Positions 1-64,000 of a DNA stretch of 64,000 nucleotides are shown one piece after another. The notes beneath the pieces are model-generated. The model was given only the letters and a program-made list of their open reading frames with translations, was not told the DNA's origin and did no database searches. Every line of letters begins with the position of its first letter. The first letter of the stretch is position 1. Source of the stretch: Pseudoxanthobacter soli DSM 19599 (GTDB taxonomy: Bacteria; Pseudomonadota; Alphaproteobacteria; Rhizobiales; Segnochrobactraceae); NCBI RefSeq assembly GCF_900148505.1, contig NZ_FRXO01000009.1, positions 1 to 64,000 of the forward strand, written 5' to 3'. The position numbers and the translations under genes were made by a program.

Positions 1-1
1 C

Positions 2-388
2 GACGGCCATGCCGCCGCCACCCACACCGTGCGGGTCCACCGGCCGTGGGGCTTCTACCAGTCGATCCACAACGGCGACCGCTTCCAGGTGAAGCGCATC
101 ACCGTGAAGCCCGGCGAGAAGCTGTCGCTGCAGAAGCACTATCACCGCGCCGAGCACTGGGTGGTGGTGAACGGCACCGCGATCGTCACCCGCGACGACG
201 ACAAGATCCTGCTCAGGGAAAACGAGTCCATCTTCCTGCCGCTCGGCTGCGTCCACCGGCTGGAGAACCCCGGCAAGGTCCCCCTCAACCTCATCGAGGT
301 CCAGTCCGGCCCCTATCTCGGCGAGGACGACATCGTCCGCATCGAGGACATCTACGCCCGCCCCGAGTTCGAAACCAGCAAGCGCTGA
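2..388 (+). CDS. manC: Mannose-1-phosphate guanylyltransferase / mannose-6-phosphate isomerase, C-terminal part (5' truncated by window edge)
   Basis: The frame is open from base 2 and the gene begins before the window. What remains (about 128 residues) is the type II phosphomannose-isomerase cupin barrel of the bifunctional ManC/AlgA/XanB family. It shows the RPWG entry motif, the GDRFQVKRI strand, the metal-site stretch [12 protein letters not shown], and the closing [13 protein letters not shown] and [15 protein letters not shown] strands. The full enzyme makes mannose-6-phosphate from fructose-6-phosphate and GDP-mannose from mannose-1-phosphate in the cytoplasm, for surface polysaccharide. 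The GTG at 29 is not the real start, because family-like sequence (H-T-V) continues upstream of it. The nucleotidyltransferase half is not visible. Confidence 0.9.
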
Positions 389-764
389 GGGGGCTGCAAG
401 CCCGCGCACATGCGCGCCCGATGCGCGGTTCGCGCGCGCCGCCACGCGACGCCGTGAGCGCTCATCAGCCTCGCGTGCGCGCTCATGCGCGCCTGGCCGG
501 ATGGGAGCGCGCGCACCGGGACGGGACATGACGACGGGCGGTCGGATTCGCAAGCGCGCGCCGGTCGAGTCCCGCCTTACCGTGAGCGTCGAGCAATGAC
601 GGACAGCCCGCTGGATCGATCCTGACGCCGGCGGGGCTGTCTCCTTCGGGAGGCCGGATGGAACGGCGCCCCTCCCCCGGATCAAGTCAGAGCGGTGGTT
701 CCGCCGCCTGCCGCCGGTCGTCTCCCGGGTCGGAGAGACGGCACGCTGTGGTTGTTGCGGCGTG
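389..764. other. Convergent intergenic region, no gene seen
   Basis: This lies between the 3' ends of manC (+) and the Lrp-type regulator (-). It is very GC-rich with many short CG-rich runs, and no frame has family-like protein sequence. A short stretch near 560-585 resembles the T-arm of a tRNA but lacks a base and has no acceptor stem. No convincing terminator was found. Confidence 0.5.
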
Positions 765-1190
765 TCAGATTTCCGCGAGCAGGATGCTGGTTTCGGAGTG
801 CGCGACGCCGGGGATAGAGCGGATGTCGGTCAGGACCCGGTCGAGGCTGGCGAGGTCGACGGCGGCGATCTCGACGACGAGGTCCCAGCGCCCGTTGGTG
901 GTGAAGATGCGCCGCACCTCCGGGAAGCTCTTCATCGCCTCGATCACCGGCCGGTAGTTCGACTGGATCTCCAGGCTGGTGTTGGCGCGGATCAGCCGCG
1001 TCTCGACATCCTCCCGCAGGCGAACCGTGAAGCCCATCAGGATGCGGCGCTCCAGCAGGCGGTCGATGCGATTCTGAACGGTGCCGCGCGAGACCGAAAG
1101 AATCTTCGCCAGCGTCGCCGCCGGCATGCGGCCATCGGCGCGCAGAAGCTCGATCAGGCGCCGGTCGATTGCGTCGAGCATGTCTTCCAT
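765..1190 (-). CDS. Lrp/AsnC family transcriptional regulator
   Basis: A 141-residue protein with the normal two-domain Lrp/AsnC build. Residues about 5-60 form the winged helix-turn-helix (LDAIDRRLIELLRADGRM, then SVSRGTVQNRIDRLLER). Residues about 68-140 form the RAM ligand-binding domain, ending in the typical SIPGVAHSETSILLAEI. It is divergent from the arginase/ornithine aminotransferase pair, so control of arginine catabolism with arginine or ornithine as effector is the likely role; this is inferred from position and from family precedent. The start at 1190 has no strong ribosome-binding site, and an ATG three codons in is possible. Confidence 0.88.
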   Translation of the reverse strand: MEDMLDAIDRRLIELLRADGRMPAATLAKILSVSRGTVQNRIDRLLERRILMGFTVRLREDVETRLIRANTSLEIQSNYRPVIEAMKSFPEVRRIFTTNGRWDLVVEIAAVDLASLDRVLTDIRSIPGVAHSETSILLAEI

Positions 1191-1230
1191 CTGGCGATCC
1201 GCTATCCTTGACTTCCGTATGGTCAGCTTT

Positions 1231-1276
1231 CAGCACAAATTGTAGCGCTTCTCTGGCTTTTTGTTGAGCCTCTCAA
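1231..1276. promoter_or_regulatory. Candidate Lrp-type operator(s) upstream of arginase
   Basis: The divergent spacer between the Lrp-type regulator and arginase has two small dyads: ACAAATTGT at 1235-1243, inside a CAG..TAG frame as in AsnC/Lrp sites, and TTGAG-CCT-CTCAA at 1264-1276. A CATAAT hexamer (1281-1286) next to the second could be a -10 box for rocF. The assignment is by pattern only. Confidence 0.3.
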
Positions 1277-1348
1277 GCGGCATAATTTGAAAGCAGAGAC
1301 GCAGGCTGCCGCACCCCGGTGCCGGCGGCGCCAAGACCGGAGATGCCG

Positions 1349-2308
1349 ATGCCGCGCGACCAGAACACGATCCACCGACGCGACCGCGCCATCTCGCTGC
1401 TGGGCCTGCCGGTCGAGCGCGGCGCCGGCACCGCCGGCTGCCTGATGGGCCCGGCGGCGCTCAGGACCGCGGGGCTCGCCGACATGCTGGGCGAGCTCGG
1501 ACACCACGTCGAAGACCTCGGCGACCTCGCCCGCCCCGCCCCCCTCGCCTACGACCTGCCGGGTCTGACGGACCGCTGCAATCACGTCGCGGAGATCGCC
1601 GCCTGGACCGGCGCCATCCACGACGCCGCCTATGCGATGGCCAAGCGCGGCGGCCTGCCGCTATTCCTCGGCGGCGATCATTCGATCTCCATGGGCACCG
1701 TCAGCGGCATCGCGCGGCACTGCGCCGATATCGGCCGCGAACTCGTGGTGCTGTGGATCGACGCCCACGCCGATTTCAACACCCCAGCGACCTCGCCCTC
1801 CGGCAATCTCCACGGCATGGCGGCGGCGTTCCTGTGCGGAGAGCCGTCGCTGCGGCCGCTCATCGGCAACCGGCCGTTCGTGCCGTTGCCCCATGGAAAT
1901 CTGAAGCTGTTCGGCCAGCGCTCGATCGACCCGGAAGAGCGCGAGGCGCTGAAGACCTGCGGCGTGTCCTGCACCGACATGCGCATGATCGACGAGCGCG
2001 GCGTATTCCCGCTGATCTCCAGGCTCCTGTCGGAGATCGATCCGCGGACCACGCACCTCCACGTCAGCTTCGACGTCGATTTCGTCGACCCGACCATCGT
2101 GCCGGGCACCGGCACCTCGGTCCCGGGCGGCGCCACCTATCGTGAAGCCCACCTCATCATGGAGCTTCTTTCGGACAGCGGGCTCGTGGGCTCGGCCGAC
2201 ATCGTCGAACTCAATCCGTTCCTCGACGAGCGCGGCCGCAGCGCGCGCCTCGCGGCGGAACTCGTCTCCAGCCTGTTCGGCCGGACCATTCTCGAGCGCG
2301 CGGCCTAG
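1349..2308 (+). CDS. rocF: Arginase
   Basis: Hydrolyses L-arginine to ornithine and urea in the cytoplasm. The binuclear manganese motifs of the ureohydrolase family are all present in order: [16 protein letters not shown] and SFDVDFVDP. Its length of about 319 residues is normal. The frame opens at a GTG at 1319, but a GGAG at 1339-1342 sits six bases before the ATG at 1349, so I chose that start; ATG 1343 is the alternative. It is followed after 73 bases by ornithine aminotransferase on the same strand, so the two form an arginase-pathway operon (arginine to ornithine to glutamate-5-semialdehyde). The divergent Lrp-type gene is the likely regulator. Confidence 0.92.
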
Positions 2309-2381
2309 ATCTCAGCGTGCCGGCCCGGGTGGCACGGGGACGACGCCCGGCAGACAGCGTGAAGCCTTTCGGAGAACAACA

Positions 2382-3593
<1,212 letters not shown>

Positions 3594-3620
3594 TCGGCGG
3601 GATATTCCGTCCCGGGCTTT

Positions 3621-3681
3621 CCAGAGCGTTTTCCGATCTGATGGAATCATCAGATCGACCAGAAATCGCTCCAGATTAAAA
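3621..3681 (+). repeat. Dual-hairpin repeat, copy 1 (half element, hairpin A only)
   Basis: Holds the perfect dyad GATCTGATG (3635-3643) / CATCAGATC (3648-3656) with loop GAAT, nested in an outer GAGCG / CGCTC pair. It matches the first half of the full element at 48505-48617 almost base for base. The second hairpin is missing. It lies between the convergent rocD and SGNH-protein genes. Confidence 0.85.
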
Positions 3682-3712
3682 ACCCAGCGCCGCCGGTCAC
3701 AAGCCGGCGGCG
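3674..3712 (-). terminator. Rho-independent terminator overlapping the end of the SGNH gene
   Basis: On the minus strand a perfect 9-bp stem (CGCCGCCGG / CCGGCGGCG, plus-strand 3688-3696 and 3704-3712) with a 7-base loop is followed five bases later by a run of five T. The loop contains the TGA stop of the SGNH gene, so coding and termination signals overlap. Confidence 0.65.
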
Positions 3713-5298
3713 TTGTTCGTTACGGGCCTGAGTGTCGCCCCGCGGACGTCCACCACGCCCTTGCCGGTGGAGACGAGGCGGAGCGAGGCCGGATCGACAT
3801 CGCCCGGCAGGCGGAAGAACATCGGGTTCTCGCCGAGGCGGAAGGTTTGCCCGATCGATCGGGCAACGCCGCCGGCCGTGAAGTCCAGCCGGACGGTACC
3901 CGGAAACGCGGCGCCGGCATCGACACGAAGCACCCAGGCGCTCGCGGCCGTTCCGGCCGGTGGCGCTGCCGTAAAGGCGAGCGGGGCCTGGAGCCGGGTG
4001 TCGCCATCGGCCTTCAGGCCATGGCTCTCGCCGCCGGCACGCCACGTCAGATCCGCAGCGGCGTCGCCCTCGTCGAACAGGTTGGCGGCCCGCCAGAAAT
4101 CGAGGTCGCCGAGGGGTTCCTCGAACAGCCGCTCGGTCATGACGTAGATCACCACGTCGGGCTTGTAGCGTTCCGCCGCGCCGACGAGGTTCACGTCCTT
4201 GATGCGGGCGTAGGTGACGTGATGGTCGATCTGGACCGTCTCGCTGAAGCTGGCCTGCAGGAACGGCGACAGGCCGTTGCCCATGGAATCGCGCACGATC
4301 AGCGCGCGCGCCCGGGTCGGCGCATCGGCGACGCGGGTCTTGCGGGGCATGTCGAGGAGGCCGGTTTCGGCGCGCGCGGACTCCTTCGAGACGTTGCCCG
4401 CCGCATCCTCGATCTCCATTTCGGGGAACGGCTGCGAGAGCTCGTAGGTGTTCCAGGGATTGGGCAGGCCATCGAGCCCGAGCAGCCGGGCAAACTCGCT
4501 GTGGCCGGCGCCCTGAAGCGTGACGACGCGCGTGAGATCGTCGACGCCGAAGGGCTTGAAAGCCTTCAGCCGGGCGCCGAGCTCGCCGGCGACGCGCTGC
4601 CACGCCACCCACGCGCCGAAATCGTTCCAGTGGCTGTTGAGGCGGCTGTAGGTGTCCGCGCGGCTGCGCGCATCGATCAGGTCGCGGCGCACGTCGACGA
4701 GCGGCAGGTTCAGCCCCTTCTCCCGGCCGACCGAAAGCACCTCGTCGAACGAGGACGGACGAGACAATTCCGTCTGCGCCCAGTCGGGAAGCTTGTCGGG
4801 GTAGATGGTGCCGGTGGTCGGGCCGACGACGAACAGCATGGGAATGCCGCGGCGCGCGAGCCAGTCGCGTTCCGCCGCGAGCGTCTCGGCCCACGCGGTC
4901 GCCGCTTCCCGGCTGAGCGCCTGGCGGTGGATGCTCTGGGAGAAGGAGTCGTTGTAGAAATCGCCGAGGAAGATGAAATCGTCCTTGCCGAGCACGCCGA
5001 TGGCGAGGTTGGGCGACGTACCGAGCCGGTAGAGCAGATGGCCGTAGAGATCGGCGGCGCCGGTCCAGAGCGGCGTGGTGTTGCGGACGATCTCGCGCTG
5101 CTGGCCGGCGGTGGAGAAGTTGATCAGCACGTTGCCGACGGCGCTGCGGAAGTTCGGCGAGATCGCGATCGCCAGACCGGGCACCATCAGCGCGGCGACG
5201 AAGCCGGCGACGACGCAGCGGCGGCCGAGATCGGCGAGCCACGAACGGCCGGCGGGACTTTGTTCGGAGCGGGGCGGTTTGGCGACGGTGGTGCTCAT
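3697..5298 (-). CDS. AlgJ/AlgX-like SGNH-fold polysaccharide O-acetylation protein
   Basis: A 533-residue protein with one membrane segment near the N-terminus (about residues 27-46, a signal anchor), then an SGNH-hydrolase-like domain of the AlgX/AlgJ type. It contains the GDFYNDS and FVVGPTTGTIYPDKLP segments and RLNSHWNDFGAW, which corresponds to the catalytic Asp-x-His region. The serine is in LIVRDSMGN (Ser338). A C-terminal region (about 410-525) looks like a beta-sandwich. It starts 16 bases after the MBOAT acyltransferase and is surely co-transcribed with it. Together they should pass acetyl groups across the inner membrane onto a periplasmic polysaccharide. The expected catalytic Asp is Asn221 here. 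The glycan is unknown. Confidence 0.8.
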   Translation of the reverse strand: MSTTVAKPPRSEQSPAGRSWLADLGRRCVVAGFVAALMVPGLAIAISPNFRSAVGNVLINFSTAGQQREIVRNTTPLWTGAADLYGHLLYRLGTSPNLAIGVLGKDDFIFLGDFYNDSFSQSIHRQALSREAATAWAETLAAERDWLARRGIPMLFVVGPTTGTIYPDKLPDWAQTELSRPSSFDEVLSVGREKGLNLPLVDVRRDLIDARSRADTYSRLNSHWNDFGAWVAWQRVAGELGARLKAFKPFGVDDLTRVVTLQGAGHSEFARLLGLDGLPNPWNTYELSQPFPEMEIEDAAGNVSKESARAETGLLDMPRKTRVADAPTRARALIVRDSMGNGLSPFLQASFSETVQIDHHVTYARIKDVNLVGAAERYKPDVVIYVMTERLFEEPLGDLDFWRAANLFDEGDAAADLTWRAGGESHGLKADGDTRLQAPLAFTAAPPAGTAASAWVLRVDAGAAFPGTVRLDFTAGGVARSIGQTFRLGENPMFFRLPGDVDPASLRLVSTGKGVVDVRGATLRPVTNNAAGL

Positions 5299-5314
5299 GG
5301 CATCGATCTCCGTC

Positions 5315-6736
5315 TCAGAACCGGAAATAGAGGAACGGGCTGTAGGCGCCGACGCCGGATTTCAGCGCCGCCAGCGCGAACAGCGCGCCGAGGACCACGA
5401 CGCCCAACACCGGCCGCAGCCGCGGATGGAGCCGCGCCTTGATCCACGGATAGACCGGCACCGACAGCACGACGCCGAAGACGAGCGCGATCGCCAGCAC
5501 TGGGTCGAAGAACTCCGTGAACCAGCGCGTCGGCGAGCCGCGGTCGATGAACAGCATCCGCTCGACCATGCCGAACGCCTGCCCGAAGCTTTCGGAGCGG
5601 AACAGCACCCAGCCGAACAGCACCACCAGGAGCGTGTAGAGCCGGACGAGCACGGCGGGAACCGGCCAGCGGTCCGGGTCGAAGCGGCGCTCCAGCACCA
5701 TGAACAGGCCGTGCCAGATGCCCCAGGCGAGGAAGGTCCATTCCGCGCCGTGCCAGAAGCCGGTCAGCAGAAAGATGATGAACAGGTTGGCGTAGGTGCG
5801 GCCCGAGCCGTGGCGGTTGCCGCCGAGCGGGATGTAGACATAGTCGCGGAACCAGCGCGTCAGCGTCATGTGCCAGCGCCGCCAGAAATCGCGCACCGAC
5901 GTCGCCGAATAGGGATAGTGGAAGTTCTCGGGATAGTGGAAGCCCATCATGCGGCCGAGGCCGATGGCCATGTCCGAATAGGCCGAGAAATCGAAATAGA
6001 TCTGGAAGGCGTAGCAGACCGCGCCGAGCCACGCCGCGGAGGACGACAGCGTGCCGGGATCGGCGCCGAACACGCCGTCGGCGGCAAGCGCGAAGGTATC
6101 GGCCAGCAGCACCTTCTTGGCGAGACCGGTGACGAAGCGCTCGACGCCTTCCATCGCCAGCGATGGGGTGATGTCGCGGCTCGTCATGTCCTGCGACACC
6201 TCGGCATAGCGCACGATGGGGCCGGCGATGAGCTGCGGGAACAACAGCTTGTAGGCGGAGAACTTGACGAGGCTGCGCGTCGGCCGCACGTCGCCGCGAT
6301 AGACGTCGACCACGTAGGAGATGCCCTGGAAGGTGAAGAAGCTCACCCCGAGCGGAAGCACATGGTGGACGACGGGGACGACGAAGCCGAGGCCCATCAT
6401 CTCCACGAAGGCGGACACGTTGCCGGTGAAGAAGCCGACATATTTGAAATAGACGAGGATGCCGAGATTGCCGAGGACGCCGCCGGTGACGAGCGGGAGC
6501 GCCGCCGCCGTGTGGGCGCCGTCGCGCCGGCCCCAGCGCTCGATGGCGAGGCCGAAGCCGTAATTGATCGCGATCGACAGCAGCAGAACCCAGAAAAACC
6601 GCATCTCTCCAACGGCGTAGAAGAGCAGGCTCATCAACGCGATGAAGAGATTCCGGAAACGGTCGGCGATCAGGTAGTAGAGGATGAAGAAGGCCGGCAG
6701 GAAGCCGAACAGAAACAGCGGATCGCTAAAGACCAT
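5315..6736 (-). CDS. MBOAT-family polysaccharide O-acyltransferase (AlgI-like)
   Basis: A multi-pass inner-membrane acyltransferase of 473 residues, as usual for the AlgI/DltB branch. The signature block DFWRRWHMTLTRWFRDYVY followed by IPLGGNRHG, and the second conserved histidine in LLTGFWHGAEWTFLAWG, are intact. I chose the ATG at 6736, giving MVFSDPLFLFGFLPAFF, because the longer open frame up to 6874 adds only non-hydrophobic, repeat-like sequence. It probably takes acetyl groups from a cytoplasmic donor to the outside for the AlgJ/AlgX-like partner encoded next. An alginate biosynthesis cluster is not present, so the acetylated polymer is probably a different exopolysaccharide. Confidence 0.88.
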   Translation of the reverse strand: MVFSDPLFLFGFLPAFFILYYLIADRFRNLFIALMSLLFYAVGEMRFFWVLLLSIAINYGFGLAIERWGRRDGAHTAAALPLVTGGVLGNLGILVYFKYVGFFTGNVSAFVEMMGLGFVVPVVHHVLPLGVSFFTFQGISYVVDVYRGDVRPTRSLVKFSAYKLLFPQLIAGPIVRYAEVSQDMTSRDITPSLAMEGVERFVTGLAKKVLLADTFALAADGVFGADPGTLSSSAAWLGAVCYAFQIYFDFSAYSDMAIGLGRMMGFHYPENFHYPYSATSVRDFWRRWHMTLTRWFRDYVYIPLGGNRHGSGRTYANLFIIFLLTGFWHGAEWTFLAWGIWHGLFMVLERRFDPDRWPVPAVLVRLYTLLVVLFGWVLFRSESFGQAFGMVERMLFIDRGSPTRWFTEFFDPVLAIALVFGVVLSVPVYPWIKARLHPRLRPVLGVVVLGALFALAALKSGVGAYSPFLYFRF

Positions 6737-6956
6737 CTCAATCCACTCGTCGACGGACCGCCAGCACCGGGCCGGAAGATGCAGCCATGGACCGGATGCA
6801 GGCGACGCCGCGCCGCGCGACCACGGCATGCGATGTCGGAACCGGCGGGGCAACCCCCGCCGTCCGTCTCGCACCGTCGCCGGCTCAAGTCAATAAAAGC
6901 GTGCGGCACCGGCCGCGCGGCGGCGGTGCCGGCCCGGTTCCGGGCGGGTGGCCGGT

Positions 6957-7802
6957 TTATTTGCGGCCGGGGGCGCGCGGCAGCACGAAACGGTCCACGG
7001 CGGCGGCGAAGCCGTCCTCGTCGTTGCGGGCGGTGACGACGTCGGCGAGCGCCTTGATCTCGTCGGAGGCATTGCCCATGGCGATGGCGAGGCCGCCGGT
7101 GCGGAACATCGGCACGTCGTTGACCATGTCGCCGATGGCGGCGACCTCGTTCAGCGGCACGCCGAAATGCTCGGCGAAGCGGCGCACCGCATGGCCCTTG
7201 TCGACATCCGGCGGCGTGACGTCGAGATAATAATGCTGCGAGCGGTGGGCGGAGGCGGACGGGCCGAGGGCGCCCTGCAGCTCGCCTTCGAGACGCGCCA
7301 CGAGATCGTAGTCGCGCGAGGCGCCGACGATCTTGCCGACCTTGCCGAGCAGCGGGCCGAAATCGTCAACCAGCGTCGGCTCGAACTGCACCGTGTGGCG
7401 CTCCTTCGGCACATAGGGGCCGTTCGGATCGGTGATGTACCACTCGACGCCGCTGAACACCCAGATTTCGAGCCCCGCCTTGCGGAAGGCCTCGATCGAG
7501 GTGCGCGCGGCCTGCTCGGGCACGAAATCCTGCTCGATGACGGTGAAGTCCGGCTTCAGGATCGCGCTGCCGTTGAAGCCGCCGAAGATCTCGACGCCGA
7601 GCGGCTCAAGCAGCATCGCCATGCCGCGCGGCGGGCGGGACGAGACGATGGCGAGCTCGACGCCCGCTTCCCGCATCCGGCGGGCGGCATCAAGGGTCGC
7701 CGGGGTCAGCGCCTTGTTCGGATCGACGAGGGTGCCGTCGACATCCGAGACGAGCAGGGAAATGCGCTCGGACGGCGTCCTGTGCGGGGTCTGGTCGGTC
7801 AT
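6957..7802 (-). CDS. HAD-IIB (Cof-type) phosphatase
   Basis: A 281-residue cytoplasmic phosphatase of the Cof/YidA branch of the HAD superfamily. Motif I is DVDGTL (nucleophile Asp20, acid Asp22), motif II is in IVSSRPPRG, and motif IV is GDMVNDVPMF, with a C2b cap between. The start at 7802 has AGGA six bases upstream. The substrate is probably a sugar phosphate or similar small phosphomonoester. It is 151 bases downstream of 6-phosphogluconate dehydrogenase on the same strand, which fits a sugar-phosphate role but does not prove one. Confidence 0.85.
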   Translation of the reverse strand: MTDQTPHRTPSERISLLVSDVDGTLVDPNKALTPATLDAARRMREAGVELAIVSSRPPRGMAMLLEPLGVEIFGGFNGSAILKPDFTVIEQDFVPEQAARTSIEAFRKAGLEIWVFSGVEWYITDPNGPYVPKERHTVQFEPTLVDDFGPLLGKVGKIVGASRDYDLVARLEGELQGALGPSASAHRSQHYYLDVTPPDVDKGHAVRRFAEHFGVPLNEVAAIGDMVNDVPMFRTGGLAIAMGNASDEIKALADVVTARNDEDGFAAAVDRFVLPRAPGRK

Positions 7803-7953
7803 GCGGTGTCCTGCTCGGCGGCCTTGGGGGATTTCGGGAGGGGTCGGGGTGGGCCGACGGACCTGCTGCCGGTCATAAGGAACGGCGGCAGAGGGCGCGG
7901 CGAGGCGGGAGGCCCGCGCGGAACCCGCGCGGGTGCCGGCCGCCGGGTCGGCG

Positions 7954-8934
7954 TCAGCTGCCGTGCTGCTCGATGTGGCCGCCGAACTGGAAGCGCATCG
8001 CCGACAGCAGGCGCTCGCCGAAGGTGTGATCCTTCCGCGACCGGAAGCGGGCATAGAGCGCGGCGGACAGAACGTCGGCCGGCACCGCTTCCTCGACGGC
8101 GGACAGCACCGTCCAGCGGCCTTCGCCCGAATCGGCGACCGAGCCTTCGTAGTTGGTGAGATCCGCGTTCTCCGTGAGCGCGATGGCGGCGAGATCGAGC
8201 AGCCACGACGACACCACGCTGCCGCGACGCCACACCTCGGCGATGTCGGCGACGTTGAGGTCGTAGCGCTCCGCCTCCGGCAGGTCGGTGGAGTTCTTGT
8301 TGCGCAGGATGTCGAAGCCCTCGGCATAGGCCTGCATCAGGCCGTATTCGATGCCGTTGTGGATCATCTTCACGAAGTGGCCGGAGCCGGCCGGGCCGGC
8401 GTGGATGTAGCCCTGCTCGGCGCGCGGATCGAGGGCATCGCGGCCGGGCGTGCGCTCGATGTTGCCGATGCCGGGCGCGAGCGTCGCGAAGATGGGATCA
8501 AGCCGGTCGACCGCTTCCTTCGGGCCGCCGATCATCATGCAGTAGCCGCGCTCCAGGCCCCACACGCCGCCGGAGGTGCCGACGTCGATATAGTTCAGGC
8601 CCTTTTCCTTGAGCGCGGCGGCGCGGCGGATATCGTCCTTGTAGAAACTGTTGCCGCCGTCGATGACGGTGTCGCCCGGGCCGAGCAGGCCGGCGAGCGC
8701 ATCCACGGTGGTCTCGGTGATCTCGCCGGCCGGGAGCATCACCCACACCGCGCGCGGCGTGGACAGCTTGGACACCAGATCGGCCAGATCCGACGCCGCC
8801 ACGGCGCCTTCGCCGGCGAGCGCGGTGACGGCGGCCGGGTTGGCGTCGTAGACCACGCACTGGTGGCCGGCCTTGCCGAGGCGGCGGGCGATGTTGCCGC
8901 CCATGCGGCCGAGTCCGATGATTCCAAGCTGCAT
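7954..8934 (-). CDS. gnd: 6-phosphogluconate dehydrogenase (decarboxylating), short NAD-type
   Basis: Oxidatively decarboxylates 6-phosphogluconate to ribulose-5-phosphate. The 326 residues match the short GndA-like class rather than the 470-residue classical enzyme. The Rossmann motif GLGRMGGNI is at residues 6-14. The family motifs [11 protein letters not shown] and [12 protein letters not shown], and [13 protein letters not shown] with the catalytic lysine, follow. The ATG at 8934 has AGGGAGG seven bases upstream; the open frame to 9057 before it has no homology. Short 6PGDHs are usually NAD-dependent, but the cofactor cannot be decided here. The HAD phosphatase gene follows. Confidence 0.92.
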
Positions 8935-9526
8935 GATCCGTCCTCCCTGAAAGTCCGACATCCGGAACGAAGCCGCGAGCGCTTCGGCCCGCGCGCGCCC
9001 CGTTCCCGTGAAACCCGGGCCGCACCGGGCGGTGCGGCCTTCTGCTGCGGCCTGCACGCAAGCCGGTCGATTCCGGCCCTGCGGGCCGGCACCGGCGTGC
9101 GCCGCGGCGAATTCCGTCGCTGGAAGCCGACGTCCATCATGCCGGACGTTCGTGAAGCCCCGACCCCACCGGCGGGCGCGGGCGGGAGCGCTTCCACCAC
9201 TCCGGCCAAAATCGGCCGGGACGGCGACGGCAATGTGACATCAGGCCGGCCCATGGCGCAAGCACGGTGGCGCAAGCACGTTGGCGTGAGGACGGTGGCG
9301 GACGCAGGCACGGTGGCGGACGCTTGCCGCCGGCGCGCCCGCCGCCCCGGCCGGCGCGGCGAAACTGCTCGCCCCGCTCGCCGAATCGTTTATCGTCTCG
9401 CCAGGGCGACGACCAATGAGCGGGCGTGGCCGGCTCCGTCTGCTGGTGCACGCGTGCCGAGATCGCGCGCCGGACCGGGACGGACCCGCGCCGATGAAGA
9501 CCCGCGGCTGAAGAGAGGATGCTCCC
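8935..9526. other. Divergent intergenic region between gnd and the glucoamylase gene
   Basis: About 590 bases without a supportable gene. It must hold the gnd promoter and probably that of the glucoamylase gene. It contains a small dyad CCGGCC / GGCCGG (9202-9219, loop AAAATC) and an array of 14-bp tandem repeats (9255-9328). Long frames cross it on both strands but carry only low-complexity, arginine-rich sequence. Confidence 0.5.
9255..9328. repeat. Degenerate 14-bp tandem repeats
   Basis: Units of GGCGCAAGCACGGT start at 9255, 9269 (one mismatch) and 9283 (three changes), followed by an 18-base unit at 9297 and a diverged unit at 9315. They lie in the noncoding spacer upstream of the glucoamylase gene. 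No function is evident. Confidence 0.7.
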
Positions 9527-11956
9527 ATGCAGGAAGGACCGGTCTTCGAACCGCCGGGCAAACCGGGATGGGAGGCGCGCTGGACATCGAGCGCCAAGAG
9601 CGCGGTCGGGACGTCGCTGACGGCGGCGAGCCGGGTGTGGTTCACCATCAGCCACGGCATCCTGAACGAGATCTACTATCCGCGCGTCGACACCGCCTGC
9701 ACGCGCGATTTCGGCCTGATCGTGACCGACGGACGCGGCTACTTCTCCGAGGAGAAGCGCGACACCGTGCACGAGATCCGCGCGTTCGAGCCGGGCGTGC
9801 CGGCCTATCGCATCACCAACACCGCGATCGACGGGCGCTATCGCATCCACAAGCGCATCCTGACCGATCCGCGCCGCGACACGCTGCTGCAGGAGATCAC
9901 CTTCGAGGCGCTGAAGGGCACCAACGCCGACTATCACCTCTACGCGCTGATCTCGCCGCACCTCGTCAATGCCGGCGCCAACAACACGGGATGGCTGGAG
10001 GACTACAAGGGTACGCCGATGCTGTTCGCCTCCGGGCGCGGCGGCACGTCGCTCGCGGTGGCCTCCTCGGTGCCGTGGCTCGCCCGCTCGGTCGGCTATG
10101 TCGGGGTGTCGGACGGCTGGCAGGAACTGCACCGCCACAACATTCTCGCCTCGCGCTATCACCGCGCCGAGGACGGCAACATCGCGCTCACCGGCGAGAT
10201 CGACCTCGACCGCGCGGGCGGCCCGTTCGTGCTGTCGCTCGGCTTCGCGTCGCGGCCCGAGGAGGCCGCCCAGCGCGCCCTCGCCTCGCTGCAGGACGGC
10301 TTCAACGCGGTGGCGCGGCGCTATGTGCGCGGCTGGCACGCCTGGCAGGCGACGCTGCTGCCGCTCGACCGCCCGAACGAGAACACCCACCGCACGCCCT
10401 ACCGCACCTCCACCACGGTGCTGGCCGTGCACCAGCCGGTGTCGTTCCCCGGCGCCGCCATCGCCAGCCTGTCGGTGCCATGGGGCTTCAACAAGGGCGA
10501 CGAGGACCTCGGCGGGTACCATCTCGTCTGGCCGCGCGACCTCGTGGAGACGGCGGGCGGATTCCTCGCCGCCGGCGCGGTGGAGGAGGCGCTCTCGATC
10601 CTCGGCTACCTGCAATCGGTGCAGGAGGCGGACGGCCACTGGTCGCAGAATCTCTGGCTCGACGGCACGCCCTACTGGAACGGCGTGCAGATGGACGAAT
10701 GCGCCTTCCCGGTACTCCTGGCGGACCTGCTGAAGCGCGGCGGCCACCTGCCCGGCAACGCCTTCCTGCGCTACGTGCCGATGGTGCGGAAGGCGACCGG
10801 CTATCTCGTCGCCAACGGCCCGGTGACCGGACAGGACCGCTGGGAGGAGGATGCCGGCTATTCGCCGTTCACGCTGGCGGTGGAGATCGCCGCCCTGCTC
10901 GCCGGCGCCGACATTCTGGAGGATGCCGGCCAGACCGACGAGGCGCGCTACCTGCGCGAGACCGCCGACACCTGGAACGACGAGATCGAGCGCTGGACGT
11001 TCGCGACCGAGACAGACCTCTGCGCCGATCTCGGCATCAGCGGCTACTATGTGCGCATCGCGCCGCCGGACACCGCCGATTCCGCCTCGCCGCTCGAAGG
11101 CTACGTGCCGGTGAAGAACCGGCCGCCGGCCGATACCGACCAGCCGGCAAAGCTGCTCATCAGCCCAGACGCCCTCGCGCTCGTGCGCTTCGGCCTGCGG
11201 GCGCCGGACGATCCGCGCATCGTCTCCACCGTCAAGGCCATCGACGCGGTGGTGAAGGTGGACCTGCCGCAGGGGCCGCTCTGGAAGCGCTACAACGGCG
11301 ACGGCTACGGCGAGCACGAGGACGGCAGCCCGTTCGACGGCATCGGCGTCGGCCGGCCGTGGCCGCTGCTGACGGCGGAGCGGGCGCATTACGAGATCGC
11401 CGCCGGGCGGATCGACGTAGCCGAAGCGCTGCTGGCGACGCTGGAGGCGAGCGCCAGCGACGGCGGGATGCTGCCGGAACAGGTCTGGGACGGACCGGAC
11501 ATTCCCGAACGCGAGCTGTTCCGCGGCAAGCCCTCGGGCAGCGCCATGCCGCTGGTGTGGGCGCACGGCGAGCACATCAAGCTGCTGCGCTCGCTGCGCG
11601 ACGGCAAGGTGTTCGACATGCCGCCCCAGCCGGTGCAGCGCTATCAGGTGGAGAAGATGACCTCGCCGGTGCGGCCGTGGCGCTTCAATCACAAACTGCG
11701 CACGCTGCCGGCCGGCAAGCTGCTGCGGATCGAGCTGCCGCGCCCCGCGCGGGTGCGCTGGACCATGGACGACTGGGTCTCGGTGCGCGACGACGACACC
11801 GCCGATCCGGGCTTCGGCATCCACATGGTGGACCTGCCGACCGGGGAAGCCGCGCCGGGCACCGTGGTCGAGTTCACCCTGCAATGGCGCGACAGCGACG
11901 AGTGGCTGAACGCCAACCATCGCGTGGTGATCGACGGCGATCCGCTGCTGATCTGA
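9527..11956 (+). CDS. Glucoamylase-type GH15 glycoside hydrolase (glucan 1,4-alpha-glucosidase)
   Basis: An 809-residue enzyme with an N-terminal beta-sandwich (about 20-300), the GH15 (alpha/alpha)6 barrel (about 300-690, from RTPYRTSTTVLAVHQ) and a C-terminal beta-domain. This layout resembles bacterial glucoamylase and glucodextranase. Catalytic candidates are the Glu pair in QDRWEEDAGYS (Glu440/441, general acid) and Glu651 in GMLPEQVWD (base). The WPRDLVETAGGF segment is also typical. No signal peptide is visible, so it probably acts in the cytoplasm, releasing glucose from alpha-glucans or maltodextrins. The ATG at 9527 follows GAGAGG about eight bases upstream. It stands alone on its strand. 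Confidence 0.9.
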   Translation: MQEGPVFEPPGKPGWEARWTSSAKSAVGTSLTAASRVWFTISHGILNEIYYPRVDTACTRDFGLIVTDGRGYFSEEKRDTVHEIRAFEPGVPAYRITNTAIDGRYRIHKRILTDPRRDTLLQEITFEALKGTNADYHLYALISPHLVNAGANNTGWLEDYKGTPMLFASGRGGTSLAVASSVPWLARSVGYVGVSDGWQELHRHNILASRYHRAEDGNIALTGEIDLDRAGGPFVLSLGFASRPEEAAQRALASLQDGFNAVARRYVRGWHAWQATLLPLDRPNENTHRTPYRTSTTVLAVHQPVSFPGAAIASLSVPWGFNKGDEDLGGYHLVWPRDLVETAGGFLAAGAVEEALSILGYLQSVQEADGHWSQNLWLDGTPYWNGVQMDECAFPVLLADLLKRGGHLPGNAFLRYVPMVRKATGYLVANGPVTGQDRWEEDAGYSPFTLAVEIAALLAGADILEDAGQTDEARYLRETADTWNDEIERWTFATETDLCADLGISGYYVRIAPPDTADSASPLEGYVPVKNRPPADTDQPAKLLISPDALALVRFGLRAPDDPRIVSTVKAIDAVVKVDLPQGPLWKRYNGDGYGEHEDGSPFDGIGVGRPWPLLTAERAHYEIAAGRIDVAEALLATLEASASDGGMLPEQVWDGPDIPERELFRGKPSGSAMPLVWAHGEHIKLLRSLRDGKVFDMPPQPVQRYQVEKMTSPVRPWRFNHKLRTLPAGKLLRIELPRPARVRWTMDDWVSVRDDDTADPGFGIHMVDLPTGEAAPGTVVEFTLQWRDSDEWLNANHRVVIDGDPLLI

Positions 11957-11973
11957 AGCGCGCCACAGGCTGC

Positions 11974-11992
11974 GGCGCCCTTTGCGGGCGCC
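11974..11992. terminator. Hairpin between convergent glucoamylase and GT2 genes
   Basis: Perfect 7-bp stem GGCGCCC / GGGCGCC with loop TTTGC, located 18 bases after the glucoamylase stop and 18 bases after the GT2 stop on the other strand. There is no T-run, so it may be a bidirectional Rho-assisted or weak intrinsic terminator. Confidence 0.45.
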
Positions 11993-12009
11993 CGCCGCCG
12001 GCCGGCCGC

Positions 12010-12966
12010 TCAGCCGGAGACGCGGCGCGGCGGCGTGTCCTTCACGGCGAAGAGCCGGAAGCCGTGCTTCGCCCAGAACCGGAAGGCGGAGGCGGAGAAC
12101 ATCCGCACATGCTTCCAGCCCTTGCGGCCGGCATCGCCACCGTCGTGGACCATGCGGACACCGGCGGCGAAATGAAGCCGCGTCAGCCGCGCGGCGCGCA
12201 GGCTGATGTCGAAATCCTCGAAATAGAGGAAGAAGCGCGGGTCGAACCCGCCGATGGCGCGAAACACCGGCGCGCGGAAGGCCATGAACGCGCCGGTGAC
12301 GATCGGCGGGTCCCACCAGTCGCGGTCGGCCGGCTTGTCCGCCATGGCATAGGCGGCAATCTCGCGGGAAAGACCGCGCCGCAGCCCTGCCGGCAGAAAA
12401 CCACGACCGAACAGCACCGCGAACGACGGATAGCGCTTGCAGAGATGGCTGACGTGACGGGCCGTCGCGCCCTGCCCCGCACCCGCCGCCTCGACGAAGG
12501 CCGGCGTCACGAGACCGGCCTCGGGCTCGCGGGCGAAAACATCGAGAAGCGCGGCGAACGCCTCCGGTTCGTAGACGAGATCGGGGTTCGCCACGATCAG
12601 GATATCGGCGTCGCGGTCGAGAAGCGCGAGATTGTTGGCGGCGCCGAAGCCGACATTGCCGTGCCCGGAGAGGAGGCGGCTGGAGAGGGCGACGCGCCCT
12701 TCGACCCCGCGCCCTTCGCCGCCTGGCGCGAAACGGTCGAGCAGGGCCTGAAGGCGGGCGCGATCCGTGCCGCCGGGCGTGTTGTCGACGAGCGTGAGGT
12801 CGAACGAAACGCCGGGCCAGCGCGACGCGCACACGCAGGCGGCCACCGCGAGGCTTTCCAGCATCGCGACGACGACGTCTTGGGGGGTGTGGAACGTCGT
12901 GACCGCGACGGCGATGCGCGGCGCGGCCGGACCGGCCGGCGGCGCCTGCCGGTCGCCGGCGATCAA
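12010..12966 (-). CDS. GT2 family glycosyltransferase (rhamnosyltransferase WbbL-like)
   Basis: A 318-residue GT-A fold glycosyltransferase. It shows the N-terminal nucleotide-binding strand IAVAVTTFHTPQDV, GHGNVGFGAANNLAL, the donor/metal motif region ILIVANPDLVYEPEAF, and the acceptor segment TGAFMAFRAPVFRAIGGFDPRFFLYFEDFDIS, which is typical of WbbL/RfbN-like rhamnosyltransferases. The only upstream start codon in frame that fits is TTG at 12966. It overlaps the TGA of the preceding HAD gene as TTGA, which suggests translational coupling. With the rml genes nearby, transfer of rhamnose from dTDP-rhamnose to a glycan is plausible but not proven. No membrane segment is visible. Confidence 0.82.
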   Translation of the reverse strand: MIAGDRQAPPAGPAAPRIAVAVTTFHTPQDVVVAMLESLAVAACVCASRWPGVSFDLTLVDNTPGGTDRARLQALLDRFAPGGEGRGVEGRVALSSRLLSGHGNVGFGAANNLALLDRDADILIVANPDLVYEPEAFAALLDVFAREPEAGLVTPAFVEAAGAGQGATARHVSHLCKRYPSFAVLFGRGFLPAGLRRGLSREIAAYAMADKPADRDWWDPPIVTGAFMAFRAPVFRAIGGFDPRFFLYFEDFDISLRAARLTRLHFAAGVRMVHDGGDAGRKGWKHVRMFSASAFRFWAKHGFRLFAVKDTPPRRVSG

Positions 12967-13589
12967 GCCACGCGCTCGACGATGTCGGTCATGCGGTGGA
13001 ACACCTCGACGGGCGAGCGCGCGGCGAGCGCGTCGATCCGGGTGTAGCCCCAGGCCACCGCGCCGAAGGGGATGTCGTAGGCGGCGGCGGCATCCATGTC
13101 GCGGATCTCATCGCCGATGCTGAGCACCTCGCGCGGGTGGACGCCGGCCTGCTGCAGCACCTTGCGGAACTTGCTCTTCTTGCCGAACATCGAGGCGCCG
13201 CACTGGTAGTAGCGGATCAGCGACGACAGCTCCGGCCCGAGGATCTTGCGGACGTTGGCCTCGGTGTTCGAGGTGACGACGGCAAGCGTCACGCCGCGGG
13301 ACGCGAGGTCCATCAGCACCTCGCGCACGCCCTCGAACAGTGGGATGAGGTGGCTGTCGCGGTCGGCGAGCTGACGCAGATGCATGGTGATGCGCGGCAG
13401 CTTCCAGAGCGGAATGCCGTGGATCTCGATCAGCTTGCGGGCGCTCAGCGCGCGAAGCCGGTCGATCTCCGCCCGGTCGACGCGCTTGAAGCTGTAGCGG
13501 TCCGCGACCCCATCGACGATGTCCAGGAACCACGGCATCGAATCGGCGAGGGTGCCGTCGAAGTCGAAGATCACCAGCTTGTATTTCAT
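12963..13589 (-). CDS. HAD-IA family phosphatase (phosphoglycolate phosphatase-like)
   Basis: A protein of about 208 residues beginning MKYKLVIFDFDGTLADS, the HAD motif I with both aspartates. Motif II is in VVTSNTEANV, motif III is the lysine region FGKKSKFRKVL, and motif IV is SIGDEIRDMDAA. A small alpha-helical cap lies between motifs I and II. It is cytoplasmic. The substrate is unknown; Gph-like enzymes act on phosphoglycolate or sugar phosphates. I chose ATG 13589, but an ATG five codons upstream (13604) is possible and neither has a good ribosome-binding site. Its stop overlaps the start of the GT2 gene, so the two form a unit. Confidence 0.82.
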   Translation of the reverse strand: MKYKLVIFDFDGTLADSMPWFLDIVDGVADRYSFKRVDRAEIDRLRALSARKLIEIHGIPLWKLPRITMHLRQLADRDSHLIPLFEGVREVLMDLASRGVTLAVVTSNTEANVRKILGPELSSLIRYYQCGASMFGKKSKFRKVLQQAGVHPREVLSIGDEIRDMDAAAAYDIPFGAVAWGYTRIDALAARSPVEVFHRMTDIVERVA

Positions 13590-13894
13590 GCCTGCTCGTC
13601 GCATCCGGCTTCGTCCGCATCGGGAATGCGAGACGTTTCCCTTTCGAAACGCAAGCCCCCGATTCTGTCACTGAACATGACGCGGCGCCTTTAGGCAATC
13701 TCTCCCTGCCGATGCGGGACATTCGCCCACAAGCCCGTCGCGCCGGCCGCCGCACTTTGCTATGAGGGAAACGGCTGAAATTTTCGTGGCTTAGGATCGC
13801 CGCGCGGGGTTCGGGAGACATCGGTGAGCCGGGATACGCTGCAACTTGCCGCATCGCTGTGGCGACGGCGCCAGTCGAATCGGCAGGCTACGCC
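13590..13894. other. Divergent intergenic region with likely promoters
   Basis: About 305 bases between the minus-strand HAD gene and the plus-strand epimerase gene. There is no supportable coding sequence. A less GC-rich part near 13755-13795 is the best place for promoters, but I could not assign -35/-10 boxes. Confidence 0.4.
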
Positions 13895-14869
13895 ATGCTG
13901 GCGCTGACCGGGGCGAGCGGCTTCGTCGGGCGCGCGATCCGCCGCCGGGTCGCCGGCGACGGCGTCGCCGTGCGCCTTCTCACCCGCGCCGACATGCCGG
14001 CCTCCGACAACGAGACCGTGGTGGCGGTGGGCGACTTCATGGCGGTCGGCTGCGATTTCGCGGGCGCGCTCGCGGGCGTCTCGACCGTCGTTCACGCCGC
14101 GGCGGCCAATGCCGCTGCCGCCAGCGACGACGACGCGGCGTTCCAGGCGGCGAATGTGGACGTGACGGCACGGCTCGCCGAGGCCGCGGCGCGCGCGGGC
14201 GTGCGGCGGATCGTGCTTCTGTCCTCGATCAAGGCGCGGGGCGAGCGCAGCCACCCCGAACGGCCGCTGAAGGCGGACGAGCCGCCGGCGCCGGAAGACG
14301 CCTATGGCCGCTCGAAGCTCGGCGCCGAACGGGTGCTGCGCGAGGCGTGCGAACGCCACGGCATCGAAGGAATCGCGCTGCGCGCACCGCTGGTCTACGG
14401 ACCGGGGGTGACGGGCAATTTCCGCCTGCTGCTCGCGCTCGCCGGGAGCGGAATGCCGCTGCCGTTCGGCGCCATCCGCAACCGGCGCAGCCTGATCCAC
14501 GTCGACAACCTCGCCGACGCCGTGGTGCGGGCGGCGACCGCGCCGTTCCCGGGCGCGGCGCGGCCGGCCTTCGCCGTCTATCAGGTCAAGGACGACACCG
14601 ACCCCTCGACCCCGGAGCTGCTGCGCGGGCTCGCCGCCGGTGTCGGCCGCAGGCCGGTGCTGCTGCCGGTGCCAGCCGGGCCGATGTTCGCCTTGGCGCG
14701 CGCGCTTGGACGCGCCGGTCAGGCGGACCGCCTCCTCGGCTCGCTCGTGCTCGACGACGCGCCGTTCCGCCGCGACTTCGGCTGGCAGCCGCCGGTCTCC
14801 CAGGCGGACGGACTGGCCGAGACGGCACGATGGTTTCGCGACCTTCGCCGGGCGGGCGGGCGGCGATGA
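13895..14869 (+). CDS. NAD-dependent epimerase/reductase of the WbpV/GalE-like SDR group
   Basis: An extended SDR of about 324 residues acting on a nucleotide sugar. It has the Rossmann motif TGASGFVGRAI near the N-terminus, LLSSIKARGERS with the catalytic serine, and the YGRSK catalytic Tyr-x3-Lys. The PPAPEDAYGRSKLGAERVL block is typical of WbpV/WbpK-like 4-ketoreductases that make N-acetyl-fucosamine or quinovosamine precursors. I prefer ATG 13895 because AGG lies seven bases upstream and the protein then starts at the first beta-strand; a GTG at 13859 would add 12 residues. It is followed by the RgpF-like glycosyltransferase gene 78 bases on. The exact sugar is not determinable. Confidence 0.8.
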   Translation: MLALTGASGFVGRAIRRRVAGDGVAVRLLTRADMPASDNETVVAVGDFMAVGCDFAGALAGVSTVVHAAAANAAAASDDDAAFQAANVDVTARLAEAAARAGVRRIVLLSSIKARGERSHPERPLKADEPPAPEDAYGRSKLGAERVLREACERHGIEGIALRAPLVYGPGVTGNFRLLLALAGSGMPLPFGAIRNRRSLIHVDNLADAVVRAATAPFPGAARPAFAVYQVKDDTDPSTPELLRGLAAGVGRRPVLLPVPAGPMFALARALGRAGQADRLLGSLVLDDAPFRRDFGWQPPVSQADGLAETARWFRDLRRAGGRR

Positions 14870-14947
14870 AAGGCCGGCGCCGCAGCCGGGCCGCGACTAT
14901 CCAGTCCCGGCCCGTTCTGCTACACGCGCGCCCATGAGAGTGCGCCG

Positions 14948-17221
14948 ATGACCAAGAAGACCCCTTCCCGCGCCGAACGCCCCGGACGCCGCCGCAACCT
15001 GCTGGAGACGGCGGTGCGCGTCGTCGCGCTCGGGTTCTGGTGGACGGTGACGGGGCAGTTGAAGAAGCGGCTGAGCTACCGCGCCAATCTCTACCGGAGC
15101 ATGCCGTCGGAAGCCTACCGGCTGCCGCGGCTGTTCAACGCCGACGGCACGCTGGCCGGCTGGACGCCGCCGCTGGAAGCCGACGCGGTGTTCATGGTGC
15201 CGTTCGGCTACAAGCCGGTGCTGGCGAAGACGCCGCGCATCGCCGTGGTGTGCCCGACCTTCTATTCCGACCTCGCCGCCGACATCGCTGAGAGCCTGCG
15301 GGCCATTCCGGTTCCGTTCGACTGCTTCCTGTCGACCGATACCGAGGACAAGGCCGCCGAGATCCGCACCGCGTTCTCCAAGGACTGGACCGCCGGGGCC
15401 GTCGACGTGCGGGTGATGCCGAACCGCGGCCGCGATATCGGCCCGAAGCTCGCCGGCTTCCACGACATCTACGACAACTACGATTATGTGCTGTTCCTGC
15501 ATTCGAAGCGGTCCACCCACGCCGCGACCGGCAGCGACTGGCGGCGCTATCTGTTCGCCACGCTGATCGGCTCGCCCGAGATCGTCACGAGCGTTCTCGC
15601 CGCGTTCGAGCGCGATCCGATGCTCGGCATGATCTTTCCGCAGCACTGGCGGCGCGTGTCCGGCAGCATCCACTGGGCCTACAACTATCCGCTCGGCCAC
15701 GAGCTCGGCCGCCGACTGGGCTTCGAGATCGAGCAGGACCGCATCCTGGAATTTCCCGCGGGCTCGATGTTCTGGCTGCGCGCCGCGGCGCTGAAGCCGC
15801 TGCTCGACCTCGGCCTCGGCTTCGACGACTTCCCCGAGGAGAAGGGGCAGGTCGACGGCACCATCGCCCACGCCATCGAGCGGCTGATGCTCTATTCGTG
15901 CGAGGGCGCCGGCTTCACCTGGGCGAAGATCGCCGACCCCGCCCTGTTGCGGACGCCCTCGACCAAGGTGGAGATTGCGGACGAGCGCGCGCTCGACACC
16001 GCGCTGCGGACCCGCGCGGTGCTGATCACCTGCGCAGCGAGCGCCGGACCCTCGACGCTCGAACTCGACGATCCCCGGCTCCAGCCGCTGCGCTTCACGC
16101 CGGACGACGGCACCGCGCCGCGCCTCACGCTGATCGTCTCCGAGCGGCCGGAGAACGGCATCGGCACCCGGCGCGCAACCGTGCTCGACCTGTTCGAGCG
16201 GATCGGCCGCATCAAGGGGCTGAAGCTGCGCATTCTCGCCTGCGGCGAGGAGGACGAGGCCTGGATCGGCGCCCTGCGGGCGCGCTATGCGACCGATGCC
16301 GACCGCGGACGGCCGGAGATCGTCGTCGTGCCGCCGGGCCTTCGCCGCTGGACCCGGCTGATGGTGCAGGCGCAGGAATGCTTCGTCGCCGACACCTGGC
16401 AGGACGCGGCGGCGGCGCTCTCGCTCATCGACGACCAGCGCCGGTTCTTCCGCCGTGGCGGACGCCTCGTCTACGACGTGCTGGACGTCACGACCGCTTC
16501 GGCGGGCACGCCGGAGCGCGCGTTCGCCGAACGGCTGCTCATGCGCGGCGAGGACGTGGTCGCGCTCGTCGGCTCGGCCGCGCTCGGGGCGGCGCTGTCG
16601 TCGGGCGGCTATCGCTTCCGCGACCAGATCTTCCTGCGGCCGGCCTGGACCGCGCCCGCCGCCGCTGCGTCGGCGGCGAAGGCGGAGGGGCCGCCGGCGA
16701 TCGTGGTGCCGTGGCGCCCGAAGGCCGATCCGGACGGCGCGAAGCTGGTGGTGGCCGCGCTCGACCGCTGGCAGCGCCGGCAGCCGTTCGCCGCCGCGCC
16801 GTGGGAAATCCGCGGGCTCGGCGAGGCAGGGGCCGATGTCGCCCTGCCCTCCGGCGTCCGTATCCGCCTGCTCGGCACGCCGGACGCGGAGGCTTATGGC
16901 GAGGCGCTGCGCCGGGCGCGGGCCGGACTGGTGCCGCAGCTTTCGCTCGTCGACGAGGCGATGGCGCTGGAGATGGCGGCGTGCGGCCTCAAAGTCGCGA
17001 CCAACCGGCTCGCGGGCTGCGATCCCGCGCGGGCCGGCGCCGCGTTCGCGGTGGCGCCGAGCCCCTCGGCCCACGACCTCGCGGCGGCGCTGTCGCACGC
17101 GACCGAGGCCGCGCTGCGGCAGGATAGCGGCGAGACGGCCGCGCGCGACCTCGCCGAGCGGGTGTTCGCGTCGGGGGACCAGATGGAACAGGCGGCGCGC
17201 TGGGTTTCGGCGCAGCTCTAA
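14948..17221 (+). CDS. Rhamnan synthesis protein F (RgpF)-like glycosyltransferase
   Basis: A large 757-residue cytoplasmic protein. Residues about 60-320 match the RgpF/rhamnan-synthesis-F family: IAVVCPTFYSDLAADIAESL, NRGRDIGPKLAGF, YDYVLFLHSKRSTH and the WLRAAALKPL segment. Residues about 360-755 look like a GT-B-type second transferase region (LIVSERPENGIGTRRATVLDLF; EMAACGLKVATNR), as in WsaF-like rhamnosyltransferases. It probably polymerises or decorates a rhamnose-containing polysaccharide from dTDP-L-rhamnose. A GAGAG seven bases before the ATG supports this start. It is convergent with rmlA. The number of catalytic activities is unknown. Confidence 0.82.
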   Translation: MTKKTPSRAERPGRRRNLLETAVRVVALGFWWTVTGQLKKRLSYRANLYRSMPSEAYRLPRLFNADGTLAGWTPPLEADAVFMVPFGYKPVLAKTPRIAVVCPTFYSDLAADIAESLRAIPVPFDCFLSTDTEDKAAEIRTAFSKDWTAGAVDVRVMPNRGRDIGPKLAGFHDIYDNYDYVLFLHSKRSTHAATGSDWRRYLFATLIGSPEIVTSVLAAFERDPMLGMIFPQHWRRVSGSIHWAYNYPLGHELGRRLGFEIEQDRILEFPAGSMFWLRAAALKPLLDLGLGFDDFPEEKGQVDGTIAHAIERLMLYSCEGAGFTWAKIADPALLRTPSTKVEIADERALDTALRTRAVLITCAASAGPSTLELDDPRLQPLRFTPDDGTAPRLTLIVSERPENGIGTRRATVLDLFERIGRIKGLKLRILACGEEDEAWIGALRARYATDADRGRPEIVVVPPGLRRWTRLMVQAQECFVADTWQDAAAALSLIDDQRRFFRRGGRLVYDVLDVTTASAGTPERAFAERLLMRGEDVVALVGSAALGAALSSGGYRFRDQIFLRPAWTAPAAAASAAKAEGPPAIVVPWRPKADPDGAKLVVAALDRWQRRQPFAAAPWEIRGLGEAGADVALPSGVRIRLLGTPDAEAYGEALRRARAGLVPQLSLVDEAMALEMAACGLKVATNRLAGCDPARAGAAFAVAPSPSAHDLAAALSHATEAALRQDSGETAARDLAERVFASGDQMEQAARWVSAQL

Positions 17222-17296
17222 GGGGCGCCGCACGGGAGCCGCGTCCCGGCGCGCGCGGTCACGCGCAGGTCGGACGACGTCTTCCCAGACCGCCTC

Positions 17297-18169
17297 TCAG
17301 ACCGCTTCTTCGGCGATGCGGATGAGATATTTGCCGTAGTCGCTCTTGCCGAGGGTCTGGCCGAGTTTGAGCAGCCGCTCGCGGTCGATCAGGCCCATGG
17401 AGAAGGCGACCTCTTCCGGGCTCGAAATGCGCAGGCCCTGGCGCTTTTCCAGCGTGCGCACGAAGGTCGCCGCATCGACGAGGCTGTCGTGGGTGCCGGT
17501 GTCGAGCCACGCGTAGCCGCGCCCCATCTTCTCGACATGGAGCTGGCCGCGTTCGAGATAGGCGCGGTTGACGTCGGTGATCTCAAGTTCGCCGCGCGGG
17601 GACGGCTTCAGGTTGGCGGCGATATCGACCACCTGCTGATCGTAGAAATAGAGGCCCGTGACCGCCCAGTTGGAGCGCGGCTGCGCCGGCTTCTCCTCGA
17701 TCGACAGCGCCTGGCCGGCCTTGTCGAACTCGACGATGCCGTAGCGCTCGGGGTCGTTGACATAATAGGCGAACACGGTGGCACCGACCGGGCGCGTGCT
17801 CGCCGGCTGCAGGAGCTGCGGCAGGCCGTGGCCGTAGAAGATGTTGTCGCCGAGGATGAGCGCCGACGAGCCGCCCTGCACGAAATCCGCGCCGATGACG
17901 AAGGCCTGGGCGAGACCGTCCGGGCTCGGCTGCTCGGCATAGGAGAACGACAGGCCCCACTGATTGCCGTCGCCGAGAAGGCGCTGGAACTGCGGCAGGT
18001 CGTGGGGCGTCGAGATGATCAGGATCTCGGTGATCCCCGCCCGCATCAGCACGCAGAGCGGATAATAGATCATCGGCTTGTCGTAGACCGGCATCAATTG
18101 CTTGGAGGTCACGAGCGTCAGCGGATGCAGGCGCGTTCCGCTGCCGCCGGCGAGGATGATGCCTTTCAT
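17297..18169 (-). CDS. rmlA: Glucose-1-phosphate thymidylyltransferase
   Basis: First step of dTDP-L-rhamnose synthesis: dTTP plus glucose-1-phosphate gives dTDP-glucose. The 290 residues are the standard length. [13 protein letters not shown], the nucleotide-binding signature, is at residues 6-18; [24 protein letters not shown] and [20 protein letters not shown] are all family motifs. It is the last gene of the minus-strand series rmlC, rmlB, rmlD, rmlA and lies 138 bases after the rmlD stop, so it could have its own promoter. Confidence 0.96.
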
Positions 18170-18307
18170 GGGGTGTTCTCCGAAGTCTTCCGAGGCGGGG
18201 CCCGGAGCCGGGCCGGAAAGCCGCCCGCCGGCGGGTGCGTTCAGTCTGATGGCACCGTCCGGCGCACGGGCTCGCCGTGCCGCCGGCCGGTCACGGCATC
18301 GGCGGGA

Positions 18308-19216
18308 TCACGTCTCCACGAGAAGCCGGTCGAGGCAGGTCGCGAGCGACGCCTGCCACGGCGGCAGGCCGACGCCGTGAAGCCGGGCGAGCCGGCCGCA
18401 CTCGAGGCGGGAATTGGCGGGCCGGCGCGCCGGGGTCGGATAATCGGCCGTGCCGATGCGGACCACCGCGGGCGCGCGGCCGCCGCGCGCGGCCGACAGC
18501 GCGAAGATCGCTTCGGCGAACGACGCCCAGTCGGTCTCGGCCGATCCGGCCATGTGGAACACGCCACGCAGATCCGCCTCGTCCGGCCGCGTGACGAGAT
18601 TGCGCGCGACCGCGATCACGGCGGCGGCGATGTCGGGAGCATAGGTCGGGCAGCCCTGCTGGTCGGCGACGACGCGGAGTTCGTCGCGCGTGGCGCCGAG
18701 CGCCAGCATGGTGCGCACGAAGTTCTTGCCGTAGGGCGCGTAGACCCAGGCCGTCCTGAGCACGGCGTGGTTCGGAGTGGCGGCGGCGACCGCCTGCTCG
18801 CCCGCGAGCTTGGAGGCGCCGTAGACCCCGGTCGGGCCGACCGGATCGTCCTCGACATAAGGCGCGGGCTTGGTGCCGTCGAACACGTAGTCGGTGGAGA
18901 TCTGGAGAACGGGCACGCCGAGGCCGGCGGCAGCGGCGGCGACCGCACCGGCACCGGCGGCGTTGATGGCGAACGCCCGCTCCGGCTCCTTTTCCGCCTG
19001 GTCGACGGCGGTGTAGGCGGCGGCGTTGACGACCGCGTCCGGGCGCGCGGCCGCGATCGCGGCGGCAACCGAAGCCGGGTTTTCGAGATCGAGGTCCGGC
19101 CGCCCGAGAGGGATGACCGTCACACCGGCCGCGGGCGCCGCATCGAGCAGCGCGCGGACGACCTGGCCCTCGCGGCCGGTGACGGCAAGGCGCAGGGGAG
19201 AGGACGGCCCGCTCAA
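18308..19216 (-). CDS. rmlD: dTDP-4-dehydrorhamnose reductase
   Basis: Last step of dTDP-L-rhamnose synthesis, an NAD(P)H-dependent SDR of about 302 residues. It shows the nucleotide-binding [12 protein letters not shown], the ISTDYVFDG motif, and the YGASK catalytic Tyr-x3-Lys. The start is TTG at 19216: it has GGAGG exactly seven bases upstream, and its TTGA overlaps the stop of rmlB. The open frame upstream lies inside rmlB and has no homology. Overlap with rmlB indicates translational coupling. Confidence 0.93.
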
Positions 19217-20283
19217 GCGCCGGCCTCCGCCTTGTCGGCGACGAGGCCGAGGCGCTCGCCGCCATAGACGCGCTCGCGCAGCGGACGCCACCACCAGTCG
19301 TTCTCAAGATACCAGCGCACCGTCTTCACGAGGCCGGTATCGAAGGTCTCCTCGGCGCGCCAGCCGAGTTCGATCTCAAGCTTCGTGGCGTCGATGGCGT
19401 AGCGCCGGTCGTGGCCGGGACGGTCGGCGACGAAGGTGATGAGGTCGCGGCGCGGCCGGTCGGCCGGCACCAGCCGGTCGAGCGCGTCGCAGATCGCGTG
19501 GACGACCTCAAGATTGGAGCGCTCGTTACGGCCGCCGACATTGTAGGTCTGACCCGGGCGGCCGCGCGTCAGGATGGTGACGAGCGCCCGGGCGTGATCC
19601 TCGACATAAAGCCAGTCGCGCACGTTCGAGCCGTCGCCGTAGACCGGCAGCGGCTTGCCTTCGAGCGCGTTCAGGATGACGAGCGGGATGAGCTTCTCGG
19701 GGAAGTGATAGGGGCCGTAATTGTTGGAGCAGTTGGAGACCACCACCGGCAGGCCGTAGGTGCGGTTCCAGGCGATGGCGAGATGGTCGGACGCCGCCTT
19801 GGAGGCCGAGTAGGGCGAAGACGGATCGTAGGGCGTTTCTTCGGTGAACAGGCCCTCCGCGCCGAGCGAGCCATAGACCTCGTCGGTGGAGATGTGCAGG
19901 AAGCGGAACGCCGCCTTCGCCTCGCCCTCCAGCCCGTTCCAGCGCCGCCGGGCCTCCTCCAGCATGACGTGGGTGCCGAGGACGTTGGTCTCGATGAACG
20001 CGCGCGAGCCGGAGATCGAGCGGTCGACGTGGCTCTCCGCCGCGAGGTGCATCACGGCGTCCGGCTGGACCTCGTCGAAGATGCGCCGCATCGCCGCCTG
20101 GTCGCAGATATCGGCGCGGTGGAAGCGATAGCGGGGATCGTTGTCGATCGCCTTCAGCGAGGCGACGTTGCCCGCGTAGGTGAGCTTGTCGACATTGACC
20201 ACCTCGTGCGGCGTGTCGCGGACGAGGTGGCGGCAGACCGCCGACCCGATGAAACCCGCCCCGCCGGTCACCAGAATACGCAT
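19213..20283 (-). CDS. rmlB: dTDP-glucose 4,6-dehydratase
   Basis: Second step of dTDP-L-rhamnose synthesis, forming dTDP-4-keto-6-deoxyglucose. It is a 356-residue extended [18 protein letters not shown] binds [12 protein letters not shown] carries the catalytic Thr-Asp-Glu, and YSASKAASD has the Tyr-x3-Lys. [21 protein letters not shown] is the substrate loop. It starts at ATG 20283, 241 bases downstream of rmlC, and overlaps the rmlD start by four bases. Confidence 0.96.
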
Positions 20284-20479
20284 CTTCGATCGCCATCCAG
20301 TCTGGAGCGCGCCCGACCGGAGGAAGATCGCCCGATCGAAGGCAGCGGCTCTAATTCCAGTGCCGGGGCATTCCGGCGCAGAAATGCGACCGTGCGCCCC
20401 GCGCCGCGCCCCAGCGCGGCATCTTGTTTATCTTGCCGCGCGCCGGCGCGGCATCATGTTCGTTCGACCTGCCGCACGT

Positions 20480-20495
20480 CCCCGCGGAAGCGGGG
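20480..20495. terminator. Hairpin downstream of rmlC
   Basis: Perfect 6-bp GC stem CCCCGC / GCGGGG with loop GGAA, about 30 bases past the rmlC stop on the minus strand and before rmlB. It has no T-run. It could lower read-through from rmlC into rmlBDA or act as an RNA processing or stability element. Confidence 0.35.
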
Positions 20496-20524
20496 CACCG
20501 GCCCGATCATCCCTCTTCGCCCGA

Positions 20525-21088
20525 TTACGCCTCGTAGGCGAAGATCGGCGGCAGGTCCCTCAGCCGCGGGTGCTTCCTGTCCTTGTCGGAAAGGACCGCG
20601 GTCGCCTCGTCCACCGGCCAGTCGATGCCGAGATCGGGATCGTCCCACGCCACGCCGGCATCGTCGGCGGCGCTGTAATAGCCGGTCACTTTATAAAGGA
20701 ACTCGGTGTCGTCTTCCAACGTGCAGAAGCCGTGCAGGAAACCGGGCGGGATCCAGAGCTGGGCGCCCTCGCGGGCATCGAGCACCACCGAGACGTGGCG
20801 CCCGAAGGTGGGCGAGCCGTGCCGGATATCGACCGCGACATCGAACACGGCGCCTCGCACGACACGGACGAGCTTGCCCTGAGCGCTCGGCGGCTTCTGG
20901 AAGTGCAGGCCGCGCAGCGTGCCCTTCTGGGCGGACAGCGAGTGGTTGTCCTGGACGAACCCGATATCGGCCACCTGCTGGCGGAAGGCGCGGTCGCTCC
21001 ACGTTTCGGAGAAAAACCCGCGATGATCGCCGAAGCGCTTCGGAATCACGAGCTTGACGCCCGGAATCTCGAACTCGCGCACGTCCAT
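20525..21088 (-). CDS. rmlC: dTDP-4-dehydrorhamnose 3,5-epimerase
   Basis: Third enzyme of dTDP-L-rhamnose synthesis, a 187-residue cupin-fold epimerase. Visible are RFGDHRGFFSETW, QDNHSLSAQKGTLRGLHFQKPP with the catalytic His region, KLVRVVRGAVFDVAVDIR, IPPGFLHGFCTLED and the tyrosine in TEFLYKVTGYYS. ATG 21088 has GGAGAGG upstream and gives the usual N-terminus MDVREFEIPGVKLV. It is the first gene of the rml series and faces the ABC exporter genes divergently. Confidence 0.95.
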   Translation of the reverse strand: MDVREFEIPGVKLVIPKRFGDHRGFFSETWSDRAFRQQVADIGFVQDNHSLSAQKGTLRGLHFQKPPSAQGKLVRVVRGAVFDVAVDIRHGSPTFGRHVSVVLDAREGAQLWIPPGFLHGFCTLEDDTEFLYKVTGYYSAADDAGVAWDDPDLGIDWPVDEATAVLSDKDRKHPRLRDLPPIFAYEA

Positions 21089-21575
21089 GCTACAAAACCT
21101 CTCCGCGAAGAAACCGGGTGCCGCGGCAACGCCCGCGCGCCGGCAGCGGTCTCGTTGACCGCCCCGGCCGGACCCGATAGACACGTCTCTGGCTAACAGT
21201 CTTCGGCGGCGCTGTCACCTTGCCAATCCGGCAGCCCGTCCGCTCCTGCCGGCAGCCGGCGGCGGTCGCGAGGAACGGGTAACGGGGTCGAAAGGTGTCG
21301 ACGGAGCTGTGCGGTGGGCCGGGCGCCCCTTTCGACAAAAGAACGCCTGAAATCATCGGACATGTGTCGCGCCAGACGTGTCGCCGCCTGCGACACGGGC
21401 CTTCGGCATGTCGGGACGGCGCGTCCCTGGCTTCCGGATCGTCCGTGCGCGCCGCGTCCGCCCGCAATCCGCGCGCCCGACGGCGAGAAAGACCGTTTCC
21501 TTATCGATCCCCTCTCGGTAGAGAGCCATGCCGGCCCTGCCCTTTCGTCCCGGCGGCGATGCGAGCTTTGAATAG
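21089..21575. other. Divergent control region between rmlC and the ABC exporter
   Basis: About 490 bases without a supportable gene; it must hold the promoters of both polysaccharide units. A dyad GTGTCGC / GCGACAC with a 5-base spacer lies at 21378-21396, with another copy of the half-site at 21364-21370. This is a possible regulator site or weak hairpin. Nothing else is recognisable. Confidence 0.4.
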
Positions 21576-22385
21576 ATGTCCCTGATACCGACCTCCCGAG
21601 ACTGGCGCCTGGCCAATGCCGATTTCATCAACGGCATTCGGCGCTGGCAGATCTGGTACCTGCTTGGCGTGAGCGACATTCGCCAGCGCTACAAGCGATC
21701 CCGGTTCGGCCAGTTCTGGATCACCTTCAGCATGGCGATCTTCATCGCCGGCATCGGCTTCGTGTATTCGTTCCTGTTTCACCAGCCGATTCATGAATAT
21801 ATCCCCTATCTCAGCATCAACTACATCGTCTGGTCGCTGATCTCGGGCATCATGACGGACGGAACGACGGCCTTCACGTCGTCGGCGGTGTTCCTGCGGC
21901 AGGACGCATTGCCGAGGACGGTGTTCGTGCTGCGGCTTCTGGTGCGAAACCTGATCGCGTTCGGCCATAACATCATCATCCTGCCGATCGTGTTCCTGCT
22001 GTTCGAGGTCGTGCCGTCGTGGACGGTGGTGCTCGCCATTCCCGGCCTGCTGTTGTTGCTGGTGGCGGGGTTCCTGCTCGCGCTGCTGTTCGGCCTGCTC
22101 TCGACCCGCTTCCGCGACCTGCCACAGATCATCCAGAACCTGATCCAGGTGCTGTTCTTCGTGACGCCGGTGATGTGGCGGCCGGACCAGATGGGCGGTC
22201 AGGTGCGGTTCGTGGTGGAGCTGAACCCCGTCGGCGCGTTCCTGCGCCTCGTGACCGAGCCCCTGCACGGGCAGGTTCCGGACCTGATGACCTACGGCTA
22301 TGCCTTCGTCATCATCGCGGTGCTGTTCCTGCTGACGTGGCCGCTGTTCGCCCGCTTCCGCGCCCGCGTCGTCTACTGGCTGTGA
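21576..22385 (+). CDS. wzm: Polysaccharide ABC exporter, permease (Wzm/ABC-2 type)
   Basis: A 269-residue ABC-2 permease with six predicted membrane helices after a cytoplasmic N-terminus. The LGVSDIRQRYKRSRFGQFWITFSM entry, here shown as its first part LGVSDIRQRYKRSRFG, is typical of O-antigen and capsule exporters. LELNPVG-like VVELNPVGAFL and the end RFRARVVYWL are also usual. It forms the channel that moves a lipid-linked polysaccharide to the periplasm with the ATPase encoded 145 bases downstream. With rml and the RgpF-like gene adjacent, the cargo is probably a rhamnose-containing O-chain or capsule. The ATG at 21576 has only a weak ribosome-binding site. Confidence 0.9.
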   Translation: MSLIPTSRDWRLANADFINGIRRWQIWYLLGVSDIRQRYKRSRFGQFWITFSMAIFIAGIGFVYSFLFHQPIHEYIPYLSINYIVWSLISGIMTDGTTAFTSSAVFLRQDALPRTVFVLRLLVRNLIAFGHNIIILPIVFLLFEVVPSWTVVLAIPGLLLLLVAGFLLALLFGLLSTRFRDLPQIIQNLIQVLFFVTPVMWRPDQMGGQVRFVVELNPVGAFLRLVTEPLHGQVPDLMTYGYAFVIIAVLFLLTWPLFARFRARVVYWL

Positions 22386-22530
22386 AGCCCGCGCGCCGGA
22401 GCGCCGCGCGCGGGACCAATGGTCCGGCGTGCGCGGCAAGCCCCGGCCTTCCATTCCCGGGTGCCTTCAGGCCGGACGAAGCCGTCCGGCGGAAGGCGCT
22501 CCAAGCCTCATCTCTCCGAGGAGAGCACCC

Positions 22531-23304
22531 ATGCCGTCGATCGACCTCGTCGATGCGTCCGTCGAAATTCCGATCTACAACGCCCGCGGCCGCTCGCTGA
22601 AGAGCAGCCTGCTGCGCACCGTCGGCGGTGCCGTCGCCAACGACGACAGCATCGTCAGGGTGATGGCGCTGCGCAATATCGACCTCAGCCTGCGTACCGG
22701 CGACCGTCTGGCGATCGTCGGCCACAACGGCGCCGGCAAGTCGACGCTGCTGCGCGTGCTCTCCGGGGCCTACGAGCCGTCGAGCGGCACCGCGGAGATC
22801 AACGGCAAGGTCGCCTCGCTGCTCGACATCACCATGGGCATGGACCCGGAACTGACGGGCTCCGAAAACGTGGTGCTGCGCGGTGCCTTCGTCGGGCTGT
22901 CGTTCGCGGAGGCCCGGCGGCGCATTCCGGAGATCGCGGCGTTCTCGGAACTCGGCGATTATCTCGACCTGCCGATGCGCACCTACTCGACCGGCATGGT
23001 GCTGCGGCTCGCGTTCGCGATCTCGACCATCTCCCGGCCGGACATCCTGCTGCTCGACGAGCTGATCAGCGTCGGCGACGCCGGCTTCGCCTCGAAGGCG
23101 CGCGGACGGCTGGAGGAGATGATGGAGGGCGCCGGCATTCTGGTGCTCGCCTCCCACGCGGAGAAGGAGCTGAAGCAATATTGCAACCGCGCGATCCTGC
23201 TGCGCGAAGGCCGCATCCACCATGCGGGATCCGTCGAGGACGTGCTCGACGTCTACAACACCGAGCGGCTGGAGCAGGCGCAGAACACGCCGCTCAAGCC
23301 CTGA
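22531..23304 (+). CDS. wzt: Polysaccharide ABC exporter, ATPase (Wzt/KpsT type)
   Basis: A 257-residue ABC ATPase. The Walker A is GHNGAGKST, the signature is the exporter-type YSTGMVLRLAFA, the Walker B is ILLLDELISVGD, and the H-loop is LASHAEKELK. The N-terminal IPIYNARGRSLKSSLLR stretch is typical of O-antigen exporters. It ends soon after the ATPase core and lacks the extra C-terminal glycan-binding domain of E. coli O9a-type Wzt. The polymer end is therefore probably not recognised that way. GAGGAGA precedes ATG 22531 by about six bases. It works with the permease just upstream. Confidence 0.9.
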   Translation: MPSIDLVDASVEIPIYNARGRSLKSSLLRTVGGAVANDDSIVRVMALRNIDLSLRTGDRLAIVGHNGAGKSTLLRVLSGAYEPSSGTAEINGKVASLLDITMGMDPELTGSENVVLRGAFVGLSFAEARRRIPEIAAFSELGDYLDLPMRTYSTGMVLRLAFAISTISRPDILLLDELISVGDAGFASKARGRLEEMMEGAGILVLASHAEKELKQYCNRAILLREGRIHHAGSVEDVLDVYNTERLEQAQNTPLKP

Positions 23305-23349
23305 CCGGCGCACGCGCGGGAGACGGCGGACCGGACGGCCGTTTCCGAC

Positions 23350-23369
23350 CGGCGGCGAACCCGCCGCCG
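23350..23369. terminator. Hairpin between convergent wzt and aminotransferase genes
   Basis: Perfect 8-bp stem CGGCGGCG / CGCCGCCG with loop AACC, 45 bases after the wzt stop. There is no T-run in either direction. It could serve both converging transcripts. Confidence 0.4.
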
Positions 23370-23428
23370 ATCGCGTGAAAGCCCGCCCCGCCCGGAGCGA
23401 AATCCGGACGGGACAGCCCCGAAGGGCC

Positions 23429-24754
23429 TCAGGCGATGCGCTTCAGCGCGTCCGCGACGCTCGCCACGATGGTGTCGATGTGGCTGCGCTCGACGATCAG
23501 CGGCGGCGACATGGCGATGATGTCGCCGGTGACGCGGATCAGCGTGTCTCGGCCGAAGCAATCCACCATCACGTCATAGGCGCGGGTGCCCGGGGCGCCC
23601 GGCCGCGATTCCAGCTCGACCGCGCCGACGAGGCCGATATTGCGGATGTCGATCACGTGCGGCAGGCCGCGCAGCGAGTGCAGCGCCTCTTCCCAGTAGG
23701 GCGCCATTTCGGCCGCCCGCGTGAGCAGCCCTTCCGCCGCGTAGATGTCGAGCGTCGCGAGGCCCGCGGCGCACGCCACCGGATGACCGGAATAGGTGTA
23801 GCCGTGGGCGAACTCGATGAGGTTCTCCGGCCCCTTCATGATGCCGTCGTAGATCGCCCGGCTCGCGAACACCGCGCCCATCGGCACCGAGCCGTTGGTG
23901 ATGCCCTTGGCGGTGGTGAAGAGATCCGGCTTCACGCCGAAGAACTGCGACGCGAACGGCGTGCCGAGACGGCCGAAGCCGGTAATGACCTCGTCGAAAA
24001 TCAGGAGGATGCCGTGCTTGTCGCAAATGGCACGCAGACGCTCCAGATAGCCCTTCGGCGAGATCAGCACGCCGGTCGAGCCGGCCATCGGCTCCACGAT
24101 CACGGCGGCGATGGTCTCGGCGCCGTGGAGCGCGACCAGCCGCTCCAGATCGTCGGCGAGTTCCGCGCCGTGCTCGGGCTGGCCCCTGGTGAAGGCGTTG
24201 CGGGCGAGATCGTGGGTGTGGCGCAGGTGATCGGCGCCCGCGAGCTGCGGGAAAACGCGGCGGTTGCCGACGATGCCGCCGACGGTGATGCCGCCGAAGC
24301 CGACGCCGTGATAGCCGCGCTCACGGCCGATGAGGCGCGTGCGGGTGCCCTCGCCGCGGGCACGATGATAGGCGAGCGCGATCTTCAGCGCCGTATCGAC
24401 CGACTCGGACCCGGAATTGGTGAAGAACACCCGGTCGAGTTCCGGAGGGGCGAGTTCGGCGAGCCGCTCCGCGAACTCGAACGCCAGCGGATGGCCCATC
24501 TGGAACGAGGGGGCGTAGTCGAGCGTGGTGAGCTGCCTGGCGACCGCGTCGGCGATGGTCTGGCGGCCGTGACCGGCGTTCACGCACCAGAGCCCCGCGC
24601 TGCCGTCGACGATGCGGCGCCCGTCAACGGTGATGTAGTGCATGCCCTCGGCGCCGGCGATCAGGCGGGGAGCCGCCTTGAACTGCCGGTTGGCGGTGAA
24701 GGGCATGAAATACGGGTCGAGATTGGGGGCGTTTCTGAGGGTGTGAGCGGTCAT
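23429..24754 (-). CDS. Omega-amino acid:pyruvate aminotransferase (class III PLP enzyme)
   Basis: A 441-residue class III transaminase of the beta-alanine:pyruvate type. It opens DPYFMPFTANRQFKAAPRL and shows GLWCVNAGHGR, FTNSGSESVDTALKIAL, YHGVGFGG, LIFDEVITGFGRLG and the PLP lysine in TTAKGITNG. It probably moves the terminal amino group of beta-alanine, a polyamine-derived amine or a similar omega-amine to pyruvate in the cytoplasm. I chose ATG 24754, where the homology begins; the longer frame is not conserved in composition. A divergent XRE-cupin regulator of the PuuR type faces it, which fits amine or polyamine catabolism. The physiological donor is unknown. Confidence 0.88.
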   Translation of the reverse strand: MTAHTLRNAPNLDPYFMPFTANRQFKAAPRLIAGAEGMHYITVDGRRIVDGSAGLWCVNAGHGRQTIADAVARQLTTLDYAPSFQMGHPLAFEFAERLAELAPPELDRVFFTNSGSESVDTALKIALAYHRARGEGTRTRLIGRERGYHGVGFGGITVGGIVGNRRVFPQLAGADHLRHTHDLARNAFTRGQPEHGAELADDLERLVALHGAETIAAVIVEPMAGSTGVLISPKGYLERLRAICDKHGILLIFDEVITGFGRLGTPFASQFFGVKPDLFTTAKGITNGSVPMGAVFASRAIYDGIMKGPENLIEFAHGYTYSGHPVACAAGLATLDIYAAEGLLTRAAEMAPYWEEALHSLRGLPHVIDIRNIGLVGAVELESRPGAPGTRAYDVMVDCFGRDTLIRVTGDIIAMSPPLIVERSHIDTIVASVADALKRIA

Positions 24755-25072
24755 GCGTTCAGGCCTTCGGCGGTGACGAGGTGTGGTGCGGCGCCCGGCG
24801 GCGGGCCTCCGGGCACGGGTGCGGGCATCGCATAGGGCATCGCGCGCGGGCGACGATCCTGACCGCGATGGGGTCACGATCGAAACACGGCAACAAGCCC
24901 TTTTCTTGAGAATCGTAACAGCTTGATTTAATTGAGGCGGGAGTGGCATGTTTGCGCGATCCGAAACGGATCAACACGCGGCGGCTCGGTTCCCGGGCGG
25001 CGGCGCAGGTCTCGGCGGACCGAGAGCGGCCGCGAACCGCCGCCGGCGGCCGCGCCTGCGGGAGGAGACAGC
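24755..25072. promoter_or_regulatory. Divergent promoter region, aminotransferase / XRE-cupin regulator
   Basis: A 318-base spacer. An AT-richer core at about 24895-24940 (TTGATTTAATTGA and a TTCTTGAGAATCG stretch) stands out and is the likely shared promoter/operator. I could not fix the individual -35/-10 boxes. The regulator gene at the right edge is the obvious candidate to bind here. Confidence 0.4.
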
Positions 25073-25621
25073 GTGAGCGTCGATGTCGGCCACCGGCTGC
25101 GCTATGTGCGCACCCTCAACAAGCTGTCGCAGCGCGCGCTTTCCAAGCGGGCGGGCGTGACCAACTCGACGATCTCGCTGATCGAGTCGAATCAGCTCAA
25201 CCCGTCCGTCGGCGCGCTGAAGCGCATCCTCGACGGCATTCCCATCGGGCTGGCGGAATTCTTCTCGCTGGAGCCGGCGGCGCCCCGCAAGGCGTTCTAC
25301 CCGGCGGCGGAACTCGTGGAGATCGGCAAGGGGCCGATTTCCTACCGGCAGGTGGGCGACAACCTGTTCGGGCGGCAATTGCAGGTGCTGAAGGAGCGCT
25401 ACGAGCCGGGCGCCGACACCGGCCGGGTGCCGCTGGTTCACGACGGCGAGGAAGGCGGCATCGTCGTGGCGGGGCGGCTTGAGGTCACGGTGGACGAGGA
25501 GCGGCGGATTCTGGGCCCCGGCGACGCCTATTATTTCGACAGCCGGCGGCCGCACCGCTTCCGCTGCCTCGGTCCCGAGCCGTGCGAGGTGGTCAGCGCC
25601 TGCACGCCGCCGACGTTCTGA
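25073..25621 (+). CDS. XRE-family regulator with C-terminal cupin (PuuR-like)
   Basis: A 182-residue regulator. Residues about 5-60 are an HTH_XRE domain (RLRYVRTLNKLSQRALSKRAGVT with TNSTISLIE as recognition helix). Residues about 110-178 are a small cupin sensor (GGIVVAGRLEVTVDEERRIL, DAYYFDSRRPHRFRC). This architecture is that of PuuR and related regulators of polyamine or amine catabolism. The start is GTG 25073, with GGAGGAG upstream at a spacing of seven; the frame stays open further back without homology. Being divergent from an omega-aminotransferase gene makes that gene its likely target. Confidence 0.88.
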   Translation: MSVDVGHRLRYVRTLNKLSQRALSKRAGVTNSTISLIESNQLNPSVGALKRILDGIPIGLAEFFSLEPAAPRKAFYPAAELVEIGKGPISYRQVGDNLFGRQLQVLKERYEPGADTGRVPLVHDGEEGGIVVAGRLEVTVDEERRILGPGDAYYFDSRRPHRFRCLGPEPCEVVSACTPPTF

Positions 25622-26192
25622 AAGCGGGCGGACGATCGCGAAACACGCGGGCGGCGGGCTGTTTTCGCGGCGTGCCACGATTTTGATCATTTTCAAAACG
25701 AGGATGGCCCGGCCCCAAAGAGGGACCGGGCCAGAACCCGCGACGGGGCGGGGGCGACCGTCTGGGTTCCAAGGGCGACCGACCTTGACGAGCCGAGGGG
25801 CGGGGGCAGCCACGGCTTGTCGGGACTTTTCGGCCGTCCCTGACTGAATGAGCCGAAATCCGCGGAAATCCGCCGATTTCTCTGTCTCATCGCTTCCTAA
25901 ACGCCGCCGGGTTTCGATCCCTACGGCGTTATGTGTGAATATTTCCCACAAATTTTGAACCGTGTAAATCCCGTTCCGGGCCGAAGGCGCGGGATATTTC
26001 CACGCAGCGGCGGCCTCCCGCCCGGCGTTCGCTTGTGCACATATGTTAAAATTCCACGCTAGCCGGGTGGCGCCGGGCGGCGCCGGAATTCGCACCGGAA
26101 TTTGACCGGGCGCCCTTTTTCGGGCCGTGCTTCGCCCCTATGACAGGCGGAGAGACCGCCGGCCGCTTCCGGCCCAGCATCAGGAGATGGCC
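25622..26192. other. Long noncoding spacer before the stand-alone Lrp-domain gene
   Basis: About 570 bases. It contains a terminator-like hairpin (separate entry), a small dyad GAAATC-CGCC-GATTTC at 25865-25880, and two AT-rich islands (about 25925-25970 and 26030-26060) that are good promoter candidates. No open frame here has family-like sequence. A small RNA cannot be excluded. Confidence 0.4.
25706..25732 (+). terminator. Terminator-like hairpin after the XRE-cupin gene
   Basis: A long GC stem: GGCCCGG (25706-25712) pairs with CCGGGCC (25726-25732) and an inner CCC pairs with GGG, with one mismatch and loop AAAGA. It lies 85 bases after the regulator stop. No T-run follows. Confidence 0.45.
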
Positions 26193-26429
26193 ATGAAGCC
26201 GTTCTTCATCCTCATCAAGTGCGCCCTCGGCCGCTCCTACGAGGTCGCCGCCGCGATCGCCGACAGCGAAGTCGCCTCCGAGATCTACTCGATCGCCGGC
26301 GAGCACGATCTTCTGGTGAAGATCTATGTCGAGGACGGCACCGACATCGGCCACTTCGTCAACGAGCGGATCCACTGCGTGCCGGGCATCGTCGACACCC
26401 GCACCATTCCGACCTTCAAGGCGTTCTGA
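26193..26429 (+). CDS. Stand-alone Lrp/AsnC ligand-binding (RAM) domain protein
   Basis: A 78-residue protein that is only the RAM/effector-binding half of an Lrp-type regulator: [51 protein letters not shown], then [13 protein letters not shown]. There is no DNA-binding domain and no remnant of one upstream. An AGGAG sits six bases before ATG 26193, so this is a complete gene. Such small proteins (SraA/Lrp-like demi-regulators) form oligomers that can bind amino acids. The role here is unknown. It precedes hemA by 226 bases on the same strand, so a link to glycine or heme metabolism is possible but unproven. Confidence 0.85.
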
Positions 26430-26655
26430 AGCGCCCTCGCGGTGCGTTCTCGCAAGGCGCGGCAATCGGCGCTTCGACATCGCGGGGCTTCCGCATTACA
26501 TTGAATTCTACAAACTCGGACTTCGCTCCGACGGCCCCCGCCATGTTGCTGCGACATGCGCAACGACGAGAGCCGCCAGGCGCGCCCTGCGATCCGGCGG
26601 GCGGCGCATGAACGAAGGCGGCGAGCCGAGTCAGCGGCGCGAAGGAACGCGACGA

Positions 26656-27930
26656 ATGGACTATCAGGCTTATTTCCAGGATGCCGTCGCGGCCCTGAAG
26701 ACCGAGCGACGCTACCGCGTGTTCGCGGATCTCGAACGGATCGCCGGCCGATTCCCCTATGCCCTCTGGCGCAACGGCGCCGAGACCCGGGAAATCGTGG
26801 TGTGGTGCTCCAACGACTATCTCGGCATGGGCCAGCACCCCGCCGTCATCGGCGCCCTGCAGGATGCGGCCGAGCGCATGGGCGCCGGCGCCGGTGGCAC
26901 GCGCAACATCTCCGGCACCAACCACCCGCTGGTCGAACTCGAGGCCGAACTCGCCGACCTGCACGGCAAGGAAGCCGCCCTCACCTTCACCTCCGGCTAC
27001 GTTTCCAACGAAGCGGCGATCTCGACCATCGCCCGGTTGCTGCCGAACTGCCTGATCCTGTCGGACCAGCTCAACCACGCCTCCATGATCGCGGGCATCC
27101 GCAATTCCGGCGCGGCCAAGCAGGTGTGGCGCCACAACGATCTCGACCACCTCGAAAGCCTGCTGAAGGCCGCCGGACGCGACCGCGCCAAGCTGATCGC
27201 GTTCGAGTCGGTTTATTCAATGGACGGTGACGTCGCGCCGATCGGCGCCATCGCCGACCTCGCCGAGCGCTATGGCGCGATGACCTATCTCGACGAGGTC
27301 CACGCCGTCGGCATGTACGGCGCCCGCGGCGGCGGCATCGCCGAGCGCGACGGCGTGATGGACCGGATCGACGTGATCGAGGGCACGCTCGCCAAGGGCT
27401 TCGGCGTGCTCGGCGGCTACATCACCGGCACCCAGCCGCTGGTCGACGCGGTCCGGTCCTACGCGCCGGGCTTCATCTTCACCACTGCCCTGCCCCCGGC
27501 GCTCGCCGCGGCGGCGACCGCCTCGATCCGCCACCTCAAGGCCTCCTCGACCGAGCGTCGCGCCCAGCAGCGCCAGGCGCACCGCACCAAGGAAGTGCTG
27601 GCGGCCGCCGGCCTGCCGGTGATGCCGAGCAGCACCCACATCGTGCCGCTTCTGGTGGGCGATCCCGAACAGTGCAAGGCCGCGAGCGACCGCCTGCTCG
27701 AGGTGCACGGCATCTATATCCAGCCGATCAACTACCCGACCGTGCCGCGCGGAACCGAGCGGCTGCGCATCACGCCGACGCCGTTCCACGCCGACGAGTT
27801 CATCGAGCAACTGACCGGCGCCCTCCTCGAAGTCTGGCAGACGCTGGGGCTGTCGCGCGAGCGGCCGGCGAGCTTCGACGACCACCTGTCGCATCCGACC
27901 TACGCCATCTTCCGGTCGGCGGGCGGCTGA
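26656..27930 (+). CDS. hemA: 5-aminolevulinate synthase
   Basis: Condenses glycine and succinyl-CoA to 5-aminolevulinate, the first step of heme and tetrapyrrole synthesis by the C4 route found in alphaproteobacteria. The protein is 424 residues, of the alpha-oxoamine synthase family. Visible are the N-terminal [67 protein letters not shown] and the PLP lysine Lys247 in [12 protein letters not shown]. The ATG at 26656 follows GAAGGAA at a spacing of about eight; the open frame further upstream is not conserved. A strong terminator follows. Confidence 0.96.
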
Positions 27931-27962
27931 CGGCGAACGACGACCATTCCGGTTCGGGAATG

Positions 27963-27990
27963 CGCCGCGGGGACCTCTCCGCGGCGTTTT
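27963..27990 (+). terminator. Rho-independent terminator of hemA
   Basis: Perfect 8-bp stem CGCCGCGG / CCGCGGCG (27963-27970 and 27979-27986), loop GGACCTCT, followed directly by TTTT and another T-run (GCTTT). It lies 33 bases after the hemA stop. Confidence 0.8.
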
Positions 27991-28009
27991 GCTTTGCGCC
28001 GGCGCTCCA

Positions 28010-28121
28010 GAACATGTCCCGTTCAGATCACGCGATGTGAACGACGCGGACGGGCTCGACGGTTTGCGTGTGGAGTGACTTCGGAGCGATCGGATGAGGT
28101 CGTCCGATCGGAAGGCGTTCA
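28010..28121 (-). repeat. Dual-hairpin repeat, copy 2 (degenerate, reverse orientation)
   Basis: Aligns end to end with the reverse complement of the 48505-48617 element. Hairpin B is GTTCAGATC (28021-28029) / GATGTGAAC (28034-28042). Hairpin A is diverged but keeps a dyad, with ATCGGA and TCCGAT arms near 28088-28110. It lies between the convergent hemA and AbrB-type genes, and its end touches the AbrB-type stop codon. Confidence 0.65.
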
Positions 28122-29288
28122 GCGCGCGGCGCCGACGCCCGCGAGGCGGATCGCCACCGGCACGCAAACCAGCAGCAGAACGAGCCGGACGAGCTGATGC
28201 GTGGCGACGAAGGCGGGATCGGCGCCGAGCAGCATCGCGAGCGCCGTCATGGCGTCGATGCCGCCGGGAGCGAAGGCGAGCAGCGCCATGGCCATCGTCG
28301 CCGACGTCGTCGCGACCACAGCCATGGCACCGGCGAGCGACACCGCGAGGCCGACGACCAGCGCGCCGCAGGACACGACCGCGAGCCCGGCGAACGCTCT
28401 GAGGCCGATGCCGCCGATGCGGCTTCCCGTGAGCGCGCCGAGGCAGACGAAGCCCGGCACCAGCAGCCACATCGGCAGCGGCAGCGCCGGCACCGCGCCG
28501 GTGCCGTGAAGGAGCGCACTCGCGAGGAAGGCGCCCGTGAGCATGCCCGCCGGAACGCCCAGCCGTCCGAACGCGAGGCCGGCGACGGCACCGCAGGCGA
28601 TGAGGAGGGCGACGTCGGGAAGGCCGGCATGAAGGGCGGGAAAGGCGAGATCGACAGCCGTCTCTGCGGCCGGACCGCCGACGAGAAGCGGCAGCACCGC
28701 GACCAGGGTGAGAAGCCGGATCGACTGGGAGGTGGCGACGCGCTTGATGTCGGCCGGGCTCTGGACGGCGACGGCCATCACGTAGGAGAGCGCGCCGGGG
28801 ATGCTGGCATAGAACGCCGTCGCCCTGTCCCACCGCGCGACGCCGCGCAGGAACAGGTAGCTGCCCCAGACGACGCCGGCGACCACGATCGGCAGAAGCG
28901 CCAGCGAGATCGGCCACTCGCGCACCCGGTGGATCGTCTCGGGCGTGATGCCCGTGCCCATGGAGACACCGAGAACGCAGAACACCACCGCGCGCAGGCC
29001 GAGCGGCACATGCGCCCTGAGCCCGGCGAGGGACGCGACGGCGACCGCGATCGCCGCGCCGCCGAGCCAGGCGGCCGGAAGGTCGATCCAGTCGAAGGCG
29101 AGCCCGCCGGCGGCGGCGACCGCGAGCGTCGGCACGGTGCGCCGCAGGGAGGCGCCGAGGCGACGGCCGAAAGCACCGGCCCGGAGCCTGAGACGGGCTG
29201 ACGGTCCCGGTTTCTGTTCCCGCACCGGATTGTTCCGAAAACCTGTCCCCACTTTTCGGTCCGATGCTCCCGGTTTGTGTTCCCGCAT
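28119..29288 (-). CDS. AbrB-family integral membrane protein (putative transporter)
   Basis: A 389-residue protein, about ten hydrophobic helices from residue 52 on, of the family that databases call AbrB/ammonia monooxygenase (PF05145). That name is historical; there is no DNA-binding domain. Family features are FYASIPGALSYVMAVA, two repeated halves, and FAPGGIDAMTALAMLLGADPAFVATHQ near the end. Its substrate is unknown. The first 35 or so residues derive from a duplicated 39-bp repeat and are probably not part of the true protein; a GTG at 29135 (starting VPTLAVAAAGG) is an alternative. The gene stands alone, convergent with hemA. Confidence 0.7.
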   Translation of the reverse strand: MREHKPGASDRKVGTGFRNNPVREQKPGPSARLRLRAGAFGRRLGASLRRTVPTLAVAAAGGLAFDWIDLPAAWLGGAAIAVAVASLAGLRAHVPLGLRAVVFCVLGVSMGTGITPETIHRVREWPISLALLPIVVAGVVWGSYLFLRGVARWDRATAFYASIPGALSYVMAVAVQSPADIKRVATSQSIRLLTLVAVLPLLVGGPAAETAVDLAFPALHAGLPDVALLIACGAVAGLAFGRLGVPAGMLTGAFLASALLHGTGAVPALPLPMWLLVPGFVCLGALTGSRIGGIGLRAFAGLAVVSCGALVVGLAVSLAGAMAVVATTSATMAMALLAFAPGGIDAMTALAMLLGADPAFVATHQLVRLVLLLVCVPVAIRLAGVGAAR

Positions 29289-29306
29289 CGGATTGTCCCG
29301 AAAACC
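29205..29306. repeat. 39-bp direct repeat pair, 63-bp period
   Basis: Copies at 29205-29243 and 29268-29306 agree at 36 of 39 positions (both begin TCCCGGTTT and end CCGAAAACC). They are separated by 24 bases containing CCCCACTTTTCGG. The pair overlaps the apparent start of the AbrB-type gene. Confidence 0.85.
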
Positions 29307-29437
29307 GCCAGGAGATGAAGCCGGGCCAAGCCGGCAGGTGGGTGAAAGACGACACCGCCATAGCCTCCGCAGACGCGGAAAGCGATGACGGGCGGAGGTG
29401 GCTCGGTCGCCCGCAACCCGAGACGGACGCCCGACAC

Positions 29438-30244
29438 CTATGGCTGCGGCTCAACCTGTTGCGGCTCGACCAGTTGTTCCTCGATCTTGCGCACGACCCG
29501 GCCCATCGCGCCGAGATAGCGCGCCGCCGCCGCTTCGATGCTCATGGCCGAGGCGAGATAGACGAGCCCGAGACAACCCATTAGCCCGGTTCCGCCGCGA
29601 ATGGGCAGGGCGAGGCCGGCCATCTTCGATTCGTCGGACCAGCTCATGTAATTCTGTCCATAGCCGCGCTCGACCACGCGGGCCAGCATGTCGTCGAGCG
29701 CCGCGCGGTCGCGGGCGAGCCGGTATTCGGGCTGCGGACGGCGGGCGAGCAGATCGATGATGCTGTCCCGCTCCGTCGCGGGGCAGAAGGCGAGATAGGC
29801 CGTGCCGCTCGCCGTCTGCAACATCGGCATCCGCCGCCCGATCATCGAGCGGTGGAACGACAATTTGCTGAAGCGGTGGGTCGTCTCGCGCACCACCATG
29901 GCATCGACGTCGAACGTGCAGAGGTCGGTCGGCCAGACCACCTCCTTCAGCAACTGCCCGAGCAGCGGCGAGGCGAGCGTGGAGATCCAGTGCTCGTCGC
30001 GGAAACCCTCGCTGAGTTCGCGGACCCGCAGGTCCAGGCAATAGCGCCCGTCTGATTCGCTCCGGCGCACATAGCCTTCGGCCTGAAGGGTCTCCAGCAG
30101 CCGCTGGACAGTGGTGCGGTGCAGCTTTGTCAGCTCCGCGAGGCGCCCGACGCTGGCGCCGCCATCGACGCGGTTGAGCGCGTTGAGCAGCGCAAGGCCG
30201 CGGCTGAGCCCGCGCACCATCTTGTAAGGGCTTTGTTCCGTCAT
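29438..30244 (-). CDS. mhpR: IclR-family regulator of the mhp operon
   Basis: A 268-residue IclR-type regulator. Residues about 8-70 form the winged HTH (VRGLSRGLALLNALNRVDGG, LTKLHRTTVQRLLETL, GYVRRSESDGRYCLD). The rest is the IclR effector domain, with TDLCTFDVDAMVVRETTH and GLALPIRGGTGLMGCLGLVYLASAM. It is divergent from mhpB, and the spacer contains a palindrome almost identical to the E. coli MhpR operator, so it is most likely the activator responding to 3-(3-hydroxyphenyl)propionate-like compounds. I chose ATG 30244; the longer open frame to 30457 crosses the operator and is not conserved in character. Confidence 0.88.
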   Translation of the reverse strand: MTEQSPYKMVRGLSRGLALLNALNRVDGGASVGRLAELTKLHRTTVQRLLETLQAEGYVRRSESDGRYCLDLRVRELSEGFRDEHWISTLASPLLGQLLKEVVWPTDLCTFDVDAMVVRETTHRFSKLSFHRSMIGRRMPMLQTASGTAYLAFCPATERDSIIDLLARRPQPEYRLARDRAALDDMLARVVERGYGQNYMSWSDESKMAGLALPIRGGTGLMGCLGLVYLASAMSIEAAAARYLGAMGRVVRKIEEQLVEPQQVEPQP

Positions 30245-30314
30245 CGCGCCCGAACTCCCAACCCGGCTCCCGCTCCGAAACGCCGCGATTCCGGTCGCGG
30301 CTTCGGCTTCCGGG

Positions 30315-30340
30315 GTCTGCACCGGAAGTCTGCACCGGAT
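30315..30340. repeat. 13-bp tandem repeat with TGCACC half-sites
   Basis: GTCTGCACCGGA(A/T) is repeated head to tail at 30315-30327 and 30328-30340. Each copy contains TGCACC, the half-site of the MhpR palindrome that follows eight bases later. This suggests extra or evolving operator half-sites. Confidence 0.75.
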
Positions 30341-30347
30341 CGACCTC

Positions 30348-30362
30348 GTGCACCAGGTGCAC
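30348..30362. promoter_or_regulatory. MhpR-type operator
   Basis: Perfect 7-bp palindrome GTGCACC-A-GGTGCAC. As I recall it, the E. coli MhpR operator is GGTGCACCTGGTGCACA; bases 30347-30363 match at 15 of 17 positions. A possible -10 hexamer TACACT is at 30404-30409, putting the operator about 60 bases before transcription starts, which suits an activator. Confidence 0.75.
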
Positions 30363-30500
30363 ACATGGCGGGTTTCATATTCCGCTCGCCGCACCGCTGC
30401 GCTTACACTCACCTTGTTCAAAATAAAGAACGCGACCGGCAGGGAGGAGCATGCCACGCATCAGCGTCGGCTGCCCGATGTCACGGTCGAGGGAGCCACA

Positions 30501-31442
30501 ATGACAATCAAGCTGAAGTGCCTTTCGCACACGCCTCTGCGTGGGCTCAACGATCCTGCTGCCGATGTCGTGGCGGAAGTTGACGCGGTGCTTGCCGCCG
30601 CCCGCGCGGATGTGGAGAAATTCGATCCGGAACTGATCGTCATCTTCGCGCCGGATCATTATAACGGGCTCTTCTACGATCTCATGCCGCCGTTCGTGAT
30701 CGCGACGCACGCGGACTCGGTCGGGGATTATCGGACGCTGTCCGGCCCCCTCTCCGTCGACCGTGAAATGGCGCAGGAGATGGCGGGCTTCATCCTCGAC
30801 CACGACGTCGACATCGCGCTCTCCCACCGCCTTCAGGTCGATCACGGCTGCACCCAGACCCTGGAAGAGCTGACAGGCAGCCTCACGCGCTATCCGGTCG
30901 TCCCGATCATCATCAATTCGGTCGCGCCGCCCTTCGCGCCCTATCGGCGGGTTCGCCGTCTCGGCGAGGTGGTGGGCCAGTTCATCGCGACGCTCGACAA
31001 GCGCGTGCTGATCGTGGGAACCGGCGGCCTTTCCCATGAGCCGCCCGTGCCGCTGCTCGACGGCGCCCCGGAGGCCGTCGGCGAATTCCTGATCTGCGGA
31101 CGCAATCCCACGCCGGAGGCGCGGGCCGCCCGGCAGGAGCGCACCATCGCCGCCGGCAAGATCTACGGCACGGCCCTTTCCGCGCAGACCCCTCTCAACG
31201 CCGAGTGGGATCAGGCCTTCATCGATCTGCTCCTCAGCGGGCGGCTCGAGGCCGTCGACGATTTCAGCATCGAGGACATCTCGGAGGAAGCGGGCCGCTC
31301 CACCCACGAGGTGCGCACCTGGGTCGCGGCGTTCGCCGCCCTCGCCGCCGCGCGCGGCCCTTACGAGGCCCGCCGCGACTATTACCGGCCGATCAACGAA
31401 TGGATCGCCGGCTACGGCGTCATGAGCGCCGAACCGCGCTGA
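30501..31442 (+). CDS. mhpB: 3-carboxyethylcatechol 2,3-dioxygenase (class III extradiol dioxygenase)
   Basis: Meta-cleaves 2,3-dihydroxyphenylpropionate, an Fe(II) enzyme of the LigB superfamily. The 313 residues are normal for MhpB. The histidine segments IFAPDHYNGLFYDLMPPF and IALSHRLQVDHGCTQTLEEL, and VPIIINSVAPPFAPYRR, LIVGTGGLSHEPP and the C-terminal RRDYYRPINEWIAGYG, are recognisable. GGGAG lies five bases before ATG 30501. It is the first gene of the mhp operon. The ring-opened product goes to MhpC. Confidence 0.93.
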   Translation: MTIKLKCLSHTPLRGLNDPAADVVAEVDAVLAAARADVEKFDPELIVIFAPDHYNGLFYDLMPPFVIATHADSVGDYRTLSGPLSVDREMAQEMAGFILDHDVDIALSHRLQVDHGCTQTLEELTGSLTRYPVVPIIINSVAPPFAPYRRVRRLGEVVGQFIATLDKRVLIVGTGGLSHEPPVPLLDGAPEAVGEFLICGRNPTPEARAARQERTIAAGKIYGTALSAQTPLNAEWDQAFIDLLLSGRLEAVDDFSIEDISEEAGRSTHEVRTWVAAFAALAAARGPYEARRDYYRPINEWIAGYGVMSAEPR

Positions 31443-31483
31443 TCGCGACGGCCCGCGTCCGAGACCGAAGATCGGAGAACACC

Positions 31484-32677
31484 ATGTTGGACAGACTGAA
31501 AACCACGCCCACCGAGGCGGAGATCGTCGCGCGCGCCGAAGCCATGATTCCGTGGCTGCGGGAGAAGGCCGATGCGGTCGAGAAGGCGCGCATGGTGCCG
31601 GCCGACACCATCGCGGCGTTCCAGGAAGCGGGGTTCTTCCGCATCCTGCAGCCGCGGCGCTGGGGAGGCTACGAAATGAGCCCCAACGTGCTCAACCGGG
31701 TGCTGATGGAACTCGGCCGCGGCTGCCCGTCGAGCGCCTGGAACGTCATGGTGCTCGGTGTCCATCCGTTCGAGGTGGGCCTGCTCGACCCGAAGTGCGG
31801 AGAGGAATTGTGGGGCGAGGATTCGAGCCGCCTGGTCTCCTCCTCCTACGCCCCGTTCGGCACGGTGAAGGCGGTCGAGGGCGGCTATCTCCTGAACGGC
31901 GACTGGCTGACGTCGAGCGGCTGCGACCACGCCTCGGGCGGCGCCTTCCTGGGCGGCCGCCTGAGCGAGAACGGCGAGATGGTGTTCCGCTCCTTCTGGG
32001 TCCAGGCGAGCGATTTCGAGATCGTGGACGACTGGTTCGTCGTCGGGCTGGCCGGCACGGGCAGCAAGAAGCTGGTGGTGAAGGACGCCTTCGTGCCGGC
32101 CTATCGCAGCCACGTCATCGCCGATTATGGCGAGAAGAGCCACGGACACGTCGACGACCTCTACAAGATGCCGTTCTTCTATGTGTTCTACGCCGCCGTC
32201 TCGTCGGTCATCGTCGGCATGGCGCGCGGCATGGTCGATCTCTACATCGAACACATGAAGCCGCGGCAGAACCTGAACCAGGCTGTCGGGGCCGCGGTGA
32301 ACGACCCGTTCATCAAGGCGCGTCTCGGCGAAGCGTCCGCGAAGATCCTCGGCGCCGCCACCCGCATCCTGCACAACACCGACGAGGCCTGGAGCTACGC
32401 CGCCCGCGGCGAACTCGTGCCGCTCGACGTTCGGGTTCGCCACTTCGCCACCAACCAGTTCACCGGGGGCGAGTGCTTCGACGCCGCGCACATGATCTTC
32501 AAGAAGACCTCGACGCGCGGGGTGTGGCTGAACAATCCGATGCAGCGCCAGCTCCGCGACATTCTCGTTGGCGCCAATCACATCACCCAGAACCAGGACA
32601 ATATCGGCGATCTTCTGGGCGGCCAGATGCTCGGCAATCCGATGCCCGCCGCCAATCCCTTCGGCGTGCGGCCGTGA
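31484..32677 (+). CDS. Two-component flavin-dependent aromatic hydroxylase, oxygenase component (HsaA-like)
   Basis: A 397-residue acyl-CoA-dehydrogenase-fold monooxygenase (group D flavoprotein). The closest family I recognise is HsaA, the steroid-ring phenol 4-hydroxylase. Shared blocks are [67 protein letters not shown] and the C-terminal [17 protein letters not shown]. It uses reduced flavin from its partner and oxygen to put a hydroxyl next to an existing phenol OH, giving a catechol. It sits where mhpA would be, directly before its flavin reductase (GTGA overlap), so it should make the catechol used by MhpB. GGAG is six bases before ATG 31484. The substrate is not proven. Confidence 0.85.
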
Positions 32678-33261
32678 ACGCCGAGATCGCCGCGGCGCGC
32701 GGCCACATCAACCAGCGGCTCGACTGGACGTCGAACGAACGGCTCGGCCTGCTGCCGACCGTTCGCGCCGAGGATCACCGGCTCGGGATGCGCCAGCTCG
32801 CCGCCGGCGTCTCCATCATCACCACCCGCTGCGGCGAAACCCCGGTCGGCCTCACCGCCACCGCGGTGTGTTCGGTGACGGTCGATCCGCCGCGGATGGT
32901 GGTGCTCGTCAACAAGAAGGTCGCCGCGGCGGATGCCATCCTCGCGAGCGGCGCGCTGTGCATCAACGTGCTGTCGGCGGAGCAGGCGCAGCTTGCCCGG
33001 GTCTTCGCCGGCATGGTCGAGGGCGTCCACGGTCCGGCCCGGTTCGATTACGGCCGGTGGGGAACCCGCGTCACCGGCGCGCCGGTGCTCGAAGGCGTGC
33101 TCGCGAGCTTCGATTGCCGGGTGATCAAAGTCTTCGACGAAAGCACGCACCACGCGCTTCTGTGCGACGTGCTCGACATCTCCGAGCCGCCGGGCGGAGA
33201 GCCCCTGATCTACGTGAACGGCACCTTCTGCCGCGTCAGCCCTCTGGAATCCTGCGAATGA
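32674..33261 (+). CDS. Flavin reductase component of the two-component hydroxylase
   Basis: A 195-residue NAD(P)H:flavin oxidoreductase of the HpaC/HsaB (flavin_reduct) family, which provides FMNH2 or FADH2 to the oxygenase. Visible are [44 protein letters not shown] (the flavin-binding region) and the terminal LIYVNGTF. About 35 residues precede the core domain, somewhat more than usual. It starts with GTG 32674 in a GTGA overlap with the oxygenase stop, and its own stop overlaps the mhpC start as ATGA. Translation of the three genes is therefore coupled. Confidence 0.88.
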
Positions 33262-34133
33262 GCGAAGTCTTCACCGAGGCGGCCACGAGCCGCTTCGTCC
33301 GCGTGCGCGAGGGCGCGGGCGACCTCAACATCCACTATAACGATTGCGATCCCGGCGACGCCCGGGAGACGGTGGTGATGCTGCACGGCTCGGGCCCCGG
33401 CGCGTCGGGGTGGGCCAATTTCAACCGCAATATCGAGCCGCTGACGGACGCGGGCTACCGCGTCGTCCTCGTCGACTGTCCCGGCTGGAGCAAGAGCGAC
33501 ACCATCGTCAGCACGGGGTCGCGCTCGAACCTCAACGCCCGCGTTCTTGCGGGCGTCGTCGATGCGCTGGAGCTCGACCGCGTCCACCTCGTCGGCAACT
33601 CCATGGGCGGCCACAGCGCGGTCGCCTTCGCGCTCGACCATCCTGCGCGGGTGGGCCGGCTGATCCTGATGGGCGGGGGCACCGGCGGCGCGAGCCCGTT
33701 CACGCCGATGCCGACAGAGGGCATCAAGCTCCTCAATGCCGTCTACCGCGCGCCCACCATCGAGAACCTGAAGGCGATGATGAACATCTTCGTCTTCGAT
33801 CCGGGCAGGCTCACCGAGGAGCTGTTCCAGGCGCGTCTCGAAAACATCCTGAAGCGCCGCGATCATCTGGAAAGCTTCGTCGAGAGCCTCGATCGCAACC
33901 CGAAGCAGTTCCCCGATTTCGGGTCGCGGCTCGCTGAGATCACGGCGCCGACGCTGGTCGTGTGGGGCCGCAACGACCGCTTCGTGCCGATGGACGCGGG
34001 GCTGCGCCTGATCGCGGGCATCCCGAATTCCGAACTCCACGTCTTCAACAATTGCGGCCACTGGGTGCAGTGGGAACACGCCGCGGCGTTCAACGCGCTG
34101 GTGCTCGGCTTCCTGGCAAGGGGGGCGGCATGA
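33258..34133 (+). CDS. mhpC: 2-hydroxy-6-oxonona-2,4-dienedioate hydrolase (MCP hydrolase)
   Basis: An alpha/beta hydrolase of 291 residues that cleaves the C-C bond of the meta-ring-fission product into 2-hydroxypenta-2,4-dienoate and an acid (succinate in the HPP pathway). The triad is visible: Ser115 in GNSMGGHSA, Asp240 in [11 protein letters not shown] and His268 in [12 protein letters not shown]. The oxyanion region is [11 protein letters not shown]. It has ATGA overlaps at both ends, with the flavin reductase and mhpD. Confidence 0.93.
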
Positions 34134-34936
34134 GCGCGGACCCCATCGCCGCCGCGGCAGACCGCCTTTACGAGGCGGCACGCACCGGCCATCCCTGCGA
34201 GCCGGTGCGCGACCTCATCGGCCTCGACCTCGATGCCGCCTATCGCGTCCAGTTCCTCAATACCCGGCGCGCCACCGAGGCCGGGCGACGGCTCGTCGGG
34301 CGCAAGATCGGCCTCACCTCCCGCGCGGTGCAGCAGCAGCTCGGCGTCGACCGGCCCGATTTCGGGGTGCTGTTCACCGACATGGAATATGGCGACGGCG
34401 AGGAGATCCCGTTCGACCGCCTGCTCCAGCCGAAGGCGGAGGCGGAGGTCGCCTTCGTCCTGAAGGCCGACGTGCTCGCCCCCGACGCGACCCCGACCGA
34501 GATCTGCCGGGCGGTGGATTATGTCGTCCCGGCGATCGAGATCGTCGGCAGCCGCGTCCGGAACTGGGACATCCGCATCTCCGACACCATCGCCGACAAC
34601 GCATCGAGCGGCTGCTACGTCGTGGGCGGGCCGCTGCGGCGCCTGGAGGGCCTGGATCTTCCGGCGCTCGGCATGACGCTCGCGCGCAACGGGGTCGCGG
34701 CGTCTCACGGCAACGGGGCCGCCTGCCTCGGCAATCCGATCAACGCGGTGGTCTGGCTCGCGCGCACCTGCGCCGCCCTCGACATGCCGCTGCGCGCCGG
34801 CGACGTGGTGCTGAGCGGTGCGCTCGGGCCGATGGTTCCGGTCGCCCCCGGCGACCGCCTCGAAGCCCGCATCGCCGGCCTCGGTGCCGTGACCGTGTCG
34901 ATCGGCGCGGCCGCTCTTTCGGAGAAAGCCCCATGA
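34130..34936 (+). CDS. mhpD: 2-keto-4-pentenoate hydratase
   Basis: Hydrates 2-hydroxypenta-2,4-dienoate to 4-hydroxy-2-oxovalerate with a divalent metal. It has 268 residues and the fumarylacetoacetase-like fold. [29 protein letters not shown] and [15 protein letters not shown] (acidic metal ligands) are the family motifs, with [25 protein letters not shown] following. It starts in an ATGA overlap with mhpC and ends in one with mhpF. Confidence 0.93.
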
Positions 34937-35880
34937 CGACGCGTAAACTGAAAGCGGCGATCATCGGGTCGGGGAATATCGGCACCGACCTGATGATCAA
35001 GATCATGCGGATGTCGCGGCACCTCGAAATGGGCGCCATGGTCGGCATCGATCCCAATTCCGACGGTCTCGCCCGCGCGGCGCGCCTCGGCGTGCCGGTG
35101 ACGCACGAGGGCATCGCCGGCCTCACCCGCCTGCCCCATTACCGCGACATCGCCGTGGTGTTCGACGCGACCTCGGCCAAGGCGCACATCGCCAACAACG
35201 CGGTGCTGCAGAAGGACGGCAAGAAGGTCATCGATCTCACGCCGGCGGCGATCGGGCCGTTCACGATCCCGGCGGTCAACGGCGAGGCGAGCCTCGACGC
35301 GCCGAACATCAACATGGTGACCTGCGGCGGCCAGGCGACCATTCCGATGGTGTATGCGGTGCGCCGCGCCACCGACCGCGTGATCTGGGGCGAGATCGTC
35401 GCCTCGATCTCCTCGCGCTCGGCCGGACCCGGCACCCGCGCCAACATCGACGAATTCACCGAGACGACGTCGAAGGCGATCGAGGTGCTCGGCGGCGCCG
35501 AACGGGGCAAGGCGGTCATCATCCTGAACCCGGCCGAGCCGCCCCTCATCATGCGCGACACGGTCTTCACCCTCAGCCAGGGCGGCGACCGCGACGCCAT
35601 CGAGGCCTCCATCCTCGACATGGTGGAAACCGTCCGCGCCTACGTGCCGGGCTACCGGCTCAAGCAGCGGGTGCAGTTCGAAACCGTCGGCGACAATGCG
35701 CCGGTGCGGATTCCGGGCTTCGGCCCCGCGACCGGGCTGAAGACGACGATCATGCTCGAGGTCGAGGGCGCCGCGCATTATCTGCCGGCCTATGCCGGCA
35801 ATCTCGACATCATGACCTCCGCCGCCCTGGTCTCCGCCGACCGGTGGGCGGGACGGATCCTTGCGAAGGACGCCGCGTGA
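34933..35880 (+). CDS. mhpF: Acetaldehyde dehydrogenase (acylating)
   Basis: Converts acetaldehyde, NAD+ and CoA to acetyl-CoA; it works as a channelling complex with the aldolase MhpE. The protein has 315 residues, the usual length. The NAD-binding motif IGSGNIGTD is at residues 11-19 and the catalytic cysteine is Cys131 in [16 protein letters not shown]. The stop overlaps the mhpE start by one base (TGATG), in keeping with a stoichiometric complex. Confidence 0.95.
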
Positions 35881-36914
35881 TGGCCCGACCCGACAAGACC
35901 AAACTCTACGTCCAGGACGTGACCCTGCGCGACGGCATGCACGCGGTCCGCCACCAGTACGATCTCGCGACCACGAGGGCGATCGCCCGCGCGCTCGACC
36001 GGGCCAGGGTCGATGCCATCGAGATCAGCCACGGCGACGGCCTCAGCGGCGCGACCTTCAATTACGGCTTCGGCGCCCACGGCGACGCCGAATGGATCGC
36101 CGCCGTGGCCGGGGAATGCAGCCATGCCGTCGTCACGGTGCTGCTGCTGCCCGGCATCGGCACGGTGCACGACCTGAAGGCCGCCTACGATGCCGGCGCG
36201 CGCTCGGTGCGCGTCGCCACCCATTGCACCGAGGCCGACGTGTCGCGCCAGCACATTGAGGCGGCGCGCGCCCTCGGCATGGATACCGCGACCTTCCTGA
36301 TGATGGCGCACATGATCCCGCCCGAGGCGCTGGCGGAGCAGGCGAAGCTGATGGAGAGCTACGGGGCGGAATGCGTCTACGTAACGGATTCCGCCGGCGC
36401 CCTGCTGCCGGAGGACTACACCGCCCGGGTGCGGGCGCTGCGCGACGCGCTGAAGCCCGAGACGGAGATCGGCGTCCATACCCACCACAATCTCACCCTC
36501 GGGGTGGCGAACGCCGTCGCCGGGATCGAGGCCGGCGCCGTCCGCGTCGACGCCTCCCTCGCCGGCATGGGTGCCGGCGCCGGCAACGCGCCGCTCGAAG
36601 CGCTCGTCGCCGTGCTGAAGCGCAAGGGCCTCGAAACCGGCTGCGACCTCAACGCGCTGATGGATGCCGCCGACGATCTCGTCCGTCCGCTCCAGGACCG
36701 GCCGGTGCGGGTGGACCGGGAAAGCCTCTCGCTCGGCTATGCCGGGGTCTATTCGAGCTTCCTGCGCCATGCCGAGAACGCCTCCGCGCTCTACGGCGTC
36801 GATACCCGCGACATCCTCGCCGAACTCGGCCGCCGCCGCATGGTCGGCGGACAGGAGGACATGATCGTCGACGTCGCTCTCGACCTCGCCGCGCGCAGGG
36901 ACGCGGCGGCCTGA
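35880..36914 (+). CDS. mhpE: 4-hydroxy-2-oxovalerate aldolase
   Basis: Splits 4-hydroxy-2-oxovalerate to pyruvate and acetaldehyde, a metal-dependent class II aldolase of 344 residues in the HMG-CoA-lyase-like TIM-barrel family. The motif [13 protein letters not shown] (Arg17, Asp18, His21) starts the barrel. The metal histidines are in [17 protein letters not shown], and the C-terminal DmpG-type communication domain follows from about residue 275. It is the last enzyme gene of the operon. The transporter gene follows after 130 bases. Confidence 0.95.
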
Positions 36915-37044
36915 CACTCAAGGCGCGCGGGTCTAGTCCATCCCGCGCGCTGCCCACCGACACTAAAACCGCCGGGCCTCAAGGTCACGGCGGACGCCAA
37001 GAACAAGCGGCTGCAAAGCGCCGCGCTGACCGGAGGAAAATGCC

Positions 37045-38247
37045 GTGACGAAGGCGATGAAAGCGCCCGCCGCAAGCGGGCGCGTGCTCCTGTACGTATT
37101 TCTGGCGGCCATCATCGAAGGGTTCGACCTTCAGGCCGCCGGCATCGCCGCGCCCAAGATCGGGCCGGCGTTCAGCATGTCGCCGCAGCAGATGGGGCTG
37201 TTCTTCTCGTCGGCGACGTTCGGCCTGATGTTCGGCGCGCTCGCCGGCGGCTACGCGGCCGATCGCTGGGGCCGGCGCGCGGGATTGACGTTCGCCCTCG
37301 GGGCGTTCGGCTTCGCCTCGATCGCGACCGTGCTTGCGACATCGGTCGAATCCCTGATCGTGCTGCGTTTCATCACCGGCCTCGGTCTCGGCGGCGCGCT
37401 GCCGAACCTCGTCTCCATCGCCGCCGAGGCGGTGGGACCGGAGCGCAAGGGGCGCGCGGTGGCGCTGATGTATGCCGGCATGCCGCTCGGGGCGGCGGTC
37501 GCGAGCCTCGTCGCCCTGCTCGGCTTCCATGGCGGGGACTGGCGGTCGATCTTCCTCGTCGGCGGATTGCTGCCGCTGCTGCTGGTGCCGTTCATCTATC
37601 TCGGCCTGCCGGCGATGAAGATCACCCGGGGCGCGAACGCGCCGAAGATGCCGTGGACCGTGGTGTTCCGGCGCGACGCCATGGCGGCGACGCTGCTGCT
37701 CTGGAGCGCGTTCTTCCTCGGCCTCCTCGTCGTCTATCTCCTGATGAACTGGCTGCCGCAATTGCTGGTGGCGCAGGGCTTCTCCCGGGACGAGGCGTCG
37801 CTCGCGCTCATCCTCTACAGCCTCGGCGGCGCCGTCGGCAGCCTGCTCGGCGGGCGCGTGCTCGACAGCGCCCACCGCGTCGCGGCCATCGCCGCGAGCT
37901 TCGCCTTCGTCGCGGCGATCCTCGCGCTGCTCGGCGTTCTCACGCCGGCCCTCTCCACCATGCTCGCGACGGTGACGCTCGCCGGCATCGGCGTTCTCTG
38001 CGTCCAGTCGATCCTCTACGGGATCGCGCCGCAATGCTATCCGGCCGAGATCCGGGGCACCGGCGTCGGCGTGGTGGTGGCGGTCGGACGGCTCGGATCG
38101 ATGGTCGGCCCGCTGCTCGCGGGCCTGCTCGTCGCCCAGGGCAGCACGCCGAGCGGCATCATGCTGGTGCTCGTGCCGATCATCCTCGCCTGCGGCATCG
38201 GCACGCTCGCCCTCGTCGCCGCCCGCTTCCGCCCGGTCCTTGCGTGA
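37045..38247 (+). CDS. mhpT: MFS aromatic acid:H+ symporter (MhpT-like)
   Basis: A 400-residue transporter with 12 membrane helices, of the aromatic acid:H+ symporter (AAHS) branch. IIEGFDLQAAGIAAPKI in helix 1 holds the conserved Asp; GYAADRWGRRAG is the loop 2-3 motif, and PAEIRGTGVGVVVAVGRLGSM is the second-half counterpart. It probably imports 3-hydroxyphenylpropionate or a related phenol acid for this operon. It starts with GTG 37045, with GGAGG at a spacing of eight. The stop codon lies inside a 16-bp tandem repeat. Confidence 0.9.
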   Translation: MTKAMKAPAASGRVLLYVFLAAIIEGFDLQAAGIAAPKIGPAFSMSPQQMGLFFSSATFGLMFGALAGGYAADRWGRRAGLTFALGAFGFASIATVLATSVESLIVLRFITGLGLGGALPNLVSIAAEAVGPERKGRAVALMYAGMPLGAAVASLVALLGFHGGDWRSIFLVGGLLPLLLVPFIYLGLPAMKITRGANAPKMPWTVVFRRDAMAATLLLWSAFFLGLLVVYLLMNWLPQLLVAQGFSRDEASLALILYSLGGAVGSLLGGRVLDSAHRVAAIAASFAFVAAILALLGVLTPALSTMLATVTLAGIGVLCVQSILYGIAPQCYPAEIRGTGVGVVVAVGRLGSMVGPLLAGLLVAQGSTPSGIMLVLVPIILACGIGTLALVAARFRPVLA

Positions 38248-38286
38248 AGCCGTGCTTGCGTGAAGCGGTGCTTGCGTGAAACGGTC
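38239..38286. repeat. Three 16-bp tandem repeats across the mhpT stop codon
   Basis: Units CTTGCGTGAAGCCGTG (38239-38254), CTTGCGTGAAGCGGTG (38255-38270) and CTTGCGTGAAACGGTC (38271-38286). The TGA in the first unit is the mhpT stop, so the array duplicated the stop region. Confidence 0.85.
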
Positions 38287-38325
38287 GCCGCCTGACCGGG
38301 TGGGGAAGCTTTTCGCATCGCACAT

Positions 38326-38347
38326 GAGGGGGCCATCCGGCCCCCTC
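38326..38347. terminator. Bidirectional hairpin between mhpT and the LysR gene
   Basis: Perfect 9-bp stem GAGGGGGCC / GGCCCCCTC with loop ATCC, midway between the two convergent genes. It has no T-run but is very stable, so it probably stops both transcripts. Confidence 0.6.
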
Positions 38348-38424
38348 GTCGGCGCCGGGGTCGAGGATCGTCCGATCCCGCGCGACGGTGACCGGCGGCC
38401 GGAATGCCCCTCGGGGCGCCATCG

Positions 38425-39351
38425 TCACGGCGCCATTCTGCGGATGGCGTCCGGAACGTCATATCCCCAAGTGCCGTAAATCCGGGCGATCACCTCCGCC
38501 ATCAAGGCGATCTCGGGGGAGTGGTCGCCGACGCGAACGCTCATGATGATCGGCGACGTGGGGCGTTCGACGAGATCGCGGTAGCACACCCCCTCCACCT
38601 GGAAGGTGCGGACCGATTCCGGGACGATGGCGATGCCCTCCTCCGCCGCGACGAGGCCGATCGCGATCTGGAGCTCGCGGGCTTCGTGGCCGATGCGCAC
38701 GGCGACGCCGTGATCGTGGAGAAGCCGCAGAACCTGATCGGCATAGCTCGGGCGCGGCTGACGGGGATAGAGCACCACCGGCTGGCCCTCGAAGTCCTGC
38801 AACGACAGCGCCCCCTCCTTCAGCGCGAGCGGATGACCGGCCGGGATGGCGGCGATCAGGCGCTCCTGGCGCAGCACGATCCGCCGCACGGCGTCGTCCT
38901 CGAAGCTGATCCGGCCGAAGCCGACATCGATGCGGCCCTCCTTGAGGGCACTGATCTGCTCCAGCGTGACGAGTTCGACGAGGGAGAGATCGAGATTGTG
39001 CGTGGATGCGCGGAAATCGCGGATGATCTGCGGCAGACGGGCAAAGATGGTCGAGGCGACGAAGCCGATCGCGAAGCGGCGGCGTTCGGCGACGACGGCC
39101 CGGCCCACCATCTCCCGCATTTCGGCGACCCGGCCGAGCACCTGGGACGCCTGTTCGAGCACCAGCCGGCCGATGGGCGTGAGCTGCAGGGGGCGCGCGG
39201 CGCGGTCGAACAAAGGGGCGCCGATTTCGGCCTCGAGCTGCTGGATCTGCCGGCTGAGCGGCGGCTGGGCGATGTTGAGCCGCGCCGCCGCGCGGGTCAC
39301 GTTCCGCTCCTCGGCGACGGTCACGAAATAACGGAGCTGCCGCAGGTCCAT
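38425..39351 (-). CDS. LysR-family regulator of the cat-ben operon (CatR/CatM/BenM-like)
   Basis: A 308-residue LysR regulator. The N-terminal HTH is MDLRQLRYFVTVAEERNVTRAAARLNIAQ followed by PPLSRQIQQLE (first part MDLRQLRYFVTVAEE); the effector domain runs from about residue 90. It is divergent from catB and its spacer holds the ATAC-N7-GTAT palindrome that BenM, CatM and CatR use, with muconate (and for BenM benzoate) as inducer. ATG 39351 has GGAGG five bases upstream, favouring it over the ATG at 39363 or 39405. That ribosome-binding site is next to the palindrome, so autorepression is likely. Confidence 0.9.
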   Translation of the reverse strand: MDLRQLRYFVTVAEERNVTRAAARLNIAQPPLSRQIQQLEAEIGAPLFDRAARPLQLTPIGRLVLEQASQVLGRVAEMREMVGRAVVAERRRFAIGFVASTIFARLPQIIRDFRASTHNLDLSLVELVTLEQISALKEGRIDVGFGRISFEDDAVRRIVLRQERLIAAIPAGHPLALKEGALSLQDFEGQPVVLYPRQPRPSYADQVLRLLHDHGVAVRIGHEARELQIAIGLVAAEEGIAIVPESVRTFQVEGVCYRDLVERPTSPIIMSVRVGDHSPEIALMAEVIARIYGTWGYDVPDAIRRMAP

Positions 39352-39357
39352 CGCTGC

Positions 39358-39380
39358 CTCCATACCCTTTAGGTATGGAG
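39358..39380. promoter_or_regulatory. LysR operator, ATAC-N7-GTAT type
   Basis: Perfect 9-bp arms CTCCATACC (39358-39366) and GGTATGGAG (39372-39380) around CTTTA. Its core, ATAC (39362-39365) N7 GTAT (39373-39376), is the BenM/CatM recognition sequence. It lies just upstream of the LysR start and about 90 bases before catB. Confidence 0.8.
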
Positions 39381-39469
39381 TACGGACCCAATCGGTCTTT
39401 GGCAAGGGCAGGCCGCGCCCGTAAGGTTGCGGTCAGAACAGCCAAAACCCCGATACCGAGACGGTTCCC

Positions 39470-40687
39470 GTGCCCGACGCCATCACCCTCGCTTCGATCG
39501 AAACGCTCATCGTCGATCTGCCGACGATCCGGCCCCATGTGCTGGCGATGGCGACGATGCACCGGCAATCGATCGTGCTGGTGCGCCTGCGCGGTTCCGA
39601 CGGGATCGAAGGCATCGGCGAAGGCACGACGATCGGCGGCCTGAGCTACGGCGACGAGAGCCCGGAAGGCATCAAGCTCGCGATCGATACCTATATCGTT
39701 CCGGTGCTGCGCGGATGCGATCTCGGACGGATCACGGCGACGATGGCGGCGATCGGCCGCCACGTGAAGGGCAACGTCATCGCCAAGTGCGCGGTCGAAA
39801 CGGCGCTGATCGATGCGCTCGGCAAGCGTCTCGGCCTGCCGGCGTCGCACCTGATCGGCGGCGGCCCGGTGCGCGACCGGCTGCCCGTCGCCTGGACGCT
39901 GGCGAGCGGCGACACGGGGCGAGACATCGCGGAGGCCGAGGCCATGCTCGACGCCCGCCGCCACGACATCTTCAAGCTGAAGATCGGCAAGCGTGCCGTG
40001 CGGGAAGACGTGGCGCACGTCGCCGCCATCAAGCGCGCCCTGGGCGACCGGGCGAGCGTGCGCGTCGACGTCAACCAGGGCTGGAACGAAACCGACGCCG
40101 ATCTCGGCATGGCGCTGCTTCAGGACGCCGGCATCGACCTTGTCGAGCAGCCCGTTTCGCGCCGCGCCCGCGCCGCGCAGGCCCGCCTTTCCGCCCGCCA
40201 CCGCATCCCGATCATGGCGGACGAATCCCTCGGCGGCGCGGCGGAGGCGTTCGATGTCGCGGCGTCGGGCGCGGCGCGGGTGTTCTCGGTCAAGATCGCG
40301 CAATCTGGCGGCCTCCATGCCGCGCACGCCGTCGCCACCATCGCGGGTGCCGCGGGCATCGGCCTCTACGGCGGCACGATGCTGGAAGCCGGCGTGGGCA
40401 CCGCGGCCTCCGCCCATCTGTTCGCGAGCCTGTCGACACTCGATTGGGGCACCGAGCTGTTCGGCCCGCTGCTGCTGACCGACGAGATTCTGGCGGAGCC
40501 CCTCACCTACCGGGATTTCGCCCTCGACGTCCCGACCGGTCCCGGCCTCGGGGTGGTGCTCGACGAGGACAAGGTCGCGCATTACCGGCGCGACCGCACC
40601 GCCCCCAATCTTCATGTGGTGGAGACGAGCACGGATGCTCTTCAAAGTGGAAATGGACATCACCATCCCGCCCGGGTTCGATCCTGA
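39470..40687 (+). CDS. catB: Muconate cycloisomerase
   Basis: Cyclises cis,cis-muconate to muconolactone. It belongs to the enolase superfamily: the Lys-x-Lys pair is Lys169/Lys171 in FKLKIGK, and the metal ligands are Asp200 (VDVNQGW), Glu226 (LVEQP) and Asp251 (ADESL). The start is GTG 39470, with only a weak GAG upstream. The frame gives 405 residues, some 30 more than usual. The extra tail after HYRRDRTAPNLHVV has no family look and overlaps catC by 53 bases. Chloromuconate enzymes are similar, but the surrounding cat and ben genes favour muconate. Confidence 0.92.
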   Translation: MPDAITLASIETLIVDLPTIRPHVLAMATMHRQSIVLVRLRGSDGIEGIGEGTTIGGLSYGDESPEGIKLAIDTYIVPVLRGCDLGRITATMAAIGRHVKGNVIAKCAVETALIDALGKRLGLPASHLIGGGPVRDRLPVAWTLASGDTGRDIAEAEAMLDARRHDIFKLKIGKRAVREDVAHVAAIKRALGDRASVRVDVNQGWNETDADLGMALLQDAGIDLVEQPVSRRARAAQARLSARHRIPIMADESLGGAAEAFDVAASGAARVFSVKIAQSGGLHAAHAVATIAGAAGIGLYGGTMLEAGVGTAASAHLFASLSTLDWGTELFGPLLLTDEILAEPLTYRDFALDVPTGPGLGVVLDEDKVAHYRRDRTAPNLHVVETSTDALQSGNGHHHPARVRS

Positions 40688-40925
40688 CGGGCTGGACCGG
40701 CTCAAGGCGGCGGAGAAGGCGCGCTTCCAGGAGCTTCAGCGCGCCGGAACCTGGCGGCACATCTGGCGGGTGGTCGGCCGCTACGCGAACGTCAGCATCT
40801 TCGATGTCGAGAGCAACGCGCACTTGCACGACATCCTGACCACCCTGCCGCTCTACCCCCTCATGACGATCACGGTGACGGCACTCTGCCGCCATCCCTC
40901 GACCATCCACGACGACGACCGCTGA
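40635..40925 (+). CDS. catC: Muconolactone delta-isomerase
   Basis: A 96-residue ferredoxin-like-fold isomerase that turns muconolactone into 3-oxoadipate enol-lactone. It opens [17 protein letters not shown] and holds [21 protein letters not shown] and [17 protein letters not shown], as in all CatC proteins. ATG 40635 lies inside the catB frame, and GGAG is ten bases before it. The long overlap with catB suggests coupled translation. Confidence 0.95.
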
Positions 40926-40963
40926 AAGCGGCCGCGCGCACAACGATAAACGGAGGAAATCCC

Positions 40964-41860
40964 ATGAACGAAGGCTTCGTGAAGACCCCGGAGATCCAGG
41001 CCCTGCTCGACCGCGTTGCCGGTGTCGGCGTCCCCGACGGCAACGCGCGGGCGAAGGCCATCGTCCGCGATCTCGTCGAGCATCTCATGGTTCTCGTCGC
41101 CCGCTACGAGATCAGCGAGGACGAGGTCTGGCAGGCGGTGAACTTCCTTCAGAAGGGCGCGGGCGAGTTCGGCCTCATCATGCCGGGCATCGGCCTCGAG
41201 CATTTCATCGACCTCTATCTCGACGCCCGCGACGCCGAGGCCGGCAAGATCGGCGGCACGCCGCGCACCATCGAAGGCCCGCTTTATGTCGCCGGGGCGC
41301 CGCTGGTCGACACCGGAGCGAACCTGACCCAGGACCCGGACGACACCACCACGCTCTACATGACCGGCCGCATCTTCGGGCCGGACGGCGAGGCGGTGAA
41401 GGACGCCATCGTCCACGTCTGGCATGCGAACTCGAAGGGCTTCTACTCGCACTTCGATCCGACCGGCGAGCAGACCCCGTTCAACAACCGCCGCCGGCTG
41501 CGGGCGGCCGAGGACGGAACCTATTCCTTCCATTCGAAGATGCCGAAGGGCTACTCGGTGCCGCCGAACGGCGCCACCGACCAGCTGATGCAGCTTCTCG
41601 GCCGGCACGGCAACCGTCCCGCCCACGTCCATTTCTTCATCGAGGCGCCGGGCTATCGCCGTCTGACGACGCAGATCAATTTCGGCGACGATCCCTTCGC
41701 CAAGGACGATTTCGCGTTCGGGACCCGCGAGGGCCTGCTGCCGGTGCCGAACCGCCAGGGCGACAGCGCCCACGTCGCATTCGACTTCCATCTGCAGCGT
41801 GCCGACAGCGGCGACGACGAGCGCTTCTCGGCCCGCGAACGCCTCAGCGTCGCCGCCTGA
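40964..41860 (+). CDS. catA: Catechol 1,2-dioxygenase
   Basis: Ortho-cleaves catechol to cis,cis-muconate. It is a 298-residue Fe(III) intradiol dioxygenase. Residues 1-100 form the helical dimer linker and the rest the beta-sandwich. The four iron ligands are all visible: Tyr161 (GFYSHFD), Tyr197 (PKGYSVPP), His221 and His223 (RPAHVHFF). GGAGGAAA precedes ATG 40964. It sits between catC (38 bases) and benA (20 bases), so it is in one transcript with both. Confidence 0.96.
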
Positions 41861-41880
41861 GCCGGACGGGGGGACGGCCG

Positions 41881-43269
41881 ATGACCATGGACGCGCTTCG
41901 CCAACGCATCGAAGGCGCGGTTGTGGACGATCCCGACGGCGGCACCTTCCGCTGTCGCCGGGACGTCTTCACCGACCCGGAGATCTTCGCGCTCGAGATG
42001 GAGCACATCTTCGAGGGAAACTGGGTCTATCTCGCCCACGAGAGCCAGATCCCCGAGCCGAACGACTATTACACGACCAGCATCGGCCGGACGCCGATCC
42101 TCATCACGCGCGGCAAGGACGGCGAGCTCCACGCCTTCATCAACGCCTGCGCCCATCGCGGCGCCACGCTGTGCCGCCGCAAGCACGGCAACAAGGGCAG
42201 CTTCACCTGTCCGTTCCACGGCTGGACCTTCAGCAACGCGGGCAAGCTGCTGAAGGTGAAGGATGCCAGGACCGGCGGCTATCCCGAGAGCTTCGACGTC
42301 GACGGATCGCACGACCTGACCCCGCTCGCCCGGTTCGCGGACTATCGCGGCTTCCTTTTCGGCAGCCTGAGAAGCGACGTCGAACCGCTCGAAGACCATC
42401 TCGGCGGCACCCGCGTCATCATCGACCAGATCGTCGATCAGGCGCCGGACGGCATCGAAGTGCTGCGCGGCAACTCGTCCTACGTCTTCGACGGCAACTG
42501 GAAGCTCCAGATCGAGAACGGTGCCGACGGCTATCACGTCAGCACCGTGCACTGGAACTATTCGGCGACGATGGGACGGCGCAACTATGCCGAAGAGGGC
42601 ACGAGGACCGTCGACGCCAACGGATGGTCGAAGAGCGTCGGAGGCGTCTATGCGTTCGAGCACGGCCATATCCTGCTGTGGACCCGGCTGCTGAACCCCG
42701 AGGTTCGGCCGATCCACGGGCATCGGGAAGCCCTGGCGGCCCGGGTCGGGGACGAGCGCGCCGCGTTCATCGTCGGCCAGACGCGCAATCTCTGCCTCTA
42801 TCCCAACGTCTATCTGATGGATCAGTTTTCCACCCAGATCCGGGTGGTGCGCCCCATCAGCGTCGACCGGACCGAGGTCACGATCTTCTGCTTCGCCCCG
42901 AAGAACGAAAGCGCCGAGGACCGACGCCTGCGCATTCGCCAGTACGAGGATTTCTTCAACGTCAGCGGCATGGGGACGCCCGACGATCTGGAGGAGTTCC
43001 GGGCCTGCCAGACGGCCTACGCGGGGGCGGGCGCGTTGTGGAACGATCTCAGCCGCGGCGCGACGCGCTGGATCGACGGCCCCGACGACAATGCGCGGGC
43101 CATGGGCCTGAAGCCGCTGCTGAGCGGCGAACGCAGCGAGGACGAAGGGCTGTTCCTGCGTCAGCACGAATACTGGGCACAGGCGCTGATCGCCGGCCTC
43201 GAGCGGGGCGGTGGAGACGACGGAGCGGCCGCCGCTCCGTGCGCCGAGGAAGGGAGGGACGCGGCATGA
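41881..43269 (+). CDS. benA: Benzoate 1,2-dioxygenase, large (alpha) subunit
   Basis: Catalytic subunit of the ring-hydroxylating dioxygenase that makes benzoate cis-1,2-dihydrodiol. The 462 residues are normal for BenA/XylX. The Rieske ligands are Cys90, His92 (NACAHRG), Cys110 and His113 (CPFHGW). The mononuclear iron site holds His219 and His224 in [15 protein letters not shown]. The [19 protein letters not shown] segment is typical of the benzoate/toluate group. The linked benD and cat genes favour benzoate over toluate. It ends in an ATGA overlap with benB. Confidence 0.94.
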
Positions 43270-43817
43270 GTTCCGCACATGCCAGGTCAGTACCTGCCGG
43301 GTCAGTATCCGCCGGGCCGGTCGCTGCCGCGACGCCCGATCGCGAGACGGTGCTCGCCTTCCTTCATCGCGAGGCGCGCCTGCTGGACGATCGGGAATGG
43401 GACGAATGGCTGACGTGCTATTCGCCGCGTGCGACGTTCTGGATGCCGAGCTGGGACGACGACGACCGGCTGGTCGAGGATCCGCAGCGTCACGTCTCGC
43501 TGATCTATTATCCCAACCGGGAAGGACTCGAGGATCGGGTCTTTCGCATCAAGACCGAACGCTCCGGCGCGAGCACGCCGGAGCCGCGCACCGTCCACAT
43601 GATCGCGAATGTCGAGATGCTGGCCACCCGCGCCGGCGAGATCGATGTCCGCTTCAACTGGCACACCCTCAGCCATCGCTACATGAAGACGGACCACTTC
43701 TTCGGGACGTCCTTCTATACGCTCGATGTGACCGGTGAGAGCCCCTTGATCTCGGCGAAGAAGGTCGTTCTGAAGAACGACTACATCCGTCAGGTCATCG
43801 ACGTCTATCACATCTGA
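43266..43817 (+). CDS. benB: Benzoate 1,2-dioxygenase, small (beta) subunit
   Basis: The structural beta subunit (183 residues, NTF2-like fold) of the alpha3beta3 dioxygenase. Core motifs are [35 protein letters not shown] and [11 protein letters not shown]. The N-terminus carries an unusual low-complexity extension made of three five-residue units ([15 protein letters not shown]) encoded by 15-bp repeats. ATG 43266 overlaps the benA stop. Confidence 0.93.
43285..43329 (+). repeat. benB: 15-bp in-frame tandem repeats in benB
   Basis: GGTCAGTACCTGCCG (43285-43299), GGTCAGTATCCGCCG (43300-43314) and GGCCGGTCGCTGCCG (43315-43329). They are multiples of three and so only lengthen the BenB N-terminus. 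Confidence 0.75.
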
Positions 43818-43846
43818 GCCGCGATACGGCCCGCAAGAGGCTTCGC

Positions 43847-44869
43847 ATGACCTATCGCATCGCACTGAATTTCGAAGACGGAGTGACCCGCTTCATTGAA
43901 TGCGGCGAGGGCGAGAGCGTCCTCGACGCCGCCTACCGCCACAAGATCAATCTGCCGATGGATTGTTCCGACGGGGTGTGCGGGACCTGCAAATGCCGGT
44001 GCGAATCCGGCAGCTACGACCTCGGCGCGGATTTTCTGGAGGAGGCGCTGACGGCGGACGAGGCGGGCGACCGCCTCGTCCTGACCTGCCAGATGAGGGT
44101 GAAGTCCGATTGCGTGATCTCGGTGCCGGTGCCCTCGTCGGCCTCCAAGGTGAAGCCGGTCGAGCATTGGGCGACCGTCCGGGCGGTCGACCGGGTGTCG
44201 GAGAGCGCCCTGGTGCTGCGCATCGCGCCCGACGACGCCCGCGCGCTGGACTTCCTGCCCGGCCAGTATGTGAACCTCTTCGTACCCGGCACGACCGAAC
44301 ACCGCGCCTATTCGTTCAGCTCCAAGCCCGGGGCGGCGGAGGCGAGCTTCCTCATCCGCAACGTGCCGGGCGGAAGGATGAGCCGCTGGCTTGCGGGCGG
44401 CCCGCGGGCGGGCGAGCGGATGCGCATGATCGGGCCGCAGGGGAGCTTCTTCCTGCGCGAGGTCGAGAGGCCCGTCCTGATGCTGGCCGGCGGCACCGGC
44501 CTCGCGCCTCTGCTGTCGATGCTGGAGGTGCTTGCCGACCGCGGCACGGATCAGCCGATCCGTCTTCTCTACGGCGTCACCGCGGACGTCGATCTCGTCG
44601 AGACGACGCGGATCGCGGCAATCGCCGCCCGGCTGCCGACGCTGACCTACACCTTCTGCGTGGTCGACCCCGGCAGCGCGTGTCCGCGCAAGGGATACGT
44701 CACCGATCATCTCGGTGACGAGGACCTCCATGGCGGCGACTGCGATATCTATCTCTGCGGTCCGCCGGTCATGGTCGAAAGCGTGCGCCGCTTCCTGCAC
44801 GACAAGGCGCTGGTTCCGGCGCGCTTCCTCTACGAGAAGTTCGTCGCCACGGAGGCCGTGCCCGCATGA
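43847..44869 (+). CDS. benC: Benzoate 1,2-dioxygenase NADH reductase
   Basis: The electron-transfer component, 340 residues. A plant-type 2Fe-2S ferredoxin domain at the N-terminus has Cys40, Cys45, Cys48 (CSDGVCGTC) and Cys81. An FAD-binding domain follows with RAYSFSSKP, then an NAD domain with MLAGGTGLAPLLSMLEVL and the CGPPVMV motif. It passes electrons from NADH to the BenAB Rieske centre. It starts 29 bases after benB and ends in an ATGA overlap with benD. Confidence 0.95.
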   Translation: MTYRIALNFEDGVTRFIECGEGESVLDAAYRHKINLPMDCSDGVCGTCKCRCESGSYDLGADFLEEALTADEAGDRLVLTCQMRVKSDCVISVPVPSSASKVKPVEHWATVRAVDRVSESALVLRIAPDDARALDFLPGQYVNLFVPGTTEHRAYSFSSKPGAAEASFLIRNVPGGRMSRWLAGGPRAGERMRMIGPQGSFFLREVERPVLMLAGGTGLAPLLSMLEVLADRGTDQPIRLLYGVTADVDLVETTRIAAIAARLPTLTYTFCVVDPGSACPRKGYVTDHLGDEDLHGGDCDIYLCGPPVMVESVRRFLHDKALVPARFLYEKFVATEAVPA

Positions 44870-45636
44870 CCGCGTCCGGACGCTTCAGCGGCAAGGTGCT
44901 GGTCGTGACCGGCGCGGCACAGGGAATCGGCCGCGCGGTCGCGGCGCGGGCGGTCGCCGAGGGCGGCCATGTGCTGTTCGTCGACCGCGCCGACTTCGTC
45001 GAAGAGGCGGCGGCCGAGGCGGGTGGCGAGGCGTTCCGCGCCGATCTCGAGACATATGAGGGGGCGAGCGCCGCCATGGCGGCCGCCGCGGCCCGCTTCG
45101 GCGGGATCGACATTCTCATCAACGGGGTCGGCGGCGCGATCCGCATGCGCCCCTATGGAGCATTCGAGCCGGCGCAGATCGAGGCGGAGATCCGCCGCTC
45201 GCTGATGCCGACGCTCTGGTGCTGCCATGCCGTGCTTCCCCATCTTCTCGCGCGGAGGGACGGCACCATCGTCAACATCTCGTCGAACGCGACGGCCGGC
45301 ATTCACCGCGTCCCCTATTCCGCGGCGAAGGGCGGCGTCAACGCGCTGACCCGAAGCCTCGCGATGGAATATGCCGACCGCGGCATCCGCGTCGTCGCGA
45401 CGGCCCCCGGCGGCACCGAGGCCCCGCCGCGGCGGGTTCCGCGCAATCCCGACGGGGACAGCGCCGACGAACGGCGCTGGATGGCCGATGCCGTGCGGCA
45501 GGTGACGGACTCCACCTTTCTGAAGCGGTACGCCACGATCGAGGAACAGGTCGGCCCGATCCTGTTCCTCGCCTCGGACGAGGCGTCCTACATAACAGGC
45601 TCGGTGCTGCCCGTCGCAGGAGGCGATCTGGGCTGA
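44866..45636 (+). CDS. benD: 1,6-dihydroxycyclohexa-2,4-diene-1-carboxylate dehydrogenase
   Basis: An SDR of 256 residues that oxidises and decarboxylates benzoate cis-dihydrodiol to catechol with NAD+. The nucleotide motif is TGAAQGIG (residues 15-22). The catalytic residues are Ser140 (NISSNA), Tyr151 and Lys155 (YSAAK). LINGVGGAIRMRPYG and the VAGGDLG ending are typical of BenD/XylL. It overlaps benC and feeds CatA. Confidence 0.93.
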   Translation: MTASGRFSGKVLVVTGAAQGIGRAVAARAVAEGGHVLFVDRADFVEEAAAEAGGEAFRADLETYEGASAAMAAAAARFGGIDILINGVGGAIRMRPYGAFEPAQIEAEIRRSLMPTLWCCHAVLPHLLARRDGTIVNISSNATAGIHRVPYSAAKGGVNALTRSLAMEYADRGIRVVATAPGGTEAPPRRVPRNPDGDSADERRWMADAVRQVTDSTFLKRYATIEEQVGPILFLASDEASYITGSVLPVAGGDLG

Positions 45637-45724
45637 TGCCGCCGCAGGCAAGACCGCGCGGGGCGGGTTCCGCGGTCCGCCGCTTGCCCGAACGACAACG
45701 AGATCAGAAACCACGAGGAAGCGC

Positions 45725-47179
45725 ATGTCATTTCTGGAAGAGGGCCATCTCGACGGTAGGCTTTTCGACGGGCGCTGGCTGCAGGCGCAGGTCGTCCATC
45801 CGGCGATCGAACCCGCGACCGGCGACACCCTGGCACAGGTCGGCGAGGCCGACGCCGACGCCATCGCCGCCGCCGCAGCCACCGCGTCCTCCGCACAGCA
45901 GGCCTGGGCACGCGGAGCGCCCGGCGAACGCGCACGCGTGCTCTTCGCCGCCGCGGCCATCGCGCGCGACCATCGCGAGGAGATCGTCACCTGGATCATG
46001 CGCGAGAGCGGTTCGGTGCGGGCGAAGGCCGAGTTCGAGTGGTCGATCACGGTGAAGGCGATCGAACTCGCGGCGGCCATGCCGGAGCAGGCGCAGGGTC
46101 TGGTCCTGCCCAGCGAAGGCGGCAAGCTCAGCCTGGCACGGCGTCGCCCGCTCGGTGTGGTCGGCGTGATCTCGCCGTTCAATTTCCCGCTCTATCTCGC
46201 GATGCGCGCCGTCGCGCCGGCGCTGGCCGTCGGCAACGCCGTGGTCCTGAAGCCGGACCCGCGCACGGCGGTCTGCGGCGGCTACGTCATCGCCCGGCTG
46301 TTCGAGCTGGCCGGGCTGCAGGCGGGTCTGCTCGCCGTCCTCCCCGGCGCAGGGGTCGCGGGCGCCGCCCTTTGCGCGGACCCGAACGTCGCGATGATCC
46401 AGTTCACCGGTTCGACCGGTGCGGGCCGGAAGGTCGGGGAGGCCGCGAGCCGCCATCTGAAGAAGGTCTCGCTCGAACTCGGCGGCAAGAACGCGCTGAT
46501 CATCCTCGAAGACGCCGACCTCGACCTGGCGGCACGCAACGCGGCTTGGGCCGCCTGGCTCCACCAGGGGCAGATCTGCATGACGGCGGGACGCATCCTC
46601 GTCCACGCCGCGATCCTCGATGCGTTCGCCGCGCGGCTCGCCGAGAAGGCGAAGGCGCTGCCCGCCGGCGATCCGATGTCCGGAAAGGTCGCGCTCGGGC
46701 CGATGATCGGCCGCTCGCAGCTCGACCATGCCCTCGGCATCGTGAAGCGCAGCGTCGACGCGGGCGCCGAGGTCGTCGCCGGCGGCGACGCCAGCGGCCT
46801 CTGCCTCTCCCCGACGGTGCTGCGCGGCGTTCGCCCCGGCATGGCGGCGTTCGATGAGGAGATCTTCGGCCCCGTGGCGGTGCTCGTTCCGTTCTCGACC
46901 GACGACGAGGCCGTCGCCCTGGCGAACGATACGGAATACGGCCTGTCGGCCGCGGTCATCTCGCCGGACGTCGGGCGGGCGATGGCGATCGGCGAGAGGC
47001 TCCATGCCGGCCTCGTCCACATCAACGACCAGCCGGTCAACGACGACGTGGTCAACCCGTTCGGCGGGGTGGGTGCTTCGGGCAACGGAACGTCGATCGG
47101 CGGTCCCGCGAACTGGGAAGCCTTCACCCATTGGCAGTGGATGACGGTGAAGGCCTCCGCCCCCGCTTACCCCTTCTAG
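45725..47179 (+). CDS. xylC: Benzaldehyde dehydrogenase (NAD+)
   Basis: An aldehyde dehydrogenase of 484 residues, most like XylC/benzaldehyde dehydrogenases. The cofactor region is GVISPFNFPLYL and FTGSTGAGRKVGE; the catalytic Glu251 (ELGGKN) and Cys285 (HQGQICMTAGR) are intact. The NPFGGVGASGNG ending matches this subgroup. It should oxidise benzaldehyde to benzoate, the substrate of BenABC encoded just upstream. It lies 88 bases after benD on the same strand. Confidence 0.88.
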   Translation: MSFLEEGHLDGRLFDGRWLQAQVVHPAIEPATGDTLAQVGEADADAIAAAAATASSAQQAWARGAPGERARVLFAAAAIARDHREEIVTWIMRESGSVRAKAEFEWSITVKAIELAAAMPEQAQGLVLPSEGGKLSLARRRPLGVVGVISPFNFPLYLAMRAVAPALAVGNAVVLKPDPRTAVCGGYVIARLFELAGLQAGLLAVLPGAGVAGAALCADPNVAMIQFTGSTGAGRKVGEAASRHLKKVSLELGGKNALIILEDADLDLAARNAAWAAWLHQGQICMTAGRILVHAAILDAFAARLAEKAKALPAGDPMSGKVALGPMIGRSQLDHALGIVKRSVDAGAEVVAGGDASGLCLSPTVLRGVRPGMAAFDEEIFGPVAVLVPFSTDDEAVALANDTEYGLSAAVISPDVGRAMAIGERLHAGLVHINDQPVNDDVVNPFGGVGASGNGTSIGGPANWEAFTHWQWMTVKASAPAYPF

Positions 47180-47289
47180 AACGCCTTCCGGTCCGGCGGA
47201 ACGATCGGACCGGCAAGAAATCGACGCAGAGTCAAAGGTTTGGGCTCGTCCTCACCGTTCAGACCGGTTTGACCTGAACGGGATGTGCT
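47180..47289 (+). repeat. Dual-hairpin repeat, copy 3 (degenerate, forward orientation)
   Basis: Aligns with the whole 48505-48617 element at lower identity. The shared landmark is GCAAGAAATCG at 47213-47223. Hairpin A has changed sequence but still pairs perfectly (CCGGTCCG 47188-47195 with CGGACCGG 47206-47213). Hairpin B keeps GTTCAG / CTGAAC. It lies between xylC and xylB, which are read in the same direction. Confidence 0.65.
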
Positions 47290-47326
47290 GCGGCCCCCAC
47301 AACATCGATCCAGGGAGAAGACATCC

Positions 47327-48445
47327 ATGACGGCTATGAGGAAGATCGTCGCCGCGGTCGTCCGCGAGAAGGGCGCCGCCTTTCAGATCGAGGACGCCAC
47401 GATCGGCGAGCCGCGGCCCGGCGAGGTTCTGGTGCGGATCGTGGCGGTCGGCGTGTGCCACACCGACATCATCGTCCGCGACCAATATTATCCGGTGCCG
47501 CTGCCCGGCGTTCTGGGCCACGAAGGGTCCGGAATCGTCGAGGCGGTCGGACCCGGGGTCGCTGCCGTGGAGCCGGGCGACCATGTCGTGCTCACCTTCC
47601 AGTCCTGCGGTCATTGCGGCCCCTGCGAGTCCGGCCACCCGGCGCATTGCGCCGATTTCTTCGCCCAGAACTTCGGCGGCGGCCGCAAGGACGGCTCGAC
47701 GGCGACCTGCGACGGGCACGGCCACGCGCTGCATGATCACTTCTTCGGCCAGTCCTCGTTCGGCAGCTACGCCATGGCGCACGAACGCAACGTGGTGAAG
47801 GTGCCGAAGGACGCCCCGCTGGAGCTGCTCGGACCGCTCGGCTGCGGCATCCAGACCGGCGCGGGCGCGGTGCTCCGCGCGATGAAAGTCCCGGCGGGCG
47901 CGCGCTTCGCCGTGTTCGGATCGGGCGCGGTCGGGCTCAGCGCGGTCATGGCGGCGCGGATCGCGGGTGCCACCACGATCATCGCCGTCGACGTGACGCA
48001 GAGCCGGCTGGATCTCGCCCTCACGCTCGGCGCGACCCACGCCATCAACAGCCGCGAGGCCGATCCGGTCGCCAGGATCCGCGAGATCACCGGCGGAGGC
48101 GCCGATTTCACACTCGAGAGCAGCGGGCGCCCGGAGGTGCTGCGGCAGGCGATCGACGCGCTCGGCATTCAGGGCACGTGCGGCATCGTCGGCGCACCGA
48201 AGCTCGGCACCGAGGCGTCCTTCGACGTCAACATGGTCATGATCCCGGGCAAGCGGATCATGGGCATCGTCGAGGGCGACGCGGTGCCGAAGGTCTTCAT
48301 CCCCCAGCTCGTCGACCTCTACATGCAGGGACGTTTCCCGTTCGACAAGCTGGTGAAGTTCTACGACTTCGACGAGATCAACCGCGCCGTCGCCGACAGC
48401 GAGAGCGGCATCACGATCAAGCCGATCCTGCGCCTGCCGGGCTGA
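47327..48445 (+). CDS. xylB: Aryl (benzyl) alcohol dehydrogenase
   Basis: A zinc-dependent medium-chain alcohol dehydrogenase of 372 residues. The catalytic zinc ligands are Cys44 and His65 (GHEGSG) with a later Cys; the structural zinc site is Cys94, Cys97, Cys100 and Cys108. The NAD motif is [10 protein letters not shown]. The sequence is of the benzyl-alcohol dehydrogenase (XylB/AreB) type, including the [19 protein letters not shown] ending. It would oxidise benzyl alcohol to benzaldehyde, feeding XylC. AGGGAGAAG is six bases before ATG 47327. A repeat copy separates it from xylC. Confidence 0.88.
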
Positions 48446-48504
48446 TCGGCTAGCGCCGCGCGCACCCCCGGGGCGGACCGCGATGGACCGCGCCGCCCCG
48501 GCCT

Positions 48505-48617
48505 GGAGCGCTTTCCGATCTGATGGACTCATCAGATCGACAAGAAATCGCTCCAGATTCAAAAGCTCGAGCATATCCTTGTCGTTCAGATCCTTCGATC
48601 TGAACGGGATATGCTCT
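48505..48617 (+). repeat. Dual-hairpin repeat, copy 4 (complete reference copy)
   Basis: Hairpin A: outer GGAGCG (48505-48510) / CGCTCC (48549-48554), inner GATCTGATG (48517-48525) / CATCAGATC (48530-48538). Hairpin B: outer GAGCATATCC (48569-48578) / GGATATGCTC (48607-48616), inner GTTCAGATC (48584-48592) / GATCTGAAC (48597-48605). The last bases provide the TAG stop of the neighbouring EEP-family gene. Confidence 0.9.
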
Positions 48618-49524
48618 AAATTTCGGGCGTCTCGTCGCCGGCCGCATTCGCAGCGCGGCCGAGCGCCGGGATCGTGGCGAAGACCGGCTGGTGGTCGGAG
48701 CCGTCGGCATCGGCATCGATGCGGATCGCGAGGCGCGATCCGAGCCATGCCGGCACGAAGATGTGGTCGATCCGGCTGTCCTCGAACGCGCCCTGAGCGG
48801 GGTTCGTGTAATAGGTCACCGCAGGCTCACCCGGTCCGGCCGCAGCGGTCCAGGCATCGACGAAGGCCTCGCCCTCCGGCGAGACGAGGGCGGCGAGCGC
48901 CGCATAGGCCGCCTCCCCCGGCGCCGTGTTGAAATCCCCCATCAGAACGGTCGCGATCGGCGCCGGCGCCGGCTCGGGACTTTCCCATTCGTGGGCATCC
49001 CGGTCGGAGCCGCTCCACGGACCGCCGTCGTCGGCCGCCCCGGCGAGACGGCGGGCGAGCGCGGCGATCTGGTCGAGCCGTTCGGGTTCGCTCAGGTGGC
49101 CGAGATGGATATTGAGGAGGCGGAGCGGGCCGGCGGGCGCGGCGATGATCGTCTCGAGGAAGCCGGTCGTCAGGTTGAAGAATGCGCCGCCATCGTGCTT
49201 CGGCAGAATTTCGGCGCGTGCCGACAGGATCGGCCAGCGGCTTGCGGTGAGGACGCCGAACTGGCGGCGGGCGTTGCGCACCCGCCCGTCGGCGAGGCGC
49301 TCGCTCGCATCGCGATCGAACAGCGGCGCGTAGACGACATGGCGGTCGGGCAGCAGAGCCTCGATGAGGGCGGGCTGATCGTCGCGGCGCGTGCGGGCGA
49401 AGCCGCGCTCGACCTCCTGCAGCGCGATCACGTCCGCCGTCGCGACGGTCTTCACCGCGCGGGCGAGGTCGTAGGCCCCGTCCCGGCCGATGCCGTACTG
49501 GATGTTGTAGGTCGCAAGCTTCAC
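48616..49524 (-). CDS. Endonuclease/exonuclease/phosphatase (EEP) family protein
   Basis: A 302-residue DNase-I-like fold protein. MKLATYNIQYG opens the fold, LQEVERG carries the metal Glu, LNIHLGHLSEPERLDQIAAL and VLMGDFNTAPGEAAY give the central Asp/Asn, and DSRIDHIFVP and GSDHQPVFATI are the last two motifs with the catalytic Asp and His. It could be a phosphodiesterase or phosphatase on small molecules or lipids. No signal peptide is seen. Its start overlaps the TetR stop (ATGA), so the two are co-expressed. Its stop codon is provided by the adjacent repeat. Confidence 0.85.
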   Translation of the reverse strand: MKLATYNIQYGIGRDGAYDLARAVKTVATADVIALQEVERGFARTRRDDQPALIEALLPDRHVVYAPLFDRDASERLADGRVRNARRQFGVLTASRWPILSARAEILPKHDGGAFFNLTTGFLETIIAAPAGPLRLLNIHLGHLSEPERLDQIAALARRLAGAADDGGPWSGSDRDAHEWESPEPAPAPIATVLMGDFNTAPGEAAYAALAALVSPEGEAFVDAWTAAAGPGEPAVTYYTNPAQGAFEDSRIDHIFVPAWLGSRLAIRIDADADGSDHQPVFATIPALGRAANAAGDETPEI

Positions 49525-50243
49525 GCGTCAGCGCCCGTCTGGAGGATCTGACGGCGCGGGCCGCGCGTCGTGTAATGGCGCGGAAAGAACATCGCGAGTT
49601 GGGCGAGCGCGATGCGGCGGGCCTCGTTCAGCGTCAGCGGCAAGGTGAGGTCGGTGAGATCGATCCAAAGCCCGGCGAGGGAACTGTCGATGAGGCGTGC
49701 GACGGTGCGGGCATCGCGATCCTCGTAGGCGCCCTCCTCGATGATCGCACGGCAGAGTTCGATCAGGGTGGCGTAGGCGGCCACCGTCTCGGCCTTGAAC
49801 TGGCGGATATAGGGCTGCCGGCCGGCCGAAGCCGTCCACAACGCGCGCCACGCCGCGAGCTTGCGCGGGGTGCAGACGGGTTCGGAGAACTCCGCTTCGA
49901 CGAGCGCCCACAGGCGATCGGCGGCCCGCGGGCCGGCGCCCTCGCGCGCATCGCCGAGCGCCCGGAAATAGTCGTTCCCGAGCGTGCGCAGCGTCTCTTC
50001 CAGCAGACCGTCCTTGCTCTTGAAATGCAGCATCACCAGAGCCGGCGAGACGCCCGCGGCGCGGGCGACATCGGCAATGGTGAGGCTTTCGAGCCCGGCC
50101 CCGTTGGCGCCGTGGGCGGCGAGCACATCGATCACCGCCTCGACGATCTGCTCCATCCGCTCGCGGGCGGGCACCCGCCTTTTGGGGCTGCGGCGGACGG
50201 GCGGAGCGGCCGGTGTCGATTCGGTCTGGTCAGCGTGTCTCAT
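49521..50243 (-). CDS. TetR family regulator (BetI-like)
   Basis: A 240-residue TetR regulator. The HTH is at about residues 45-80 (LTIADVARAAGVSPALVMLHFKSK, of which the recognition part is GVSPALVMLHF). The C-terminal half resembles BetI-type TetR_C domains (LAAWRALWTASAGRQPYI, IDSSLAGLWIDL). It is divergent from an ABC peptide-type importer and co-transcribed with the EEP-family gene. Two matched 15-bp motifs in the spacer are its likely binding sites, so it probably controls both directions. The inducer is unknown. Confidence 0.87.
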   Translation of the reverse strand: MRHADQTESTPAAPPVRRSPKRRVPARERMEQIVEAVIDVLAAHGANGAGLESLTIADVARAAGVSPALVMLHFKSKDGLLEETLRTLGNDYFRALGDAREGAGPRAADRLWALVEAEFSEPVCTPRKLAAWRALWTASAGRQPYIRQFKAETVAAYATLIELCRAIIEEGAYEDRDARTVARLIDSSLAGLWIDLTDLTLPLTLNEARRIALAQLAMFFPRHYTTRGPRRQILQTGADA

Positions 50244-50254
50244 GACTATTGATA

Positions 50255-50269
50255 TGAATGCTCGTTCAT
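50255..50269. promoter_or_regulatory. TetR operator candidate 1
   Basis: TGAATG-CTC-GTTCAT, 12 bases upstream of the TetR start codon. It shares both conserved hexamers with the second site at 50402. With flanking bases it forms a partial dyad (ATGAATG / CGTTCAT). Binding would block TetR expression. Confidence 0.6.
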
Positions 50270-50401
50270 GAGTTGTCTAGAGCTGAGCCGGGTGCCCCCC
50301 CGCCCGAAGCGGTAAGCGAATCGTCATAAAACCGCAAAAATAGCGGCGCACGTTGCCACCGGGCACGCAGCGGAGAGATGAATATCCGGCGTTGCCATTC
50401 C

Positions 50402-50416
50402 TGAATGAATGTTCAT
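50402..50416. promoter_or_regulatory. TetR operator candidate 2
   Basis: TGAATG-AAT-GTTCAT, 40 bases upstream of the binding-protein start. The two hexamers and the 3-base spacing are identical to site 1. This would place the ABC operon under the same regulator. Confidence 0.6.
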
Positions 50417-50455
50417 ATAGTTCGAGCCGACGGCCTCATGAAGCGGAGTGGGACG

Positions 50456-51958
50456 ATGAAGAAGACGGTTGCCCGCCTGTGCCTGTCGCTTGCCCTCCTG
50501 GGCGCGTCATGGGGCACGCTCGCCGGCCCGGCCGCGGCCGGCGGCACCTTGCGCCTCACGCACGATCTCGGCATGGGCGGCGCGGAAACCCTCGATCCCT
50601 ACGATCCGAACCGCTTCTGGCCGACGATGAATCTGGTGTTCGACCGGCTCGTCGCCCCGAGCCCGAAGGGTGAGGCGGTGCCGGAACTCGCGGTCTCCTG
50701 GAGCGCCAGCCCGGACGTCAGGACATGGACCTTCAAGCTGCGTCCCGGCGTCACCTTTCAGGACGGCACGCCGTTCACCAGCGAGGACGTCGTCTATTCG
50801 ATCGGCCGCATGACCGATCCGACGTTCAATTCACCGGTGCGCTCGGTGCTCGGCATCATCAGGCAGGCGAAGGCGATCGATCCGCTGACCGTCGAGCTCG
50901 ACCTCTCGACTGGCGAGGCCGACCTGCCGCTCCTCCTCGCGGATTACCGCGCGCTGATGACGAAGAAGGGATCCGCCGGCAGCTTCAAGGATCACCCCGT
51001 CGGCACCGGACCGTTCAAGGTCGAGTCGATCTCTGTCGAAGGCACCACCGTGCTCGACGCCTATCCCGGCTACTGGCGCGGCAAGCCGCATCTCGACAAG
51101 GTCGAGGTGGTGGCGATCGCCGACAGCGCCGCCCGCATCCAGGCGCTGCTCGGCAACCAGGTCGACCTCCTGCTCACCATCGATCCGAAGCAGGCTCCGC
51201 TGGTCGACCACAACCAGGCGATCACCACCCAGCATGTCGCGACCGGCGACTGGAACGGGCTGATGATGCGCGTCGACGAGAAGCCTTTCGACGACCCGCG
51301 GGTGCGCAAGGCGATGCGCATCGCGGTCGACCGCGCCGCCCTCACCACACTCGTCCTCGGCAAGGATGGCGGCGTGCCGACCTGCGACGATCCCGTCTGG
51401 CAGGGGGACCAATATTCCTGGCAGGGCACGTGCGGCCGCGACGTCGAAGGCGCCCGGAAGCTGCTCGCCGACGCGGGCTATCTGGACGGCATCGACGTCG
51501 AACTGATGACGAGCGACGTGGAAGAGAACATGGTCGCGATCGCCGAAGCCTATCAGGCGCAGGCGAAGGACGCCGGCATCCGGGTCAAGGTCACGACGAC
51601 CGCCTCCGACGGCTACTGGGACAAGGTGTGGATGAAGATGCCCTTCTTCGTCGACAGCTGGGGCCAGCGGCCGGCGACCCAGGTGCTCAACGAGGGCTGG
51701 CGGTCCGGCTCGCCCTGGAACCCGACCCATCAGGCCGATCCCGCCTTCGACAAGATGCTCGACGATGCCCGCGGCGAACCGGATTTCGCCAAGCGCCGGG
51801 ACCGTTACCTCGCCGTGCAGGAGAAGCTCTATGAGATCACCGGCGGCCTGATCCCCTACCACAAGGTCATCCTTCGCGCGATGTCGTCCCATGTAAAAGG
51901 CCTCGACCCGGTGCTGGTCGACTGCATCCGGTGGGATCTCGTCTCGATGGACGAGTGA
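50456..51958 (+). CDS. ABC importer, extracytoplasmic solute-binding protein (SBP_bac_5)
   Basis: A 500-residue periplasmic binding protein of the dipeptide/oligopeptide/nickel/opine family. A signal peptide covers about residues 1-28, ending GPAAAGG. The mature part holds LDPYDPNRFWPTMNLVFDRL, the family signature VSWSASPDVRTWTFKLRPGVTFQDG (first part shown to TWTFKL) and DPRVRKAMRIAVDRAAL. GGAG lies seven bases before ATG 50456. It heads an operon with two permeases and a fused ATPase. The ligand cannot be read from sequence. Confidence 0.9.
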   Translation: MKKTVARLCLSLALLGASWGTLAGPAAAGGTLRLTHDLGMGGAETLDPYDPNRFWPTMNLVFDRLVAPSPKGEAVPELAVSWSASPDVRTWTFKLRPGVTFQDGTPFTSEDVVYSIGRMTDPTFNSPVRSVLGIIRQAKAIDPLTVELDLSTGEADLPLLLADYRALMTKKGSAGSFKDHPVGTGPFKVESISVEGTTVLDAYPGYWRGKPHLDKVEVVAIADSAARIQALLGNQVDLLLTIDPKQAPLVDHNQAITTQHVATGDWNGLMMRVDEKPFDDPRVRKAMRIAVDRAALTTLVLGKDGGVPTCDDPVWQGDQYSWQGTCGRDVEGARKLLADAGYLDGIDVELMTSDVEENMVAIAEAYQAQAKDAGIRVKVTTTASDGYWDKVWMKMPFFVDSWGQRPATQVLNEGWRSGSPWNPTHQADPAFDKMLDDARGEPDFAKRRDRYLAVQEKLYEITGGLIPYHKVILRAMSSHVKGLDPVLVDCIRWDLVSMDE

Positions 51959-52080
51959 CCGCGGCGACCTGAAGCGAGCCCGCCGGCATCCCCCGGTCGG
52001 GCTTGCCGGCCACCGCCGCGCCCCCGCAGGCGGTGGCCCCCTCTTCCCGGCTTCCCTCAAGAGGCAGCGCGCCGCGTCCG

Positions 52081-53034
52081 ATGATCGTCCTCGAACGTCT
52101 CCTCTCGACCCTCGCGAGCCTCGCCCTGGTCGCCATCCTGATGTTCGGCGCGCTGGAAGCGCTGCCCGGCGACATGTGCACGGCCTATCTCGGCAAGCTC
52201 GCCACGGCGGAGGCGGTCGCCCAGTGCCGCGGCGCCCACAGGCTGGATCAGCCGGCGTGGGAACGCTTCGGCCATTGGGCCGGCGGTGTCCTCACCGGCG
52301 ATCTCGGCCGCGCCCTCAAGCGCGACGAGAGCGTGGTCTCGATCATCGGCCCGCGACTGCGCAACACCCTCGTGCTCGCGCTGGCGGCGGCGGCGATCAG
52401 CTTCCCCCTCGCCCTCGGCCTCGGCGTCGCGGCCGGCCTCAAGCGCGACGGGCCGGTCGATCTCGCGATCTCCGCGACGGCGCTCGTGGCGATGACGATC
52501 CCCGATTTCGTCGCCGCGACCGCGCTGGTGCTCGTCTTCAGCGTCTGGCTCGGCTGGGTGCCGGGCATCGTGACGGTGCCGCCGGACGGGCCGATCCTGT
52601 CGCTTCTGCCCGGCCTGGTGCTGCCGGCGACGGCGCTTGCGCTCATCCTCTCCGCCCACGTGCTGCGCATGGTCCGCGCCTCGGTGATCGAGGTGGCGGC
52701 GAGCCCCTATGTTGAGGCGGCGCGCCTGCGCGGGGTGGGGCCGTTCGCCCTCGTGCTGCGCCATGTCCTGCCGAATGCGCTCATTCCGGCGATCGCGGTG
52801 ATGGCCCTGACGCTTGCGGGCCTGATGACCGGCGTCGTCGTCATCGAGGTCGCGTTCAATTATCCCGGCCTCGGCCGGCTGATGATGAACGCGGTCTATG
52901 ACCGCGACCTGCCGCTCGTGCTCGGCGTTTCGCTGGTGCTCGCGGCGATCTATCTGGGCCTCGGCCTTCTCGCCGACCTCGTCACGATCGCGGTCGACCC
53001 GCGGCTGCGCAGCGCGCTCGGGAGGGGGCGATGA
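52081..53034 (+). CDS. ABC importer permease 1 (DppB type)
   Basis: A 317-residue inner-membrane permease of the BPD_transp_1 fold with about six helices. The cytoplasmic coupling (EAA) loop is YVEAARLRGVGPFALVLRHVLPNALIP, of which the core YVEAARLRGVGPF is typical. It begins with a helix after MIVLERLLST. I chose ATG 52081; a TTG at 52003 would add 26 proline-rich residues. It overlaps permease 2 by four bases (ATGA). Confidence 0.88.
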   Translation: MIVLERLLSTLASLALVAILMFGALEALPGDMCTAYLGKLATAEAVAQCRGAHRLDQPAWERFGHWAGGVLTGDLGRALKRDESVVSIIGPRLRNTLVLALAAAAISFPLALGLGVAAGLKRDGPVDLAISATALVAMTIPDFVAATALVLVFSVWLGWVPGIVTVPPDGPILSLLPGLVLPATALALILSAHVLRMVRASVIEVAASPYVEAARLRGVGPFALVLRHVLPNALIPAIAVMALTLAGLMTGVVVIEVAFNYPGLGRLMMNAVYDRDLPLVLGVSLVLAAIYLGLGLLADLVTIAVDPRLRSALGRGR

Positions 53035-53942
53035 GCGTGGACGCGGCGCCTCCCATGCCCCGGACCGCCGGCGTCCTGCGCCGTCTGCTGCGTGGCGTCC
53101 GGCGTTTCACAGCGAGCGTCGTGCGGCAACCATCAGGCGCGATCGGCCTGGCGCTGGTTCTTCTCCACATCGCGGTCGCGCTCGGCTCGCCATGGATCGT
53201 GCCGTACGATCCGACGGCTCAGGACCCGAACGCCATGTTCGCGGGCCCCTCGCCGGAGCATTGGCTCGGCACCGACGCGCTCGGCCGCGACGTGCTGACC
53301 CGCACGCTGCTGGGCGGCCGCGAGGCGCTCGCGGTGACGGCGATCGCGGCTGCGGTCGCGCTCGCCTGGGGCGGCGCGCTCGGCATCGCGGCCGGAACAC
53401 TCGGCGGCCTCGCCGACCGCATCGTGATCCAGATCATCGACGCCTTCCTGGCGCTTCCCTGGCTCGTGTTCGTCGCCGCGATCGCGAGCGTCGTCGGGAC
53501 CGGCACCTGGCTTCTCGTCCCCGCGCTCGCCTTCTTCTATGGGCTGCCCATCGTCCGGGTGGCGCGAAACGCCGCGCTGGAGGTCGAGGCACGGGACTTC
53601 GTCACCGCCGCGCGCGCCCGCGGCGAGAGCACCTTCGCGATCCTGCGGCTCGAGGTCATGCCGAACGTCCAGGACGTTCTCCTCGTCGAGGGCGCGATGG
53701 AATGGTCGTGGATGCTGATCGCCTTCTCCTCCCTCTCCTTCCTCGGCTTCGGCGTGGCGCCGCCGAACCCCGACTGGGGCCTGATGATCTCCGACGCCCG
53801 CCTCTATCTGACGGTGATCCCGTTCGCCGCGCTCGGCCCGATGGTGGCGCTGGCGAGCCTCGTCATCGGCATCAACCTTCTCGTCGGGGCCGTGTCGCGC
53901 AGCGCCGGCATCGAGATCCACCAGGGCGTCGAGGGACGGTGA
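53031..53942 (+). CDS. ABC importer permease 2 (DppC type)
   Basis: A 303-residue permease, partner of the DppB-type protein. The N-terminal segment has the typical WLGTDALGRDVLTRTLLGGREAL block. The coupling loop is FVTAARARGESTFAILRLEVMPN, core FVTAARARGESTF, followed by FSSLSFLGFGVAPPNPDWGLMI, all usual for DppC/NikC. It overlaps the upstream permease (ATGA) and the ATPase gene (TGATG), so the subunits are made in a coupled way. Confidence 0.92.
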   Translation: MSVDAAPPMPRTAGVLRRLLRGVRRFTASVVRQPSGAIGLALVLLHIAVALGSPWIVPYDPTAQDPNAMFAGPSPEHWLGTDALGRDVLTRTLLGGREALAVTAIAAAVALAWGGALGIAAGTLGGLADRIVIQIIDAFLALPWLVFVAAIASVVGTGTWLLVPALAFFYGLPIVRVARNAALEVEARDFVTAARARGESTFAILRLEVMPNVQDVLLVEGAMEWSWMLIAFSSLSFLGFGVAPPNPDWGLMISDARLYLTVIPFAALGPMVALASLVIGINLLVGAVSRSAGIEIHQGVEGR

Positions 53943-55753
53943 TGGACGAGCCGCCTCTCCTTTCCGTCCGCGGTCTCACAATCGGCACGGCATCGCCCGA
54001 TCCGGCCGCTCCGACGATTCTCGACGACGTCGACCTGACCCTCGCCCGCGGCGAGACGCTCGGCATCGTCGGCGAATCGGGCAGCGGCAAGAGCACACTG
54101 CTTCTGGCCCTGCTCGGTCACACCCGGCGGGGGCTCGCGATCCGACGCGGCAGCGTCCGCTTCGACGGCATCGAACTGGTCGGAGCCGACGCGAGCGCAT
54201 TGCGGACCTTGCGCGCCCGGCGCATCGGCTTCGTGCCGCAGATCGCGGCGACCGCCCTGAACCCGGTCGCGCGCATCGGCGCGCTGATGGACGAGGCCCT
54301 GGCACTCGCCGGAATGACACAGCAAGCGGCACGCCGCGAACACGCCATCGATCTTCTGGACCGGGTGCGCCTGCCGCGCCCGCGCGACCTTCTCGATCGC
54401 TATCCCCATCAGATCTCGGGCGGGCAGCAGCAGAGGGTGGCGATCGCGCTCGCGCTCGCCGGCGAGCCCGATCTCGTCGTGCTCGACGAGCCGACGAGCG
54501 CGCTCGATCCGGCGACCCGCGTGGAGATCCTCCGTCTCCTCAAGGGGCTCATCGCCGCGCGCGGCACCGCCATGGTCTATGTCAGCCACGATCTGGGGGT
54601 TATCGCGGACGTTTCCGACCGCATCGCCGTGCTCTATGCCGGAGAGGTCGTCGAGGAGGCCCCGACCCGGGCCGCGATGCGCCGGCCGGGTCATCCCTAT
54701 CTCGCCGGCCTGCTCGCCAGCCTGCCGCGGCTCGACGACGGGCACCTGCCCGCCGCGATCCCCGGCGCGCCGCCGCAGCCGGGACGTCGCCCCGCCGGCT
54801 GCCGCTTCGCGCCGCGCTGCGCGCTCGCCGAACCCGCGCACTGCTCCGACCGCGTGCCGCTGCAAGCGATCGCGCCCGACCGCCGCGTGCGCTGTCGCTT
54901 CCCCGACACGGCCCGCGAGGCCGCCCGGGCCGCGAGCCCCGTGCGGACCCCGCCGCCGGACGGCGCGCCGATCCTCGCGATCGACGGTGTTGCGGTGCGC
55001 TACAAGGCGACGGGCCTCGCCAACATCTTTTCGCGCGCGCCGGCGCGAACGGTCGTCGAACGGATCTCGCTCGGCATCGCCCCCGGCCGCACTCTCGGCC
55101 TCGTCGGGGAATCGGGCAGCGGCAAGTCCACGATCCTGAAAGCGATCGCGGGCCTGATCACGCCGGACGAAGGCTCGATCCGCTTCGACGGCGCGCAGAT
55201 CGCGGGCCCGGTCGCGCGGCGCTCCCCGGCGACGCGCCGCCGCATCCAGCTGATCTTCCAGAACCCCGACGCCTCGCTCAATCCGCGGCAATCGATCCGC
55301 GAAATCATCGCGCGGCCGATCCGGCTCTATTTCGCGCCCGGGCCGGCGGAGGTCGAGCGGCGCGTGCGCGCCCTCGCCGACGGGGTGCGGCTGACGGCGC
55401 GTCATCTCGACCTGCTGCCGACACAGCTTTCAGGCGGCGAGAAGCAGCGCGTCGCGATCGCCCGCGCCTTCGCGGCCGAGCCCGACCTGATCCTCGCCGA
55501 CGAAGTGACCTCGGCCCTCGACGTCTCGGTGCAGGCGGCGATCGCCGGCCTTCTCGCCGAGATGGTGGCCGAGCGGGGCGCGGCGATGGTGTTCGTCTCC
55601 CACGACCTCGCGCTGGTGCGCGTGCTCGCCGACGAGGTCGCCGTGCTCGAAGGCGGGCGCATCGTCGAAGCCGGCCCCGTGGCGCCCCTGTTCGCAGCAC
55701 CGCGCAGCGACGTCACACGCGCGCTCCTCGCCTCGGTGCTCCTGCCGGCGTGA
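53942..55753 (+). CDS. ABC importer, fused tandem ATPase (DppD-DppF type)
   Basis: A 603-residue protein joining both ATPases of a dipeptide-type importer. Each half has a Walker A GESGSGKST. The signatures are ISGGQQQRVAIA (first) and LSGGEKQRVAIA (second), with Walker B VVLDEPTSALD and ILADEVTSALD. Between the halves is the DppD-type C-terminal cysteine region (CRFAPRCALAEPAHC), which may bind an iron-sulfur cluster. The fusion makes one polypeptide of the usual two subunits. It ends the operon, converging on the amidase gene. Confidence 0.93.
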   Translation: MDEPPLLSVRGLTIGTASPDPAAPTILDDVDLTLARGETLGIVGESGSGKSTLLLALLGHTRRGLAIRRGSVRFDGIELVGADASALRTLRARRIGFVPQIAATALNPVARIGALMDEALALAGMTQQAARREHAIDLLDRVRLPRPRDLLDRYPHQISGGQQQRVAIALALAGEPDLVVLDEPTSALDPATRVEILRLLKGLIAARGTAMVYVSHDLGVIADVSDRIAVLYAGEVVEEAPTRAAMRRPGHPYLAGLLASLPRLDDGHLPAAIPGAPPQPGRRPAGCRFAPRCALAEPAHCSDRVPLQAIAPDRRVRCRFPDTAREAARAASPVRTPPPDGAPILAIDGVAVRYKATGLANIFSRAPARTVVERISLGIAPGRTLGLVGESGSGKSTILKAIAGLITPDEGSIRFDGAQIAGPVARRSPATRRRIQLIFQNPDASLNPRQSIREIIARPIRLYFAPGPAEVERRVRALADGVRLTARHLDLLPTQLSGGEKQRVAIARAFAAEPDLILADEVTSALDVSVQAAIAGLLAEMVAERGAAMVFVSHDLALVRVLADEVAVLEGGRIVEAGPVAPLFAAPRSDVTRALLASVLLPA

Positions 55754-55804
55754 GGGAGCCGAGTTCGAAAGGGGGGGCGATGCCGATCCGGCCGAAGCCG
55801 GCGA

Positions 55805-56572
55805 TCAGGACGCCTGTTCCCGCTGCCGAAGCGCACCGATCAGCCGGTGGAGGGTGTCCATGGTCGAGCGGTCCGCGACGCCGTCGACCCGCGCGGGGCG
55901 GAAATGGCGCTGGAACGCGGTGACGGCGAGGCTGGTGCGGGCATCGAACACGCCGGTGAGATCGACCTCGTAGCCGTAGAGCGCCAGCATCCCCTGCAGC
56001 GCGCGCACGGGAAGGCCCTCGTCGCCCGGCCGGAATGCCGGCCCCTCCGCCGAGAGCGGCGCCGGCGGCACCCAGTGGCCGATACCGGCGGCGGCGAGCG
56101 TTTCCCAAGGAAACAGCTCACCGGGATCCTGCTTGCGGTCCGGCGCGACGTCGGAATGGGCGAGGATGCGGTCCGGCGCGATCCTGCGATGGGACAGGAT
56201 CGCCTTGACGAGCACGACGAGGGCTTCGATCTGCGCGTCCGGGAATGGGCGATAGCCGAACTCGTGGCCGGGATTGACGATCTCGATGCCGATGGAGGCG
56301 TCGTTGAGGTCGCGCTCGCCGCGCCAGAACGACACCCCGGCGTGGTTGGCGCGCATGGGCTCGGCGACCATGCGCACGATGCTGCCGTCCTCGTCGACAA
56401 CGTAATGGCAGGAGACGACCGCCTCGCGGTCGCTGAGGCGGGCGATCGCGGCCTCGGCGCTCTCCATGCCGGTATAATGCAGGATCAGCATATCCGGCTT
56501 GCGGCCGCCCGGCCGCTCGCGGAAGTTCGGCGAGGGCACGTCGCGGATGGTGAGATCGGCCAGCGTCTTCAT
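55805..56572 (-). CDS. N-acetylmuramoyl-L-alanine amidase (AmiD/AmpD type) with peptidoglycan-binding domain
   Basis: A 255-residue amidase_2 enzyme. The zinc ligands are His32 (ILHYTG), His139 (AHSDVAPDRKQDPG) and Asp149. Residues about 185-245 are a PG_binding_1 domain (LPVRALQGMLALYGY). It cuts the bond between muramic acid and L-alanine. No signal peptide or lipobox is visible, so it may act on recycled anhydro-muropeptides in the cytoplasm like AmpD; a periplasmic role is less likely. It starts in an ATGA overlap with the TerB-DnaJ gene. Confidence 0.9.
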   Translation of the reverse strand: MKTLADLTIRDVPSPNFRERPGGRKPDMLILHYTGMESAEAAIARLSDREAVVSCHYVVDEDGSIVRMVAEPMRANHAGVSFWRGERDLNDASIGIEIVNPGHEFGYRPFPDAQIEALVVLVKAILSHRRIAPDRILAHSDVAPDRKQDPGELFPWETLAAAGIGHWVPPAPLSAEGPAFRPGDEGLPVRALQGMLALYGYEVDLTGVFDARTSLAVTAFQRHFRPARVDGVADRSTMDTLHRLIGALRQREQAS

Positions 56573-57264
56573 AGCCCGCGCTCCTTGCTGATGCGGTCCC
56601 AGGCGACGTTGATCGCGGCCAGGCGGTCCGTGGCGATGCGCACGAACTCCGGCGGCACGCCGCGGGCGATCACGCGGTCGGGGTGATGTTCCATGACGAG
56701 ACGACGGTGGTGGCGCTTCAGCTCCTCGTCGCTCATGGACGGGTCGGCGCCGAGCACGGTGTAGGGATCGGGCGGCGCGCCCATGACGTAGGCGGCGCGG
56801 ATGCGGGCGAACACGGAGTCGGGCAGGCCGAAGATCTCCGAGACGCGGGCGAGATAGAACAGCTCGGCCTCATGCAGCGTGCCGTCGGCGCTCGCCACCA
56901 TGAACAGGACTTCGAGCACGTCCTCCAGCGTCGCAGGGTCCCCGGCGAACAGGTCGGCGATGCGGCGGGCGTAGATGTCGTAGCCGGCGACATCCTGCTG
57001 GGCCAGGCGGAACAGCCGCTCGACGTGTGCCTCCTCGCCCGGCGGCACCTCGAAATGGCGCCAGAACGCACGCTCCTCGCTTGCCGTCACAACGCCGTCG
57101 GCCCCCGCCATCTTGGCGGAAAGCGCGATGATCGCGACGGTGAAGGCGACGGAACGGCGATGCGCGCCATCCCCCAGGATCGGCGTCAGCACACGGTCCA
57201 TCAGGCCGGCCCCTCCGGTCCCGACCGCATGGACAAAGTCTCCGATCCGCGTCCAGATCGACAT
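56569..57264 (-). CDS. TerB-domain and J-domain protein (DjlA-like)
   Basis: A 231-residue protein with an N-terminal TerB-like helical domain (about 35-150; VAFTVAIIALSAKMAGADGVVT and VLFMVASADGTLHEAE are typical acidic repeats) and a C-terminal J-domain (about 165-231) with the HPD motif in HHPDRV. J-domains stimulate DnaK. Unlike E. coli DjlA there is no clear N-terminal membrane segment. ATG 57264 gives MSIWTRIGDFV. The gene is coupled to the amidase by an ATGA overlap, a pairing that suggests a cell-envelope task. Confidence 0.87.
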   Translation of the reverse strand: MSIWTRIGDFVHAVGTGGAGLMDRVLTPILGDGAHRRSVAFTVAIIALSAKMAGADGVVTASEERAFWRHFEVPPGEEAHVERLFRLAQQDVAGYDIYARRIADLFAGDPATLEDVLEVLFMVASADGTLHEAELFYLARVSEIFGLPDSVFARIRAAYVMGAPPDPYTVLGADPSMSDEELKRHHRRLVMEHHPDRVIARGVPPEFVRIATDRLAAINVAWDRISKERGL

Positions 57265-57497
57265 GACGCCCCATTCTCCCCCGAAGGAACGGCCCGCCCG
57301 CGGGGAGCGGCCACGCGAGAGAACACCACCCGAGGCCGCCATCGGCCGGCCAACGGGACTCCTGCCCCGAATTCAACGATGCGAGCATAGTTCCGACATC
57401 GGCATCGTCTCGATCCGAAGGGAACATGCCCGGGCCATACCGCAGGAGCCCCTGCCGGCGGCGGCGCCCGTTCCGGCGCGTCTCATCCGTGACGCTG

Positions 57498-57610
57498 GAG
57501 CATGACGCGTTCAGATCGAACCGATCTGAACGACAAGGATATGCTCAAGCTTTTGAATCTGGAGCGATTTCTGGTCGATCTGATGTTGCCATCAGATCGG
57601 AAAGCGCTCC
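57498..57610 (-). repeat. Dual-hairpin repeat, copy 5 (complete, reverse orientation)
   Basis: Near-exact reverse complement of the 48505-48617 element. Hairpin B is GTTCAGATC / GATCTGAAC near 57509-57531, with GGATATGCTC following. Hairpin A is GATCTGATG / CATCAGATC near 57577-57598, with GGAGCG / CGCTCC outside. It lies upstream of the TerB-DnaJ gene. Confidence 0.88.
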
Positions 57611-57709
57611 AGGTCACGACAGCAACGAACGGGGTCGGTGCACGGGAGAGGAACCGTGTGGCGGCCCGAGGCCCTCAATAGACCATCGACGGGCCGGTTT
57701 GAAGGGCCG

Positions 57710-57743
57710 GACGGGTTTGGCGCGCAGACGGGTTCGGCGCGCA
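57710..57743. repeat. 17-bp tandem duplication
   Basis: GACGGGTTTGGCGCGCA (57710-57726) is followed directly by GACGGGTTCGGCGCGCA (57727-57743), 16 of 17 identical. It is in the noncoding spacer. Confidence 0.8.
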
Positions 57744-57863
57744 TCGGGGTTCCGCCGCGCGCCGGTTCGACCGCGTCGACGGTGGGGGATCGACCATCGA
57801 GGAAAGGCGCCGGCCCTTCAGGCAGCGGCGCCCGGCCGGGAAGACCCGAAAGCCGGCGTCCGA

Positions 57864-57883
57864 CCGGCCCGGTTTCGGGCCGG
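57864..57883 (-). terminator. Hairpin downstream of the META-domain gene
   Basis: Perfect 8-bp stem CCGGCCCG / CGGGCCGG with loop GTTT, 42 bases past the gene's stop on the minus strand. There is no T-run. Confidence 0.5.
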
Positions 57884-57925
57884 ATTGGCAGGGGGCGGAT
57901 CGGGAGAGGCCGTCGAGCGGGCCCG

Positions 57926-58381
57926 TCAGTCGAAGACCTGCTCGATCCTGAGCGTGATCTTGCCGGTTTCGTTGGTGAACACCACCGAGCCGTCGTCGGC
58001 GCGGTTGATCTGGTGGGCGGTGCCGACATCGCGCAGGATCGCGGTTTCGAGGGCCATCACCGGTGCGGCGCACGCCTTGCGGGTGGTCCTCAGCGGCCCG
58101 ACGGCGACGGTCTGCGCGCCGGTGCCGTGAAACATGTACGGCCCCTTGAAGGTGTTGCAGCCGGCGAAGCCGGAGATCGTCGCGTCCTTGAAGGTGATCT
58201 TGAGGCCGCTGTCCTTCGGAACGGGCTTGCCGTCCACGTCGACGATGCGCCAGTTGCCGTCGAGCCCGCCGCCGCCGGCCATCGCGCTTCCAGAGATCAT
58301 GGCGCTTCCGCAGGCCGCGATGACAGCCACGGCGGCGACCGCGGCAAGGCGCGGGGAACGGCGAAGCAGTCGGTACGTCAT
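57926..58381 (-). CDS. META-domain (HslJ-like) exported protein
   Basis: A 151-residue protein with an N-terminal export signal (RRSPRLAAVAAVAVIAAC; Cys24 in VIAAC could be a lipobox, though SAMAGG is an alternative cleavage region). The rest is one META/HslJ-like domain: LDGNWRIVDVDGKPVP, GFAGCNTFKGPYMF and AVGPLRTTRKAC, where the GCN and second Cys are characteristic. Members are envelope proteins linked to stress or heat tolerance; the molecular role is unknown. GGAAGG six bases upstream supports ATG 58381. Confidence 0.85.
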   Translation of the reverse strand: MTYRLLRRSPRLAAVAAVAVIAACGSAMISGSAMAGGGGLDGNWRIVDVDGKPVPKDSGLKITFKDATISGFAGCNTFKGPYMFHGTGAQTVAVGPLRTTRKACAAPVMALETAILRDVGTAHQINRADDGSVVFTNETGKITLRIEQVFD

Positions 58382-58731
58382 CTTGAACCTTCCCGAGTGT
58401 GGTCGTCTAAGTGTGGTCTTGCGAATTGTGTCTTGCGAGCGCCGTCTTCGAAGGTGCGCGCGTTTCGTCACCGCTGTGCGACGGATCTTGTCCCGATCTC
58501 AGGCGTTTTCACGGCGCGCGAACGGACGGATGACGCCACGCCCGCGCCATGATCGCGTCGCTGAAATCCCGCGCGACCGCACGCGAGTCGAGCCGGCGGC
58601 GTGCCGGCACGGATCTTCCGCCACCGGTCTCAAGCCTGCGCTCTCCCGGCCGATCCGCCGCCCCCGATTCCTGCCGCCGCCCCGGATCGCCACCGTTCCG
58701 GTAGTCCGTCCTTCCGTCTTCGAGCCCGTCC

Positions 58732-59802
58732 ATGCGCATCCGCCTTTTCGCCCGCCGCCGGCCGTCGTCCGCCCTGCCCCGCCCGCGCCGCGCTGTCCTC
58801 GCCGGGGCGCTCCTCGCGGCGTCGACCGCAGCCGTCACCGCGCTGCCGGCGGTAGCGGCGCCGCCGGCCCAGTGCTGGACGCCAGAGAGCTACGCGCTGC
58901 AACCCGGCGAACGGACGCCGCGCCGCGCGACGGCGGCCGATCGGGTGAGCCAGCCGCCGCCAGCGGTCGCAGGCCCGGCGGTCACGGGGCCGCTTTCCGG
59001 CGTGATCCGGCGGGTGGAGCTGCCGAAGGGCGTGAAGCTTGTGGCACTGACCTTCGACCTCTGCGAAACTGGCGGCCAGGTCGCCGGCTATGACGGGCCG
59101 ATCTTCGACACGCTGCGCAAGGAGGGCGTGCCGGCGACGTTCTTCGCCGGCGGAAAGTGGCTGGAGACCCACCCGCAGCGGGCGCAGCAGATCGCGGCCG
59201 ATCCGCTGTTCGAGATCGGCAACCATTCCTGGGACCACGCCAATCTGCACGCCGCCGACGACAGCCGCATGAGCCAGGAAATCCTGACGGCCCAGGCCGC
59301 CATCGGGGCGGCGAAGACGGCGAGCGTGGCCGCCTGCCCGGCCGCCGCGCCGGTGTCGAAGCTGTCGCTGTTCCGCTTCCCCTACGGCTCGTGCTCGGCC
59401 GCGTCGCTCGCCGCGGCGAATGCCAACGGCGAGGTCGTGATCCAGTGGGACGTGGTCTCCGGCGATCCGGCCGATATCGGCGCCAAGGCGATCGCCGACA
59501 ACGTGATGCGGCAGGTGCGGCCCGGCTCGATCATCGTCATGCACGCCAACGGCAACGGCAAGCACACGCGCGAGGGCCTGCCGCTCGTGATCGCGCGCCT
59601 GCGGGCGGCGGGCTACGGCTTCGCCACGGTCAGCGACCTGATCGCGGCGGGAAAGCCCGTCGCGGCATCGAGCTGCTATATCGACCATCCCGGCGACACC
59701 GCCCGCTACGACAAGGCCGCCGACGCGAAGGCGGCGAAGGCCAAGGCCGCGGCGCCGGCCACCCACGCGAGCGCGGACGTGGCGGCTCCGGCGGCGCAGT
59801 AA
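58732..59802 (+). CDS. Polysaccharide deacetylase family protein (NodB homology domain)
   Basis: A 356-residue exported CE4-type protein. A signal peptide covers about residues 1-43 (TALPAVAAPP). The NodB domain holds the metal Asp109 in ALTFDLCETGG (a variant of TFDDG), His165 and His169 in NHSWDH, FRFPYGSC, and IIVMHANGNGKHTREGLPLVI near the end. It probably N- or O-deacetylates an envelope glycan. The tail from about residue 325 is a low-complexity Ala-Lys stretch (AKAAKAKAAAPA). It is convergent with the extensin-like gene. Confidence 0.88.
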   Translation: MRIRLFARRRPSSALPRPRRAVLAGALLAASTAAVTALPAVAAPPAQCWTPESYALQPGERTPRRATAADRVSQPPPAVAGPAVTGPLSGVIRRVELPKGVKLVALTFDLCETGGQVAGYDGPIFDTLRKEGVPATFFAGGKWLETHPQRAQQIAADPLFEIGNHSWDHANLHAADDSRMSQEILTAQAAIGAAKTASVAACPAAAPVSKLSLFRFPYGSCSAASLAAANANGEVVIQWDVVSGDPADIGAKAIADNVMRQVRPGSIIVMHANGNGKHTREGLPLVIARLRAAGYGFATVSDLIAAGKPVAASSCYIDHPGDTARYDKAADAKAAKAKAAAPATHASADVAAPAAQ

Positions 59803-59883
59803 CGCCGCCCCTGGAGCGGGCCACGGCGGCCGGGATGCACGGCACTGGATTTGTTTCGGGGCTTTTGGTTTCGGGCTTGGGCC

Positions 59884-60558
59884 TCAGGAACAGACGTGGC
59901 GCCGGAAGGCGCGGTCCTGCCGCGCGAGGTCGAGATGCAGGTGGTCCTGATGGGCGCTGTCGCCGTCCGGACCGATGACGGTGCGGAAGATCAGGCAGGC
60001 CGAGCGCTGGGCGTAGCGCAGGAACTGCTGCTCGTCCGGACTGCCGCCGCGCCAGTCCTGCTTGACCTCGATGCGCCGGCCATCCGCGAACACGAAGCCG
60101 CCGACATCGACGGCATTGGCGAAGCCGTGTTCCGAAAGCGCGCCGCTGGTCGCGCCGTTGCGGCCCCGGCAATAGTAGCTGCCGTAAAGCTGCAACTGCA
60201 CCAGCTCGGTGCCGAACAGCGAACGCGCGGCCGGCTGGAGATATTTCTGCACCCAGGTATCGATCGCCGGCACCATCATGCAGGTCAGCACCGCCTTCTG
60301 GCTGAAGCCCACCTGCCCGCCAAGCGCGGCGCTGACGCGATAGGGATATTCCGCGCCGCAGATGCCCGGCCCGCGGATCGGCGGCATCCGCTGCACATAG
60401 GCGCCCGGCCGGACGATTCCCGAGGCGACGCATTGCCGCTCGGCCGCCGTGCGCCAGGCGGCACGCTGGTTCGACCGGTAAAGACCGGTCGCGCATCCCG
60501 CCAGCAGAACGATGACCATCGTCGCGGCGATGAGGGGGACAGTCCTGCGCCAATGCAT
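59884..60558 (-). CDS. Extensin-like C-terminal domain lipoprotein
   Basis: A 224-residue lipoprotein. The lipobox is LLAGC with Cys22 after a hydrophobic helix. The extensin_C domain (PF06904) follows: GPGICGAEYPYRVSAAL, TCMMVPAIDTWV, SYYCRGRNG, LSEHGFANAVDVGGF and AHQDHLHLDLARQDRAF. The His/Asp pattern of the last two is like LAS/VanY peptidases, so it may be a metal-dependent cell-wall peptidase. It is common in Hyphomicrobiales. The start ATG 60558 leads straight into the signal. Confidence 0.88.
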   Translation of the reverse strand: MHWRRTVPLIAATMVIVLLAGCATGLYRSNQRAAWRTAAERQCVASGIVRPGAYVQRMPPIRGPGICGAEYPYRVSAALGGQVGFSQKAVLTCMMVPAIDTWVQKYLQPAARSLFGTELVQLQLYGSYYCRGRNGATSGALSEHGFANAVDVGGFVFADGRRIEVKQDWRGGSPDEQQFLRYAQRSACLIFRTVIGPDGDSAHQDHLHLDLARQDRAFRRHVCS

Positions 60559-60811
60559 GACCGGAGTGTCCGGGACGGCGGCAAATGCGCGGTTAACGGA
60601 TGCCGCGATCGGCGCTGACCGAGACCGCGAGGCCCCGCGCGACGGCTCGTCCGGCCCTCTTTGACGCCCGCCTGACCGCCCGTAGGATCGGTTTCCACGA
60701 GAAATATAGAGGTGCTATCGACTTTATCGCGCGGCTCGTGTCATAAAGCGCTTCGCGCAGCGGGCCATCCGCGTTAACATGGCTTTAATGAGAAGAAGAG
60801 GAGACGGCACG

Positions 60812-60895
60812 ATGACAGTCGCCAAAAGCGTCAATGCCGTTCTCGTCACCGTGGCGTTCGCGTTCCTGGGAGCCATCGTCTTCGGCCTCGTTTGA
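60812..60895 (+). CDS. 27-residue single-span membrane peptide
   Basis: Reads MTVAKSVNAVLVTVAFAFLG then AIVFGLV and TGA. It has one hydrophobic helix and one N-terminal lysine. GAGGAG sits eight bases before ATG 60812, a strong ribosome-binding site for so small a frame. Two in-frame ATGs upstream (60779, 60788) are possible but would place the ribosome-binding site inside the gene. An AT-rich stretch with GTTAACATGGC precedes it. Function unknown. It stands alone between the divergent extensin-like gene and the ferredoxin gene. Confidence 0.6.
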   Translation: MTVAKSVNAVLVTVAFAFLGAIVFGLV

Positions 60896-61054
60896 AGAAG
60901 AGGCCGCGGGCGGGCATCGAGCCGGCGGGGCTGGCGTGGAACCGAGCGGTCGGGATGGACCGTCGTGCGATCGGGTATCGCACCGGCCGTTATCCGCCGC
61001 GAAGGACACGAGCCTTCTTCCGGTCCGCCGCCCCTTCCGGGATCGGTAGACGGA

Positions 61055-61087
61055 ACACGACTTGAAGCGCGACACGACTTGAAGCGC
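61055..61087. repeat. 17-bp tandem duplication
   Basis: ACACGACTTGAAGCGC occurs at 61055-61070 and again, identical, at 61072-61087, with one base G between. Confidence 0.85.
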
Positions 61088-61177
61088 TCAGGTTTCGACG
61101 GAAATACCAGAATGCCTGCCGGGCCGCGCTGTCGCGCCGCCCGGGTTTTGTCGTCAGGGACTTGCCGTCCGGTGAAG

Positions 61178-62325
<1,148 letters not shown>

Positions 62326-64000
62326 ATGGCGACCCAGACCCCGTTGGCGACCCAGACCTCCGACGCCTCGTCCGCCCCGAAGCCGTCGGCCGGCGGGGCC
62401 GCCGTCGAAGGCAAGAACGCTGCCAAGGGTACCGCTGCGGGAGCCGACGCGCCGGCCGCCGACCTGACCGACGCCGCGCTTTCCGCGGTGGAGGAAGCGC
62501 TGGCCGCGGACTTTCTCGCCGAAGAGACCGGCAGCGACGGCACGCCCGCCAAACGGACGCCGGCAGCAGACGCGCAGGACAAGACGACTTCCGACATGAC
62601 CCAGCCAGAGACCCGCTCGCAGGCAGCTGCGTCCCGTTCCGCCGCGACCCGCATCGAGGACGATATCGACCCGTTCGCGCCCGCCAAGCGCCCGCGCCGC
62701 GCGCGGCCGCGCCCGGCCGCCAACGACGACCGCCTCGGCATCGCCGGCAATCTCGTCCAGGGCGGCGCGAAGTCCTCCTCGCTCGGCTACGGCATCGCCC
62801 TGCTCGCTTCGGCCGCCTGGGCCGGCCTCACCTTCTATGTCGGCTCGCGCGCCGGCGTGTCGCCGTTCCAGCCGGGCGCGTTCGCGCGGCCGGAGACGCT
62901 GATGCTGATCGCCACCGCCGCCGTGCCTTCGGCGGCGTTCTTCGGCATCGCGGCCATGGTGGCGCGCGCCCGCGAACTGCGGCAGGCGGCGATGTCGATG
63001 GCGTTCGCCGCCGACCGCCTGACGCGGCCGGGCGACGCGATGACGGATTCCGTCGTCTCCGTCGGACAGACCATCCGCCGCGAGGTCGCGGCCATGGGCG
63101 ACGGCGTGGAGCGCGCGCTCGCCCGGGCGAGCGAACTGGAGGTGATGATCCATTCGGAGGTGTCGTCGCTGGAGCGCGCCTTCAACGACAACGAGCTGAA
63201 GGTGCGCACCCTGCTGGCCGAACTCGCGGCCGAGCGGGAGGCGATCACCAACAATGCCGAGCGGCTGCGCGCCGCGATCTCGGGCGCCCATCGCGGCTTC
63301 TCCGAAGACCTGCGCACCACCTCCGGCAAGTTCGCCGGCGAGATCGAGACCGCCACGGGCCAGCTCACCGCCACCATCGGCGCGACCGCCGAGAATGCGG
63401 TGGAGCTGATCGCCGGACGCGGCGAGGCGCTGGTGGACCGGCTGAAGAACGAGAGCAGCGCCGTCACCGCCGCCATCGACGCCAGCAGCGAGCAGGTCGC
63501 CGCGACCCTCCTGCAGCGCGGCGTGGAGGTGACGGAGGCGCTGAAGACCGTTTCCGCCGACATGAACGGCGAGATCGAGGCGGTTTCCGCGCGCGTCAAC
63601 ACTACCATCGAGACCACCGGCCGGCGCGTGGTCGACACGCTCGTCGAGCGCAGCGCCGCCGTGAACGACCAGCTGACGGCCTCGGGCCAGGCGGTCGCCG
63701 AATCCGTCGACATCCGCATGCGCGAGATCGGCGACGTGCTGTCCGCCAAGACCGGCGACATGATGCGCGCGCTCGACGACCACGCCGAAGCGGTGTCGCT
63801 GTCGCTCTCCGGCCGCATCGACGACATGAGCCGCACCATCGAATCGGCAGGCGGGCGGGTCACCGCCTCGGTCGATGCGGCGGGCGAAGCCGTCGTCGGA
63901 TCGTTGGAAGCGCGCATCACCTCGTTCGAGCGCAGCATCGCCGAGACCGGCGACACCGTCGCCTCGGCGCTCGAAGACCGCGTCACCGCGCTCGAAAGCG
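62326..64000 (+). CDS. Large two-span coiled-coil protein, N-terminal part (GPR/RgsE-like; 3' truncated by window edge)
   Basis: The frame from ATG 62326 stays open to the window end (558 codons). Residues 1-135 are acidic, Ala/Thr-rich and disordered, ending in a basic patch (KRPRRARPRPA). Two hydrophobic spans follow at about 153-172 and 190-214. From about 215 on it is a long heptad-like, Glu/Ala/Thr-rich region with apolipoprotein-like repeats (for example TTIETTGRRVVDTLVERSAA). This layout matches the very large growth-pole-ring (Agrobacterium GPR) / RgsE proteins that organise polar growth in Hyphomicrobiales. The identity is inferred from architecture. The rest of the gene lies outside. 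Confidence 0.7.
   Translation, partial: MATQTPLATQTSDASSAPKPSAGGAAVEGKNAAKGTAAGADAPAADLTDAALSAVEEALAADFLAEETGSDGTPAKRTPAADAQDKTTSDMTQPETRSQAAASRSAATRIEDDIDPFAPAKRPRRARPRPAANDDRLGIAGNLVQGGAKSSSLGYGIALLASAAWAGLTFYVGSRAGVSPFQPGAFARPETLMLIATAAVPSAAFFGIAAMVARARELRQAAMSMAFAADRLTRPGDAMTDSVVSVGQTIRREVAAMGDGVERALARASELEVMIHSEVSSLERAFNDNELKVRTLLAELAAEREAITNNAERLRAAISGAHRGFSEDLRTTSGKFAGEIETATGQLTATIGATAENAVELIAGRGEALVDRLKNESSAVTAAIDASSEQVAATLLQRGVEVTEALKTVSADMNGEIEAVSARVNTTIETTGRRVVDTLVERSAAVNDQLTASGQAVAESVDIRMREIGDVLSAKTGDMMRALDDHAEAVSLSLSGRIDDMSRTIESAGGRVTASVDAAGEAVVGSLEARITSFERSIAETGDTVASALEDRVTALES

Follow-up and report, generated by a model that had tools for sequence, protein, structure and literature searches.

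Gene content and organisation of the locus

The window analysed here, a stretch of 64 kb from Pseudoxanthobacter soli DSM 19599 (source genome of 5.16 Mb in 27 contigs), carries a locus in which mhpR, on the minus strand, faces the series mhpB-oxygenase-reductase-mhpC-mhpD-mhpF-mhpE; mhpT begins 130 bp past mhpE (Table 1). Homologues of MhpB, C, D, F, E and T and of MhpR are all present in this one locus, which identifies it as an mhp meta-cleavage operon. The MhpR-type regulator, MhpB, MhpF and MhpE score over the cut-offs of NCBIfam equivalog models, and MhpD, MhpT and MhpC (best model BphD, 358.5 bits vs 462) score under the cut-offs of their best ones. No MhpA-like gene was found in the operon among the translated open reading frames, and the 21 FAD_binding_3 matches of the genome are all on other contigs. 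The family scores, the identities to the E. coli proteins and the absence of an MhpA-like gene from the operon bear out the preliminary description of this DNA, which had recognised an mhpR/B/C/D/F/E/T locus lacking mhpA. Four-base overlaps run unbroken from the oxygenase gene through mhpE, given the GTG start of mhpE at 35877 (a GTGA overlap; the other candidate start is an ATG at 35880). The coordinates of the oxygenase-reductase pair and its two overlaps, GTGA at 32674-32677 between the two genes and ATGA at 33258-33261 between the reductase gene and mhpC, were confirmed from the sequence letters as first described.

Table 1 Features of the mhp-type locus and their positions in the window
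Feature	Position	Strand	Evidence	Identity to E. coli K-12
IclR-family regulator, MhpR type	29438..30253	-	NF007341, 327.6 bits vs cut-off 269	63% (MhpR)
MhpR-operator-like palindrome GTGCACCAGGTGCAC	30348..30362	.	153 bp before mhpB	
mhpB, class III (LigB) extradiol dioxygenase, cassette-linked clade	30501..31442	+	NF009908, 556.5 bits vs 467; Pfam LigB	47% (MhpB)
Oxygenase component, two-component flavin monooxygenase, predicted acyl-CoA dehydrogenase fold	31484..32677	+	Acyl-CoA_dh_2; ATG start	
Flavin reductase component	32674..33261	+	Flavin_Reduct; GTG start	
mhpC, C-C hydrolase	33258..34133	+	ATG start	72% (MhpC)
mhpD, 2-hydroxypentadienoate hydratase	34130..34936	+	NF008461, 347.6 bits, cut-off 350; ATGA overlap with mhpC	55% (MhpD)
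mhpF, acylating acetaldehyde dehydrogenase	34933..35880	+	TIGR03215, 449.3 bits vs 282.25; ATGA overlap with mhpD	67% (MhpF)
mhpE, 4-hydroxy-2-oxovalerate aldolase	35877..36914	+	TIGR03217, 556.6 bits vs 286	70% (MhpE)
mhpT-like MFS transporter	37045..38247	+	NF008586, 388.2 bits, cut-off 410	44% (part of MhpT, L092)

The oxygenase and its reductase

The only Pfam domain found in the oxygenase at E<=1e-5 is PF08028, the acyl-CoA dehydrogenase C-terminal domain (78.8 bits vs 22.7), and the single-component PF01494 fold that marks MhpA is absent at that threshold. The best NCBIfam model is that of HsaA (NF045629, 312.7 bits, cut-off 450), followed by the C2-type p-hydroxyphenylacetate hydroxylase, C2-HPAH (202.6 bits vs 650); identities over the aligned parts are 37% to Rhodococcus HsaA and 28% to C2-HPAH. 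In an AlphaFold2 model built from a 34-row alignment (pLDDT 88.9, pTM 0.91), the predicted acyl-CoA dehydrogenase fold matches HsaA (2rfq; Z 48.5, 2.1 A, 379 residues) and C2-HPAH (2jbr; Z 47.8, 2.4 A, 380 residues) as top folds, the two being tied; the rows listed by Foldseek and VIA-align belong to the same superfamily and exclude nothing.

In C2-HPAH of Acinetobacter baumannii (2jbr/2jbt), His120 and Ser146 are described as holding the phenol, Ser171 as stabilising the C4a-hydroperoxyflavin and His396 as a possible proton relay (PMC10696468, PMC10537072). The equivalent residues here are H94, S120, S145 and H366, which are kept in all 53 rows of the clade described below; F266 of C2-HPAH is also kept. 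Unlike C2-HPAH, in which Arg263 binds the carboxylate, the oxygenase has Phe232 at this position, and our search of the 53-row alignment for a conserved arginine serving the side-chain carboxylate found phenylalanine there throughout, which counts against the explanation that we prefer. Several basic residues (e.g. R79, R159, R169, K340 and K341, not placed relative to the pocket) are conserved in the clade at positions where C2, HsaA of Rhodococcus and the hsaA product of Tsukamurella have non-basic residues. With its predicted fold, a separate reductase and the catalytic His/Ser/Ser/His set, the protein is, as judged from sequence and model, a two-component group D flavin monooxygenase.

The phylogeny of the oxygenase comprised 75 rows: three PDB pieces, the window and 71 locus translations, L085 having been dropped from an initial 72. 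One clade (support 100/99) unites 53 rows, namely the window, a genome of the same family and the 51 close orthologues, among them L058 and L073, which have no mhpB immediately upstream. HsaA is represented by two rows in a separate fork (100/98). Long branches in the tree were flagged by the program, and we make no claim about deeper relations. The nearest outgroup is a plasmid protein of Diaphorobacter HDW4B (L093; 45.5% identity, joining the clade at 99/100), whose gene neighbour is of the VOC family and not LigB, unlike in the window. The three HsaA motif blocks pointed out in the preliminary description are present and align with HsaA, and the protein is indeed a relative of HsaA; it did not group with HsaA in the tree, however, and with a score below the HsaA cut-off and a clade of its own it is not HsaA itself. 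The partner protein, whose gene overlaps that of the oxygenase, has a flavin reductase domain (PF01613, 119.3 bits), as had been proposed; the term HsaB-like proved loose, as RutF (129 bits) and HpaC (108) score higher than HsaB (91), all of them under cut-off.

A conserved mhpB-oxygenase-reductase cassette

A scan of contigs returned 60 loci, 51 with an oxygenase 74-92% identical to that of the window (L032-L082) and nine at 25-37%. The 51 close orthologues come from Alpha-, Beta- and Gammaproteobacteria. The mhpB gene lies immediately upstream of the oxygenase in 49 of them, the exceptions being L058 (none found) and L073 (downstream), and the reductase gene lies downstream in 50 (not detected in L082). 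Because mhpB directly precedes the orthologous oxygenase in nearly all of these other loci, the gene order is not due to chance; the pair is tied into the pathway, as the preliminary description had argued, and the same order, which it had suggested seeking in other genomes, occurs across three classes. In every locus having one, MhpB is 69-89% identical to that of the window. Within the taxonomic order to which the window's genome belongs, a match at E<=1e-100 occurs in only two of the 397 genomes sampled, namely this genome and another of its family (94%). MhpC at >=60% identity accompanies the oxygenase in 24/51 loci and was not seen by that test in 27/51, several of which are on short contigs. 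A gene for a periplasmic binding protein stands between the reductase gene and mhpD in L064, and the D/F/E genes of Dechloromonas- and Azonexus-type loci are more distant homologues; these differences and the loci in which no mhpC was seen count against our preferred explanation.

MhpB differs together with the hydroxylase. D114, H115, H179 and P181, which we take to be its active-site residues, are kept in 52/52 rows. In a tree of 65 MhpB rows, made by a quick method without bootstrap and with E. coli and the Dechloromonas hortensis family as the only sources of outside rows, a branch with SH-aLRT 100 separates the 52 MhpBs of cassette loci from four MhpA-linked ones, nine rows being ungrouped. 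Surveys for MhpB homologues, which were present in 15/199, 5/369 and 33/298 genomes, gave 57 different places. Among the 50 places with loci, the 17 at >=76% identity to the window's MhpB all adjoin the oxygenase, and the remaining 33 (42-56%) have no adjacent oxygenase (0/33) and have MhpA within 1.5 kb in eight cases; in seven further places the oxygenase was found in none and MhpA in two. Over all 57 places, the oxygenase is thus adjacent in 17/17 at >=76% and in 0/40 others (at most 56%). These 17 places overlap the set of 51 loci, 13 being in genomes already counted and four being new.

Compared with 17 mhp loci of the Azotobacter vinelandii family (L137-L153), the window's MhpB is 49-53% and its MhpC 71-79% identical. 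Uniform descent does not readily yield an identity mosaic in which MhpB stands at 47% to E. coli and MhpC, E and F at 67-72%; replacement of mhpA and mhpB by an mhpB-oxygenase-reductase block does. The three genes therefore appear to be a cassette set on an ordinary mhp backbone, hydroxylase and MhpB differing together, and that the cassette is a conserved module is well supported. The divergence of MhpB along with the hydroxylase and the wide spread of the cassette had both escaped the preliminary description.

Regulator and predicted operator

The operator motif of E. coli MhpR is given as GGTGCACCTGGTGCACA (PMC8222616, Table 1), and we located this palindrome in the K-12 intergenic region. 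Across the 64 kb of the window, GTGCACCAGGTGCAC is the one site that matches TGCACCNGGTGCA, and allowing a single mismatch adds no other (0.11 expected); at least one match occurred in 10 of 100 shuffles. The site fits the MhpR palindrome and is a predicted operator. The strict form, GCACCNGGTGC, was found at mhpB promoters in only two of the 51 orthologue loci (L032 and L034). When the 15-mer of the window was scanned locus by locus, 38/52 loci scored above their shuffled versions at the 0.05 level, whereas 14/52 did not. The relaxed core GTGCAY-N3-RTGCAC lies no more than 400 bp ahead of mhpB in 34/52 loci, a count that is not blind, as this core was picked after viewing the 15-mer scan; elsewhere in the same loci, over 778 kb, it occurs at 18 sites, vs 20.5 kb of upstream DNA examined. 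The core is missing in 18/52 loci, which we count against our preferred explanation. The recurrence of the E. coli MhpR operator palindrome upstream of the cassette mhpB is new here. Like the cassette and its conservation, the clades and the catalytic residues, this operator-like site is established at the level of sequence.

Proposed mechanism

From these features we infer a reaction, its regiochemistry, its regulation and its substrate. The pair would act as the first hydroxylase of an mhp-type meta-cleavage pathway and would be a non-homologous replacement for MhpA. The reductase would reduce free flavin with NAD(P)H and hand it to the oxygenase, in which the C4a-hydroperoxyflavin would form and be held by Ser145, with His366 as proton relay. 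The phenol would be held by His94 and Ser120, and one oxygen atom would be inserted ortho to the hydroxyl, between the hydroxyl and the side chain. The ring of the product, 2,3-dihydroxyphenylpropionate (or 2,3-dihydroxycinnamate), would then be cut by the co-inherited MhpB, hydrolysis by MhpC would give succinate (fumarate) and 2-hydroxypentadienoate, and MhpD, F and E would complete the pathway. The MhpR-type regulator would switch the operon at the GTGCAC-N3-GTGCAC-type site.

That the pair carries out some hydroxylation feeding MhpB is, in our judgement, very likely. The best explanation, that it replaces MhpA in making the catechol for MhpB, likeliest from 3-hydroxyphenylpropionate (3-HPP) or 3-hydroxycinnamate, appears likely, and these two compounds are themselves fairly likely to be the substrate. 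The position of 3-HSA that HsaA hydroxylates lies between the hydroxyl and a -CH2-CH2- side chain, and these two groups are arranged alike in 3-HPP. With MhpB at only 47% to that of E. coli, its catechol may differ; the identities of MhpC to E. coli and to the Azotobacter vinelandii-family loci point to the same succinate-yielding product.

Alternative explanations

It is improbable that the pair is a passenger and that an MhpA-subfamily protein encoded on another contig of the window genome (C1) is the real 3-HPP hydroxylase for the operon. This protein passes the broad model NF004829 (482.5 bits vs 390), so that the mhpA elsewhere which the preliminary description had named as a possible refutation exists in name; it is only 29% identical to E. 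coli MhpA, however, its gene neighbours encode a VOC dioxygenase and FAH-family and amidohydrolase-family proteins (and, by eye, an MFS transporter), and the two LigB matches of the genome sit away from it. The four catalytic residues are moreover kept throughout the oxygenase clade. When 32 cassette genomes, drawn from 33 of the 51 loci, were searched with E. coli MhpA, 22 had no match at E<=1e-50 and 29 had none above 50% identity, which argues against MhpA elsewhere as the sole hydroxylase and supports the earlier suggestion of a non-orthologous hydroxylase in the place of MhpA. The other ten genomes do have a relative at E<=1e-50, which counts against our explanation: Zoogloea dura, Azohydromonas lata and Burkholderia sp. 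lig30 each carry, apart from the cassette, an mhpA-mhpB cluster (L185-L187) whose MhpA exceeds 50%; the relative in Amphritea atlantica stands at 39%, and those in the other six at 29-37%. The lack of a nearby mhpA is not special to the cassette, which again counts against our explanation: of the 33 other mhpB loci, 25 likewise show no MhpA of the E. coli type in the adjoining 1.5 kb, and widening those 25 to about 8 kb per side (less at contig ends) gained none. One cluster of this kind takes part in coumarin breakdown (PMC13181038). Less credible still is a steroid ring-A hydroxylase, with true HsaA function, that sits by chance in an mhp operon. Among solved structures, those of HsaA are nearest in both sequence and fold, and HsaAB (3-HSA 4-hydroxylase; 2rfq from Rhodococcus RHA1) shares with the pair the motif blocks and the His/Ser/Ser/His site. 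We rejected this reading on the HsaA cut-off, on the tree and on the absence from the window genome of an HsaC over cut-off (best 43.3 bits vs 450); the partner here is the class III, LigB-type MhpB. By contrast, hsaC and hsaD are present at L095, a plasmid locus with hsaA.

The main rival to the preferred reading concerns the substrate. The pair may instead hydroxylate melilotate, 3-(2-hydroxyphenyl)propionate derived from coumarin, at C3, in which case the product, 2,3-dihydroxyphenylpropionate, and every downstream enzyme would stay identical. Coumarin breakdown in Pseudomonas NyZ480 is reported to feed an mhpBCDEFRT cluster, with an unlinked couC also essential (PMC13181038), and OhpB of Rhodococcus has been named a 3-(2-hydroxyphenyl)propionate monooxygenase (PMC2907700). 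This substrate nonetheless appears unlikely: regulator and operator match MhpR, for which phenylpropionate, 3-HPP and DHPP are the ligands reported to bind (PMC11237407). The chemistry of a related oxygenase also speaks against melilotate. HsaA, the nearest characterised relative, takes a phenol with the side chain meta to the hydroxyl, as in 3-HPP. It is also unlikely, and a little more so, that the substrate is a related meta-substituted phenol with another chain length, a hydroxylated phenylpropanoid or a flavonoid fragment, the mhp enzymes tolerating an altered ring-fission product. The separate MhpB clade, with its low identity to E. coli MhpB and to the other homologues surveyed, and the missing equivalent of Arg263 would suit such a compound, and in Pseudomonas mandelii a pathway for trihydroxyphenylpropionate uses HcdB, a type I dioxygenase described as functionally similar (PMC6222606); the close similarity of MhpC to its E. 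coli and Azotobacter vinelandii-family counterparts points the other way. The bulkier phenol that the preliminary description had offered as an option is disfavoured by this same MhpC, by the MhpR-type regulator with its operator and by the lack of an HsaC over cut-off in the genome. Our preferred reading is therefore still that of an MhpA replacement acting on 3-HPP or 3-hydroxycinnamate.

Relation to known systems and significance

Neither mhp operons nor two-component phenol hydroxylases of the HsaA type are new in themselves. The locus resembles the mhp operon of E. coli K-12 (mhpRABCDFET, L092) in its regulator type, its operator palindrome, the order C-D-F-E-T and the identity of MhpC, F and E; it differs in having no MhpA, in placing mhpB first and in using a two-component hydroxylase of another fold. 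In Dechloromonas aromatica RCB, only one of six mhp-like clusters is reported to have an mhpA-like gene, and the accessible text of that paper does not name a substitute two-component hydroxylase (PMC2907700); the Dechloromonas loci of the current study (L063-L065) carry the cassette. HsaA- and HsaD-like genes without HsaC have been described in a metagenomic biphenyl cluster (PMC8552027), and IppA1A2 is a pair for 2-isopropylphenol with an oxygenase 32% identical to HsaA (PMC12442392). Among the literature matches listed, which cover few subscription journals and, as partial texts, are weak evidence, no HsaA-type pair is linked with MhpB or 3-HPP, and no two-component 3-HPP hydroxylase is named.

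We lean towards the view that the cassette represents a second, non-homologous family of 3-HPP hydroxylases, a two-component oxygenase travelling among Alpha-, Beta- and Gammaproteobacteria in a block of three genes that includes an MhpB of a distinct clade; the block would join at least two downstream backbones and keep the MhpR-type operator. If true, this second family would account for at least some of the mhp clusters that have been described without mhpA, and annotation that looks for MhpA alone would miss the initial step of 3-HPP degradation in cassette genomes. The locus would also be a clean natural swap, in which a one-component flavin hydroxylase and the next enzyme are exchanged for a two-component one and its own partner while regulator, operator and the remaining pathway are unchanged. 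Through its operator and its conserved residues, the idea can be tested directly in laboratory E. coli. Many soil and water bacteria seem to start the breakdown of a phenol of plant origin, probably 3-HPP, with a two-protein flavin oxygenase accompanied by its own version of MhpB, and not with the unrelated single-protein enzyme of E. coli.

Genes surrounding the cassette

The window and E. coli K-12 have in common a putative operator, a palindrome of the MhpR type, and its relaxed core (GTGCAY-N3-RTGCAC, chosen after inspection) is present upstream of mhpB in 34 of the 52 cassette loci. Immediately 3' of the mhp operon, translations inspected by eye, without a family scan, gave a LysR regulator together with genes resembling catB, catC, catA and benA/benB/benC. 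By these assignments, the region would be a benzoate/catechol ortho-cleavage cluster adjoining the meta-cleavage mhp operon. A second aromatic cluster, on another contig of the same genome (C1, about 991-997 kb), holds an MhpA-subfamily FAD hydroxylase, a VOC dioxygenase, an FAH-family hydrolase and an amidohydrolase, together with an MFS transporter recognised by eye.

Features in the window and at compared loci
Feature	Locus	Position
Operator-like palindrome	window	30348-30362
cat/ben-like genes (by eye)	window	38425-44869
Second aromatic cluster	L016	10959-16867
mhpB match	L023	520-1385
Oxygenase-like match	L087	8001-9230
FAD hydroxylase	L058	9163-10908
FAD hydroxylase	L073	14767-16536
FAD hydroxylase homologue	L165	2-1117
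Periplasmic binding protein (Peripla_BP_6 match)	L064	9808-10941
Periplasmic binding protein (by eye)	L061	617-1750
Periplasmic binding protein (by eye)	L045	6512-7645
Periplasmic binding protein (by eye)	L062	5058-6197

Related clusters in other genomes

In genomes of the Azotobacter vinelandii family, clusters of the mhpB-C-D-F-E type were found at L154-L170, with MhpC 65-79% identical to that of the window; no E. coli-type MhpA was found in the DNA stretch examined at each of these loci. Both Alcaligenaceae loci (L058 and L073) have an FAD hydroxylase gene beside them, accompanied by a GntR-like regulator (by eye); the L073 enzyme is 26% identical to E. coli MhpA, and a 66% homologue adjoins an mhp cluster at L165.

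In G002 (L023), a genome of the same family as the window's, the mhpB match spans two reading frames (87% and 92%), and this copy may therefore be frameshifted or mis-sequenced. In Novosphingobium (L087 and L088), a gap of about 1.6 kb separates two oxygenase-like stretches, each 28-29% identical to the window's oxygenase; the L087 match at 8001-9230 contains an internal stop.

Periplasmic binding protein genes lie near the cassette at four loci, and permease-like genes adjoin them in L061, L064 and L045 (by eye). These genes could possibly form an ABC uptake system replacing the transporter MhpT.
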